The position numbers and the translations under genes were made by a program. Below are positions 1 through 50,844 of a DNA stretch of 50,844 bases, in pieces. This DNA comes from Bacteroidaceae bacterium. Its GTDB lineage: Bacteria; Bacteroidota; Bacteroidia; Bacteroidales; Bacteroidaceae. The DNA lies in assembly GCA_017521285.1 (NCBI GenBank), contig JAFXDG010000070.1, forward strand, positions 1-50,844, read 5' to 3'. Numbering within the stretch: the first letter of the stretch is position 1; each line of letters opens with the position of its first letter. The notes under the pieces are model-generated. The model had not been told where the DNA came from, did not search any database, and saw only the letters and a list, made by a program, of their open reading frames with translations.

Positions 1-521
1 AATAATTCACTAATCCGTTTTATTTGCCAATCTTCGACATTCTCTTTTTTCTTTAATGATTTAAGAGCAAAAGTGATCAGCATTGCCAATCTGCTTTGAA
101 ATGCCAGATTCTTAGGAGCAGTATTCTTAAACTTTATTGTTCTTCCATTGGATATTTCAACTTCTCTCTTTGAACCGTCCGTAAGATATACATAGTTCAT
201 AGGTATTTGAGTAGAAAGTCCAAGAATATTTAAAGCATAAGCTCCTGCTGGGACAATTCTCGCACAATCTCGTTTAGCCATTGCTTCAGCTATCTGGTCA
301 AAAGAAGGTTGCAAAATTCCTAATCCTAATTTTTCTTCAATTACGGGATAGCAATATATACCTTGAGCAACCCTTATTATTACACCTTCATTACAAAGAC
401 GTCTTAAACTTTGCCTGATGGCATCTGATGAACCTAAATCAACAAAATCATCAGGAAAGAAAATACTTCCTTTCTCAGATGAAACTATTTGCTGTTTGAT
501 TTTAGATGTTATACTATCCAT
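1..521 (-). CDS. AbiEi-like (DUF6088) antitoxin/regulator, 3' end outside window
   Basis: Reading the minus strand from the ATG at 521-519 gives 173 uninterrupted codons that run off the left edge. The protein starts MDSITSKIKQQIVSSEKGSI, then has a winged-helix-like stretch (FVDLGSSDAIRQSLRRLCNE, about residues 26-45) followed by GVIIRVAQGIYCYPV. Later come RIVPAGAYALNILGLSTQIP and YVYLTDGSKREVEI. This order (small HTH, then a domain with PAGAYALN and a threaded 'Y-LTDG' strand) is what I know from DUF6088, the AbiEi-type antitoxin family of type IV toxin-antitoxin systems. Such proteins are autorepressors, and the partner nucleotidyltransferase (AbiEii) is usually encoded just downstream, which here lies outside the window. 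The family call is from motif recognition only; the regulatory role is supported by the two operators directly upstream. Confidence 0.75.
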   Translation of the reverse strand, partial: MDSITSKIKQQIVSSEKGSIFFPDDFVDLGSSDAIRQSLRRLCNEGVIIRVAQGIYCYPVIEEKLGLGILQPSFDQIAEAMAKRDCARIVPAGAYALNILGLSTQIPMNYVYLTDGSKREVEISNGRTIKFKNTAPKNLAFQSRLAMLITFALKSLKKKENVEDWQIKRISEL

Positions 522-531
522 ACCTTTGAAA

Positions 532-569
532 TTTGTCACAAAAATACGGCAAATTTGTGACACAGCAAA
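532..569 (-). promoter_or_regulatory. Proximal promoter with embedded operator of the DUF6088 gene
   Basis: A 31-bp site (532-562) contains the perfect inverted repeat TGTCACAAA / TTTGTGACA separated by 11 bp. On the minus strand its centre contains TATTTTTG (546-539), matching the Bacteroidetes -7 box TAnnTTTG, and TTTG at 569-566 lies 19 bp upstream as the -33 box. Transcription would start about 11 nt before the ATG at 521. The -7 box sits between the two operator arms, so a bound dimer would block the polymerase. AbiEi proteins are known to repress their own operons through paired inverted repeats; assigning this site to the adjacent protein is inference. Confidence 0.7.
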
Positions 570-596
570 GGAAATTCACTTAAAACCGCCAAAAGA

Positions 597-636
597 TTTG
601 TCACAAAAATACCGAAAGTTTGTGACAAGGCACAAA
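597..636 (-). promoter_or_regulatory. Distal copy of the DUF6088 promoter/operator
   Basis: The 31 bp at 597-627 repeat the proximal operator with only three differences, all in the spacer, and keep both 9-bp arms exactly. The copy again encloses TATTTTTG (611-604), with TTTG at 636-633, 21 bp upstream. The two copies start 65 bp apart, about six helical turns, so proteins bound at both would lie on roughly the same face of the DNA. Confidence 0.65.
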
Positions 637-674
637 AAATGAGTAAGAAACGGCATCACGCAGTCTCTTACCCG

Positions 675-753
675 ACAAGATAGCTTCTCGGGCAAAAGAA
701 GATAGCTTCAAGTGCCAGAGAAGATAGCTTCAAGTGCCGGAGAAGATAGCTCC
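675..753. repeat. 22-bp tandem repeat
   Basis: Units beginning AGAAGATAGCTTCAAGTGCC start at 697, 719 and 741 (the last truncated after 13 bp), preceded by a diverged unit from 675 (ACAAGATAGCTTCTCGGGCA). The period is 22 bp. The array lies between the 3' end of sbcC and the promoter of the DUF6088 gene. I see no gene in 754-974. Confidence 0.8.
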
Positions 754-974
754 TTGTCTTTTCCTGATTTCAGTAGACGGTTATCTGTTTCATTAACTAC
801 ATTCGTAGACGCTTTTATTGAAAGCTCCCTGAAAGTCTTTACACTTCCGTCAGAAATTGCATGATGGGCTATAGTACATAAGTTTCTATCTTCTGTTCTT
901 TTGTTCTTATGTCAAAAAAGAGGAAACACGGTGTCTTTGTGTCCTGTCATTCTATCTCACCCCATGGGTGGAGT

Positions 975-3900
975 TCAAGAATCCGAATTGTTTTCTGGAA
1001 CAATCCGGATTTTACTACTTGAACTGTTACCATCCTGATTCACTTGTATTTGAACAGGTATTCGCTCCTGCAATTCTTCTACGTGACTGATGATGCCAAC
1101 GTGGCGTCCTGCTTTGGTGTGGAGTGAACGAAGGGTGTTGATTGCATTCTGAAGAGGTTCTCCGCTGAGAGTTCCAAATCCCTCATCGATGAAGAGAGTA
1201 TCAACGGAGAGTGTCTGACCAATGTCGCTCAGAGCCAATGCCAACGAAAGGGAAACGAGGAAACTCTCACCACCTGAGATAGTGCTGGCAGCACGACTGA
1301 CGAAGCCTTGGTAGGCATCTTCAAGGGTGATGACAAATGTTCCTGGTTTCACCTTCAATATGTAACGATCGGTGAGGGTCTTCATATAGCTGTTTGCCGA
1401 GTGTATCAGGCTTGTCAGCACATAACTCTGGGCAATCATACGGAACGTCTTGCCAGTAGCATCACCGATGAGCTGATTCATGCGCGACCATTTCTCATAG
1501 TCAGCCTTCTTCTTGTCGGCATCCTCAATCAGGGCACCAAGCCGTTCTCTGTTCTCCTTGTCCGTTTTGAGTTCCTGATTGACAGCACCTTTCTTCTCGC
1601 CAATTTCTGCAAGCAGTTTCTCCATGACTTCAATCCGTTCAGTGAGTGCATCAAAGGTATCGTCTTCTTCAAATGCCGGTTTCTTTGTCTGATGCTCTGC
1701 TACAAGCCTTCCTGCATCGTCGAAGAGAGTCTTCTTGGCAACAACGGTCTCACGAGCCACATTCAATGAATCGTTCTTGCGCGTAATGTCAGCAGATGTA
1801 TAGGTGCCCAAAACCTCCAAACGTTCCAGGTTGAGTTCAGAGTGTTCTGCAAGGAAACCGTTGAGCTTTGCCTGATTGACATTCAGACATTCTTCCGCTG
1901 TCTTCAACTTACTGAGAGCTGTAGCCACAGATGTATTGAGTGTATTAGCCCTTGTGAGCAGGTTCTCCACTTTAGCTATGCCACTTGGCGCGACTTCTGT
2001 CCATGAAGGCATAGCCGAAAGGATATTGGCCAGTACATGATGAACATTCTCCACATTGGCTTTTGCCGTTTCGAGCCTGACGGTTAGTGTCTGCTTTTGT
2101 TGCACCCTGCTATTGTATTCTTTTGCCGAAGAGACGAGGGAGAATGCAAATTCCTGTGGCGACTCCTTCCAATCTGTCAGCCAGTTGCCAACAATCAGTT
2201 CTGATGCTTTCTGTTCCGCATTGCCAACCTCATCAATCTTAGACTTCACTAGTGCTTCGGCTGTAGCGATTCTGCCTTTACATTCATTCAAAGCTTTCTC
2301 AGCTTCAGGAACTTTGGCTGCTAAAGCTTCAACACCCTTGCGCCTTGTTTCCAATGCCTTTCGGAGTTTCTTGACTTCTGACTCCAGCGTCTCTCCATTT
2401 TTGATTTCAGCATCAAGTCCGTTGAATGTCCCAGTTGTAGATTCTTCGAGCGCAGCAAGGGCAGACAGGGTTGCGCCATCCAGTTCCCCTATGCCACAAA
2501 CCTTGCAAGCATCCAAAGCTTTCTGTCCAGCATTAGCCACAGACTTGTCTTCATTGGACGATTTATTGTCACGCTCGTAAGCCCGTGATTCGGTTTTGAT
2601 TTCAGCATCAAGCTTTACTTTTGCATCAACCAAAGCTTTGTATTCCTTTTCTGCTTCATCGTATGCCTTCTTCAAGCCGCTGACAAGAGCAGCCAAATCC
2701 TCCTCGTGAGGGAGTGCAGACTTGATTTCCTGACGACAGACAGGACAGATGTCACCTACCTGAAGTTTCAATCGCAGGGTTGAAGCAAACTTATTGACTG
2801 TATCACTCTGCTTGTCCAAGTCCTCCTTGCGGACATCCATCTTTATCTTTGCATCATGGATAGGAGCATCCATAGCAGCAGACTTTCCGATCTTTTCATC
2901 AAGGACAGCCTTTCGCCCTGCAAGAGCCCTGCGCGTTTCTTCGTATTGAGACTCAGCAGACGCAAGCGTTTCGATGCGATCCTTGGCTGTTGCTATCTTA
3001 CCCAACAAATCCTTGGCTACATCACGCTTTCCACGCAGCTCTGGCAGATTGAGATTTGCAACAGCATCTTCCTGAGCCTTTACGCCCGACTCCTCTTTCT
3101 CGAAATCATTCTTTGCTTTCAGGGCTTCGTCTTTGACTTTTTCATAAACAGGGGTGAGTTCGTCTGTCAGTTTCTTGTTCTCCGACTCAATATCTGCCCG
3201 GCTCTTCCCGATTGCCCTGCGCCCTTCACTGACAGTATTCAGATGACCAACGATTGTCTGGGCATTCTCATACACACTGGCTCTATCAGCTTCTGCAGAG
3301 ACAAATGATTCAATCTCCTTAATTTCAGCATCTATCCTGCCTATCTCCTTTTCTGCATATTTCTGTCCACCCTGCAATTCGGAGTATGTTTCAACCAGCT
3401 TGTCAAGAGCCTTCTTCTGCTCTTTTTGAGTGCTTGAAGCCCTGCTTACCTCAGCCATCCACAGGCGGGCATCAATGGTTACATTCCAATCCTTGACAGT
3501 TTGCTCCTTCCGCTTGAAATCCTCACTTTCAACAACTTCGTTAGCTGTACGCAAAGCATCGGCTGCATCATTCCTGCCTTTGATCAGGTCGCTATCTTTC
3601 TTCAACCAATCACGTTTTGCAATCTCCTTGTCACAGCCTGCTTTCATCTCCTTATATTGATTGTCAAGAGCGGACAGAGTTTCCTGCTTTTCTGTAACTT
3701 CCGCATCGGACAGTGTACGAGTGCCTTCTACAAGTCGCTGCGCCTCATCCCATACCTGCTTTTTCTGTCCGGTAACTTCAAATACCTTCGCACCAATCTT
3801 TGAATAGACGTCAACACCCGTAATCTTCTCCAAAATCTCTGCCTTCTCGTTATCCTTGCTGTTCAGGAAACGAGTGAACTCACCCTGTGCAAGCATCGTG

Positions 3901-4388
3901 GTACGGCAGAATTGTTTAAAATCAAGACCAATGGCAGCATGTATTTCTGCCTCAATCTCCTTGTCCTTGGTAAGTGTGCAACCATCATCAAGGTTCTTCA
4001 ACTGCCAATCCTTTGACTGCACATTACCCGTCACCTTTTTTCTTGCGCGAGCCACAGCCCATGTAGCTTCGTAATGCACATCATTACTGCCAATGAAAGT
4101 AAGCGAGACGAATGCCTCCCCCGTATTCCTTCGCATCAACTGACGGGGATCATCTATCTTCAGTGTCTTATCACCATCTTTCGTGTCACCTTCCATCTTC
4201 GTTCCTTCCAAACGTGGTGTGTCGGCATAGAGAGCCAGACAGATGGCGTCAAGTATAGTAGATTTGCCGGCACCGGTCTTACCTGTAATCAGGAACACCT
4301 CACTACCAGCGAGTGGCTGGGCCTCAAAGTCGATGACTGCATCCTCGATGGATGCTATGTTGTGTATGGTAAGTTTCTGAAACTTCAT
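975..4388 (-). CDS. sbcC: Exonuclease subunit SbcC (Rad50-like ATPase)
   Basis: ATPase subunit of the SbcCD nuclease (bacterial Mre11-Rad50), which cuts hairpins and protein-blocked DNA ends. The N-terminal half-ATPase has the Walker A motif GKTGAGKST (about residues 36-44). Two long charged coiled-coil arms flank the zinc-hook motif CPVC near residue 548. The C-terminal half-ATPase has the ABC signature SGGESFLVSLSLALALSD and Walker B LSVDTLFIDEGFGTL. The length of 1137 residues suits the family. The frame also has a TTG two codons upstream, but the ATG at 4388 (MKFQKLTIHNIASI) matches the usual SbcC N-terminus. It follows sbcD after 16 bp on the same strand, so the two are very likely cotranscribed. 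Confidence 0.95.
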   Translation of the reverse strand: MKFQKLTIHNIASIEDAVIDFEAQPLAGSEVFLITGKTGAGKSTILDAICLALYADTPRLEGTKMEGDTKDGDKTLKIDDPRQLMRRNTGEAFVSLTFIGSNDVHYEATWAVARARKKVTGNVQSKDWQLKNLDDGCTLTKDKEIEAEIHAAIGLDFKQFCRTTMLAQGEFTRFLNSKDNEKAEILEKITGVDVYSKIGAKVFEVTGQKKQVWDEAQRLVEGTRTLSDAEVTEKQETLSALDNQYKEMKAGCDKEIAKRDWLKKDSDLIKGRNDAADALRTANEVVESEDFKRKEQTVKDWNVTIDARLWMAEVSRASSTQKEQKKALDKLVETYSELQGGQKYAEKEIGRIDAEIKEIESFVSAEADRASVYENAQTIVGHLNTVSEGRRAIGKSRADIESENKKLTDELTPVYEKVKDEALKAKNDFEKEESGVKAQEDAVANLNLPELRGKRDVAKDLLGKIATAKDRIETLASAESQYEETRRALAGRKAVLDEKIGKSAAMDAPIHDAKIKMDVRKEDLDKQSDTVNKFASTLRLKLQVGDICPVCRQEIKSALPHEEDLAALVSGLKKAYDEAEKEYKALVDAKVKLDAEIKTESRAYERDNKSSNEDKSVANAGQKALDACKVCGIGELDGATLSALAALEESTTGTFNGLDAEIKNGETLESEVKKLRKALETRRKGVEALAAKVPEAEKALNECKGRIATAEALVKSKIDEVGNAEQKASELIVGNWLTDWKESPQEFAFSLVSSAKEYNSRVQQKQTLTVRLETAKANVENVHHVLANILSAMPSWTEVAPSGIAKVENLLTRANTLNTSVATALSKLKTAEECLNVNQAKLNGFLAEHSELNLERLEVLGTYTSADITRKNDSLNVARETVVAKKTLFDDAGRLVAEHQTKKPAFEEDDTFDALTERIEVMEKLLAEIGEKKGAVNQELKTDKENRERLGALIEDADKKKADYEKWSRMNQLIGDATGKTFRMIAQSYVLTSLIHSANSYMKTLTDRYILKVKPGTFVITLEDAYQGFVSRAASTISGGESFLVSLSLALALSDIGQTLSVDTLFIDEGFGTLSGEPLQNAINTLRSLHTKAGRHVGIISHVEELQERIPVQIQVNQDGNSSSSKIRIVPENNSDS

Positions 4389-4404
4389 AGTCAACCCTCC
4401 TGCA

Positions 4405-5571
4405 TTAGTCGTTACGTGAATCTGCCGTTATCATTTCCAAAATTTCGTTGAAGAGTTCCGTCATCTCCTCATCAAACACCTTACCAATGTCTTCAGCATA
4501 CCGCTTGGCAATGTCGATAGGTGCCTCAGACTGAAACTCTTGTACGGTCAACGCCTTTGCTTCAGCCTGCTTCACCGACTTACGCTTAGCATTGATGTGA
4601 CAAAAACGGCACTCCTTCCCTTTTGTCAAAGCATTTGCCTCGGCATTAGCCTCTACGGGAAGAAAGTCATCAATCTCCACATTCAGACGGATGTATGCAG
4701 GAATGTCACTGGGGAAATTGCCCAGCAGTCCCTTGGCCTCTTCCCATGTAGCCATGCCTTCAACTGGCAAAGTCACCAACGGACGAGGATTCTCTATCTC
4801 AATCTTTAACACTAAAGGGGAGGCTCCGTGTTTCTCGATTTCTACCAGACTAACAGAATGAGCGTAGTTTTCATCGAAACTGACAGCTATAGGTGTACCG
4901 CTATAACGGACATTGTGTTTACCCGTATGTACAAACTGCTCATGGTGAATGTGACCAAGCGCCAAATAATCGTACCCCTCTCCCATTTGCTCCACATTCA
5001 AGGAATCGATACCGCCAACAGAATATTCAGAGGAATGGTCATGACCTGTAAAGTCGCACCCCTTCAGCGTGGTGTGGGCAGCAAGTACAACAGGAAGTTC
5101 CCGGTCATTCCTTTCAGCCACAATATCAAGAAGCTGTTGAAAGAATCCTTCAGGCAGGTTCCTCTCGTTAACGTATGGAACAGCCACCACATACCCTTTA
5201 CCTGGCACGTCAATGATATGCTCCTCTATCGACTCCTTATCCAGCGAGCCAATGGTATGCACGTCCAACACCTTCCAAGGAGTGCGGAATATCTCATGCT
5301 TTGTTCCACTGTCGTGATTTCCGGCAATTACGACAATCGTCATCCCTGGATTAGCATCGCGAATCTCAATCAACGCCTTCGTGAACATAGTCTGAACTGC
5401 AGCCGATGGTTGAGCCGTATGATACACATCGCCACAAAGCAGAAACACATCAGGCTTCTGCTCTTCCACGGTTTTCACCATCTGACGCAGCATCGACTTC
5501 TGCTCCTCAGTGCGGTCGTAGTTGTACAGTGTGTGACCAAGATGCCAGTCACTTGTATGGAGAATCTTCAT
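4405..5571 (-). CDS. sbcD: Exonuclease subunit SbcD (Mre11-like nuclease)
   Basis: Metallophosphoesterase nuclease subunit of SbcCD. The calcineurin-like motifs appear in order: SDWHLGH (residues 7-13), CGDVYH (about 46-51), GNHDS (about 85-89), AAHTTLKG and LALGHIHHEQ, which together give the two-metal active site. The C-terminal part (QFQSEAPIDIAKRYAEDIGK onward) would contact the SbcC coiled coil. At 388 residues it is the usual length. It is the upstream gene of the sbcDC pair. I could not identify a clear promoter in 5572-5707, which holds only a short GTCCC/GGGAC dyad. Confidence 0.95.
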   Translation of the reverse strand: MKILHTSDWHLGHTLYNYDRTEEQKSMLRQMVKTVEEQKPDVFLLCGDVYHTAQPSAAVQTMFTKALIEIRDANPGMTIVVIAGNHDSGTKHEIFRTPWKVLDVHTIGSLDKESIEEHIIDVPGKGYVVAVPYVNERNLPEGFFQQLLDIVAERNDRELPVVLAAHTTLKGCDFTGHDHSSEYSVGGIDSLNVEQMGEGYDYLALGHIHHEQFVHTGKHNVRYSGTPIAVSFDENYAHSVSLVEIEKHGASPLVLKIEIENPRPLVTLPVEGMATWEEAKGLLGNFPSDIPAYIRLNVEIDDFLPVEANAEANALTKGKECRFCHINAKRKSVKQAEAKALTVQEFQSEAPIDIAKRYAEDIGKVFDEEMTELFNEILEMITADSRND

Positions 5572-5707
5572 TTCTATCAGTTTTGACGGTTCATTATTCA
5601 GATTTATAGTAAAATTAGAATCAGGTAGTCCCTAATCATGGGACGAGTCGGAATATAAACTATAGTTTTCTTATCGTCATAATACAACGAATGACGTATA
5701 GTGGTAT

Positions 5708-6574
5708 TTACCTGATTGTCAGCTGCATCAGCTCCTCCAAATTGCCATTGAAGATATTGAGATCGACACGGGTACCGATGCCATCGAGACGGCCACGATC
5801 GGTGTGTTGCCAGAATTTCCAAGGGCCTTTATACTCCAAATCCTCCACATAGTAATGAGCAATCCAATAGGGATAATGAGTGAACGGAGGGACATTGAGA
5901 TAGTTGGTCTTGAACTTATAGGAGGCATAAATGATAGGGGCCACACCATAGTGACGCTCTACAATGGAAAGCCACTTGGCTACACCCTGCTGAAGCTGCT
6001 CGACACCACCCTTGCCCATCACCTCAACATCAAGCACAGGAGGCAAATCGCCAGATTGCAACTGTACCTGCCGGATAAAATTAGAGGCCTGAACATCAGC
6101 AGGGACATCGGGCAAAAAGAAATGGTAAGCTCCACGAACGATACCATGCTCGCGGACTGTAGAGAAGTTGTAACGGAAACTGTCATCGACGAAGTCTCCA
6201 CCTTCTGTGGCTTTCATAAAGACAAAGTTGATGGGACGGTCGCGATAGGTCGCCAAACTGACTTTGCCCCAATCAATTTCTCCTTGGTGATGAGATATGT
6301 CGATGCCATGAACATAGGGACGGAGAAAATAGATGTCCTGCACTTCATCGCGCAACAGATAAGGACGGAAAAAGAAGAAATAGACAACAACGACATAGAC
6401 GAGACCAACCAACGAAACACCGCCCCAAATGGCCCATGGAGCCAGTTCACCATCACGCAGAAAAAGGGAACAGATGCGTTGCTTCAGGTTTTGCCAAATG
6501 TTTCCTTTCATGGATTTCTTTTTGGCACGACCTTTTTTCTTGCTGGAGGTGTTTTTTCGTGGTTGTCGTTTCAT
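5708..6574 (-). CDS. Membrane-anchored GH25 muramidase
   Basis: Predicted N,O-diacetylmuramidase of glycoside hydrolase family 25, cleaving MurNAc-GlcNAc bonds of peptidoglycan. A very basic cytoplasmic N-terminus (residues 1-25, rich in K/R) precedes one hydrophobic segment (about 46-69, ending in VVVVYFFFF). The catalytic domain begins with HGIDISHHQGEIDW (89-102), followed by FVFMKATEGG, GAYHFF and the acidic pair LDVE (181-184), and ends with the WQHTDRGRLDGIGTRVDLN block. Positive-inside topology puts the enzyme in the periplasm, held to the inner membrane. A housekeeping role in wall remodelling is inferred; nothing suggests a phage origin. Confidence 0.9.
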   Translation of the reverse strand: MKRQPRKNTSSKKKGRAKKKSMKGNIWQNLKQRICSLFLRDGELAPWAIWGGVSLVGLVYVVVVYFFFFRPYLLRDEVQDIYFLRPYVHGIDISHHQGEIDWGKVSLATYRDRPINFVFMKATEGGDFVDDSFRYNFSTVREHGIVRGAYHFFLPDVPADVQASNFIRQVQLQSGDLPPVLDVEVMGKGGVEQLQQGVAKWLSIVERHYGVAPIIYASYKFKTNYLNVPPFTHYPYWIAHYYVEDLEYKGPWKFWQHTDRGRLDGIGTRVDLNIFNGNLEELMQLTIR

Positions 6575-6784
6575 GCAAATTCAAGTACAAATTACAAGGT
6601 ACACAGACATGTACAATTTACCAATTACAAGGTACAGACATGTTCAATTCAGCAATTCAAAGTAAAGACCGGTACAATTTACAGGGGAACTATTACAAGT
6701 ACAAGGTACAATTTACCTGGCACCCTTCTTTTCCGAGTATATGGGATAGAATTGTACCTTGCAAATTGTACCTTGTAAATGAAT
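6575..6784. repeat. Dispersed GTACAATTTACAAG-type repeat cluster
   Basis: This gap between the muramidase start and the phosphofructokinase stop is nearly filled by copies, in both orientations, of the words TTACAAGGTACA and GTACAATTTAC (for example near 6593, 6611, 6626, 6672, 6702, and inverted at 6751-6780). The same words recur at 10094-10150 and 10561-10595. The inverted pair at 6702-6715 and 6751-6780 could form a hairpin downstream of the divergent muramidase promoter region. Confidence 0.75.
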
Positions 6785-8425
6785 TTATTTGCCTTGCTCG
6801 AGAGCCAATGTCTTGGTCGGCTGGTCGCACACTTCAGTAGGACCGAAGTACTGGATAGGACCGGGATAAACGTAAGCAGTCTCGATAGCCCATTCGTCGC
6901 GCTTGGCTGCAAATGCCTTGAAAGGAGCACCATCAAGCTTCACGAGAGCCTTCTGGATAACAGGCTTCATCTCACCGTGGCGACGCTCCATGTTCATCAT
7001 CATAGTGATGGGCACACCACCGGCAATCCACTCTTCAGCAGGAGCTGTTGTGTTGCGTACGCTTGACATGTAACCAGTCTTTCCGTTAGCAATCAGCATA
7101 GAAGCTGTGTAACCCAAAGCATAGCAATAGTCGGCATCGTAGTTAGAGGGAGCAGCGCAACGTCCTTCGTAACCGAAGAAGTGGTGCTGGGCAGCAAACT
7201 TACCTACGAACTTGCCTTCTTCCTTCCACTGAGCGAGCTTCACAGCTACCATGTCAGAAAGGAGTTTCTCAGTTTCAATCAAAGAAACCTGTACGTTTCC
7301 ATGGGGGTCACGGTCAAGTGTCAACTGACGGGCAACGCCTTCGGGCAGAGAAGCGTAGATAGCAGCATTCTCTTGAGAGAGCTTAGAGATAACCCACTCG
7401 CGCTGGGCGCTCTTCTTAATCATAGCGAACTCTGAACCTTCGGCCAACAGGTCGTTCAACTCTGCAATCAATTTCTTCATGGCAGGAATGAACTCAATCA
7501 AACCTTCGGGGATAAGCACTGTACCGAAGTTGTTACCCTGAGCAGCACGGTTGGCTACTGCTTGAGCAATATAGGTTACAACATCGTCGAGTGACATATT
7601 CTTAGCCTCAACTTCCTCTGAAACGATGCAGATGTTGGGCTGAGTCTGGAGAGCACACTCAAGAGCAATGTGAGAAGCAGAACGGCCCATCAACTTGATG
7701 AAGTGCCAGTATTTGCGTGAAGAATTACAGTCGCGCTGGATGTTACCGATAACTTCAGAGTAAACCTTACAAGCTGTGTCGAAACCGAAAGAGGTCTCAA
7801 TCATTTCGTTCTTCAAGTCACCATCGATAGTCTTGGGGCAACCGATTACCTGTACACCACACTTCTTGGCAGCATAGTACTCAGCCAACACACATGCGTT
7901 GGTGTTAGAGTCGTCACCACCGATAATCACCAATGCCTTGATGCCAAGTTCCTTGATGATTTCAAGACCTTTCTCGAACTGGTCTTCCTTCTCCAACTTG
8001 GTACGTCCAGAACCAATGATGTCGAAACCACCAGTGTTGCGATACTCGTCAATGATATCAGAAGTCAATTCCTTGTAGTTGTGGTCAACCAAACCACCAG
8101 GGCCGAGGATGAAACCGAAAAGACGGCTGTCCTTGTTAAGCGCCTTGATTCCGTCGAAAAGACCAGAAATCACATTGTGTCCACCGGGAGCCTGACCACC
8201 AGAAAGAATCACACCTACGTTGATGGCGGGAAAAGCAGTTGCTTCACCTTCCACAAACTGAATCATAGGCATACCATAAGTGTTGGGGAACAGAGCCTTG
8301 ATGGCTTCCTGATCGGCTACTGACTGGGTAGGAGCACCCTCTTGTACTTTCACTGCGCCCTTCAAAGCTTTAGGAAGCTTGGGCTGATAAGCTGCACGAG
8401 CAATTTGCAATGCACTTTTTGTCAT
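6785..8425 (-). CDS. pfp: Pyrophosphate--fructose 6-phosphate 1-phosphotransferase
   Basis: Reversible PPi-dependent phosphofructokinase acting in cytosolic glycolysis/gluconeogenesis. It has the PFK nucleotide/PPi loop [14 protein letters not shown] (71-84). The key residues mark PPi rather than ATP as donor: GGDDSN (169-174, Asp where ATP enzymes have Gly) and PKTIDGD (197-203). [15 protein letters not shown] and the IPEGL motif complete the active site. At 546 residues it belongs to the long form of the family. It is a single-gene unit with its own predicted promoter at 8505-8535. Confidence 0.95.
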
Positions 8426-8479
8426 AGTTACTATTCTTTATTAATAAAGTAGAAATTATTCTCTTTTTTACACTTGCTA

Positions 8480-8535
8480 CCGTCCGATTTGACGAACGGC
8501 AGTGCAAATTTCGCTCATTTTCACCGATACACAAA
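8480..8535 (-). promoter_or_regulatory. Predicted promoter and leader hairpin of the PPi-phosphofructokinase gene
   Basis: On the minus strand TTTG (8535-8532), 19 bp, then GAAATTTG (8512-8505), one base off TAnnTTTG. Just downstream, 8499-8480 forms a 7-bp stem (CCGTTCG/CGGACGG, one G-U) with a 6-nt loop. About 80 nt of untranslated leader would follow. Confidence 0.45.
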
Positions 8536-8644
8536 GAAAAAGTTTCAAATGTTTGCTTGTAAAAGAAAAAAAAGAGCCATTAAATGCTTTCCTTCTTTCA
8601 CAAAAGCGCATTTTGCAAAGAAGAGATTGCAGTAAGGAAGAAAT

Positions 8645-8686
8645 AAAGAGTGAAGAGTGAAGAATGAAGAACGAAGAATGAAGAAT
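8645..8686. repeat. Heptameric GAAGARY tandem repeat
   Basis: Six consecutive 7-bp units (AAAGAGT, GAAGAGT, GAAGAAT, GAAGAAC, GAAGAAT, GAAGAAT). The same heptamers occur at 14542-14603, 44004-44037 and 45812-45839, always between genes. Confidence 0.85.
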
Positions 8687-8732
8687 AAAAAAGGCAATCG
8701 AAGAAATCCCTTCAACTGCCTTTCTGCTTGTG

Positions 8733-8805
8733 AGCGGAAAACGAGGCTCGAACTCGCGACCCCAACCTTGGCAAGGTTGTGCTCTACCAACTGAGCTATT
8801 TCCGC
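8733..8805 (-). tRNA. tRNA-Gly (anticodon GCC)
   Basis: 73 nt with a 7-bp acceptor stem GCGGAAA/TTTCCGC, a D arm (AGCTCAGTTGGTAGAGC), an anticodon stem CAACC/GGTTG enclosing TTGCCAA (anticodon GCC), and the T loop TTCGAGC. Discriminator U; CCA is not encoded. It is identical base for base to the copy at 9091-9163 and is the last tRNA of the cluster. Confidence 0.95.
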
Positions 8806-8840
8806 AAAAAGAGTTTTTGAAATCGTTACCCTTTCGAATG

Positions 8841-8924
8841 TGAAGAGAAGGAGACTCGAACTCCCACGACATAACTGTCACTACCCCCTCAAAGTAGCGC
8901 GTCTACCAATTCCGCCACCTCTCC
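8841..8924 (-). tRNA. tRNA-Leu (anticodon GAG)
   Basis: 84 nt class II tRNA with a long variable arm. Anticodon stem CTACT/GGTAG encloses TTGAGGG (anticodon GAG); T arm GGGAG-TTCGAGT-CTCCT; acceptor GGAGAGG/TCTCTTC with two G-U pairs; discriminator A. Confidence 0.93.
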
Positions 8925-8959
8925 ATATTTGAAAAGAGTCTCACACATCAGTCCTCTTG

Positions 8960-9040
8960 TGCCCAGAACAGGACTCGAACCTGCACGTCTCTCAACACTC
9001 GCACCTGAAACGAGCGCGTCTACCATTCCGCCACCTGGGC
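8960..9040 (-). tRNA. tRNA-Leu (anticodon CAG)
   Basis: 81 nt class II tRNA. Acceptor GCCCAGG/TCTGGGC, anticodon stem CTCGT/GCGAG around TTCAGGT (anticodon CAG), T loop TTCGAGT, discriminator A. It sits between the first tRNA-Gly and tRNA-Leu(GAG). Confidence 0.93.
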
Positions 9041-9090
9041 ATTGAAGCAAGAACCCTGCGGTTCGCCGACATGTAATCAAAATTTCAAAG

Positions 9091-9163
9091 AGCGGAAAAC
9101 GAGGCTCGAACTCGCGACCCCAACCTTGGCAAGGTTGTGCTCTACCAACTGAGCTATTTCCGC
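9091..9163 (-). tRNA. tRNA-Gly (anticodon GCC), first of the cluster
   Basis: Same 73 nt as the copy at 8733-8805, including the GCC anticodon. It is the promoter-proximal gene; a strong predicted promoter lies 43 bp upstream. Confidence 0.95.
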
Positions 9164-9205
9164 ATTAGAACGCTTGCTGTATCAGTTATTTCTGATTTGC
9201 GGGTG

Positions 9206-9237
9206 CAAAGGTAGTGCTTTTCTTGATAACACGCAAA
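9206..9237 (-). promoter_or_regulatory. Promoter of the tRNA cluster
   Basis: On the minus strand TTTG (9237-9234), 20 bp, TACCTTTG (9213-9206): a perfect fit to the Bacteroidetes primary-sigma consensus. The start site would be near 9200, about 35 nt before the first tRNA-Gly. Confidence 0.8.
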
Positions 9238-9332
9238 CTTTCGAGGAAATATTTTCGATAAAAATTCGTCTGTAAATTCTAAATATCTGATAGTCAAGTA
9301 TAGAAGGAATGAATGATTTTTGTATAAATCAA

Positions 9333-9396
9333 GCGCGGATTATACAGATTTCTACGATTCTGACAATTTTAGTCGTGAAATCCGCGTAATCCGCGC
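9333..9396. repeat. Dispersed palindromic element (GCGCGGATTA type), likely terminator of eda
   Basis: Imperfect inverted repeat: the left arm GCGCGGATTATACAGATTTC pairs with the right arm at about 9376-9396, both ends reading GCGCGGATTA. It lies 22 bp past the KDPG aldolase stop codon. Related elements are at 15954-16034 and 25040-25120. The only open frame over it (9320-9520) is antisense to eda. Confidence 0.7.
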
Positions 9397-9418
9397 CTAT
9401 AAAGTTTTCTGGATTCTA

Positions 9419-10087
9419 TTACTTACGCAAAGCGGCAATATAACCAAGAGCCTCGCGGCACTTTTCGGTTACATATGTCCAATCCTCAGCCTCAACTTTG
9501 TCTTTGGGGAAGAGTTTTGAACCCATACCCACGCAGAAGACACCGGCCTTGAACCAAGCGGTAAGATTTTCTTCTGTAGGCTCTACACCACCTGTCACCA
9601 TCAGTTTTGACCAAGGCATAGGAGCCATCAGCCCCTTCACCAACTTAGGACCAAGAACATCACCGGGGAATACCTTGCAAAGGTCGCAACCCACTTCTTG
9701 AGCAGCACCTACTTCAGACACGCTTCCACATCCGGGAGTGTAGGCAACGAGACGACGGTTACAAATCTTAGCAATTTCGGGATTGAACAAAGGACCAACC
9801 ACGAAATTTGCACCCAACTGGAGATAAAGGGCAGCTGTAGCAGGATCAACTACAGAACCGATACCCAAAGCCATCTCGGGACACTCCTTAGCGGCATATT
9901 TCACCACTTCGGCAAACACTTCGTGAGCGAAATCGCCACGGTTGGTAAACTCAAATGCACGCACACCACCGTCGTAGCAAGCCTTAACGACTTTCTTGGC
10001 CACTTCTGCATCCTTGTGATAGAAGACGGGCACCATACCTGTGGCCCCCATCTTGTTCAGCACTGCTATCTTATCAAATTTTGCCAT
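9419..10087 (-). CDS. eda: 2-dehydro-3-deoxyphosphogluconate (KDPG) aldolase
   Basis: Class I aldolase splitting KDPG into pyruvate and glyceraldehyde 3-phosphate, the last step of hexuronate breakdown here. The Schiff-base lysine is K138 in CKVFPG and the partner glutamate is E46 in [16 protein letters not shown] and TPGCGS line the (beta/alpha)8 barrel, and TGGVEPT binds phosphate. At 222 residues it is full length. The frame extends seven residues further (MYLVNEI), but those codons come from the dispersed TTACAAGGTACAATTT repeat, so the ATG at 10087 is preferred. It is the distal gene of the kdgK - four-helix protein - eda unit. Confidence 0.95.
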
Positions 10088-10093
10088 AATTTC

Positions 10094-10150
10094 ATTTACA
10101 AGGTACAATTTACAAGGTACAATTTGAATTGATTTTATACCTTACAATTG
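10094..10150. repeat. Dispersed GTACAATTTACAAG-type repeat
   Basis: Two direct copies of TTTACAAGGTACAATTT in a row (from 10094), then a diverged TACCTTACAATTG. It is directly upstream of the eda start codon. Confidence 0.75.
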
Positions 10151-10242
10151 TTGATTATACACTAATTTTTCAATTTTTATTCTTCACCATTTACTTTGGT
10201 ACGCATAGTAATAATCGCTTTGGTTATAATACACACTAACTC

Positions 10243-10542
10243 TTAATTTTCTCGATAAAGAGGAAGCAACTTGTCAGCTTTTAAAAGTTCCAATTCCATA
10301 ACCAATTCCAACCAATAAGCGGTTTCATCCAATTCCTCCTCCACCATCTTCAGCTTGTTCATAAAGTCCCTATCGGACTTACCGATACATGCAGCACGAT
10401 AATTGGCACCCGGGGATGTTCCCGAACGAACCAGTTGGTTCCCTATACATCTTCCAGATGGAGTATCAGGTAACGCATCCACAACCTTCACAATCCATTT
10501 GGCGAAAGTCTTCAAACGTTCCTTTAACTCATCTTTTGTCAT
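10243..10542 (-). CDS. Four-helix bundle protein (IVP/S23 family), shortened by an in-frame stop
   Basis: 99-residue member of the four-helix-bundle family first seen encoded in 23S rRNA intervening sequences and common as stand-alone genes in Bacteroidetes; function unknown. Family marks are LKTFAKWIVKVVDALPDTPS, IGNQLVRSGTSPGANYRAAC and the acidic helix MVEEELDETAYWLEL. After LPLYREN comes TAA, and the same frame continues for 21 codons (ELVCIITKAIITMRT...) to a second TAA at 10177-10179. That continuation looks like the missing end of helix 4, since 121 residues is the usual family length. It may therefore be a recent nonsense mutant. It sits between kdgK and eda, with dispersed repeats on both sides, so it looks like an insertion into the sugar-acid operon. 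Confidence 0.8.
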   Translation of the reverse strand: MTKDELKERLKTFAKWIVKVVDALPDTPSGRCIGNQLVRSGTSPGANYRAACIGKSDRDFMNKLKMVEEELDETAYWLELVMELELLKADKLLPLYREN

Positions 10543-10560
10543 GTCATGAATTGACGTCTA

Positions 10561-10595
10561 TCAAATTGTACCTTGTAAATGGTAATTGGTAAATG
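10561..10595. repeat. Dispersed GTACAATTTACAAG-type repeat
   Basis: AAATTGTACCTTGTAAATGG followed by TAATTGGTAAATGG, the inverse of the copies at 10094-10150, so the four-helix gene is bracketed by inverted copies of this repeat. Confidence 0.7.
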
Positions 10596-10598
10596 GAG

Positions 10599-11621
10599 TT
10601 ATCGTTGAACACGTCCGTTAGCATTACCACCAGCCAGACTTTCCACTTCGTCAACAGAAACGAGGTTGAAGTCACCATTGATAGTGTGCTTCAAAGCAGA
10701 AGCTGCTACGGCAAACTCGAGAGCCTCACCCTGAGTCTCCTTAGTGAGGAGGCCATGGATAACACCACCAGAGAATGAATCACCACCACCTACACGGTCG
10801 ATGATGGGATTGATGTCGTAACGCTTAGAAGTGTAGAACTCCTTACCGTTGTAAATCATAGCCTTCCAACCGTTGTGAGTAGCTGAGAATGACTCACGGA
10901 GTGTAGAGATGACATACTTGAAGTCGAACTCCTTAGCCATCTGCTCGAAAATTCCCTTGTAGCCTTCAGCGTCGGTATTTCCACCTTCCACATCAGCATC
11001 GGGCTTGAATCCGAGGCAAAGTTCGGCATCCTCTTCATTACCGATACATACATCTACATACTGCATCAAGGGACGCATGATTGACTGGGCCTTTTCCTTT
11101 GTCCACAACTTCTTACGGAAGTTAAGGTCAACAGAAACTGTTACACCATGACGCTTGGCAGCCTCGCAAGCCAATTTGGTCAACTCGGCAGCCTTGTCAG
11201 AAATGGCCGGAGTGATACCTGACCAGTGAAACCAATCAGCACCTTCCATGATGGCATCGAAATCGAAATCGCAAGGATCGGCTTCGGCGATAGAAGAACC
11301 TGCACGGTCGTAAATAACCTTACTGGGACGCATAGAAGCACCTGTCTCCAAGTAATAGATACCTACACGATTACCTCCACGAGCAATATAATCGGTCTTC
11401 ACACCATACTTGCGCAATGCATTCACAGCAGACTGACCAATTTCGTGAGTCGGCAACTTAGTTACGAAGTAAGCCTCGTGGCCATAGTTGGCACAGCTGA
11501 CAGCCACATTGGCCTCACCACCACCATATACCACATCAAACACGTCTGATTGAACAAAACGACGGTTTCCCGGAGTTGAAAGGCGAAGCATAATCTCGCC
11601 CAATGTTACAACTTTTCCCAT
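10599..11621 (-). CDS. kdgK: 2-dehydro-3-deoxygluconokinase (PfkB family)
   Basis: Phosphorylates 2-keto-3-deoxygluconate to KDPG with ATP. The PfkB N-terminal signature is YGGGEANVAVSCANYG (about residues 32-47) and the C-terminal signature with catalytic Asp and anion hole is DRVGGGDSFSGGVIHGLL. SVDLNFRKKLW and DWFHWSGITPAI are typical of KDG kinases rather than fructokinases. 340 residues is the normal length. It is the first gene of the minus-strand unit leading to eda and is divergent from the LacI-type regulator; its promoter is at 11720-11752. Confidence 0.92.
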   Translation of the reverse strand: MGKVVTLGEIMLRLSTPGNRRFVQSDVFDVVYGGGEANVAVSCANYGHEAYFVTKLPTHEIGQSAVNALRKYGVKTDYIARGGNRVGIYYLETGASMRPSKVIYDRAGSSIAEADPCDFDFDAIMEGADWFHWSGITPAISDKAAELTKLACEAAKRHGVTVSVDLNFRKKLWTKEKAQSIMRPLMQYVDVCIGNEEDAELCLGFKPDADVEGGNTDAEGYKGIFEQMAKEFDFKYVISTLRESFSATHNGWKAMIYNGKEFYTSKRYDINPIIDRVGGGDSFSGGVIHGLLTKETQGEALEFAVAASALKHTINGDFNLVSVDEVESLAGGNANGRVQR

Positions 11622-11709
11622 AATTGTATCTTTATGAATAGATTATAATTAATGATATTCTACACATTTCACCCACACTTTATCAAGGCATGAATATACA
11701 CCTTATCTG

Positions 11710-11752
11710 TGTGCGTGCACAAAGATACACCTTTATTTCCTAATCTACCAAA
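11710..11752 (-). promoter_or_regulatory. kdgK promoter with overlapping palindrome
   Basis: On the minus strand TTTG (11752-11749), 21 bp, TATCTTTG (11727-11720), an exact consensus match. The palindrome TGTGCGTGCACA (11710-11721; five paired bases each side) covers the predicted start site, which is a repressor-type position. Binding by the divergently encoded LacI protein is inferred. Confidence 0.65.
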
Positions 11753-11799
11753 AAAAACAGCCAATAATTGAGTTTTTACAAAGAAAAATCCTTTTAAAG

Positions 11800-11842
11800 G
11801 TTGTTATTTCATAAATTATGCTTAATTTCGTGCCCGTTAACG
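11800..11842 (+). promoter_or_regulatory. Predicted lacI-uxaA promoter with palindrome at the start site
   Basis: GTTG (11800-11803), 19 bp, TAATTTCG (11823-11830), each box one base off consensus. The 8-bp palindrome CGTTAACG (11835-11842) covers the expected start site. The arrangement suggests autoregulation, but the site does not match the TGTGCGTGCACA palindrome on the kdgK side. Confidence 0.4.
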
Positions 11843-11909
11843 CAAGGACAACAATTTAAGGGAAAGAGGGGAGTTGCATTCCCTATACCTTATTATATTA
11901 ATATACATT

Positions 11910-12989
11910 ATGGACAAATTGCCAGAAAGAATACGAATCAAGGACATTGCCCGCTTGGCCGAAGTGTCGGTAGGCACCGTTGATCGTGTATTACACGGAC
12001 GTCCCGGAGTGTCGAAAAGCAGCAAGGGACGTGTGGAAGAAATTCTAAAAGAGCTGAACTACCACCCGAACGTTTATGCCAGTGCATTGGCTTCGAACAA
12101 GAAATACCTGCTCGCCTACATCTTACCCGAACACAAAGAAGGAAGTTACTGGTGCGACATTGAAAAAGGTATAAAGTCCGGCTCCGAAGCATTCAACGAC
12201 TTTCACCTATCCATTTCTCCGATATATTACGACCCATATACCCCTACAACATTCGACACATGCATACAAGAGGTATTGGCTCTGAATCCCGATGGTGTGG
12301 TAATTTCTCCTACCCTACCTGAAAAAACTTTTTCCCTCGTAGGGGAATTAAATAAAGCTGAAATACCCTTTGTTTTCGTGGATTCCAACATCGCTGAACT
12401 GAATCCGTTGGCATTTTTCGGACAGAACTCCGTACAAAGCGGATATTTTGCCGGAAGTATGCTGATGCTGTTGGCACAACAGGCAAATCAGGTGGTCATT
12501 TTTCGCCATATACATAACGGAAAAAACAGACTGATGAACCAGCAACAAAATCGCGAAAAGGGATTCAGAGAATACATGAGCAAATATCATCCCCATTGCC
12601 AGATATTGGAAGTGGACGTAGATGTAAAACTTAATTCACAAGAAGTAGAAGCACTGCTCAACACTTTCTTTTCGGAACATCCTGACATCAAATGTGGACT
12701 TACGTTAAATTCACAAGTCGGAGTGTTCGGCGAATACATTGAGAAACACAACCTCAACAATTTCCATCTGTTAGGATATGACCTGCTTGAGCGGAATATC
12801 AAATGCTTGAAAAATGGTTCGGTACGTTTCCTCATTGCCCAGCAACCCGTCATGCAGGGCTACAACTGCATCGATAGCCTCTGCCGATACCTGATATTCA
12901 AGAAAGAGGTGAAGCAGTTCAACTATATGCCCATCGATTTGCTGACGGCAGACAATGTGGATTTTTACCAAGAAGTGCGCGAACAATAA
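11910..12989 (+). CDS. LacI-family transcriptional regulator of hexuronate genes
   Basis: N-terminal LacI helix-turn-helix (RIKDIARLAEVSVGTVDRVLHG, about residues 7-28, with hinge helix region ILKELNYHPN) followed by a periplasmic-binding-protein-like sensor domain (LAYILPEHKEGSYW ... VVISPTLPEKTF ... GYDLLERNIKCLKNGSV). The frame opens 12 codons earlier, but the ATG at 11910 (MDKLPERIRIKDIA) is the natural start. It is divergent from kdgK and 44 bp ahead of altronate dehydratase, so it probably controls both in response to a hexuronate intermediate; the ligand cannot be read from sequence. Confidence 0.88.
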   Translation: MDKLPERIRIKDIARLAEVSVGTVDRVLHGRPGVSKSSKGRVEEILKELNYHPNVYASALASNKKYLLAYILPEHKEGSYWCDIEKGIKSGSEAFNDFHLSISPIYYDPYTPTTFDTCIQEVLALNPDGVVISPTLPEKTFSLVGELNKAEIPFVFVDSNIAELNPLAFFGQNSVQSGYFAGSMLMLLAQQANQVVIFRHIHNGKNRLMNQQQNREKGFREYMSKYHPHCQILEVDVDVKLNSQEVEALLNTFFSEHPDIKCGLTLNSQVGVFGEYIEKHNLNNFHLLGYDLLERNIKCLKNGSVRFLIAQQPVMQGYNCIDSLCRYLIFKKEVKQFNYMPIDLLTADNVDFYQEVREQ

Positions 12990-13033
12990 AGAGACAATGA
13001 GATTTAAACAATAAAATAGAATAACTACCTGAT

Positions 13034-14527
13034 ATGGAAACTAAGTATCTAAAGATCAACACGGCTGACAATGTTGCCGTTGCCATTCAATCCCTGAATG
13101 CAGGGGAATGTATCACAATTGACGGAGAAGACATCCACGTCTTGCAAGATACACCTGCCGGACATAAAATCATGCTCACCGATTTGGCCAAAGGTGAAGA
13201 CATCATCAAGTACGGCTACCCTATCGGACATGCTACCGAAGACGTTAAAAAAGGCCAATGGGTGAACGAGAACCAAATCAAGACCAATTTGGCCGGATTA
13301 CTTGACTACACCTATAATCCTGTGAAAGTCAACCTTGACATCCCCAACGAAGGGCTTACCTTCAAGGGCTATCGTCGCAAGAATGGCGACGTGGGTGTGC
13401 GCAACGAAGTATGGATTATACCAACCGTAGGATGTGTCAACGGTATTGCCAACCAATTGGCCGAACGTCTGCGCCAAGAAACTGGCGGAAAGGGAGTGGA
13501 TGCCATCGTATCCTATCCCCACAACTACGGATGCTCCCAATTGGGCGATGACCATGAAAACACCAAAAAGATTTTGCGTGACATGGTGCTTCACCCCAAT
13601 GCCGGTGCCGTGTTGGTAGTAGGTCTTGGATGCGAAAATAACCAACCGGACGTATTCAAAGAATTTGTTGGCGAAGTGGATTCGGAGCGCGTACAATACA
13701 TTGTAACCCAAAAAATTGAAGGCGATGAAGTGGAAGAGGGCATGAAGGTGCTGCGCCAGATATACGAAGTGGCCAGCAAAGATGTACGCACCGATGTACC
13801 TTTAAGCGAATTGCGTGTAGGTCTCAAATGTGGTGGTTCAGACGGTTTTTCAGGTATCACCGCCAATCCGTTATTGGGAATGTTCAGCGATTTTCTGATT
13901 GCACAAGGAGGAACCTCCGTACTGACAGAAGTACCCGAAATGTTCGGTGCAGAAACCATCCTGATGAATCGTTGCGAAAACAAGGAGCTGTTCGAACAAA
14001 CAGTGAGCCTCATCAACGACTTCAAGAGTTACTTCCTCTCTCATGGTGAACCCGTGGGCGAAAATCCTTCACCCGGAAACAAAGCCGGAGGTATCTCCAC
14101 ATTGGAAGAAAAGGCTCTCGGCTGTACCCAAAAGTGTGGAAAGGATTATGTGCGTGGCGTGATGGGATATGGCGAACGCCTTTCAAACAAGGGATTGAAC
14201 CTTCTTTCAGCTCCTGGCAATGATTTGGTTGCCTCTACGGCTTTGGCTTCATGCGGTTGCCACATGGTACTTTTCACCACCGGACGCGGCACACCATTCG
14301 GCACATTCGTCCCCACCATGAAGATTTCCACCAATTCAACCTTGGCCCAAAACAAGCCTACATGGATTGACTTCAATGCCGGTGTCATTGTTGAAAATGA
14401 ACCGATGGAAGTGACTTGTCGCCGATTCATCGACTACGTCATCCGCGTAGCCAGTGGCGAAGAGGTCAACAACGAAAAGAAGGGCTACCGTGAAATAGCC
14501 ATCTTCAAAACAGGCGTAACACTCTGA
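13034..14527 (+). CDS. uxaA: Altronate dehydratase
   Basis: Converts D-altronate to 2-keto-3-deoxygluconate, the substrate of KdgK, in galacturonate catabolism. An N-terminal SAF domain (residues about 1-95, ITIDGEDIHVLQDTPAGHKI) is followed by the catalytic domain: FKGYRRKNGDVGVRNEVWI, PTVGCVNG, SYPHNYGCSQLGDDHE, GLKCGGSDGFSGITANP and the C-terminal TTGRGTPFGTFVPTMKIS. Conserved cysteines (YGCSQ, LGCEN, LKCGGS, GCTQKCGKD) suit the iron-dependent enzyme. 497 residues is full length. It lies just downstream of the LacI gene and is probably cotranscribed with it. Confidence 0.93.
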   Translation: METKYLKINTADNVAVAIQSLNAGECITIDGEDIHVLQDTPAGHKIMLTDLAKGEDIIKYGYPIGHATEDVKKGQWVNENQIKTNLAGLLDYTYNPVKVNLDIPNEGLTFKGYRRKNGDVGVRNEVWIIPTVGCVNGIANQLAERLRQETGGKGVDAIVSYPHNYGCSQLGDDHENTKKILRDMVLHPNAGAVLVVGLGCENNQPDVFKEFVGEVDSERVQYIVTQKIEGDEVEEGMKVLRQIYEVASKDVRTDVPLSELRVGLKCGGSDGFSGITANPLLGMFSDFLIAQGGTSVLTEVPEMFGAETILMNRCENKELFEQTVSLINDFKSYFLSHGEPVGENPSPGNKAGGISTLEEKALGCTQKCGKDYVRGVMGYGERLSNKGLNLLSAPGNDLVASTALASCGCHMVLFTTGRGTPFGTFVPTMKISTNSTLAQNKPTWIDFNAGVIVENEPMEVTCRRFIDYVIRVASGEEVNNEKKGYREIAIFKTGVTL

Positions 14528-14541
14528 TTTTAGTGGAAAAC

Positions 14542-14603
14542 GAAGAATGAAGAGTGAAGAACCATAGGACAAAAACTATCGGATTCTTCACTCTTCATGC
14601 TTC
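14542..14603. repeat. Inverted heptamer repeat, hairpin between uxaA and nhaC
   Basis: GAAGAAT-GAAGAGT-GAAGAAC (14542-14562) faces ATTCTTC-ACTCTTC-ATGCTTC (14583-14603), separated by 20 nt. The arms pair over about 20 bp, so the transcript can form a long stem 15 bp after the uxaA stop. It may terminate or protect the uxaA message. Confidence 0.7.
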
Positions 14604-14641
14604 ACCCTTATGTATATAATTCATTTCTCGTCCTCACTTTT

Positions 14642-15925
14642 ATGGAAAATTGTAAATGCAAATGGTTCTCCCTCACTCCCCTACTCGTCTTTTTAGTGCT
14701 CTATTTGGTCACCTCCATTTTGGTGAATGACTTCTACAAAGTCCCCATCACAGTAGCCTTTGCCGTGTCATCCATTTATGCCGTCTGCACCACACGGGGA
14801 AGACCTTTAGACGAACGCATCAAACAATTCTCCCAAGGAGCCGCGACTCCCAGCTCCATGCTGATGATATGGATATTCATCCTGGCCGGAGCTTTTGCCC
14901 AGTCGGCCAAAGAAATGGGAGCTGTAGATGCGACAGTGAACCTGACTCTACAATTCTTACCTGAAAGTATGCTTCTGCCAGGCCTGTTTCTGTCCGCCTG
15001 CTTCATCTCTCTCTCCATCGGCACTTCGGTAGGCACCGTTGTGGCTCTCACTCCGATGGCCATAGGTATTGCTGGCCAAACGGGCGGAAACCTCCCTATG
15101 ATAGTAGCTATTGTTTTAGGTGGCGCTTTTTTCGGTGACAACCTTTCCTTCATTTCCGACACAACCATCGTGGCCACCCAAACACAACATTGCCGCATGA
15201 GCGACAAATTCCGCGTCAATATCCGTATCGTTCTGCCTGCCGCTCTCCTAATCTTGGGACTTTATGTCTTTTTAGGTCTGTCACTGGAAGCTCCCACCGA
15301 ATTAAAAGCCGTCGAATGGTACAAAGTCATCCCCTATTTGGTTGTCCTCATCACAGCCCTATGTGGTATGAATGTCATGCTGGTACTCACCATCGGTCTC
15401 GCTCTTACGGGTCTCATGGGTATCAGCCTCGGCTGTTACGATTTTTTCGGCTGGCTGGATGCAATGGGAAAAGGCATCATAGGTATGGGAGAGCTCATCA
15501 TTGTCACCCTATTGGCTGGCGGAATGCTTGAACTCATCCGACAAGGGGGAGGTATAGATTACATCATAGAAAAACTGACCCGACGCATCCAAGGCAAACG
15601 TGGAGCTGAACTGACAATAGCCTCACTCGTCATGCTCACCAATGTATGTACGGCCAACAACACCATTGCCATTATGACCACAGGTCCCATTGCCTACGAC
15701 ATTGCAAACCGCTTCGGAATAGACACTCGCAAAAGTGCCAGTCTGTTAGACACTTTCAGCTGTTTCACCCAAGGCTTCCTACCCTACGGAGCACAGATGT
15801 TGATGGCTGCTGGTCTCGCTTCAATTTCACCAGCCAGCATCATCGGCTATCTATACTACCCTATGATTATGGGACTCTTCGCTTTGCTCAGCATCCTTTT
15901 ACGCTATCCACGGCAATACTCCTGA
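14642..15925 (+). CDS. NhaC-family Na+/H+ antiporter-like membrane protein
   Basis: Polytopic inner-membrane protein of about 427 residues with roughly 10-12 hydrophobic segments. Family motifs: SIGTSVGTVVALTPMAIGIA, GGAFFGDNLSFISDTTIVAT (the characteristic GDN/SDTT motif of NhaC-type carriers) and the later repeat NNTIAIMTTGPIAYDIANRF. The open frame extends 15 codons upstream into the heptamer repeat, so the ATG at 14642 (MENCKCKWFS) is preferred. Its place after uxaA may mean uptake or ion balance linked to hexuronate use, but a plain antiporter is equally possible; the substrate is not determined. Confidence 0.8.
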   Translation: MENCKCKWFSLTPLLVFLVLYLVTSILVNDFYKVPITVAFAVSSIYAVCTTRGRPLDERIKQFSQGAATPSSMLMIWIFILAGAFAQSAKEMGAVDATVNLTLQFLPESMLLPGLFLSACFISLSIGTSVGTVVALTPMAIGIAGQTGGNLPMIVAIVLGGAFFGDNLSFISDTTIVATQTQHCRMSDKFRVNIRIVLPAALLILGLYVFLGLSLEAPTELKAVEWYKVIPYLVVLITALCGMNVMLVLTIGLALTGLMGISLGCYDFFGWLDAMGKGIIGMGELIIVTLLAGGMLELIRQGGGIDYIIEKLTRRIQGKRGAELTIASLVMLTNVCTANNTIAIMTTGPIAYDIANRFGIDTRKSASLLDTFSCFTQGFLPYGAQMLMAAGLASISPASIIGYLYYPMIMGLFALLSILLRYPRQYS

Positions 15926-15953
15926 ATCCAGAAGACTCCTAAACTTACTCTCA

Positions 15954-16034
15954 CAGGCACGGTTTATCGGATTCCACAAACAAGAAAACGCCTTTACAAA
16001 CAAAGGTTGTGTCAATCTGTGTAATCTGTGTCTG
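15954..16034. repeat. Dispersed palindromic element (GGCACGGATTA type)
   Basis: The left arm CAGGCACGGTTTATCGGATT (15954-15973) pairs imperfectly with the right arm AATCTGTGTAATCTGTGTCT (16014-16033). It follows the nhaC stop by about 30 bp and resembles the elements at 9333-9396 and 25040-25120; a role as terminator is inferred. Confidence 0.6.
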
Positions 16035-16084
16035 ATTTTCTTATATCGAATAAGGTGCTGAAACGAAGTTTTTGCCTACGTTTC

Positions 16085-16115
16085 TTTGTACATCTAATTT
16101 TTATTCATATTTTTG
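16085..16115 (+). promoter_or_regulatory. Promoter of the potABCD operon
   Basis: TTTG (16085-16088), 19 bp, TATTTTTG (16108-16115), an exact Bacteroidetes consensus. Predicted start near 16120, leaving a leader of about 45 nt before potA. Confidence 0.75.
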
Positions 16116-16166
16116 CGCACTATTTCCAAACAATGCCTATGTATTGTGTAGCGACTAACTGACGAC

Positions 16167-17549
16167 ATGCAAGAGACCAATTACATTATTGAAGTCCAGA
16201 ACGTATCCAAATACTTCGGAGAGAAAATAGCTCTGGACAACATCAGCTTGAAAGTGAAGAAAGGCGAGTTTGTCACTATTCTGGGTCCTTCGGGATGTGG
16301 AAAGACAACATTGTTGCGCTTGATTGCAGGATTCCAAACCGCATCAGAAGGTGAGATCCGCATCAGCGGGCAGGAGATCACACTGACTCCTCCACACTTG
16401 AGGCCAGTTAATACCGTATTCCAAAAATATGCTCTTTTCCCTCACTTGAACGTGTTCGATAATATTGCCTTCGGCCTCAAACTGAAAAAACTTCCTTCGT
16501 CCATCATCGAAAAGAAGGTGAAAGGTGCACTGAAGATGGTAGGTATGACCGATTATGAGTACCGCGATGTGGATTCACTCTCGGGCGGACAGCAACAACG
16601 TGTTGCCATCGCTCGTGCCATTGTAAACAATCCTGAAGTCCTTTTGCTGGACGAACCCCTTGCCGCACTCGACTTGAAAATGCGCAAGGATATGCAAATG
16701 GAATTGAAGGAACTACACAAATCGTTAGGCGTGACATTCGTCTATGTGACCCACGATCAAGAGGAAGCACTAACGTTAAGTGATACTATTGTGGTGATGA
16801 GCGAAGGACGCATCCAACAAATAGGTACACCTATAGACATCTACAATGAACCTATCAATTCCTTTGTAGCCGACTTCATCGGCGAGAGCAACATTTTGAA
16901 CGGAACTATGCAGAAAGACAAGCTGGTAAGCTTTGCCGGACATGAATTTGAGTGTGTCGATGAAGGATTTGGTGAAAATACCCCTATTGATGTAGTCATC
17001 CGTCCCGAAGACATCTACATTTTCGATCCCTCAGATGCTGCCCAACTCAGAGGAACGGTAACCAGCTGTATCTTCAAGGGGGTGCATTACGAAATGCTGG
17101 TACAAACCGAAGAGGGATACGAACTGATGGTACAAGACTATAATTGTTTTGAAACCGGACGCGAAGTGGGCCTATTGGTTAAGCCTTTCGACATTCATGT
17201 TATGAAGAAAGAGCGCACTTGTAATACATTTGAAGGCCATCTGGTCGATGAGAATCATGTGGAGTTCCTCGGACAAGAGTTTGAATGTTTACCTGTGAAA
17301 GACATTGAAGCTGGTGCTACAGTAAAGGTAGAAGTGGATTTCGACCGTGTAATTCTTCAAGACAATGAAGAAGATGGTATGCTGACTGGCGACGTAAACT
17401 TCATCCTCTACAAAGGCGACCATTATCACCTGACCGTCCACTCCGATTGGGACGAAGACGTATTTGTCGATACCAACGATGTGTGGGACGACGGCGATCG
17501 TGTGGGTATAACAATAGCTCCCGAAGATATAAGAGTAATAGGTTGTTAA
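16167..17549 (+). CDS. potA: Spermidine/putrescine ABC transporter ATPase PotA, with doubled C-terminal domain
   Basis: ATPase driving polyamine import. Walker [10 protein letters not shown] (40-48), Q-loop [10 protein letters not shown], signature [14 protein letters not shown] (138-151), Walker [13 protein letters not shown] (158-169), H-loop VTHDQEEA. The C-terminus is longer than usual: typical PotA has about 375 residues, this has 460. Two TOBE-like modules can be seen, each ending in a similar phrase ([13 protein letters not shown] near 273 and [13 protein letters not shown] at the end). They probably form an enlarged regulatory domain on the ATPase dimer. First gene of potABCD. Confidence 0.93.
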
Positions 17550-17577
17550 AAGAGTTGACTTGTTAACTATTAGAAAA

Positions 17578-18378
17578 ATGCTGAACAAACTGTCTCAATT
17601 CTTTATGCGCCGCAGGAACTGGTCGATTCCTTATGCCATCTTCCTGTTGGTCTTTGTGGTTGTTCCTTTGGTACTTATCGTAGCCTATGCCTTTACCGAC
17701 GAAGAGGGAGCCTTCACATTGGGTAATTTCCGCAAGTTCATGATGCATCCCGAGGCCATCAACACCTTCATCTACTCAATAGGCATCGCCATGATTACCA
17801 CCATTTTCTGCTTGATATTGGGTTATCCGGCCGCCTACATCATGAGCCAGAAACAGTTCAACACTTCCAAGACAATGGTGGTACTATTCATTCTGCCCAT
17901 GTGGGTAAACATCCTCATCCGTACACTGGCAACCGTAGCATTGTTTGACTTTTTGAAACTGCCGTTGGGCGAAGGGGCATTGGTGTTCGGTATGGTCTAT
18001 AACTTCTTGCCGTTCATGATTTACCCAATCTATAACACATTGCAAAAGATGGATCAGAGCCTCATTGAAGCGGCACAAGACTTGGGAGCCAATCCTCTGA
18101 AAGTTTTCACTAAAATAGTGCTTCCCCTCTCTATGCCTGGTATTTTCAGCGGCATTCTCATGGTGTTCATGCCCACGGTATCCACCTTTGCCATTGCTGA
18201 ACTACTGACAATGAACAACATCAAACTCTTCGGTACCACAGTGCAGGAGAATATCTATAACGGAATGTGGAACTATGGTGCGGCTCTGTCACTCATCATG
18301 TTGCTGCTGATTGCCATCATGTCATTTTTCAGCAACGACGAAGACAGCGTACAAAATGAAAGCGGAGGTGTAATATGA
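17578..18378 (+). CDS. potB: Polyamine ABC transporter permease PotB
   Basis: Inner-membrane permease with six predicted transmembrane segments (from VVVPLVLIVAYAFT at about residue 25). The EAA loop contacting PotA is EAAQDLGANPLKVFTKIVLP. 266 residues with the ATG at 17578; a TTG six codons upstream lies in the GAGTTGACTTGTTAAC repeat and is less likely. It overlaps potC by 4 bp (ATGA), indicating translational coupling. Confidence 0.92.
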   Translation: MLNKLSQFFMRRRNWSIPYAIFLLVFVVVPLVLIVAYAFTDEEGAFTLGNFRKFMMHPEAINTFIYSIGIAMITTIFCLILGYPAAYIMSQKQFNTSKTMVVLFILPMWVNILIRTLATVALFDFLKLPLGEGALVFGMVYNFLPFMIYPIYNTLQKMDQSLIEAAQDLGANPLKVFTKIVLPLSMPGIFSGILMVFMPTVSTFAIAELLTMNNIKLFGTTVQENIYNGMWNYGAALSLIMLLLIAIMSFFSNDEDSVQNESGGVI

Positions 18379-19166
18379 TAAAGACAATTCTCGCCAAAGG
18401 GTACTTGTGGTTGCTGTTAGCCCTACTCTACTCCCCCATATTGATTATTATGGTTTTCTCGTTCACCGAAGCTAAGGTATTGGGCAACTGGACGGGGTTC
18501 TCGTTCAATCTCTACAGTTCCCTATTCTCTGGAGGTATGCATCATTCGCTGACGAACGCCATCATCAATACATTTGTCATCGCACTGATAGCCGCTACCG
18601 TCTCTACGGCCTTGGGAAGCATTGCAGCCATTGGCATCTATAATCTACGGAGCCGCCAGCGCACAGCCATGAACTTTGTGAACAACATCCCCATTATGAA
18701 CCCTGACATTATCACTGGTGTATCGCTCTTTCTGCTCTTTGTCAGCTTCGGCATTTCGCAGGGATTCACCACCGTCGTGTTGGCCCATATCTCTTTCTGT
18801 ACACCATACGTAGTGCTCAGTGTGATGCCCCGTCTAAAGAAGATGAACCCTAATATCTATGAAGCAGCACTTGACCTTGGCGCCACTCCTTTCCAAGCAT
18901 TGAGAAAGGTGATATTGCCTGAAATATTACCTGGCATGATCAGTGGCTTCATCTTGGCATTCACTCTCTCGATTGATGACTTTGCCGTCACCATTTTCAC
19001 TATCGGTAATGAAGGATTGGAAACCCTCTCCACCTACATCTATGCCGATGCACGCAAGGGTGGTCTTACGCCTGAGTTGCGTCCCCTTTCAACCATTATA
19101 TTTGTCACCGTGCTCGTCCTCTTGATCGTCATCAACCGTCGGGCAGAGAAACAGAAACAAGAATGA
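18375..19166 (+). CDS. potC: Polyamine ABC transporter permease PotC
   Basis: Second permease subunit, six predicted transmembrane segments, EAA loop EAALDLGATPFQALRKVILP, and the conserved FTLSIDDFAVTIF segment after it. 263 residues, normal for PotC. Its start overlaps the potB stop and its own stop overlaps the potD start, both by ATGA. Confidence 0.92.
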   Translation: MIKTILAKGYLWLLLALLYSPILIIMVFSFTEAKVLGNWTGFSFNLYSSLFSGGMHHSLTNAIINTFVIALIAATVSTALGSIAAIGIYNLRSRQRTAMNFVNNIPIMNPDIITGVSLFLLFVSFGISQGFTTVVLAHISFCTPYVVLSVMPRLKKMNPNIYEAALDLGATPFQALRKVILPEILPGMISGFILAFTLSIDDFAVTIFTIGNEGLETLSTYIYADARKGGLTPELRPLSTIIFVTVLVLLIVINRRAEKQKQE

Positions 19167-20500
19167 AACACCTCCTTCCTCTCCTCCTCGCCTTCCTCAC
19201 CTTAGGCAGTTGCGGGCGTTCCCAAGAAGAGCGTAGCAAAATACTGAAAGTCTATAACTGGGCCGACTATATCGACGAAGATGTGCTGGCCGAGTTTCCC
19301 GAATGGTACAAGGAACAGACGGGCGAAGACATCAAGGTCATCTACCAAGTGTTCGACATCAACGAAGTGATGCTCACCAAGATTGAACGTGGCCATGAGG
19401 ACTTCGACGTGGTGTGTCCCTCGGAGTACATCATTGAACGAATGATGAAGAAGGAGATGCTGCTCCCCATTAACCGAGACTTTGGGAAGACTCCTGACTA
19501 CATCCACAATTTGGCTCCCTACATACAAGACGAGTTAAACAAGATGATTACCGACGGACGCCGGGTGACCGACTATGCAGTGCCTTACATGTGGGGAACA
19601 GCCGGTACTCTCTACAACACAGAACTTGTCACCGAAGAGGAAGCCATGACTTGGAAAAGCCTTTGGGATCCGAAGTTTACCAACAAGATATTGATGAAGG
19701 ACAGCTACCGCGACTGCTATGGTACGGCCATCATCTATGCCAATACCGAACGGTTGAACAAGGGAGAGGTCACTGTGGAGCAGTTGATGAACGACAATTC
19801 CACCGAAGCCATTGCCACCGCAGAAGAATACCTGAAGCTGATGAAACCCAATATTGCAGGTTGGGAAGCAGACTTCGGCAAGGAGATGATGACCAAAGGA
19901 AAGGCTTGGATTAACTTCACCTGGAGCGGTGATGCCGTATGGGCTATCGAAGAGGCCGATGCTGTAGGAGTGGAGCTCGACTATGTGGTTCCCCAAGAAG
20001 GAAGCAATGTATGGTTCGATGGTTGGGTAATTCCCAAGTACTCCCGAAACGTGAAGGCTGCCAGCTACTTCATAAACTACATGTGCCAATCAGACATTGC
20101 TTTGCGCAACATGGATGCCATCGGCTACGTTTCGGCCGTGGCAACCGACGAGATATTGGAAGAGAAGATTGATTCTACCCTTGAAAATTACTCCGACCTC
20201 AGCTATTTCTTTGGTCCTCATGCCGACAGTGTGCAAGTGGACCCCATCCAGTATCCCAGCCGTGAAGTGATAGAACGTTGTGCTGTCATCCGCGACTTCA
20301 GCAACAAAGAAGACCTCGAAAAGGTACTTGAAATGTGGAGCCGTGTCAAGGGGGACAATCTCAATGCCGGCCTTGTACTCTTCATCTTTGCTGTCATCGG
20401 AGTGCTCTTCATCTCCTTATTGGCCAATAAGATAAAGAAGTACCGCCGCCAACAGCAACGCAACCGCTATCGCAGAAAGCGCCGTAACAAGCGTAAGTAA
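19163..20500 (+). CDS. potD: Polyamine-binding lipoprotein PotD with a C-terminal membrane anchor
   Basis: Substrate-binding protein of the polyamine importer. The signal peptide ends in the lipobox LGSC (lipidated Cys17). The mature part starts ILKVYNWADYIDEDVLAEF, followed by FDVVCPSEYIIERM, MWGTAGTLYN and INFTWSGDAVWAIEEADA, all typical of PotD/PotF. Unusually, residues about 402-421 (AGLVLFIFAVIGVLFISLLA) form a hydrophobic segment followed by a 24-residue tail made almost wholly of K, R, Q and N. E. coli PotD is about 350 residues and has no such tail. The protein would thus be held at both ends on the inner membrane. Confidence 0.9.
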   Translation: MKHLLPLLLAFLTLGSCGRSQEERSKILKVYNWADYIDEDVLAEFPEWYKEQTGEDIKVIYQVFDINEVMLTKIERGHEDFDVVCPSEYIIERMMKKEMLLPINRDFGKTPDYIHNLAPYIQDELNKMITDGRRVTDYAVPYMWGTAGTLYNTELVTEEEAMTWKSLWDPKFTNKILMKDSYRDCYGTAIIYANTERLNKGEVTVEQLMNDNSTEAIATAEEYLKLMKPNIAGWEADFGKEMMTKGKAWINFTWSGDAVWAIEEADAVGVELDYVVPQEGSNVWFDGWVIPKYSRNVKAASYFINYMCQSDIALRNMDAIGYVSAVATDEILEEKIDSTLENYSDLSYFFGPHADSVQVDPIQYPSREVIERCAVIRDFSNKEDLEKVLEMWSRVKGDNLNAGLVLFIFAVIGVLFISLLANKIKKYRRQQQRNRYRRKRRNKRK

Positions 20501-20514
20501 ATCCCCAAAGGGTG

Positions 20515-20541
20515 ATTACTCCTTAATAAGGAAGGAGACCA
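20515..20541. terminator. Possible short terminator between convergent potD and TPR genes
   Basis: ACTCCTTAATAAGGAAGGAG contains a small dyad (CCTTA/TAAGG) in the 41-bp gap between the convergent stops. The stem is short, so this is weak. Confidence 0.25.
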
Positions 20542-20826
20542 TTACTTCTTGACGTGGAACTGCCCCGTAATTTCTTTCTCCAGTTCGGGAGAAAGCTGAA
20601 AGGCACGCTTCAAGTCTTCAGCAGCCCCACGATGATTGCCTGACAAATGGCGGGCACGGCCACGCTCGTAGTAAGCTTTGGCATAGTCAGATGCCAGACT
20701 GACAATCTTGTCGTACATCAAAATAGCATCGTCAACCTTGCCTTGTGCCATACACATGGCTGCGGCATACATCAGGTTCTCTATCAGGGGAGAGGATTGA
20801 GTCGGATTGTTACTTATCATAGTCAT
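20542..20826 (-). CDS. Small TPR protein
   Basis: 94 residues with two tetratricopeptide-like helix pairs: LMYAAAMCMAQGKVDDAILM and AKAYYERGRARHLSGNHRGA. No signal peptide, so cytoplasmic. It starts 23 bp after the recQ stop on the same strand, so it is probably the third gene of recJ-recQ-TPR. A protein-binding adaptor role is all that can be inferred. An in-frame ATG at 20820 is an equally possible start. Confidence 0.8.
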   Translation of the reverse strand: MTMISNNPTQSSPLIENLMYAAAMCMAQGKVDDAILMYDKIVSLASDYAKAYYERGRARHLSGNHRGAAEDLKRAFQLSPELEKEITGQFHVKK

Positions 20827-20849
20827 ACCTTATTATATATACAAATACA

Positions 20850-22757
20850 TCAGCGCCCCACCTTCCGTATCCACTCGCCATACATCTCGATTTGCTCTTC
20901 GGCTTGCAAGTAATGGAGCACATCCACAGCCTTCTCTTTCGAACAAAGTGTTTCGGCTCTATCGAGAAAAGCCGGAAGAGAGACTTCCCCACCCTCGGCC
21001 AACATGGTTTCCACCAACAGACAAACTTCACTGAACACACCACGCTTGAGTCCTGTGGGATGGTTGCTCAGACAGACATCGCATTGTCCGCAATCGTGCT
21101 CGTTCTTCTCACCGAAATAATACAGGAGCATACGGCTGCGACACTTGTTTGTCGAAATGGCATACTCAATCATAGCACCAATGCGGCTCTCGTAAGCCTT
21201 CTTACGCTCTTCATATACGGAAGGGGGAATCACCAGCCGTTCCTTCTCTTCGCGACGGCGGGTGTAGCGTATGAGAGGTGTCTTCTTGTGGGGTATATAT
21301 CTGATGATACGATTGAAGTTCAGAGACTTCAGTATCTCGTACACATGGTGATAGTCCAAGCCGGCATGATGGGCCAACAGATGCTCGTCGATATAGACAT
21401 AGTCGGTGAAAAGCCCCGTGTAAGAACGGAGAAGCACCCGAAGAAGATTCTCGGTATCAGCATCGTCACGAGTAGCATACAGTTCGTCACGACGGACAGC
21501 GAACATCAGGCGCGAGGCATTCTCCTGTTCATCCACATATTCAATATACCCTGCTTGGGTAAGGATGCGCAAAGCACTATCTACGGGAACAGGGAAATGC
21601 TTGAAGTTACGGCAAAACTTGTCGAGGTCAAATTCATAAGTCACCCCCTCGCCACTACCCATGGCAAGTTGGTAGTAATAACTCAGGTGTTCATACACTT
21701 CACGAATGAACTCCTTGTCGGGATATGTGTTGGGGATGCGTTGTTTCAGGGTCTGTGTATCGCGCGAGCTGACCAACAGTACAGCATAGGCAAAACCTCC
21801 GTCGCGGCCGGCACGTCCGGCTTCCTGGAAATAAGCCTCTGGTGAATCGGGCAAATCCACATGCACCACCAACCGGACATCGGGCTTGTCGATACCCATA
21901 CCAAAGGCATTTGTGGCTACCATCACACGCGACTCACCCCTCTGCCATTTTCCCTGACGGATATCTTTATCAACATTAGGCAGGCCAGCATGATAGAATT
22001 CGGCAGTAATGCCTTGCTGTCGCAGAAACTCGGCCACTTCGCGCGTACGGTTGCGGCTACGGGTATAGACAATGGCACAACCGGGAATACGTTGCAGGAT
22101 ATGGAGCAGTTCGTTCACCTTGCTGTCCGTCTGGCGCACCACGTATGCCAAGTTCTTGCGTTCGAAACTCATGCGGAAGACATTCTCCTGCTTGAAACCG
22201 AGGCGTACCTGTATGTCCTTCACCACTTCGGGAGTGGCAGTAGCCGTCAAAGCCAACACCGGCACCCCAGGCAACAGTTTGCGTATCTCGGCAATCTGCA
22301 AGTAAGCAGGTCGGAAGTCATACCCCCACTGCGAGATACAATGACTCTCGTCCACCGTAATCATACTCACAGGGATGCGCTTCAGCTTGACTTGGAAGAG
22401 TTCGGAAGAAAGACGTTCGGGGGATACGTAAAGGAACTTGTATCCGCCATATATGCAGTTCTCAAGAGCCACGATAATCTCGTCGCGCGTCAGCCCCGTA
22501 TAGATGGCCGCCGCCTTGATACCGCGTGCACGCAGGTTGTTCACCTGATCCTTCATCAGGGCAATCAAGGGAGTGATGACCAGGCACAGTCCCTCTTGTG
22601 CCAAGGCTGGTACCTGAAAGGTGATACTCTTGCCCCCGCCTGTAGGCATGAGGCCGAGCGTATCGCGCCCGCTACCGATGCTTTCAATGATGTCCTCCTG
22701 AATACCACGGAAAGCTGTGTAGCCCCAGTATTGCTGCAATATGTCGAGATAGGTCAC
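20850..22757 (-). CDS. recQ: ATP-dependent DNA helicase RecQ
   Basis: 3'-5' DNA helicase of the RecF recombination/repair pathway. Motif 0 WGYTAFRGIQEDII (11-24), Walker A PTGGGKS (38-44), DESH box (136-139), TATATP, motif V VMVATNAFGMGIDKPDVRLV and motif VI QEAGRAGRDG. The zinc site is CRSRMLLYYFGE...CGQCDVC. 635 residues; the C-terminal end is a winged-helix-like segment and I see no HRDC domain. Starts with GTG overlapping the recJ stop (GTGA), so translation is coupled with recJ. Confidence 0.95.
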   Translation of the reverse strand: MTYLDILQQYWGYTAFRGIQEDIIESIGSGRDTLGLMPTGGGKSITFQVPALAQEGLCLVITPLIALMKDQVNNLRARGIKAAAIYTGLTRDEIIVALENCIYGGYKFLYVSPERLSSELFQVKLKRIPVSMITVDESHCISQWGYDFRPAYLQIAEIRKLLPGVPVLALTATATPEVVKDIQVRLGFKQENVFRMSFERKNLAYVVRQTDSKVNELLHILQRIPGCAIVYTRSRNRTREVAEFLRQQGITAEFYHAGLPNVDKDIRQGKWQRGESRVMVATNAFGMGIDKPDVRLVVHVDLPDSPEAYFQEAGRAGRDGGFAYAVLLVSSRDTQTLKQRIPNTYPDKEFIREVYEHLSYYYQLAMGSGEGVTYEFDLDKFCRNFKHFPVPVDSALRILTQAGYIEYVDEQENASRLMFAVRRDELYATRDDADTENLLRVLLRSYTGLFTDYVYIDEHLLAHHAGLDYHHVYEILKSLNFNRIIRYIPHKKTPLIRYTRRREEKERLVIPPSVYEERKKAYESRIGAMIEYAISTNKCRSRMLLYYFGEKNEHDCGQCDVCLSNHPTGLKRGVFSEVCLLVETMLAEGGEVSLPAFLDRAETLCSKEKAVDVLHYLQAEEQIEMYGEWIRKVGR

Positions 22758-24478
22758 GACTCTTCAAACGGTTTGATGTCTTCGATGAGCAGTTGCACTT
22801 CGCCATGCTTGTGCGTGTTCTCCTCTATGGTGTAGCAAATGTCGAAGGCACGTTTAGTCTTGATGTAGCGGGCCTGCGAACTCTGCCCAAAGGCAATGCC
22901 GTTCATCACATTGTTACTCTTGTTGTCCACCAGCTCCAACTTGATGTGTTCCTGGTCGCGCCCCACCACCTTGCTGGTGCCATAGTCATATACCTGATGG
23001 GTGCAGAAGACGGGCTTATGGTTATCAGGACCAAAGGGATTGAAGCGCTTCAAGTCGTTGAAGAACTTGTTGGATATCTCCTTGAAGTCCAGCTCGGCAT
23101 CAATGTTGATGGTAGCTCTTGTCTGCTCGGGCAGGATGTGTTCGGTGACATACTCCTCGAAGCGGCGGGTAAACTCCTCCACATGTTCAATCTTCATGGA
23201 AAGTCCGGCAGCATAGGTGTGTCCGCCAAAGTTCTCCAACAGGTCGCGGCAATGCTCGATAGCCCTATAGACATCGAAACCCGACACTGAACGGGCAGAA
23301 CCCGTTGCCATATCGCCGGTACGGGTAAGCACCACAGCCGGGCGGTAGTAAATCTCCGTCAAACGGCTGGCCACAATACCAATAACGCCCTTGTGCCACT
23401 GTTCGTTGAAGATGACGATGCTGCGCCGGTCGCTCAGTCCCTCCAGACCCTCCACAATCTTGTTGGCCTCTTCGGTCATGGCCTTATCCAAGTCCTTGCG
23501 AGTCTCGTTGTACTGATTTATCTGGTTGCTCTTCTCGATGGCAGCCTTGAAATCGCGTTCGGTCAACAAGTCAACGGCCTCCTTACCATTCTGTATGCGT
23601 CCGCTGGCATTGATGCGGGGACCAATCTTGAAAATAATGTCCCCCATGGTTATCTCCTTGTCACTCAACCCACAGACATCAATGATGGCCTTCAGCCCCA
23701 CACTGGGGTTGGAGTTTATCTGTCGCAAACCATGATAGGTGAGCACACGGTTTTCGCCCATGATGGGCACGATATCGCTGGCCACACTCACGGCCACCAG
23801 ATCAAGCAGCGGTGTCAGGTGGCTGAACTCGATACCATTATCCTTGGCAAAGGCTTGCATGAACTTGAAGCCCACACCACACCCCGACAAGTGGGGATAG
23901 GGATAGGTGGCATCTGGCCGCTTGGCATTCAGGATGGCCACAGCAGGCGGCAACTCATCATCGGGCACATGGTGGTCACAAATGATGAAGTCGATACCCT
24001 TTTCCTTGGCATAGGCTATCTCCTCGATGGCTTTGATACCACAATCCAACACAATCACCAGTTTTACACCGGTCTCCACGGCATAGTCCACTCCCTTGTA
24101 GGTCACGCCATACCCCTCGTTGTAACGATCGGGGATGTAATAGTCCATGTTGGAGTAGAACTGTTGCAGGAATTTGTACACCAGCGCCACGGCCGTTGTA
24201 CCATCCACATCATAGTCGCCCCACACCAAGATACGCTCTTTGCGCCCCATGGCCTCGTTCAAGCGGGCCACGGCCTTGTCCATGTCCTTCATCAGGAAGG
24301 GGTCATGCAGCTCACTCAAGTGCGGACGGAAAAAGCGCTTGGCTTCCTCGACCGTACGGATGCCACGTTCCCTGAGCAGACGACACAGCACGGGACTTAT
24401 GCCCAATTGCTTGGATAACTCCTTAGCCGCCTCGATATCTCTTTTGGTGGGTGATTGGTAAATCCATTTGTTACTCAT
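22754..24478 (-). CDS. recJ: Single-strand DNA exonuclease RecJ
   Basis: 5'-3' exonuclease on single-stranded DNA, partner of RecQ in gap repair and end resection. DHH-family motifs: WGDYDVDGTTA (86-96; D88, D90, D92), VLDCG, CDHH (167-170), HLSGCGVGFKF, then the DHHA1 motif GPRINASGRI and GFDVYRAIEHC...FGGHTYAAGLS. 574 residues, normal length. First gene of recJ-recQ-TPR. A clear promoter was not found; TATCTTTA at about 24599-24606 (minus) is the best -7-like box. Confidence 0.95.
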   Translation of the reverse strand: MSNKWIYQSPTKRDIEAAKELSKQLGISPVLCRLLRERGIRTVEEAKRFFRPHLSELHDPFLMKDMDKAVARLNEAMGRKERILVWGDYDVDGTTAVALVYKFLQQFYSNMDYYIPDRYNEGYGVTYKGVDYAVETGVKLVIVLDCGIKAIEEIAYAKEKGIDFIICDHHVPDDELPPAVAILNAKRPDATYPYPHLSGCGVGFKFMQAFAKDNGIEFSHLTPLLDLVAVSVASDIVPIMGENRVLTYHGLRQINSNPSVGLKAIIDVCGLSDKEITMGDIIFKIGPRINASGRIQNGKEAVDLLTERDFKAAIEKSNQINQYNETRKDLDKAMTEEANKIVEGLEGLSDRRSIVIFNEQWHKGVIGIVASRLTEIYYRPAVVLTRTGDMATGSARSVSGFDVYRAIEHCRDLLENFGGHTYAAGLSMKIEHVEEFTRRFEEYVTEHILPEQTRATINIDAELDFKEISNKFFNDLKRFNPFGPDNHKPVFCTHQVYDYGTSKVVGRDQEHIKLELVDNKSNNVMNGIAFGQSSQARYIKTKRAFDICYTIEENTHKHGEVQLLIEDIKPFEES

Positions 24479-24733
24479 TTATATATGTTTTTATTTCTTT
24501 TTCTTATCTCAGTGTCAGCGCGTTACGGCCAACGGAAAGGGCACAGCCAAGGCTGCTATATAGTGATTGCGGCACATCGGGCCACATTTGAACGGGTAAA
24601 GATACAAAAAAGATACGATATGCAACCTTTTTCTACATTATATTTAGACTTTTTAAATGTATGAGCTTTCTGTGCCCTATTCTCAAACCAGGTTTCCAAA
24701 TTCCATTTTGACAGGCTGAAACCACCCCCTTGA

Positions 24734-24871
24734 AGACACAGGTGGGACACCTTCAGAGACACAGGTGGGTCTCCATCAGAGACACAGGTGGGTCTTCAAC
24801 GGAGACACAGGTGGGTCTTCAACGGAGACACAGGTGGGTCTCTGAGCAAGACACAGGTGGGTCTTCAGCAG
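24734..24871. repeat. 23-bp minisatellite, six units
   Basis: Six head-to-tail units of 23 bp starting at 24734, 24757, 24780, 24803, 24826 and 24849, each beginning AGACACAGGTGGG; units 3 and 4 are identical. A degenerate seventh follows (GGGTACAGGCCGGTCTGTAA). It lies between the recJ 5' end and the aminopeptidase 3' end. The stretch 24479-24733 holds no convincing gene. Confidence 0.95.
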
Positions 24872-24928
24872 GGGTACAGGCCGGTCTGTAAAGAGGCCCA
24901 AAAACACCCTCATAAAGGAGACGACAGA

Positions 24929-25019
24929 GACATCTTGATGTCGGAAGAAAGGACATCAAGATGTCGTACGAAAGGAGAACTTGATGTCATGCGAAGGGAG
25001 AACTTGATGTCGTGAAGGA
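24929..25019. repeat. Second 22/23-bp minisatellite with internal dyads
   Basis: Units start at 24929 (22 bp), 24951, 24974 and 24997 (23 bp each), sharing the core TTGATGTC. The first two contain the 14-bp palindrome-like words GACATCTTGATGTC and GACATCAAGATGTC, which are reverse complements of each other. The sequence is unrelated to the neighbouring AGACACAGGTGGG array although the period is the same. Confidence 0.9.
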
Positions 25020-25039
25020 GGGGATAAAAGAAAAAGAAA

Positions 25040-25120
25040 GGCACAGATTATACGGATTGTCCCGATAGCCGACAGCCGGACAAACAGCCATCATATCGTG
25101 CAATCCGTATAACCCGTGCC
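25040..25120. repeat. Dispersed palindromic element, likely terminator of the C1B peptidase gene
   Basis: The 19-bp arms GGCACAGATTATACGGATT (25040-25058) and AATCCGTATAACCCGTGCC (25102-25120) pair with two mismatches around a 43-nt loop. It sits 25 bp past the peptidase stop and belongs to the same family as 9333-9396 and 15954-16034. Confidence 0.7.
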
Positions 25121-25145
25121 TGAAAGAGAGGCGGAAGAACTTGGA

Positions 25146-26354
25146 TTACTTCAAGTTCAACTTCTTCTTGATGTCCTTGGGCAGAGCGTCCTTGTGTACC
25201 ACAATGTTCATGGTCTTGTAGCGGACGAAAGCTTTAGAAGCATACCAGATACCTTCATACTTGCCGGCCTTGCCCCATGAGTTCTTCACCAAGTAGTACT
25301 CAGTACCCTGCTGGTCTTTTGCCTTGCCGTAGATGAGCATACCATGGTCGTCAGTGGTTTCCCAATTGTCGTAGCCCTGCTGACGCTCTTCTTGCGTGCA
25401 CCATTTCTGAGGCATCGGACGGTTAATGGCCTCAGCCTTCTCGGCTGCTGTCATCTTCAACCAACGGGCCATATCACTGCCTCCCAATTCCTGACTCTTC
25501 TTCAGGTCGGGCATTACAGCCAGTCCGTTACGGGTAAAGCCTTCCTCGCTCACGTCTGAACCCCATGCGATGGTGTAACCCTTGTCGATAGCATTGTCAA
25601 ACACCTGCATCAGCTCGTCAATGGGCAGGTTGTAAGACTGTGCCCAACGCCAGTTGTCCTGAATCTCCAACACGAACTTCTCGTAGAAGGGATGATGAGT
25701 GTATGAGGTAAGCGATACATAGTCGTCGGCATTCAACCCCAATGTTTCATAGAAGCTTTGCGGAGTATATTCCTTGCCATTGTAGGTGAACTTCTCGGGG
25801 CGGACACCGAGGTAAGCGTCATAGATGCCCTCCAAGCCCTTGCGCCACAGCGGAGTGCCATCGGGAGACATTTGCAGTTTCTTATGGTTGCCCTTGGCGA
25901 TAGCTGCCACATAAGCATCAGTGACGGCAGAGAGTTCGGTATGGTTGGAAAGGGTATCGCCATACATCACACCGGGACGCATCTCAGCCTCGGGAATAAG
26001 GCCGAAGGTCTTCATGCCATAGAGCACATCGTAGAACGAACCACCCTGTGAGAAAGAGGCATCACCATGAGTACGGATAGCCTTGTCAGCACGGTCCATA
26101 TAGGTGTTGTAAACGATGTACATCTCTGAAAAGTCATACTCGCCCTTGCCCATGCGGAGGAGTTCAGCCTCAATGAAGCTCAACGTAGAGTAGCACCAGC
26201 AGGTTCCTGCACGGTTCTGGTCCTTGATACTGGTAATGGGGTTCTCCTTCACAGTAGTGAATACGAAGCCTGTCGTGTCGGCCTTAGCAGCCTCTTGTGC
26301 CATAGCTCCCATGCCCACCAAGGCGAGAGCGGCCAATGTCAATTGTTTCTTCAT
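25146..26354 (-). CDS. Secreted C1B cysteine peptidase (bleomycin hydrolase/aminopeptidase C type)
   Basis: Papain-like aminopeptidase. A signal peptide (MKKQLTLAALALVGMGAMAQ) places it in the periplasm, unlike the cytosolic PepC of lactic acid bacteria. The catalytic set is complete: Q46 and C52 in KDQNRAGTCWCYS, H337 in TTDDHGML, N358 in LVKNSWG. 402 residues. It is 57 bp downstream of aminopeptidase P on the same strand, so the two may form a peptide-degrading operon. Confidence 0.9.
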   Translation of the reverse strand: MKKQLTLAALALVGMGAMAQEAAKADTTGFVFTTVKENPITSIKDQNRAGTCWCYSTLSFIEAELLRMGKGEYDFSEMYIVYNTYMDRADKAIRTHGDASFSQGGSFYDVLYGMKTFGLIPEAEMRPGVMYGDTLSNHTELSAVTDAYVAAIAKGNHKKLQMSPDGTPLWRKGLEGIYDAYLGVRPEKFTYNGKEYTPQSFYETLGLNADDYVSLTSYTHHPFYEKFVLEIQDNWRWAQSYNLPIDELMQVFDNAIDKGYTIAWGSDVSEEGFTRNGLAVMPDLKKSQELGGSDMARWLKMTAAEKAEAINRPMPQKWCTQEERQQGYDNWETTDDHGMLIYGKAKDQQGTEYYLVKNSWGKAGKYEGIWYASKAFVRYKTMNIVVHKDALPKDIKKKLNLK

Positions 26355-26411
26355 TTGTCTTTTATCTTTATTACTTAGTTATTAGTTCCTGTTTTATTGC
26401 ACCTCCACTTG

Positions 26412-27806
26412 TCATTCCCCACTCATCATGGCTTCCACTTCATCTACATAGAGGGGAATTCGCTTTTGGCCAAGGAAACGAGAGCCGGTGGAAGTAATGA
26501 GCACGTCATCCTCGAGACGGATACCTCCAAAGTCCTTGTACTTCTCGATGGCATCGTAGCAAAGGAAGTCGGTGTGCATACCATCAGCGCGCCATTGGTC
26601 AATAAGGGCGGGAATGAAATAGATACCCGGTTCATCGGTAATGACGAAACCCTCTTGCAAACGACGTCCCATACGCAGGGAAGCCAATCCGAACTGAGAA
26701 GAAGGACGAATCTCATCATCATAACCGACGTAGATTTGTCCGAGGTCTTCCATGTCATGCACATCCAATCCCATCATGTGACCGAGACCATGAGGCATAA
26801 ACAGGGCATGTGCACCGGCAGCTACAGCCTCGTCCACATCGCCACGCATCAGACCCAGCTCCTTCAATCCGCGAGCCAATGTGCGGCAGACCTCCAAGTG
26901 CACCTCTTTCCATGTATTACCCGGACGGGCATGGTCGATGGCACAATCGTGGGCTGCAACCACGATGTTATAGACTTCCTTCTGACGCTGGGTGAACCGT
27001 CCTCCAACAGGCATTGTACGAGTGAAGTCAGAGCAGTAGTTCATGTTGGTTTCCGCACCGGCATCGGTCAGCATCAGACGTCCTTCCTGCAACAAGTTTC
27101 CATGATAGTGATTGTGGAGTGTTTCGCCATTCATGGAAAGGATGGTCGGGAATGACACTCCTACTCCATGAGCCAAGGCTATGCCCTCGATGGTGCCGGC
27201 AATCAGTTGTTCCTTCACACCCGGCTTGCACATGCGCATGGCTGTTGTATGCATCTCATAACCAATGTCGCAAGCACGTTCAATCTCGGCAATCTCCAAT
27301 GCACTCTTCACTGAACGCAGAGCTACGATGGCTTTGATAAGCTCCACAGACACCTGAGCTGCCAACTGAGCCACACGAATGCCGGTCAGCTCCTCTAACC
27401 ACAATTTATTGGCATGGCGATAAGGCGGCAGGAAGTGAACCTGACGCCCCTGACGCTGGGCAGCCTCTATCACTTGCTTCAGTTGGGACAAAGGAGCACT
27501 TTTCTCCACTCCTACTTCAGCTGCCTGGCTGGCCACACTGGGCTGGGGCCCCATCCAGATGATGTCATCCATGGTAAAATCATTACCAAAGAGCGTCTCT
27601 TCCTCGGCCTCCACATCAATCACACCGGCAAAACCCGGATGGTTGATACCGAAGAAATAGAGGAATGAACTGTCCTGACGGAAATGATAGGTATTGTCGG
27701 GGTAATTGGACGATGCCTCGCCATTACCCAATAGCAAGATAAGGCCACCGCCTACCTGGCGGCGCAACGCTTCACGGCGTTCCTTATAAACATTTGATGC
27801 AAACAC
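26412..27806 (-). CDS. pepP: Xaa-Pro aminopeptidase (aminopeptidase P family)
   Basis: Metallopeptidase removing an N-terminal residue before proline. Creatinase-like N-terminal domain (NVYKERREALRRQVGGGLIL ... FLYFFGINHPGFAGVID) and pita-bread catalytic domain with the metal ligands in LTDAGAETNMNYCSDFTRT, HGLGHMMGLDVHD, TDEPGIYF and IRLEDDVL. 464 residues, no signal peptide. The start at 27806 is GTG, giving the family-typical F-x-x-x-VY-x-x-RR opening. Confidence 0.93.
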   Translation of the reverse strand: MFASNVYKERREALRRQVGGGLILLLGNGEASSNYPDNTYHFRQDSSFLYFFGINHPGFAGVIDVEAEEETLFGNDFTMDDIIWMGPQPSVASQAAEVGVEKSAPLSQLKQVIEAAQRQGRQVHFLPPYRHANKLWLEELTGIRVAQLAAQVSVELIKAIVALRSVKSALEIAEIERACDIGYEMHTTAMRMCKPGVKEQLIAGTIEGIALAHGVGVSFPTILSMNGETLHNHYHGNLLQEGRLMLTDAGAETNMNYCSDFTRTMPVGGRFTQRQKEVYNIVVAAHDCAIDHARPGNTWKEVHLEVCRTLARGLKELGLMRGDVDEAVAAGAHALFMPHGLGHMMGLDVHDMEDLGQIYVGYDDEIRPSSQFGLASLRMGRRLQEGFVITDEPGIYFIPALIDQWRADGMHTDFLCYDAIEKYKDFGGIRLEDDVLITSTGSRFLGQKRIPLYVDEVEAMMSGE

Positions 27807-27861
27807 GTGTTTTCTAAGTTAAATGGTTTATAGATTCGATACGCCAACGCGTATTTCCATG

Positions 27862-27869
27862 CAAAAGTA
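27862..27869 (-). promoter_or_regulatory. Candidate -7 box of pepP
   Basis: TACTTTTG on the minus strand fits TAnnTTTG; no clear TTTG lies 19-21 bp upstream. It would start transcription about 50 nt before the pepP GTG. Confidence 0.35.
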
Positions 27870-27922
27870 CGTAATAAATTTGAAAACACTGAACTTTTTG
27901 CATCTATTAAGCTAAAAAGAGG

Positions 27923-27930
27923 TAATTTTG
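27923..27930 (+). promoter_or_regulatory. -7 box of the patatin gene, 4 bp from the ATG
   Basis: TAATTTTG ends four bases before the ATG at 27935; a TTTG lies 22 bp upstream. Transcription would begin at or next to the start codon, giving a leaderless or almost leaderless message. Confidence 0.45.
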
Positions 27931-27934
27931 CAGT

Positions 27935-28774
27935 ATGAAACTGGAGAATATCGGATTAGTACTGGAAGGTGGCGGCATGCGAGGCACCTTCACGAGCGGA
28001 GTGCTCGACTACATGATGGACAATGACATCGAAGTGCCATACGGCATCGGAGTCAGTGCCGGTGCCTGTAATGGGGTATCGTATGTATCCCACCAACGCG
28101 GCCGTGCCAAGTTCAGCAACATCGACTTGCTGGACAAGTACAAATATATCGGACTGAAGCACCTTATCCGCACAGGAAGTATCATTGACATGGATATGCT
28201 GTACAACCGTTTCACAGAAGAGATTCTTCCCTTCGACTACGACAGCTACTTCGCCCGCCCCATGCGATTCGAGATGGTGACCACCGATTGTCTGACAGGG
28301 AAAGCGTGTTATATGGAAGAACACACCGACCGCCGCCGCTTGATTGACATTGTAAAAGCATCAGCCAGCTTGCCCTACGTCTGTCCCATCTGTCCTGTGG
28401 ACAGTCGCCCGATGCTCGACGGTGGCATTGTTGACAGCATACCGATAGAAAGAGCTATCAGTCAAGGATATGAGCGGAATATTGTAGTACTGACCCGCAA
28501 CCATGGCTATCGCAAAAAGGAAAAGACATTCAAACTTCCCGCTTTCATCTACCGACAATATCCCCATCTGCGCGAAGCGTTGAAGGTCCGCAGCATTGTA
28601 TATAACCAGCAATTGGCACTCATCGAACAACTGGAAACAGAGGGACACATCATCGTCATCCGCCCCGAAAAGCCCATCGTGGTAGATCGCATGGAAAGGA
28701 ATGTACAAAAACTAACAGACCTCTACAACGAAGGATATGCTTGCGCAGAGAAAATCCTGTCGCAAGCTCTGTAA
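27935..28774 (+). CDS. Patatin-like phospholipase
   Basis: Predicted lipid acyl hydrolase with a Ser-Asp dyad. Oxyanion loop LEGGGMRG (10-17), nucleophile elbow GVSAG (39-43, Ser41), catalytic Asp162 in LDGGIVDSIP. 279 residues, no signal peptide. The arrangement resembles the YjjU-type bacterial subgroup. Divergent from pepP, and its stop faces the CotH gene across a 17-bp perfect hairpin. Confidence 0.88.
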   Translation: MKLENIGLVLEGGGMRGTFTSGVLDYMMDNDIEVPYGIGVSAGACNGVSYVSHQRGRAKFSNIDLLDKYKYIGLKHLIRTGSIIDMDMLYNRFTEEILPFDYDSYFARPMRFEMVTTDCLTGKACYMEEHTDRRRLIDIVKASASLPYVCPICPVDSRPMLDGGIVDSIPIERAISQGYERNIVVLTRNHGYRKKEKTFKLPAFIYRQYPHLREALKVRSIVYNQQLALIEQLETEGHIIVIRPEKPIVVDRMERNVQKLTDLYNEGYACAEKILSQAL

Positions 28775-28823
28775 GGACAGGCTCATCAATAGTGCACCTT
28801 ATACAATTGAGCCGAATAAAAAC

Positions 28824-28875
28824 CAGACGAGCGGAGTTAAACCGGTGTGCATACCGTATTAACTCCGCTCGTCTG
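28824..28875. terminator. Bidirectional terminator between convergent patatin and CotH genes
   Basis: A perfect 17-bp stem (CAGACGAGCGGAGTTAA at 28824-28840 with its complement at 28859-28875) around an 18-nt loop, with an A-run before it and AT-rich flanks, placed midway between the two stops. Confidence 0.85.
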
Positions 28876-28896
28876 ACCTATTAACAGCCTACAAGG

Positions 28897-31800
28897 TTAC
28901 TTCACAAACAACTTCAGATTGTTAATATTGCCATGGTCATCCTGCAAACGAACAAGGTAGATGCCCGTAGGCAAATGACCGACAGACACATGTCCTTGAC
29001 CGGCGCTCAAAGCTACAGTCGCCTGCATCAGACACTGACCTGTAGCAGTATAGAGTGACACCGACACATTTGTCTCACCCGTACCCCTCACCATCAGGCC
29101 TCCATCAGCATAAGCCGCATGGAGGATTGTGCCAACAGGAAGTTCTACAGACTCCATTGAATTAGGTATCACACTTTCAGACAAATATTCAGCATACGAC
29201 GTGATAATGTTTGATGCTGCGATAGTCGGACTGTTCATCAGATAGACCTGCATTCCACCATCGGGATAAAGTCCTACACTCTTGTCTCCTGCATGTTGAG
29301 GATAATAGAGAATATCCTGCCAAGATTCGTCTGCAGCAGTCAACATGACACATCCACCTTCGTTGTCCAATTTAAAGGTCGTGTGCAACTGTTGCACAGC
29401 CTCCAACTTGTCAGCCCAAACAATCAAATAACCATAAGGAGGAATCACTGTAGAAACACTTCCATCTGTTGCTATCTGATATTTATAAGGCTTATCCTCC
29501 TTATCAGTCAGATACATGCCTGCCACATCCACCGGTTTATTCGTTGTGTTGTAAAGTTCAATCCAATCATTCTTCTTGAAGTATGTGGCATTCACATATA
29601 TACTATTATCTGCACTTACCTCGTTAATGCGCACAGGCACTGCATGGGCTGCCAACATCTCTTCTTCAGGAACAGACTCATAACAAGCCACAAGCGTAAG
29701 CATCTTGTCCGAAGGTAATACCATTTCAGGTTCAGCGCTCACAAACGAATCATTGTCAGAGAGTTGCAGTGATTTCACCGTCAATGCAGCATCAAAACAA
29801 ATGTCAGTTGAGGTTCCATTGTTATTATGGACTTCTACAGCTATCACATTCTTTCCTTTCTTAAACAAGTTGGCAGGTAATTGCAGACTTCCAGAATCCG
29901 GGTTTCCTGCAGCATGTGATGATGCATACGTATTATATCCGACATTTCCATTCGGCATCAGATAGCGAGCCGCTTCCTGACCATTCAAATACACAATGAA
30001 ACCATCGTCCACAGCAAAATCCAAGGTATAGACATCAGCCGATAACGGTGTATGATTCAATGTAAATTCCCTGCAGAAATAGTATGTCGGCCGCTTATTG
30101 CCAGCATCACTTCCATAGTCCAAGAAAGTATTATATCCACGGCTGTTGGTACCATTATCACCCGTATAATATCCCAACGGAGCTTTTCCTGTACTCCAAC
30201 TACCCGTCACAGCCGCCTTCCAATTCTGTCCATCTTGTGAACCTTTGTCATAATAGCTCCATGTACTACCCAGTCCGAATACAGTCTGTACAGTAGTACC
30301 TCCGTTACTCCATCCCAAGAAACGATACCCCGCAGGAGCCTCAGCTTTTAATGTTATTGGAGCAAAGAGTGAGCCATTGAACTTTCCAGTCGGAACCTCC
30401 AAACCATTCACGCGCAAACGTGCTTGTGGTATATTGGCCATCAAAGATACCTTCTGTTCTTTAACTCCCGAAAGTCTGAAAGATGTATAATTCTTCATTG
30501 TATTTATCATCATTTGCTGACGACTCTTCAACTGGGACTTCAAGGTGTTAGCTGTTCCCCAAGGAGATTGTCCCTCATAGCTCAATGCTCTCTCAGTATT
30601 GGCAGCCATAGAGTCTATGATAGCATTGCATCTTTCAGGTTCAAAGACACTACCAGCCACCAAGCAATAAGCATCAATGAACTGCTTACGGAAATCAGCA
30701 TTCTTCAACATATTCAAGAAGATAGTCACCAACTTGATTTCAGCCTGAATTTGACTGTTTGTATCATATATATAATTAAACGTATAGTTGCGCTTTCCTG
30801 CAAACAGATTGAACGCATCAGAAGAATTGAACGAATGGTCAAGGTCAAACAAGACGAAACGGAATTTTCCATTCTCGACACGTGGTTTGAAACCTTTGAC
30901 GTTGTTCTGTGGCCAGTCATCACTGCCTAAGTAAAATTCTACAGCCATATAATTGATGTATTCATCAATATCTACCATGTTAGAAATTTCTTCATACACC
31001 GTTGCATCGGCCGCATTAGCAGACAATTCATACCAACGAAGGAAACTCTCATCCGTTCCACATTTTTGCACATACCCCGAATCAGGCGACATTTCAAACT
31101 GGTCAATTTCATCATCACCTAATGCATAGTTAGCCTCTACGAAATGCTTGTTGTTCGGTTCACGAATATTCAATACTCCAATATACTTGCCATTGATAAA
31201 GTGTACAACTGGCTGACATTCCTGTCCATCAACCTCCAAGCCTGAAGTGTGTACTATCGTTTGAAGAGCTGCATCCTTAATGCGGCTTCCAGTATCATTT
31301 CCGCCATTACGGATTTGCCAAGTCTTATGCTTCAAGTAAGCCTTGTTAGGGAATACCTGATATGGCAAGAAATTCTCCCCTTCGTAAATCTTATTGGCTT
31401 TGATCTTGAACGAATGAGGAGTCCATGCACGGCTCCATCCACCACACATTTCCATATTCGCTTCTTGATTGATGACCATTTCACCATCAACCGTCAAATA
31501 TTCCACATTCACAGGACGATCCCAATCCATATTCCAGTTACAAGGTGTACTCTGCCCATTGCCAGTCCGTCCATTTACGCCTTTAACATAAATACCCAAA
31601 CTATCATCATACAGGTTCAACGGATCAGTCACAATCGAAACAATCGGCAAATCGTATTCCCTATCCTTATATATATAAGAGCGCGTAACAACACGGCTGG
31701 GCAGGTAACCATCCTGAAAGAGGCGGAAACGGAAAACAGTTGTTGTCCTCACCATGAAACGACCACTTGTACTAATCTCTCCATTTGTCTCTGTCGGTGT

Positions 31801-33234
31801 AGTTCCATCTGTGGTATATCGAAGAGTTGCTCCTTCGGGAATAGTTACCCGCAAAGTAAACGAAGAAGTAAAGAGACAAGCATCTTTGCTTACTACAGGA
31901 GAATCCATACGTTTTGTAGCAAAAGAACTTCCTTCATTACTTTTACCAGGAGTTGGCATAGCAGTAATTCCCCATTCTGCCCCTCCATCCACAGTACGAG
32001 CATACGAAGTTCTACTAATAGCTTCGGGATACATCTGACCACAAATCAATTGCCCATTTACATCACTGATATAGATGGTACCACCATCATAATCCAATTT
32101 ATCATCAATCTGCGACAAGGCCCATTTGGAATGATGATCAAACCACAACACTTTATATCCCTTGGCTGGTACCACTCCAGCTCTGCTAGTCAAACGATGC
32201 TTCGTCAAATTTGCAGGATCGTCACTAACATAGCATCCTTGCAAACTTACGGTCTGGTCTGTAGGATTATACAATTCCACCCAGGTTCCATAGTTGAACG
32301 ACGGATCAACAAACATATCCAAATTAGCAGCCTGTATTTCATTAATAATAATAGACTGAGAAGAAGCCTCCACCTTTCTCACAACAACAGTACAAGTAGC
32401 AACAGCTCCTCCTCCATCTGTAGCTCTAACCGTAATCCTAGCAACACCAGCTTCTTTACCCATCAACTTTCCATGCTTATCAACAGAAACAACTGCAGGA
32501 TCCGATGATTCCCATTCCAAATTCTGGAAAGTGGCATCCGACGGTTCCAAAGTAGCTTTCAATATCTGTTCCTCTCCCACATTCAATACAATTGATTTGG
32601 AAGAGAGTATAATATTGTTAACCTTCAACAATTCTCCGTATCGTTCCAACTTAAAATTGTCCATCATGCACCACATATCATTGTAGTATTCTTCGCAGCG
32701 CAATCCAAATGTCAAATCACAGGAAACCGGAACATCTACCTCCATCTGATTCTGATAAAAGCCTTGTGCAAAGAAAGTCGAACCACTTTCCATATTGTTC
32801 GGAAAATAGTGAACTCCATCATTATTCCACGCTCCTGACACATAATAGCCCAAGGATTCTTTATATATACTCACCACAGGTTGTGAAACCTCATTAGCAT
32901 ATAGGAAGGCTGTCTTTGGATCACTCCCCTGCTTATAGGCCGAATAGGCACGGTTATTATCAGTATACCGGAAATAAGCCTGTACTGACAATCTGTATTT
33001 ACCAGCAGGCACACGCAATGTCTGATGTATATCGAACGTTCCTCCAAAAAATTCAAAACCATCATAACCTGTGGCCTTTGTAGGAGCATCCCCTCCCAAA
33101 GTCCATCCTTCTACTGAATTACCATCAAAACGCGGATTCGCAACATAGGCATCCGTCACATCAATCCAATCTTGAGCTGACAAAATTCCCGAACACAGCA
33201 ACAATATCCCTGCTAAAAAAGATTTCAATTTCAT
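28897..33234 (-). CDS. Large secreted CotH-kinase/lamin-tail protein with sorting-type C-terminus
   Basis: 1445 residues, unknown substrate. Signal peptide (1-20, ends GILSAQ). About 20-200: carbohydrate-binding-like domain; about 205-285: bacterial Ig-like (LNVGEEQILKATLEPSDATF); about 293-420: lamin-tail domain (IIINEIQAANLDMFVDPSFN); about 445-520: chitobiase-like Fn3 (TLRYTTDGTTPTETNG); about 535-870: CotH kinase-like domain with WQIRNGGNDTGSRIKDA and the metal-type FDLDHSFN; about 1235-1345: second lamin-tail domain; 1370-1445: C-terminal domain ending in LPTGIYLVRL...NNLKLFVK, like type IX secretion sorting domains. CotH domains phosphorylate surface proteins in other bacteria; that activity is not shown here. 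The gene is AT-richer than the recQ-pepP region. Confidence 0.85.
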   Translation of the reverse strand: MKLKSFLAGILLLCSGILSAQDWIDVTDAYVANPRFDGNSVEGWTLGGDAPTKATGYDGFEFFGGTFDIHQTLRVPAGKYRLSVQAYFRYTDNNRAYSAYKQGSDPKTAFLYANEVSQPVVSIYKESLGYYVSGAWNNDGVHYFPNNMESGSTFFAQGFYQNQMEVDVPVSCDLTFGLRCEEYYNDMWCMMDNFKLERYGELLKVNNIILSSKSIVLNVGEEQILKATLEPSDATFQNLEWESSDPAVVSVDKHGKLMGKEAGVARITVRATDGGGAVATCTVVVRKVEASSQSIIINEIQAANLDMFVDPSFNYGTWVELYNPTDQTVSLQGCYVSDDPANLTKHRLTSRAGVVPAKGYKVLWFDHHSKWALSQIDDKLDYDGGTIYISDVNGQLICGQMYPEAISRTSYARTVDGGAEWGITAMPTPGKSNEGSSFATKRMDSPVVSKDACLFTSSFTLRVTIPEGATLRYTTDGTTPTETNGEISTSGRFMVRTTTVFRFRLFQDGYLPSRVVTRSYIYKDREYDLPIVSIVTDPLNLYDDSLGIYVKGVNGRTGNGQSTPCNWNMDWDRPVNVEYLTVDGEMVINQEANMEMCGGWSRAWTPHSFKIKANKIYEGENFLPYQVFPNKAYLKHKTWQIRNGGNDTGSRIKDAALQTIVHTSGLEVDGQECQPVVHFINGKYIGVLNIREPNNKHFVEANYALGDDEIDQFEMSPDSGYVQKCGTDESFLRWYELSANAADATVYEEISNMVDIDEYINYMAVEFYLGSDDWPQNNVKGFKPRVENGKFRFVLFDLDHSFNSSDAFNLFAGKRNYTFNYIYDTNSQIQAEIKLVTIFLNMLKNADFRKQFIDAYCLVAGSVFEPERCNAIIDSMAANTERALSYEGQSPWGTANTLKSQLKSRQQMMINTMKNYTSFRLSGVKEQKVSLMANIPQARLRVNGLEVPTGKFNGSLFAPITLKAEAPAGYRFLGWSNGGTTVQTVFGLGSTWSYYDKGSQDGQNWKAAVTGSWSTGKAPLGYYTGDNGTNSRGYNTFLDYGSDAGNKRPTYYFCREFTLNHTPLSADVYTLDFAVDDGFIVYLNGQEAARYLMPNGNVGYNTYASSHAAGNPDSGSLQLPANLFKKGKNVIAVEVHNNNGTSTDICFDAALTVKSLQLSDNDSFVSAEPEMVLPSDKMLTLVACYESVPEEEMLAAHAVPVRINEVSADNSIYVNATYFKKNDWIELYNTTNKPVDVAGMYLTDKEDKPYKYQIATDGSVSTVIPPYGYLIVWADKLEAVQQLHTTFKLDNEGGCVMLTAADESWQDILYYPQHAGDKSVGLYPDGGMQVYLMNSPTIAASNIITSYAEYLSESVIPNSMESVELPVGTILHAAYADGGLMVRGTGETNVSVSLYTATGQCLMQATVALSAGQGHVSVGHLPTGIYLVRLQDDHGNINNLKLFVK

Positions 33235-33274
33235 ATTCTATATGTTAGAGTCTATTTCATAATATTACACGCTG

Positions 33275-33306
33275 CAAAAATACTGGAAAAGGGGGAAATA
33301 TACAAA
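33275..33306 (-). promoter_or_regulatory. Promoter of the CotH gene
   Basis: On the minus strand TTTG (33306-33303), 20 bp, TATTTTTG (33282-33275), an exact consensus. Start near 33270, leader about 35 nt. Confidence 0.75.
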
Positions 33307-33345
33307 ATTAAACGTAACAAAGTGCGGGTTTCGAACATACACAAA

Positions 33346-33406
33346 AAAATGCTGCTTGCATTTTTCTATTCGTAAGTAGCAGAAATTGAAAAGCAAGCTG
33401 CATTTT
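33346..33406 (-). terminator. Terminator hairpin after the nucleotide-sugar dehydratase gene
   Basis: AAAATGCTGCTTGC (33346-33359) pairs with GCAAGCTGCATTTT (33393-33406), 13 of 14 positions, about 40 bp after the dehydratase stop. Confidence 0.55.
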
Positions 33407-33447
33407 CCCTAATGATAGTCGTATTTTAATAAGCGACTTGCACCAAT

Positions 33448-35361
33448 TCAACATTTTTTATCCAACTCTTCGTATTTCGAATGCTGACTTTTGAATTCTG
33501 GTACAATTTCTTTCATTATACGCACAATTTCCATATCATCATATCCGAAACTGGCTTCATACAAACGTTCTTCATTCCGACGAACTTCTTCATAATCATA
33601 TTCGCGTACAGCAGCAATCTTTATCTTCGGATTATAGGTCGGTTTTGTAAATTCTGCATCATTCAAAACTTCCTCATACAGTTTTTCCCCATCACGCAAA
33701 CCTGTAAACTTGATTTCTATATTCTGAGCACCACTCAGATTTATCATACGCTTAGCTAAATCTACTATTTTTACAGGTTGCCCCATATCGAAAACATATA
33801 TTTCCCCCCCTTTTCCCATTGTTCCAGCTTCCAACACTAATTTGCAGGCTTCTGGTATCAGCATGAAATAACGAATAATATCAGGATGAGTCACGGTTAT
33901 GGGACCACCATTCTTTATCTGTTCTTTAAAGAGTGGTATAACAGAACCATTACTTCCTAATACATTACCAAAACGAGTGGTTACAAAACTGGTTTCACCC
34001 TTTATTTTCCCCTCCTTAATAGCTTTATCCAAACTTTGCACATATATTTCACAAATTCGTTTGCTACATCCCATTACATTCGTCGGATTTACCGCTTTGT
34101 CCGTACTCACCATCACAAATTTTTTTGTACCATACTTCACTGCCAAATCCGCAACAACACGCGTTCCATACACATTATTCTGAATACTTTCACTCGGATT
34201 GTCCTCCATCATTGGCACATGCTTATAAGCCGCAGCATGAAACACATAATCAGGTTTGTAGGTTTTAAATATGTCTTCCATACGTGTCTGATTACTGATA
34301 CTTGCCATCAATGTATAAGCCTTTACCTCCGGCCATTTCTTGGCTAATTCCAAACGCATATCATGCAATGGGGTCTCAGCTTGATCAATCAATATCAATT
34401 CGGCTGGCTGATATACTGCTATCTGGCGAACCATTTCGCTACCAATACTTCCGGCAGCACCCGTTATCAATATTTTCTTACCGCTTAACAACGCACCGAC
34501 TTTATCCATATCAATCTCAATCTTGTCACGCGGCAACAAATCTTCAATATCAACTTCTTTCAAATTTGTATAATTCAACTCACTCTTTCCATCCCATTCT
34601 ACACTTGGCGGCATCATATGAATATGAATACCAGTACTTACCAATTGATCAACAAGTTCTTCTTGGCGACGGAACTCCTCTGAATACAAAGGAGATATCA
34701 ATATCGAATGTACTCGACGACGTTTCATAACTTCTAGCAAATCCTCATTTGGAGCATAAACCTTGACCCCCATCATCCATTTACCTATATTATAGGGATC
34801 ATGCGCAACAAAGCCATCCAATACATATTTAGAGTTTTCCTCACTCCTTATACTTTTTGCCAAACTAATGCCACCATTTTTTACTCCATAAATAAAAACT
34901 CGTTGTGCCCGGTCTGAATAATATGCCATATCATACAGATATTTCACTACCACACGCAACATCCACATCATTACTGTAGCTATAAGAAATATCAGTAACA
35001 AATCTGTAATACGAAACATTCTCCAAGGGAAATTCCATGGCAAAAGATGTAAAGATACAGAAAGTCCCAAACCCACTAAAGCTGCATAAGCAACCCGTTG
35101 CAAATCCACAAACGAAGAATATCTAATTACCCCTGAATAAGTATGAAATATACGAAAACCAACTATATAACAAACGACATATCCCAATGCCACAACACCT
35201 AAAGGTTGACTGTAATAAAAGGTATAAGTCAATCCATTATCAAATGTAAAAACCCATAAAGTAGCTAATACCACAATTAAAACATCCAACAAGAGGACAG
35301 CCCAATAAGGCAATGCTTTTTTCGTAAAATACCACCAAGTAATTTTTTTCAGAATATCCAT
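33448..35361 (-). CDS. Membrane-bound nucleotide-sugar 4,6-dehydratase (WbpM/PglF/CapD family)
   Basis: Predicted UDP-GlcNAc (or related) 4,6-dehydratase for surface glycan synthesis. Four hydrophobic segments (about residues 18-150) and a CoA-binding-like Rossmann domain (RVFIYGVKNGGISLAKSI) precede the SDR domain: NAD loop TGAAGSIGSE (300-309), AAAYKHVPMMEDNP, VSTDKAVNPTNVMGCSKR with the TDKA site and the MxxxK pair that replaces the usual YxxxK, and TRFGNVLGSNGSVIPLF. The ATG at 35361 (MDILKKITWW) is preferred to the TTG nine codons upstream. 42 bp after the fimbrillin/GLUG gene; no other glycan genes are adjacent. Confidence 0.88.
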   Translation of the reverse strand: MDILKKITWWYFTKKALPYWAVLLLDVLIVVLATLWVFTFDNGLTYTFYYSQPLGVVALGYVVCYIVGFRIFHTYSGVIRYSSFVDLQRVAYAALVGLGLSVSLHLLPWNFPWRMFRITDLLLIFLIATVMMWMLRVVVKYLYDMAYYSDRAQRVFIYGVKNGGISLAKSIRSEENSKYVLDGFVAHDPYNIGKWMMGVKVYAPNEDLLEVMKRRRVHSILISPLYSEEFRRQEELVDQLVSTGIHIHMMPPSVEWDGKSELNYTNLKEVDIEDLLPRDKIEIDMDKVGALLSGKKILITGAAGSIGSEMVRQIAVYQPAELILIDQAETPLHDMRLELAKKWPEVKAYTLMASISNQTRMEDIFKTYKPDYVFHAAAYKHVPMMEDNPSESIQNNVYGTRVVADLAVKYGTKKFVMVSTDKAVNPTNVMGCSKRICEIYVQSLDKAIKEGKIKGETSFVTTRFGNVLGSNGSVIPLFKEQIKNGGPITVTHPDIIRYFMLIPEACKLVLEAGTMGKGGEIYVFDMGQPVKIVDLAKRMINLSGAQNIEIKFTGLRDGEKLYEEVLNDAEFTKPTYNPKIKIAAVREYDYEEVRRNEERLYEASFGYDDMEIVRIMKEIVPEFKSQHSKYEELDKKC

Positions 35362-35403
35362 ATCTGACTCTATTTTTTCTATTTGCAAATTGAATTACAT
35401 TTT

Positions 35404-37617
35404 TTAATCATTTGTGTGAACTGTACCCTCTTCATCAGTAATCAAGTCATCAGTATCTGTTGCATTTCCAACCCACTGGATAGGAGCACCGTTATTCACA
35501 CAACAGCTATAAGTTTTAGAAACTGTACCAGTCTCAACGGCATTATATCCGGTAATACCGCCACTATAACATTCTGTAGATACCGTTGCTACAACACTAC
35601 CACTATTTGTACCTTGATGAACTTCTGCTGCACCAAAATTACGTCCAACAATACCACCTGCAATGGCAATGGTATTCACGTCATCATCAGCATCTTCATC
35701 AACAGCACCCACCACAACAATATTTCCTCGATTTTCACCTGAAAGTAATTCAGAAGCTTCATTTTCACCAATAACACCGCCAGCGCTAATTTGGTTTCCG
35801 GCAGTCATTGTAGCCTCTATATTTCCTTTATTGCATACATCCTGTATTGTCGAACCTCCAGCATTTCTTCCGACAATACCACCAGCTACTGCTTGATTAT
35901 GCGATGTCTCGATAATGACATCACCTATATTTGAACAATTTTCAATCTTACCAGGAATTATATTTTCATCTGAATTCTTAGCAGGTTGAGCTTTAGCAGA
36001 AAGACCGACAACACCTCCAATACGAACTTTACCATTTCGCCCAATTAAGGTACGTGTATTTTCACAACCAGAAATTGTTCCAACATTACTTCCTGCTATA
36101 CCTCCCACATGAAGATAAGCCGAATCTGCAACATTTATATTAGCAGCAGAGATACTTCCGTAATTTTGGCAATCAGATAATATTTTTTCATTTTGTCCAA
36201 CAATTCCTCCTACATACATATTCGTCATCCCTAAACTTTGTTTATCCATTTTGGCCACAATCTCTGCATAGCTACGACATTGATTAACTGTACCATAATT
36301 AATGGCACAAACACCACCAACAGACAAAATATCCACTTTATCATACGCAGCATTGTAATTGCCTGATACTACCAATTGTTGAATTGTTCCATATGAAATA
36401 CCAAATAATCCACTTACCACATTAGAACCAGTCAACGTTGGATTCAAATTCTTTATTTGATGATTATTCCCTACAAATGTTCCTTTAAAGGGAGTTTCAG
36501 CAATCAATCCTATCGGAGTCCACGCTTTGTTATTCATGTCCAAATCACCAGAAAGATGAATTGTTTTTCCTTCAAAACTATTACCTTCATTGACCAATTT
36601 TGCCAATCCAGCCAAATCACTCGGCTGATATAAAGACATGGATGTTTGGTCTGCCGAATACCAACTGGTATTTATCGTAGCACCATCCCATGCCTGAGCG
36701 GTAACACTTTCCACAGTTCCCGATCCTCCATCAAGCCAATCACTGATTTCAGCATTCAGTACTGCGTTTTCCGTTTGATCTGTCAAATTGATTTCATACG
36801 AATACTTACGTCCAGATTCCCATTGGTATCCTGTAGTCAAATTATAAAGGTAATTACGTCCTGTAGCAAGAGTTACCACAATCATCACCTTATCACACGT
36901 TTGTGGAACAACAATAGCTTCAGCTGTAACAGAACTTGTTGTCGTAGCCGTAGTCAAAGCCTTTATATCCATTTTTTCTTTTCCTACCGTAACATTTCCA
37001 TTTACCAAAGAAACAGTTGCATTACTTGCCGCATTACGTATCATCACAGTCAGCCCCTCCAAGTCCTCTTCATTCACTCCATATCCAGCCTTTATATTAA
37101 AAGTAACCTTACTCATCTGATGCTTAAAAGTCAACTTTTGAGGGGCATTAACAGCCGCAACGTTTACAAGGTTATTACTATATAGGAAATCTATTTCAGC
37201 CTGATTAGTTTGATTACTGACATCTACATCTACAAGATAATTTTCTACATTATCAAATGGATAATATGCAACAAAATTCACTCTACCAGATTGCGGATAA
37301 TACAATTTATCAAAATCCGTAGCAGGAGTCATACTCCCTTCTGAATTTATCAAATACTTACAATTGGAAGATTTATCAAAAACAGATGCATCAGACAAAT
37401 CCTTGTCATAAGCATGCATATAGACACCTATTTCATCATTATCTTCCCATTGATTGTTCAATGCACGGCTTACAATTTCAGTAGAGAATTGCACCGCTAC
37501 CTTTTCATTCTCCACACGTTCTTCTGCAATATCACTACATGAAATCAGAAATAGGAATCCAGTCAAAGAAAGAATACCTTTCAAACAATTTATTCCTTTG
37601 AAATTAATGTCATTCAT
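35404..37617 (-). CDS. Fimbrillin-family lipoprotein with GLUG repeats
   Basis: 737-residue surface lipoprotein. Signal peptide with lipobox LISC (Cys27). Residues about 45-310 resemble fimbrillin/Mfa-type N-terminal domains (AVQFSTEI, DEIGVYMHAYDKD, LYYPQSGRVNFVAYYPFD, TFKHQMSKVTFNIK). After a linker (TVESVTAQAWDG) come GLUG-type beta repeats in series: GLFGISYGTIQQLVV, GGVCAINYGTVNQC, GGIVGQNEKILSDC, GGIAGSNVGTISGC, GGVVGLSAK, GGIVGRNAGGSTIQ, GGVIGENEAS, GGIVGRNFGAAEV, GGITGYNAV. The eight codons before the chosen ATG (37617) are not signal-like. Probably an adhesin or fimbrial tip-like protein; ligand unknown. Confidence 0.85.
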   Translation of the reverse strand: MNDINFKGINCLKGILSLTGFLFLISCSDIAEERVENEKVAVQFSTEIVSRALNNQWEDNDEIGVYMHAYDKDLSDASVFDKSSNCKYLINSEGSMTPATDFDKLYYPQSGRVNFVAYYPFDNVENYLVDVDVSNQTNQAEIDFLYSNNLVNVAAVNAPQKLTFKHQMSKVTFNIKAGYGVNEEDLEGLTVMIRNAASNATVSLVNGNVTVGKEKMDIKALTTATTTSSVTAEAIVVPQTCDKVMIVVTLATGRNYLYNLTTGYQWESGRKYSYEINLTDQTENAVLNAEISDWLDGGSGTVESVTAQAWDGATINTSWYSADQTSMSLYQPSDLAGLAKLVNEGNSFEGKTIHLSGDLDMNNKAWTPIGLIAETPFKGTFVGNNHQIKNLNPTLTGSNVVSGLFGISYGTIQQLVVSGNYNAAYDKVDILSVGGVCAINYGTVNQCRSYAEIVAKMDKQSLGMTNMYVGGIVGQNEKILSDCQNYGSISAANINVADSAYLHVGGIAGSNVGTISGCENTRTLIGRNGKVRIGGVVGLSAKAQPAKNSDENIIPGKIENCSNIGDVIIETSHNQAVAGGIVGRNAGGSTIQDVCNKGNIEATMTAGNQISAGGVIGENEASELLSGENRGNIVVVGAVDEDADDDVNTIAIAGGIVGRNFGAAEVHQGTNSGSVVATVSTECYSGGITGYNAVETGTVSKTYSCCVNNGAPIQWVGNATDTDDLITDEEGTVHTND

Positions 37618-37685
37618 AATATCTTTGCCTCCCATAACCATGATAGTAAGTATTAGTAGTATTTACAATTGGATTATTTATGCTG

Positions 37686-37717
37686 CAAAAATACACAATT
37701 CTTATCTATTAGGCAAA
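37686..37717 (-). promoter_or_regulatory. Promoter of the fimbrillin/GLUG gene
   Basis: On the minus strand TTTG (37717-37714), 20 bp, TATTTTTG (37693-37686). Start near 37680, leader about 65 nt. The dehydratase gene downstream may share it. Confidence 0.75.
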
Positions 37718-37868
37718 AATAACATCTTTTTTTACCATAAAAGAGGAAGAAACTCTCAATATCTTCAAAAATGATTGTTACATATCCACACGATTTTCAA
37801 ATATAAAAACAGGAGGTAAACATAGAAAACATGCTTACCTCCCATACTATTTCAATAAATCTATTATT

Positions 37869-38912
37869 TTAATTATTCTCCGGACGGAGTTGGCGAACAG
37901 TAACAGCGGTCTGCCACATTTCGCTTTCGCGCAGAGCCTTCAACTCTTCTTCCAACTTCTCGCGATAGTCAGGTTTTGAGTTGCTATCGATTGAAATCTG
38001 AGCTTCGTTACCACACTTCACGCTGGCATAGAGTTTTTCAACCACAGGCTTGATGGCATCGTGGAAAGGACCCATCCAGTCGAGTGCACCACGCTGGGCT
38101 GTAGTCGAACAATTGGCGTACATCCAATCCATACCGTTCTTGGCAAAGAGGGGCATCAGTGACTGAGTCAATTCCTCTACGGTCTCGTTGAATGCTTCAG
38201 AGGGAGTGTGTCCATTTTCACGAAGCACTTCGTACTGAGCCAAGAGCAATCCCTGGATAGCACCCATAAGTGAACCACGCTCACCAGTAAGGTCAGAAGT
38301 TGCTTCACGGATGAAGGTTGTCTCGAACAGATAACCTGAACCTACACCGATACCGAGAGCCAATGTACGTTCAAGGGCACGGCCGGTATAGTCCTGATAA
38401 ACGGCGTATGAAGAGTTCAAGCCGCGGCCTTCGAGGAACATAGTACGGAGTGATGTACCAGAACCCTTGGGAGCTACCATGATAACGTCGATATCTGTGG
38501 GAGGAACCACACCTGTGCGGTCATTCCATGTGATGGCAAATCCGTGAGAGAAGTAGAGGGCCTTGCCCGGAGTCAGATAAGGTTTGATGGTGGGCCATAC
38601 ACTCATCACCGCTGCATCAGAGAGCAAGCACATAATGATTGTACCCTTCTCACAAGCCTCTTCGATAGAGAACAGCGTCTCACCCGGTACCCATCCGTCA
38701 GATACAGCCTTGTCGTAAGTCTTTCCCTGACGCTGGCCAACGATTACATTGAAACCATTATCGCGCAGGTTCAATGACTGACCAGGACCTTGCACACCAT
38801 AACCGATAACGGCAATGGTCTCATTCTTCAACACTTCACGTGCCTTTTCCAAAGGAAACTCTTCGCGGGTCATCACATTTTCGATAACACCGCCAAAATT
38901 CAATTGTGCCAT
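37869..38912 (-). CDS. ilvC: Ketol-acid reductoisomerase
   Basis: NAD(P)H- and Mg-dependent isomeroreductase, second step of valine/isoleucine synthesis. Rossmann motif IAVIGYGVQGPGQSLNLRDNG (about 33-53), substrate region VAPKGSGTSLRTMFLEGRG, and the metal-binding domain SDLTGERGSLMGAIQG with Asp and Glu ligands; a second acidic site is FNETVEELTQ. 347 residues, class I size. Last gene of the ilv cluster, separated from the thioesterase gene by 137 bp that hold an inverted repeat, so its expression may be partly independent. Confidence 0.95.
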   Translation of the reverse strand: MAQLNFGGVIENVMTREEFPLEKAREVLKNETIAVIGYGVQGPGQSLNLRDNGFNVIVGQRQGKTYDKAVSDGWVPGETLFSIEEACEKGTIIMCLLSDAAVMSVWPTIKPYLTPGKALYFSHGFAITWNDRTGVVPPTDIDVIMVAPKGSGTSLRTMFLEGRGLNSSYAVYQDYTGRALERTLALGIGVGSGYLFETTFIREATSDLTGERGSLMGAIQGLLLAQYEVLRENGHTPSEAFNETVEELTQSLMPLFAKNGMDWMYANCSTTAQRGALDWMGPFHDAIKPVVEKLYASVKCGNEAQISIDSNSKPDYREKLEEELKALRESEMWQTAVTVRQLRPENN

Positions 38913-38965
38913 AAATTTTCAGTTTTAGCTATAAATTAAACATTATTTTATCTCTTTTTATTTTA

Positions 38966-39041
38966 GGACACGGAGACACGGATACACAGAGTTTTCTCCT
39001 CTGTCATCATAAAGTCTCTGTGTCTTTGGTCTCTGTGTTCC
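38966..39041. repeat. Inverted repeat of the GGACACGGAGACACGG type between thioesterase and ilvC
   Basis: Arms of 26 bp (38966-38991 and 39016-39041) pair at about three quarters of positions around a 24-nt loop. In the ilv transcript this would fold as a long imperfect hairpin directly after the thioesterase stop. Confidence 0.6.
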
Positions 39042-39049
39042 ATCTTTCT

Positions 39050-39790
39050 TTATACTAACACCACCTTACTACGCACCACCACTTCCGTGCCGTTCTTGCG
39101 CACTTCGATGTCGTATTCATTCTCGGCCACCTCTTCGCGATAGAAGCTGAGGGTGTCGCCATAGTAGCTTTCAGCCACATAAGCCATCTCGAAACGGCGG
39201 ATACTCTTTTCTTTGAACGTATCCATGGGGAAAAGGTTGAGGATGTGTTCGATGTACTTGATGCTGTTCACGTGTCCGTTGATGTCGATGTCGCTATAAC
39301 GCGTCTGATACACCTCCACGGGCATGTCGGTAGTCACTTTGATGCGGCCGGGCTTTTCGATGGGGCACTCTTTGTCACACACATAGTCAGTGATACTTCC
39401 TCCATGCAGAGTCAACAAATCAGCAGGTTTGCGCGTCTCCATGCTTATCATGGCCCACACCGAACGTGCATAGCCGATGGCCCTCCCCTCTTTGTTGAGA
39501 ATGGCAAAGTTACGGTCGGTGAAGAGGCGATAGACATTCTCCACCCACGTCTCGATGCAGAACGGTTCGTATTGGCGAGGCATATCTTCCAGTTCGATAG
39601 CCAAGCGCGAGAGCACCCACGTATAGTGGTTCTCGTTCAACTCGGCAATGCCAAATCCGCGATCGGCCGCATGGAAACCCGCGCAATTGAGCAAATGATT
39701 ACCCAGCACACCCATCGTCAGTTTTCCCGTAAAATCCACATGAAAGGGTTCGGCCACGAAATTATATGTACCTATTTTATTGTCGGGCAT
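39050..39790 (-). CDS. Acyl-ACP thioesterase (FatA/FatB-like)
   Basis: Double hot-dog-fold thioesterase of the acyl-ACP family. First half: VDFTGKLTMGVLGNHLLNCAG, GIAELNENHYTWVLSRLAIE, WVENVYRLFTDRNFAIL; second half begins VYQTRYSDIDINGHVNSIKY, holding the Asp-Asn-His catalytic set (DINGHVN). 246 residues. The gene overlaps the ilvN stop by 14 bp, so it is translationally coupled inside the branched-chain operon. It would release free acids from ACP; whether it acts on branched chains is inference from the setting. Confidence 0.88.
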   Translation of the reverse strand: MPDNKIGTYNFVAEPFHVDFTGKLTMGVLGNHLLNCAGFHAADRGFGIAELNENHYTWVLSRLAIELEDMPRQYEPFCIETWVENVYRLFTDRNFAILNKEGRAIGYARSVWAMISMETRKPADLLTLHGGSITDYVCDKECPIEKPGRIKVTTDMPVEVYQTRYSDIDINGHVNSIKYIEHILNLFPMDTFKEKSIRRFEMAYVAESYYGDTLSFYREEVAENEYDIEVRKNGTEVVVRSKVVLV

Positions 39791-40337
39791 ATTCCTTTTC
39801 CTTATTATATTTTTCTTCGCGGAAATTCAGATATTCATTCAATCGCTCGAAGCAGCTGGTAGAGATGGCCACACGTCCCGAGCGCACGAATTGCAACACG
39901 ATGCCGAACTGCTGGAGTTCTTCGTAAAGTGAGGTTATCTCCTCACTCATGCCGTTCTTCTCCACTATGCAGAAGGTCGGGTTCACTTCCACCACACGTG
40001 CCGCATGGCGACGGATGATTTTCGATGCTACGGGATTGGCCTGAAAACCTGGTGTAGCCAGCTTATAGAGGGCAATCTCGTGCTGGTAGATTTCATCATC
40101 GGTGAAATAGTTGGCCTGAAGGACATCAATCTTGCGCTCAATCTGCTTCACCACCTTCTTTATCTCATCCTCCGTACACCATGCGGTGATAGTATATTTA
40201 TGGATACCCTTAATGGATGATGCCGACACGTTCAGGCTCTCAATATTGATTTGCCGACGGGTGAATACGGCTGTCACTTGGTTCAAAAGTCCTGCGATAT
40301 TCTCCGAGTGGACTATCAGTGTATATAATGTTTTCAT
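39777..40337 (-). CDS. ilvN: Acetolactate synthase regulatory subunit
   Basis: Small subunit that activates IlvB and confers valine feedback. N-terminal ACT domain (MKTLYTLIVHSENIAGLLNQ, ...TRRQINIESLNVSAS) and C-terminal ALS-type domain (HEIALYKLAT ... FQANPVASKIIRRHAARVVE). The start at 40337 is chosen because homologues begin at this ACT strand. The open frame extends another 34 codons to 40439, but those codons lie wholly inside the 35-bp inverted-repeat element and its spacer. 186 residues. Confidence 0.93.
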   Translation of the reverse strand: MKTLYTLIVHSENIAGLLNQVTAVFTRRQINIESLNVSASSIKGIHKYTITAWCTEDEIKKVVKQIERKIDVLQANYFTDDEIYQHEIALYKLATPGFQANPVASKIIRRHAARVVEVNPTFCIVEKNGMSEEITSLYEELQQFGIVLQFVRSGRVAISTSCFERLNEYLNFREEKYNKEKEYARQ

Positions 40338-40460
40338 AGACCCACCTAAATCCTCCCTGTGAGGGAGGACTTGCTTGGCATGTCCTGTTTTTTTATTTTC
40401 TTTAATCATATCAATTTCTATTATTAAGTCCTCCCTCACAGGGAGGATTTAGGTGGGTCT
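40338..40460. repeat. Perfect 35-bp inverted repeat between ilvB and ilvN
   Basis: 40338-40372 and 40426-40460 are exact reverse complements (arms starting AGACCCACCTAAATCCTCCC), with a 53-bp AT-rich spacer. Each arm contains its own small dyad (CCTCCCTGTGAGGGAGG). The ilvN ATG follows the element without a gap, so the arm includes the ilvN ribosome-binding region (GGAGGATTTAGGTGGGTCT). A related element is at 45856-45928. Confidence 0.9.
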
Positions 40461-40464
40461 GCAC

Positions 40465-42159
40465 TCAACACTCCAACAACATCTTGTCAACCGTTCCTCC
40501 CGGGGGGGTCATCGGCATCACGTTACCCTCTTCGATGACACACGCTTCAAGGATGAAGGGTCCATCTGTAGTGAGCATTTCGCGGATAGCCTCACGCAAC
40601 TCTGCGCGATCCGTCACACGGCGGGCAGGAATGTTATAGGCGGCTGCAATCTGCATATAGTCGGGATTCATCATCGGTGTAAACGAATAGCGGCGACCAA
40701 AGAACATGGCTTGCCATTGGCGCACATTACCGAGGTAGTTGTTGTTCATCAGAATCATCTTCACTGGTGCCTGTTGCTCCATGATGGTACCCAATTCTTG
40801 GATATTCATCTGGAATCCACCGTCACCCATGAACACACACACTTTGCGATCGGGACGTCCGAAGGTGGCACCGATGGCAGCAGGCATACCGAATCCCATG
40901 GTGCCAAGTCCGCCCGAAGTGACAATGCTACGTTCCTTCGTATATTTGAAGTAGCGGGCGGCCATCATCTGATTCTGTCCTACATCGGTCACCAATATAG
41001 CCTCGTGATTACTCTCTTCGCTGACGGCACGCACCACTTCACCCATGTTCAGAGGACCTTCCGTAGGATGTATCTCGGGTTCAATGACGCGCTTGTTCTC
41101 TATGGCATCATGTTCAGCAAAACTCTCAATCCACTCGGTGTGCTTGGCTTCGGTCACGAGGTTGGCCAGAGCCTTCAGTGTCAGTTTGCAATTACCCAAC
41201 ACCTCCACATCCACCTTCACATTCTTGTTGAATTCCGAAGGGTCAATGTCCATGTGGATTACTTTGGCTTGCTTGGCATAGGTGGCCAGATTGCCTGTCA
41301 CACGGTCATCAAAGCGCATACCCACGGCGATGAGTACGTCGCACTCGTTAGTCTTCACGTTAGGAGCAAGATTGCCATGCATACCCAACATACCTTTGTT
41401 CAGCGGGTGGTCAGACGAAAGGGCAGACAGGCCCAACAAGGTGCATCCGCATGGCAGGTCGGCCTTTTCCACCAAAGCACGCAGTTCGGCTTGCGCACCG
41501 CCCAGCTCTACACCCTGTCCTACAAGCACCAGCGGACGCTTGGCTTCGTTGATGAGTGCGGCAGCCTCTTCAAGGCTACCTTCCTTCGGCATAGGATTGG
41601 GATCGTAGCTACGGATGAAGTCCACCGTGGCAGGTTCATAATCCACCATCTCCACCTGTGCATTCTTGGTGAAGTCGAGCACCACAGGCCCCGGTCGTCC
41701 GTTCTTGGCCAAGAAGAAGGCACGAGCCACCGCCCAAGCCACATCCTTGGCCGAGCGAATCTGATAGCTCCACTTCGTGATGGGTTGTGTGATGCTCACG
41801 AGATCCACCTCCTGAAAGGCATCCGTACCCAGCATACCCGTAGGTACCTGTCCGGCAATCACCACGATGGGAGTACTGTCAATCATGGCATCGGCAATGC
41901 CCGTCAGTGTGTTCGTTGCACCGGGTCCGCTGGTCACCAGACAAACTCCCACCTCGCCCGACACACGGGCAAAGCCCTGTGCGGCATGGGTGGCACCCTG
42001 TTCGTGGCGCACCAGTATGTGATTCAATGTATCGCGATGACCATAGAGGGCATCAAACGTAGGCATGATACTTCCGCCCGGATAACCAAAGAGGGTCTTC
42101 ACCCCCTGGTGCTCCAACGAACGCATCAGCGCTTCTGCTCCTGTTATTTGTTGTTTCAT
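40465..42159 (-). CDS. ilvB: Acetolactate synthase catalytic subunit
   Basis: ThDP-dependent synthase making acetolactate and acetohydroxybutyrate. N-terminal ThDP-activating Glu lies in HEQGATHAAQGFAR; central FAD-type domain (GVELGGAQAEL ... MLGMHGNLAPNVKTNECDVL); C-terminal ThDP/Mg motif MGDGGFQMNIQELGTI...NNNYLGNVRQWQ. 564 residues, full length. Nine bp after ilvD. The C-terminus ends PPGGTVDKMLLEC just before the inverted-repeat element. Confidence 0.95.
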   Translation of the reverse strand: MKQQITGAEALMRSLEHQGVKTLFGYPGGSIMPTFDALYGHRDTLNHILVRHEQGATHAAQGFARVSGEVGVCLVTSGPGATNTLTGIADAMIDSTPIVVIAGQVPTGMLGTDAFQEVDLVSITQPITKWSYQIRSAKDVAWAVARAFFLAKNGRPGPVVLDFTKNAQVEMVDYEPATVDFIRSYDPNPMPKEGSLEEAAALINEAKRPLVLVGQGVELGGAQAELRALVEKADLPCGCTLLGLSALSSDHPLNKGMLGMHGNLAPNVKTNECDVLIAVGMRFDDRVTGNLATYAKQAKVIHMDIDPSEFNKNVKVDVEVLGNCKLTLKALANLVTEAKHTEWIESFAEHDAIENKRVIEPEIHPTEGPLNMGEVVRAVSEESNHEAILVTDVGQNQMMAARYFKYTKERSIVTSGGLGTMGFGMPAAIGATFGRPDRKVCVFMGDGGFQMNIQELGTIMEQQAPVKMILMNNNYLGNVRQWQAMFFGRRYSFTPMMNPDYMQIAAAYNIPARRVTDRAELREAIREMLTTDGPFILEACVIEEGNVMPMTPPGGTVDKMLLEC

Positions 42160-42168
42160 TTTTCTCTA

Positions 42169-43962
42169 TTATTCTACAATTCTCACTCCCCCTTTATCAG
42201 CCGAACTTACCATGCTAGCATAAGCACGAAGGCTCTTGCTCACCACCCGGTCACGGGTCACAGGGGCCATGGGACGTGCAGCCAGTTCTTCGTCGCTCAA
42301 CTTCACGTTGATGGTACGGTTGGGGATATCTATTTCAATGATGTCACCATCCACTATCTTGCCGATGTTTCCACCAGCAGCAGCTTCGGGTGAAATGTGT
42401 CCGATACTCAATCCCGAGGTTCCGCCCGAAAAGCGTCCGTCGGTAATCAGTGCACACTCCTTGCCCAAGTGTTTGCTCTTGATGTAGCTGGTGGGGTAAA
42501 GCATTTCCTGCATACCAGGTCCGCCCTTGGGACCTTCGTGGGTGATGACCACCACATCGCCACTCACCACCTTGCCACCCAAGATGCCGTCGCATGCAGC
42601 CTCTTGCGAGTCAAACACTTTGGCGGGTCCTGTAAACTTCCAGATGCTTTCGTCCACACCGGCGGTCTTCACCACACATCCGTCCTGTGCAATGTTACCC
42701 TTCAACACGGCCAATCCGCCATCCTTCGAGTAGGCATGAGCCAAGTCACGGATACATCCCTCGGCACGGTCGGTATCCAACTCCTTATAATAGGTCGCCT
42801 GCGAACCAAGCTTGATGTTGAACTTGCGGGCGGGGGCACTGTAGTAGATGCGAGAGTCAGAGAGGGTCTTCGTTATATCATACTTCGCTATCGCCTCACC
42901 CAACGTCATGCCATCCACGCGGCACACATTGGTGTCGAGCAATCCGCCTTTCGAGAGTTCGGCCAGGATGTTGAGGATACCACCAGCACGGTTCACGTCC
43001 TCGATATGGTACTTCTGTGTATTGGGAGCCACCTTGCAGAGGCAGGGCACACGACGCGAAAGCATGTCGATGTCGTCCATGGTGAAGTCCACACCCGCTT
43101 CGTTGGCAATAGCCAACAGGTGGAGTACCGTGTTGGTGGAGCCTCCCATGGCGATGTCCAGCGTCATGGCATTAAGGAATGCTTCACGCTTGGCTATATT
43201 CAGTGGCAACACACTCTCGTCGCCCTCCTCGTAATACCGATAGGCATTCTTCACGATGAGTGCCGCTGCATCCTTGAACAGTTGCGTACGGTTCTCGTGC
43301 GTGGCCAGAATGGTGCCGTTGCCCGGCAGAGCCAAGCCCAATGCCTCGTTCAAGCAGTTCATCGAATTGGCCGTAAACATGCCCGAGCAACATCCGCATC
43401 CCGGGCAGGCATGGTTCTCAATCTGTGCCACCTCCTCGTCGCTCACGCTCGTGTCGGCACTCTTGATCATGGCATCAATCAGGTCAAGGTGCTGTCCCTT
43501 CCATTCGCCAGCCTCCATCGGTCCACCACTCACGAACACAGTGGGGATATTCAGCCTCATGGCTGCCATCAGCATACCCGGGGTAATTTTGTCGCAATTC
43601 GATATGCACACCAGCGCATCGGCCTTGTGGGCATTGCACATATACTCTACCGAGTCGGCAATGATGTCGCGACTGGGCAGGGAGTAGAGCATACCGTCGT
43701 GTCCCATGGCGATACCATCATCTACAGCAATGGTATTGAACTCGGCGGCAAAGCATCCGAGCCGTTCAATCTCGGCCTTCACCAACTGGCCAATCTCGTG
43801 CAAGTGGGTGTGTCCGGGGACAAACTGGGTAAACGAATTGGCGATGGCAATAATGGGTTTACCAATCATTTCACGTTTCATGCCGTTGGCAACCCAAAGG
43901 GCGCGTGCCCCTGCCATACGGCGACCTTGTGTGCTGAATGCGCTACGCAATGGATGTTTCAT
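42169..43962 (-). CDS. ilvD: Dihydroxy-acid dehydratase
   Basis: Fe-S dehydratase, third step of valine/isoleucine synthesis. Cluster cysteines lie in [11 protein letters not shown] and [18 protein letters not shown]; other conserved blocks are [16 protein letters not shown] and [20 protein letters not shown]. 597 residues. First structural gene of the operon; about 170 nt of leader with the attenuator separate it from the leader peptide. Confidence 0.95.
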
Positions 43963-43977
43963 AATGTTCTTTTTTCA

Positions 43978-44037
43978 GTTAACGAGTTGACGAGTTGACA
44001 AGGATTATTCATTCTTCACTCTTCGTTCTTCACTCTA
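43978..44037. repeat. GAGTTGAC and heptamer repeats in the ilvD leader
   Basis: GTTAACGAGTTGACGAGTTGA (43978-43998) is followed by heptamers ATTATTC, ATTCTTC, ACTCTTC, GTTCTTC (44004-44031). A related GTTAAAAGAGTTGACTTGTT word precedes potB at 17545. Located between the attenuator terminator and ilvD. Confidence 0.7.
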
Positions 44038-44047
44038 AAATTCAAAA

Positions 44048-44073
44048 GCCTCCCTCACGTCAGTGAGAAAGGC
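44048..44073 (-). terminator. ilv attenuator terminator
   Basis: In the minus-strand RNA, GCCTTTCTCAC (44073-44063) and GTGAGGGAGGC (44058-44048) form an 11-bp stem (two G-U pairs; a flanking A-U makes 12) with the 4-nt loop TGAC, followed by TTTT. Its 5' arm is also fully complementary to GTGAGAAAGGC at 44136-44126. Confidence 0.8.
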
Positions 44074-44125
44074 TATCCGATTTACTTTTATCATTTATAT
44101 CTTCGTACATTCCATATATATACAC

Positions 44126-44136
44126 GCCTTTCTCAC
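44126..44136 (-). promoter_or_regulatory. Antiterminator arm overlapping the leader-peptide stop
   Basis: GTGAGAAAGGC pairs perfectly (11 bp) with the 5' arm of the terminator, 52 nt downstream. It begins in the last codons of the leader peptide (GCG-TGA), so a ribosome at the stop codon would cover it and one stalled at the upstream Leu/Val codons would leave it free. Confidence 0.7.
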
Positions 44137-44210
44137 GCTCTTGATGTTTCCACCACGACGTTGACCACCAATAGTAGGCTGCTAATTCGTGCAATGTTTG
44201 TACTCAGCAT
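44133..44210 (-). CDS. ilv operon leader peptide
   Basis: 25-codon ORF: ATG at 44210-44208, TGA at 44135-44133. The translation is MLSTNIARISS, then LLLVVNVVV, then ETSRA. Eight of the nine residues at 12-20 are Leu or Val, and two Ile lie earlier, as expected for a control peptide of branched-chain synthesis. It starts about 20 nt after the predicted transcription start and is preceded by the A-rich stretch AAAAGAAAAAGAGAT. Its stop codon overlaps the antiterminator arm. No function other than ribosome stalling is expected. Confidence 0.8.
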   Translation of the reverse strand: MLSTNIARISSLLLVVNVVVETSRA

Positions 44211-44233
44211 ATCTCTTTTTCTTTTAACGGCTG

Positions 44234-44264
44234 CAAAGGTAAGGCATTTTTCGTAATCAGCAAA
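44234..44264 (-). promoter_or_regulatory. Promoter of the ilv operon
   Basis: On the minus strand TTTG (44264-44261), 19 bp, TACCTTTG (44241-44234), an exact Bacteroidetes consensus. Predicted start near 44229, upstream of the leader peptide. Confidence 0.8.
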
Positions 44265-44343
44265 CAAATTCACGATATTTTTTGCCGCTTTTCTTTAAAA
44301 TTGTAAGCCGAAGAAAACTTTCCGTAACTTTTTGACACTTGTA

Positions 44344-44817
44344 TCACTCGTGATGATACGGCTCACCACGAAGTATCGTCATGGCGCGATAGACTTGCTC
44401 CACAAAAATCATGCGAATCATCTGGTGCGAGAAGGTCATTTTGGAGAGTGAGATTTTCTCTTGCGCCGTTTGATAGATGCGTGGTGAGAAACCATAGGGG
44501 CCACCGATGATGAAGACCAACCGTTTGCCCGTGGCACTGAGTTTGCGCTCCATCCACGTGGCAAACTCCACCGAACGGAACTCCTTGCCATGCTCGTCGA
44601 GCAACACCACAGTATCGCCCGGTTGCAGAGTCTTGAGGATAAGGTCAGCCTCACGCTCCTTCTGCTGCTCTTCGGTCAGACTTTTGGTATTCTTCAACTC
44701 GGGGATTATCTCCACATCGAAAGGTATGTAATGCTTCGTGCGCTCCACATACTCATTGATGGCGGCTATATAATAAGGTTGCACCGTCCGCCCCACGGCC
44801 AATAGGATTGTTTTCAT
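44344..44817 (-). CDS. rlmH: 23S rRNA pseudouridine-1915 N3-methyltransferase RlmH
   Basis: SPOUT-fold methyltransferase modifying helix 69 of 23S rRNA. Motifs: LLAVGRTVQPY at the N-terminus, LLDEHGKEFRSVEFA, the SAM-binding knot FIIGGPYGFSP and SLSKMTFSHQMIRMIFVEQVYRA. 157 residues, typical. Its predicted -7 box ends 4 bp before the ATG. Confidence 0.95.
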   Translation of the reverse strand: MKTILLAVGRTVQPYYIAAINEYVERTKHYIPFDVEIIPELKNTKSLTEEQQKEREADLILKTLQPGDTVVLLDEHGKEFRSVEFATWMERKLSATGKRLVFIIGGPYGFSPRIYQTAQEKISLSKMTFSHQMIRMIFVEQVYRAMTILRGEPYHHE

Positions 44818-44821
44818 CTTG

Positions 44822-44829
44822 CAAAAGTA
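44822..44829 (-). promoter_or_regulatory. -7 box of rlmH next to its ATG
   Basis: TACTTTTG (44829-44822) fits TAnnTTTG; TTTC lies 20 bp upstream. Only four bases separate it from the ATG at 44817, so the message would be nearly leaderless. Confidence 0.45.
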
Positions 44830-44871
44830 CAGTTATTTTGCGATATGGAGAAAGGATGAGTGAAAAAATCC

Positions 44872-44895
44872 CGCAACCTATCAAACGAGGTTGCG
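44872..44895 (-). terminator. Hairpin after the secreted-protein gene
   Basis: CGCAACCT and AGGTTGCG form a perfect 8-bp stem with an 8-nt loop, 26 bp past the stop of the gene ending at 44922, followed on the minus strand by a T-run. Confidence 0.7.
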
Positions 44896-44921
44896 AGGAT
44901 TGCAATGCTTACTTTATCCGA

Positions 44922-45761
44922 TTACCAGATAATTGTCATCTTGCCGTTGATGATATAGAGACCTTTCCCTAATTCGTTCTTCAAATTTTTGACAGAAATT
45001 TGTCGCTTCACCATCACACCCTGGAGGTCATAGACGTCAACAAACTGATTGGTTACAATGGTATCAATACCATCTGCGCTAAACGTACCTGTTACTATCA
45101 CATCGTGATGTGGCATGAATTCAGGCAGTCCGCTCCATCCACTGAAGATATAGCCCTCCTTGACGACCTCCTTAGGTACCAATTCTGTACCGCAACCGAC
45201 CCAATCGACAGCATATTCCACACCATCCAACATATAAATTAAGCGGTAATAATGACCTAAAGCATCATTAACTTCAACATTTTCGTTCGGATAAGCAGGG
45301 CCGTTATAATCGGGCAAAGCGCCGAGGTCACCGTCGGTATAAACAATGCGATAAGCCGTATCAATAGGATTGGTGAATGTAACCTTTACGTCCATATCTT
45401 CATCCAACAAATCATCTGTAAAGATGTAGAGACTACCGTCAGCATAGGCTTCCACAGAAGCAACAAAAACCTCTTCGCCATCAGCAGTCACAGTAGCGCA
45501 TCCTTCGGGATAAATCAAACGACTCTTACCCGTTGCGGCCACCAAAGTGGAAATATTGTGCTTGCGACCAATTTCCATCAAAATAACCTGACCGCAATAT
45601 TGGGGAACAAGATCCGTATTCTGCACACAGGACCGAACGTTGCCGGAGAAGAATTCGATAGTCTGCTCATTGTATTTGAGCACCTTATTTCCTGCACTTA
45701 CATTCATTGCAAAGCACATTGTCAATGTCATTGCAAATAATAAAACTTTACTTATTTTCAT
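44922..45761 (-). CDS. Secreted protein with InlB-B-like repeat and sorting-type C-terminus
   Basis: 279 residues, not recognised as a known enzyme. Signal peptide MKISKVLLFAMTLTMCFAMNVSAG. A central InlB-B/flg_new-like strand pattern (VKEGYIFSGWSGLPEFMPHH) and a C-terminal segment VDVYDLQGVMVKRQISVKNL with the final GLYIINGKM, similar to Por/T9SS sorting domains. Four cysteines in the mature part (VRSCVQN, QYCGQ, GCATV, GCGTE) could form disulfides. Upstream TATCTTTG (minus, about 45795-45802) is a possible -7 box. Probably cell-surface or exported; function unknown. Confidence 0.75.
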   Translation of the reverse strand: MKISKVLLFAMTLTMCFAMNVSAGNKVLKYNEQTIEFFSGNVRSCVQNTDLVPQYCGQVILMEIGRKHNISTLVAATGKSRLIYPEGCATVTADGEEVFVASVEAYADGSLYIFTDDLLDEDMDVKVTFTNPIDTAYRIVYTDGDLGALPDYNGPAYPNENVEVNDALGHYYRLIYMLDGVEYAVDWVGCGTELVPKEVVKEGYIFSGWSGLPEFMPHHDVIVTGTFSADGIDTIVTNQFVDVYDLQGVMVKRQISVKNLKNELGKGLYIINGKMTIIW

Positions 45762-45811
45762 GCTCGTATTAATTTAAAATCATAGAATGTGACAAAGATA
45801 CAAATTTTAGA

Positions 45812-45839
45812 GAAGAACGAAGAATGAAAAGTGAAGAAT
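45812..45839. repeat. Heptameric GAAGARY repeat
   Basis: GAAGAAC, GAAGAAT, GAAAAGT, GAAGAAT in tandem, upstream of the secreted-protein gene. Same family as 8645-8686. Confidence 0.8.
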
Positions 45840-45855
45840 TTCCTCAAAAAGTTTT

Positions 45856-45928
45856 CCTCAATCCCCCAAAAGGGTGCAGGTCATATCATTGACAGCTTTG
45901 TTCTCTCCCCTTTTGGGGGAGTTGGAGG
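45856..45928. repeat. Inverted repeat related to the ilvB-ilvN element
   Basis: CCTCAATCCCCCAAAAGGG (45856-45874) pairs with CCCCTTTTGGGGGAGTTGG and onward (45907-45928) apart from two unpaired bases. Each arm also contains a smaller dyad (CCCAAAAGGG). Its layout matches the arms of the 40338-40460 element. Confidence 0.65.
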
Positions 45929-46082
45929 GGGCTATCCTTTTCTCCTTTCTTTACACCTTACAGTAATAATTCCCGCATTCCTATTTCGTTTCTATTTCAT
46001 CAGAAGGTAACGCTTCGTAACAGGCAGTTTTTTGTATAAATATACAATACATAAAAGGCGGAAGACTGAAAACGGGAAGTGC

Positions 46083-46193
46083 ATGTGCACAAGTACCACC
46101 GACCGTGTGCACACGGTCGGCGGAGTTTCTTCAGACATAGCGTTATAGAGTGTACACACGGTCAATAGAGGGTGTGCACACGGACGAATGAGA
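46083..46193. repeat. 22-bp tandem repeat with palindromic core GTGTGCACAC
   Basis: Units start at about 46083, 46105, 46127 (diverged), 46150 and 46172; four of them carry TGTGCACA or TGTACACA followed by CGG or AAG. A perfect 22-bp palindrome spans 46099-46120, centred on TGTGCACA. No gene is convincing here. Confidence 0.75.
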
Positions 46194-46344
46194 AGATATT
46201 CACAAGCAGACAAAATGTATAATCATACATCGGTCGTGCATAAATATACAAAATTGACCGTGCGAGAATCGCGTATATGCACACGATTTTTCTTTCGGAC
46301 GAAAATATGCAAAAAATACAAGCAGACCATAAACCACTGATGCT

Positions 46345-46412
46345 CAGCCTTAGGATGAGGCAACATCAGCCCTGGGATGATGTAGGCTTAGCCATGGGAT
46401 GATGCAGATGCA
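46345..46412. repeat. 22/23-bp tandem repeat, three units
   Basis: Diverged units start at 46345, 46367 and 46390, sharing AGCC...GGGATGATG. Located about 70 bp past the stop of the beta-helix lipoprotein gene. The stretch 46194-46344 shows only a small dyad (ATGTAT/ATACAT, 46215-46230). Confidence 0.7.
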
Positions 46413-46478
46413 AGAAGAGGATTTTTCTATTTCTTTACAAGATGCGTAATAAAATATTTACAACCCGCAAATCGATTT

Positions 46479-47963
46479 TCATTCGGATGACAAGCGTTCT
46501 TGCGCTCCTGCATCAGGGACTTCGTCCTCCAGTCGGCTACGACCAAGGCGATCGAGGGGATAGAGGTTGAGCGCATCGTCCCTATGGCCTGCACCAATGG
46601 CTTGCGACATGGAGTCGAGGGAAAAGTCGTAGTAGAAAATGTCGGTATCGATAAGGGGGAAATTCCCCAAGTGGCTCACTTCGTGCCCTACTGAATCGAC
46701 ACGAACCTGGAAATAGCGTCCGCCAGGAAGGGTGTCTGCCCCAATGCTATCGGCGGGGACATTCAACAGGCAATGGTCAAAGCGGTAGTTGAAGGTGAGC
46801 GAATCGGGCGCGGAGGTGGGCCACAACATCAGTTCGTTGGAAGAATAGCCGGTAACGATACAGCTACGGAAATCGGCACGGATGAGCGGACACCACTCGT
46901 TACTCAAACTGAGGGCAGCACCGCGATAGGCCCAAGGGTAGAAGTTGGCAAGCGTCGAGTACACCACCTGCACATCGCCACCACGCACGCGCAGGCAATG
47001 GCCACCGGCATTGGTGAGTTCGGTGTTTCCCACCCACAAGCGTCCGTTCACGGCACTGAGGGCATCGCCCGCCACATTGTGGATGACGGAGTTTTCAATG
47101 GTGAGTTTGTTCAGAGCAGCATCGGCAGAGTCGCACCGTATGCCCCACCCTCCACTATGGATATCGACAAAGTTCAGATGGTTGTCGTAGCTGGATGCGC
47201 CCAAGGTGATACCTCCCCATTGGTTGTCCAACCGGTCATAAGGAAGGTAGTCAAACATATTGTCAAGCCTGTCGCCACGGAAGACAATGGGGCGCTCCAC
47301 CGAACCCTCGGCCTTCAACGTGCCATCCACCCGCATGAAGGCACCGCTATGGAAGTGGAGGCGCACACCTTCGGAGAGGCGCAAAATGGCTCCGCTATCC
47401 ACACACAAGCTATCATACACCACGTAAGGACGCTCGCCGGTCAAGGTTGTATCGGTGGCAAAGGAAACGCCACGAAGCACAATCATATCCTGTCCGTAAG
47501 CCTCCAATTGCACCTGTTGGTAAAGGCCGCTCTGCAAATGGAATTGGAGCGAATCGCGAAGCAAGAAGGGATTGTCCTCGTTGCGCGGGTCAACGGTGAC
47601 TTCGACAAAAACGTAGAGACTATCTCCATCGCGCACCTCGACATCTGCAAACTCGGTGCCACTCATGCCATCAACATTCACGCGGAAGCCCGAACGTCCG
47701 CCACTGGCTAGACGGATAGAGGGAAGCATCAGCGACTCGCCTCCCCGATTATAGACCTTGAATAATTGGGTGCTGGAGCCGATGGTGGTAAATACGGTGT
47801 CGAACCTCACCGTGTCGGCCGAAAAGTCCAACAGAGCCGAGGGAGAGGTGGTGTAGGTCTCTTCATCGTCACACGAAACGGACAGGACGGACGACAACAC
47901 CAGCAAAGGGAGCATCCATATACACCTTATAATATATATAGCAAGATGTCTTTTTCTTTTCAT
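46479..47963 (-). CDS. Beta-helix lipoprotein
   Basis: 494-residue lipoprotein of unknown function. Signal peptide with lipobox SVSC (Cys31) followed by DDEE. An N-terminal domain (about 40-170) resembles an Ig-like/choice-of-anchor fold (DTVFTTIGSSTQLFKVYNRG). From about residue 210 it forms right-handed parallel beta-helix coils: GAILRLSEGVRLHFHSGAFM, VDGTLKAEGSVERPIVFRGD, WGGITLGASSYDNHLNFVDI, LTIENSVIHNVAGDAL. The 41 extra codons upstream in frame contain the RidA terminator hairpin, so the ATG at 47963 is used. Follows ridA. Confidence 0.8.
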   Translation of the reverse strand: MKRKRHLAIYIIRCIWMLPLLVLSSVLSVSCDDEETYTTSPSALLDFSADTVRFDTVFTTIGSSTQLFKVYNRGGESLMLPSIRLASGGRSGFRVNVDGMSGTEFADVEVRDGDSLYVFVEVTVDPRNEDNPFLLRDSLQFHLQSGLYQQVQLEAYGQDMIVLRGVSFATDTTLTGERPYVVYDSLCVDSGAILRLSEGVRLHFHSGAFMRVDGTLKAEGSVERPIVFRGDRLDNMFDYLPYDRLDNQWGGITLGASSYDNHLNFVDIHSGGWGIRCDSADAALNKLTIENSVIHNVAGDALSAVNGRLWVGNTELTNAGGHCLRVRGGDVQVVYSTLANFYPWAYRGAALSLSNEWCPLIRADFRSCIVTGYSSNELMLWPTSAPDSLTFNYRFDHCLLNVPADSIGADTLPGGRYFQVRVDSVGHEVSHLGNFPLIDTDIFYYDFSLDSMSQAIGAGHRDDALNLYPLDRLGRSRLEDEVPDAGAQERLSSE

Positions 47964-48023
47964 AATCAGAGCGGTTTTTCTTACAAGATAATAACGGAGA
48001 AAGAGAGGAAATATTATAATAAA

Positions 48024-48060
48024 CCCGCCACACAAGACCGAAAAAGGCCTGTATGGCGGG
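48024..48060 (-). terminator. Terminator hairpin after ridA
   Basis: CCCGCCACACA pairs with TGTATGGCGGG (one mismatch) around a 15-nt loop, 25 bp past the ridA stop, followed on the minus strand by TTTATTATAAT. Confidence 0.7.
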
Positions 48061-48085
48061 AATATGTCCGATTCTATTTCCGGCA

Positions 48086-48466
48086 TCAGCCACGCACGGC
48101 AATGCTCTCAATCTCAACCAACGCACCCTTGGGCAATTGCTTCACGGCAAATGCAGAACGGGCGGGGAAAGCTCCACTGAAGTAGCTGGCATAGACCTCG
48201 TTCATCTCGACAAACAAAGAAATGTCGGCCAAGAATACGGTGGTTTTCACCACATTGTCCAACGTCAGACCAGCCTCGGCCAACACGGCTTTGATATTCT
48301 CAAACACTTGGATCGTCTGCTCCTTGATGCCACCTTCTACCACATCTCCCGTAGCGGGATTGACAGGAATCTGACCGGAAAGGAACACCATATTTCCCAC
48401 CTCTATCGCTTGGCTATAAGGACCAATGGCTGCAGGTGCATTGGAAGTTGAAATCACTTTTTTCAT
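48086..48466 (-). CDS. ridA: RidA family 2-iminobutanoate/2-iminopropanoate deaminase
   Basis: Hydrolyses reactive enamine/imine products of PLP dehydratases such as threonine dehydratase, which protects branched-chain synthesis. Motifs [20 protein letters not shown], the arginine in ARSAFAV and the C-terminal LVEIESIAV. 126 residues with the ATG at 48466; the frame extends 49 codons upstream without similarity to the family. No consensus promoter found in 48467-48660. Confidence 0.95.
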
Positions 48467-48672
48467 ACTACGTTTTTCTTGTTTTTTGAGGTTTATATTA
48501 TATAAATAATGTAAAAGTGGCGCTAAGTTACAGCTTTCTGACGGCAAAACATGAACATTGCGCTCAGTTTTACGTTCATTTAACATCATATAAGAAGAGG
48601 GGCATTCCCACAAAAAAGAAAAAAATCAGATAAAAAAACTGGAAAAAACAAGGTCATGTGCAAAATTATAAC

Positions 48673-48680
48673 TACTTTTG
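48673..48680 (+). promoter_or_regulatory. Candidate -7 box of rho
   Basis: TACTTTTG fits TAnnTTTG; no TTTG is seen at the -33 position. It would give a leader of about 145 nt. Confidence 0.4.
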
Positions 48681-48748
48681 CACCATCAAACATCTAAAAA
48701 GCAATTGTCCGCAAGGGCACCGCTATCCATTTTTACCCATCGTACGCC

Positions 48749-48832
48749 ATGTTTACCGACAAAATCCCCAACGAAAAGGGGGGACACCGGAATACATCGT
48801 ACAACATCAAAAAAACATTTCAATTTACTTAA
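48749..48832 (+). CDS. Possible 27-codon upstream ORF in the rho leader
   Basis: ATG at 48749, frame [12 protein letters not shown]...FQFT, TAA at 48830-48832, one base before the rho ATG (48834). A ribosome ending here would be placed to restart on rho. There is no homology evidence; it could be chance. Confidence 0.3.
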
Positions 48833-48833
48833 T

Positions 48834-50844
48834 ATGTATAACATCATCCAACTCAGAGAAAAAGAACTGAGCGAACTACAAGAGATAGCCAATGAATTGG
48901 GAATCAAGAAGACCAGTTCGTTGGAGAAAGACGATTTGGTATATAGAATCCTTGACGAGCAAGCCATTGCCGAAGCTGCCAAAAAGACTTCCGAAACACC
49001 CAAGAAACGGTCGAGAGTAACCGTTAAGCAAGCGCCCGGCAAAGTATATACTGCCACACAAGACAAGGCCCAAAAGATAGAAGAACCGGCAATCAAAACG
49101 ATTGTAACTCCCATACAAGAAGAACCCGAAACAGCGTCCGCACAGGAGCTTCCGCAAGCAGAAGGAACAGCCGCGGAAGAGACACCTGCACCCAAGAAGC
49201 GCGGACGCAAACCAGGAAGCAAGAACAAGCCGAAAGAACAGCCGGAAACAGAAGCCGTAACGGAAGAACAAGCCGAAAAGCCCGAAAAGGCCAAGAAAAC
49301 CAAGAAGAAAGAGGCTACGGAAGAAGAGGCTGCACCAGCAATTGAGCAACAAGAGGCCACCCTGCCCTTTGCCGAAGAGCCCATAGAGAAAGCCCCTCTG
49401 GAAGAAAAGGCGGACGAAACCATTCCCCAAGCCGAACAAATAGAGACAACAGAGGAGGGCAAAGCTGAAGAGCCTAAACAAGAGCCGGTAAGAACCGACA
49501 TCAATAGCGACCTGCCTGCACACCTTTTCCAAAACCCATACGCCACAGAAGACTTTATCCCCATCGAAGAAATCCCTTCGGAAGGGAACTTGGAGGTTCC
49601 CGAAGAACTCTACGGAAAGTTCGAATCAACCAAAGTGGAAATGATGGCCGAAAAGCCGGCTCCCATCTACCGCCGGATGGACGATTATCCTGATTACTTC
49701 GACGACCAGATGCCCATACCCACGCCACCACAACCCGAAAAGGATTACGACTTCGAAGGCATTCTCGACGGAACAGGCGTGTTGGAAATCATGAGCGATG
49801 GCTACGGATTCCTCCGTTCGGCCGACTATAACTACCTCTCTTCACCCGATGACATCTACGTGTCACAAGGCCAAATCAAACTCTTCGGATTGAAGACAGG
49901 CGACGTGGTGGAAGGCCCCATCCGTCCGCCCAAGGAGGGAGAAAAATACTTCCCGCTGGTGAAGGTGACAAAAATCAACGGCAAGAGTCCCTCAGTGGTG
50001 CGCGACCGCGTGCCTTTCGAACACCTCACTCCCCTCTTCCCCGACGAGAAGTTCAAGCTCTGTAGCGGACGTGGCGACAACCTCTCTGCCCGCGTGGTAG
50101 ATATGTTCGCCCCCATCGGAAAGGGTCAACGTGCGCTCATCGTAGCCCAACCCAAAACGGGTAAGACCATCCTGATGAAAGATATTGCCAACGCCATTGC
50201 GGCCAACCATCCGGAAGCTTACATGATCATGCTCCTCATCGACGAACGTCCCGAAGAGGTGACAGATATGGCCCGTAGCGTCAACGCCGAAGTGATTGCC
50301 TCGACCTTTGACGAACCGGCCGAGCGCCACGTGAAGATTGCCGGCATCGTACTCGAAAAGGCCAAGCGCATGGTCGAGTGCGGACACGATGTGGTCATCT
50401 TCCTCGACTCCATCACCCGTCTGGCACGCGCCTACAACACCGTTTCGCCCGCATCGGGCAAGGTGCTCTCCGGAGGTGTGGACGCCAATGCCCTGCACAA
50501 GCCCAAGCGCTTCTTCGGTGCCGCACGTAACATCGAAGGTGGAGGTTCGCTCACCATCATCGCCACTGCCCTCATCGACACCGGCTCGAAGATGGACGAA
50601 GTGATTTTCGAAGAATTCAAGGGCACGGGTAACATGGAGCTCCAGCTCGACCGCAACCTCTCGAACAAGCGCATCTTCCCGGCCGTCAACATTGTGGCTT
50701 CAAGCACACGTCGCGACGACCTGTTGCACGACAAGCAGACACTCGACCGCATGTGGATTCTCCGCAAGTTCTTGTCCGACATGAACCCCATCGAAGCCAT
50801 GGATTTCGTAAAGGGCCGCCTCGAACAGACACGCGACAACGAAG
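48834..50844 (+). CDS. rho: Transcription termination factor Rho, long form (3' end outside window)
   Basis: RNA-dependent ATPase ending transcription; 670 codons are in the window. Residues 1-45 form the Rho_N domain ([20 protein letters not shown]). About 50-300 is a low-complexity region of E, K, P, A and T, including an AT-hook-like [15 protein letters not shown]. The RNA-binding cold-shock-like domain starts near 305 ([12 protein letters not shown]), Walker A PKTGKT lies near 438, Walker [17 protein letters not shown] near 520, and the Q/R-loop region includes [22 protein letters not shown]. coli Rho is 419 residues, so the extension is about 250. In Bacteroides thetaiotaomicron this type of region has been reported to drive phase separation. 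Confidence 0.95.

Follow-up and report, generated by a model that had tools for sequence, protein, structure and literature searches.

Leader-peptide attenuators of branched-chain amino-acid synthesis are well known from enterobacteria, where they precede ilvGMEDA, ilvBN and leuABCD; the E. coli prototypes carry a protector or pause hairpin, and the E. coli leu leader uses rare CTA codons. Control codons of such leaders should be starvation-sensitive. The Corynebacterium ilvB-II motif is reported to combine a branched-chain-rich upstream ORF (uORF) with a terminator and an antiterminator before an ilv operon (PMC10272879). Within the Bacteroidota, RF01692 (Bacteroid-trp) of Rfam is the Bacteroidete tryptophan peptide leader RNA, listed as cis-regulatory in Bacteroidetes (PMC2864571). 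For Flavobacterium psychrophilum, a study reports strong indications that amino-acid operons are attenuated through leader peptides; pheA and hisG are among the sites for which it names structured 5' elements, and 'ilv' does not occur in its main text (PMC9723704). In the Bacteroides thetaiotaomicron transcriptome, long 5' UTRs are reported to contain sORFs that resemble leader peptides, and here too 'ilv' is absent from the main text (PMC7366714). A sequence-only reading of the DNA studied here had held that an ilv leader attenuator was not known to it from Bacteroidales. None of the papers listed in our searches of open-access literature deals with a Bacteroidales ilv leader, but the statement needs qualifying for the phylum, from which leader-peptide RNAs are known (RF01692) or have been suggested (PMC9723704). 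The kind of switch is long known, and its order-wide scope is the main interest. The work of Lopatovskaya et al. from 2010, and that of Merino and Yanofsky, may cover a Bacteroidales ilv leader.

We analysed a stretch of 50,844 nucleotides from a Bacteroidaceae bacterium (the window), in which an ilv operon and its leader region lie on the minus strand with rlmH directly upstream on the same strand. Comparative evidence leads us to propose, with a probability of about 0.92, that the leader of this operon is a ribosome-mediated transcription attenuator. Its features are as follows.

44264-44234, minus strand: promoter of the Bacteroidota type, TTTG-N19-TACCTTTG, read from the sequence and assigned by what we take to be the -33/-7 consensus.
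44211..44228, minus strand: presumed 5' untranslated stretch, A-rich, judged from the sequence.
44210-44133, minus strand: leader ORF of 25 codons, ATG...TGA, encoding MLSTNIARISSLLLVVNVVVETSRA and then stop, supported by sequence, relatives and codon bias.
44136-44126, minus strand: segment 1, GTGAGAAAGGC, the 5' arm of the antiterminator, which includes the leader stop codon.
44073-44063, minus strand: segment 3, shared arm GCCTTTCTCAC, serving as antiterminator 3' arm and terminator 5' arm.
44058-44048, minus strand: segment 4, terminator 3' arm GTGAGGGAGGC, followed by TTTTGAAT.
44040..44058, minus strand: segment 4 with the T-rich tract, supported by pairing, folding and sequence.
42169..43962, minus strand: ilvD, dihydroxy-acid dehydratase, the first structural gene (NCBIfam TIGR00110/NF009103).
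40465..42159, minus strand: ilvB, acetolactate synthase large subunit (TIGR00118).
39777..40439, minus strand: ilvN, acetolactate synthase small subunit (TIGR00119), ORF as listed; the true start is probably downstream of the listed GTG.
39050..39790, minus strand: gene between ilvN and ilvC, without an NCBIfam match, which we take to encode a probable acyl-ACP thioesterase.
37869..38912, minus strand: ilvC, ketol-acid reductoisomerase (TIGR00465).

On re-reading the sequence, the promoter, the leader ORF and the three segments all lie on the minus strand exactly where the sequence-only reading had placed them; segments 1 and 3 are indeed exact 11-nt complements, and segment 4 pairs with segment 3, partly via G-U. 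The leader stop TGA sits within segment 1, and the control stretch (LLLVVNVVV) reads CTA CTA TTG GTG GTC AAC GTC GTG GTG. With G-U pairs allowed, dinucleotide shuffling of 44228-44030 produced a triple of upstream partner, shared segment and hairpin partner with a T-rich tract once in 5000 shuffles at 11 nt, never in 2000 at 9 nt and once in 2000 at 8 nt. Just past the terminator, 44002-44036 (GAGTGAAGAACGAAGAGTGAAGAATGA) is a dispersed repeat, in which 39 of the 47 other matches listed fall.

In the mechanism that we propose, RNA polymerase would, judging from the sequence, start near 44228 and a ribosome would begin the leader. With Leu-, Val- and Ile-tRNA charged, the ribosome would reach the stop codon and cover segment 1, upon which segment 3 would pair with segment 4 and transcription would end near 44045. 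A ribosome stalled on the Leu or Val codons would leave segment 1 free to capture segment 3 once made, and with these two segments paired the polymerase would read through into ilvD-ilvC. We expect the leader to be translated, the terminator to act in vivo and the operon to respond to starvation, and readthrough would be the default without leader translation.

The window has in common with the enterobacterial attenuators a leader ORF rich in codons for the product, a mutually exclusive antiterminator and intrinsic terminator, and rare CTA codons. It differs from them in its Bacteroidota promoter, in the absence of an obvious Shine-Dalgarno sequence from the stretch before the leader ORF (44211..44228, minus strand), in having no clear protector and, in the window type, in the position of segment 1 at or inside the ORF end; the likeness drawn here is one of logic. 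The ilvB-II motif, compared here by its description, shares the branched-chain uORF and the terminator and antiterminator before an ilv operon but belongs to a different phylum and operon. RF01692 is likewise a leader-peptide RNA before an amino-acid operon, and from the same phylum, but with Trp codons and another sequence. The F. psychrophilum leaders share phylum and proposed mechanism with the window but come from the Flavobacteriaceae.

IlvD is present in 262 of 301 genomes of the Bacteroidaceae family. We examined 90 ilvD upstream regions, made up of 30 loci from the IlvD search (the window included) and 60 selected to cover genera, all drawn from the better-scoring end of the family search, with a fixed finder that takes ATG ORFs of 12-50 codons with at least 7 of 11 residues Ile, Leu or Val and with TAnnTTTG no more than 70 nt upstream. 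An Ile/Leu/Val leader behind a Bacteroidota promoter was found in 53 of the 90 regions, whereas dinucleotide shuffling gave one in 6 of 1800 cases and the 65 control regions, taken ahead of hisG, trpB or thrA, gave none; at least two of these 65 are not truly upstream (L287 lies inside a gene and L248 has its gene cut at the contig edge). The finder detected no leader in 37 of the 90 regions; 28 of these belong to genera g6, g10, g12, g14, g15, g21, g22, g26 and g30, where none was found, while g11, g19 and g24 are mixed and the leaders of g17 and g20 were recognised by reading alone. A looser ORF list, which also admits GTG and TTG starts, served for reading and not for counts. A crude triple-segment finder that flagged 70 of the 90 regions was dropped, many of its hits being far-upstream chance matches, and enters no count.

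Both pairings could be followed in 41 non-redundant leaders out of 55. The antiterminator has standard pairs in 91.8% of cells, versus 42-61% with the partners slid by 1-3 columns, and the terminator in 93.5% versus 44-67%. Changes on both sides occur in 5 of 10 antiterminator pairs (1-2 in slid controls) and in 4 of 11 terminator pairs, with no clear excess over the 1-4 of the controls. The compensatory changes proposed earlier as support are thus present for the antiterminator and not clearly above controls for the terminator; segment 3 is nearly invariant, and helix variation is mostly one-sided. Since the aligned rows are related, the shuffle counts are not probabilities, and the count of 41 in-frame rows out of 41 is partly circular because the rows had been picked as ORFs. 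RNAalifold on alignment A1 returned the terminator alone, as expected for mutually exclusive helices.

The duplex test covered 87 leaders, 53 from the family and 34 picked from named loci, with near-identical copies among them. A script located the terminator in 85, the remaining two (L018 and L107) being placed by eye. The best antiterminator duplex exceeded all 100 shuffles in 48 of the 85 leaders and at least 95 of 100 in 76, and failed to exceed 95 in nine. It is not simply the segment expected by eye in L060, L149 and composite matches such as L014 and L133, and in lineages such as L119, L121 and L137 the logic is kept while the letters differ. The alignment across relatives that the sequence-only reading named as a check speaks for it: conservation extends to the short ORF, to its enrichment in Ile, Leu and Val and to both helices, and with them to a middle segment whose antiterminator competes with the terminator.

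These results bear on two other explanations of the hairpin. It could be a constitutive terminator or that of rlmH, with the short ORF a chance or untranslated one, and the position of rlmH just upstream on the same strand would fit. However, the interval from rlmH to the hairpin holds a promoter and a leader of a kind that recurs, such leaders are found before ilvD and not in the control regions (53/90 versus 0/65), and the antiterminator that competes with the hairpin is conserved; we regard this explanation as very unlikely. The leader could instead act mainly on translation of ilvD, by reinitiation or start-site masking, as might be suspected from several relatives in which the T-tract lies tens of nucleotides from the ilvD start. 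The hairpin and T-tract are conserved, however, and in the window ilvD begins about 80 nt beyond the T-tract, and we give an effect on translation scarcely any credence.

Attenuation by the ribosome places demands on geometry. We modelled the ribosome with an assumed footprint of -17 to +12 around the A-site codon, which is not a measurement. Placed at the stop codon, the modelled ribosome covers 84% of segment 1 on average, with coverage of 60% or more in 76 of 85 leaders and 100% in the window, whereas one at the first control codon covers 0% and one at the last control codon a mean of 8% (more than 30% in 11 of 85). Within this footprint model, the earlier proposal that a ribosome at the stop covers the first segment is borne out, and a control-codon ribosome hardly touches it. 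Judged by the best duplex, which misplaces a few rows (by eye, L060 and L149), 59 of 85 leaders have the end of segment 1 inside or beyond the stop codon; in the other 26 it comes before the stop, with 19-30 nt between the end of the stop and the terminator arm. Several g13 genomes, taken as Phocaeicola, have a gap of one base, through which the stop falls some 20 nt past the segment 1 start and not inside the segment.

Folding of the window RNA up to the end of segment 3 gives the antiterminator as the minimum-energy structure (-26.7 kcal/mol, z -3.4), and the RNA left free by a stop-codon ribosome folds into the terminator (-22.2, z -3.1). In the complete RNA the minimum-energy fold is the terminator with the ribosome at control codon 12, 14 or 20, and the antiterminator with the ribosome at codon 17 (Asn), the sole tested position to give it; the ribosome-free leader also folds with the terminator. 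Readthrough must therefore rest on the antiterminator forming first. The sequence-only reading saw no protector hairpin, which is mostly right, but segment 1 has a weak predicted pairing with the codons before it that is somewhat stronger than in shuffles. The value for pairing with preceding RNA is 0.67, against 0.54 for shuffles; 23 of 85 leaders exceed at least 29 of their 30 shuffles, and the window value of 0.58 is reached by 4 of 30. Segment 1 may thus have a weak protector pairing.

Beyond the family, we searched a named set of 80 ilvD loci split by title, some of whose records are shared with the family set (e.g. L099 and L022). With Bacteroidota titles, 33 of 67 loci have a leader under the promoter condition and 41 without it, the titles among these 41 including Bacteroides, Phocaeicola, Tannerella, Paludibacter, Alistipes, Heminiphilus, Saccharicrinis, Marinifilum and Odoribacter; the finder detected none in the 13 loci with other titles. 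A covariance model built from A1 and run with stricter filters matched, at E 0.01, 140 of 295 Bacteroidales genomes and 97 of 178 genera. The phylum-wide IlvD search at E 1e-100 reached 89 of 296 genomes and left out most more distant IlvD. Desulfobulbaceae-type ilvD loci (L148, L159, L161, L162, L164, L165, L171 and L177), at 66-71% identity to the window IlvD, have no leader by the finder, and gene transfer may be involved.

Twenty model-match regions, hand-picked and mostly second matches per genome, were opened, with gene names read from protein starts. Thirteen precede leuA-like genes, three ilvD, and one each an ilvE-, ilvB-, trpB- and glutamate synthase-like gene. The window's own genome provides an example at L179 (contig C88, 1639-1764, minus strand), where a Leu/Ile-rich leader MKQLLNINLLNIIILLERPVGGECCAVC stands before a leuA-like gene. 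Val makes up 2.3% of the residues in twelve leuA leaders, located with a model built on ilvD leaders, versus 18.1% in the 53 ilvD leaders. At L186, the match before the glutamate synthase-like gene, a short Lys/His-containing ORF is present without an Ile/Leu/Val leader, and model matches are therefore not always branched-chain attenuators. Two leader ORFs with terminator-like hairpins occur in series at L156, L168, L172, L189 and L190 (ilvD) and at L197 (ilvE); in L156, L168 and L172 the second leader is Ile/Val-rich with a single Leu.

Leaders of other composition precede other amino-acid operons. His leaders (at least 3 His in 6) are found in 14 of 28 hisG regions versus 0 of 127 others, Trp leaders in 12 of 22 trpB regions versus 0 of 133 others, and Met/Thr leaders in 5 of 15 thrA regions versus 1 of 140 others. 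His-rich leaders with terminator-like hairpins stand before hisG at L202, L200, L204, L210 and others, and the window's own genome has one (MILTITHRHHHFPIE). Met- and/or Thr-rich leaders before thrA-like genes (L288-L291, L294, L300 and L301) end like ACCCTTAGGGGT or ACCCCTCGGGGT, and no clear intrinsic terminator was seen behind the thrA leaders. Leader residues thus track the operon product across four operon types.

The choice of codons is biased as well. Across the 87 leaders, CTA makes up 23% of Leu codons (2% in window genes and 3% in the 80 ilvD genes), GTC 48% of Val codons (11% and 20%) and ATT 79% of Ile codons (38% and 38%). In alignment A1, some of the control-codon stretch shows strong nucleotide-level conservation, which could point to a switch that does not use the ribosome and is worked by a small molecule, by a leader-binding protein or, as in a T-box, by uncharged tRNA. 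Against this stand the codon bias, the agreement of leader residues with operon product, the modelled reach of a stop-codon ribosome over segment 1, and the Rfam results, and we consider such a switch most improbable. At gathering score the window leader has no match, to RF01692 or otherwise, the whole window giving four tRNA matches only, and a scan of the leader alone up to E 10 turned up three sub-threshold matches, all unrelated. Neither the window scan nor the leader scan matched a T-box or another Rfam riboswitch, and we rejected both. Among 20 loci scanned, the only matches were those of RF01692 to the trpB loci L231, L233 and L243, and in 12 additional ilv and leu loci a single sub-threshold match appeared, to an unrelated family. 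Leaving the trp leaders aside, no scanned ilv, leu, his or thr locus matches an Rfam 15 leader family, and Rfam annotation would therefore miss these leaders.

Together with the attenuator reading of the window, we put forward a wider and more tentative proposal, to which we give slightly less than even odds. Across the order, leader-peptide attenuators would act on branched-chain, His, Trp and possibly Thr operons; with a strong protector absent they would read through by default and be turned off only by a well-fed ribosome arriving at the stop in time, in either of two interchangeable geometries (with the stop codon at segment 1's 5' edge or some 20 nt beyond it), and some lineages would have two in series. 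The Bacteroidota are thought to start translation largely without Shine-Dalgarno pairing, and default readthrough on this scale, if true, would require close transcription-translation coupling in such a phylum. Being conserved, the leaders offer a way into the control of branched-chain amino-acid synthesis in Bacteroides and its relatives; they make transcription-translation coupling in Bacteroidota testable with a single reporter, and they suggest that leader peptides do much of the regulatory work order-wide.
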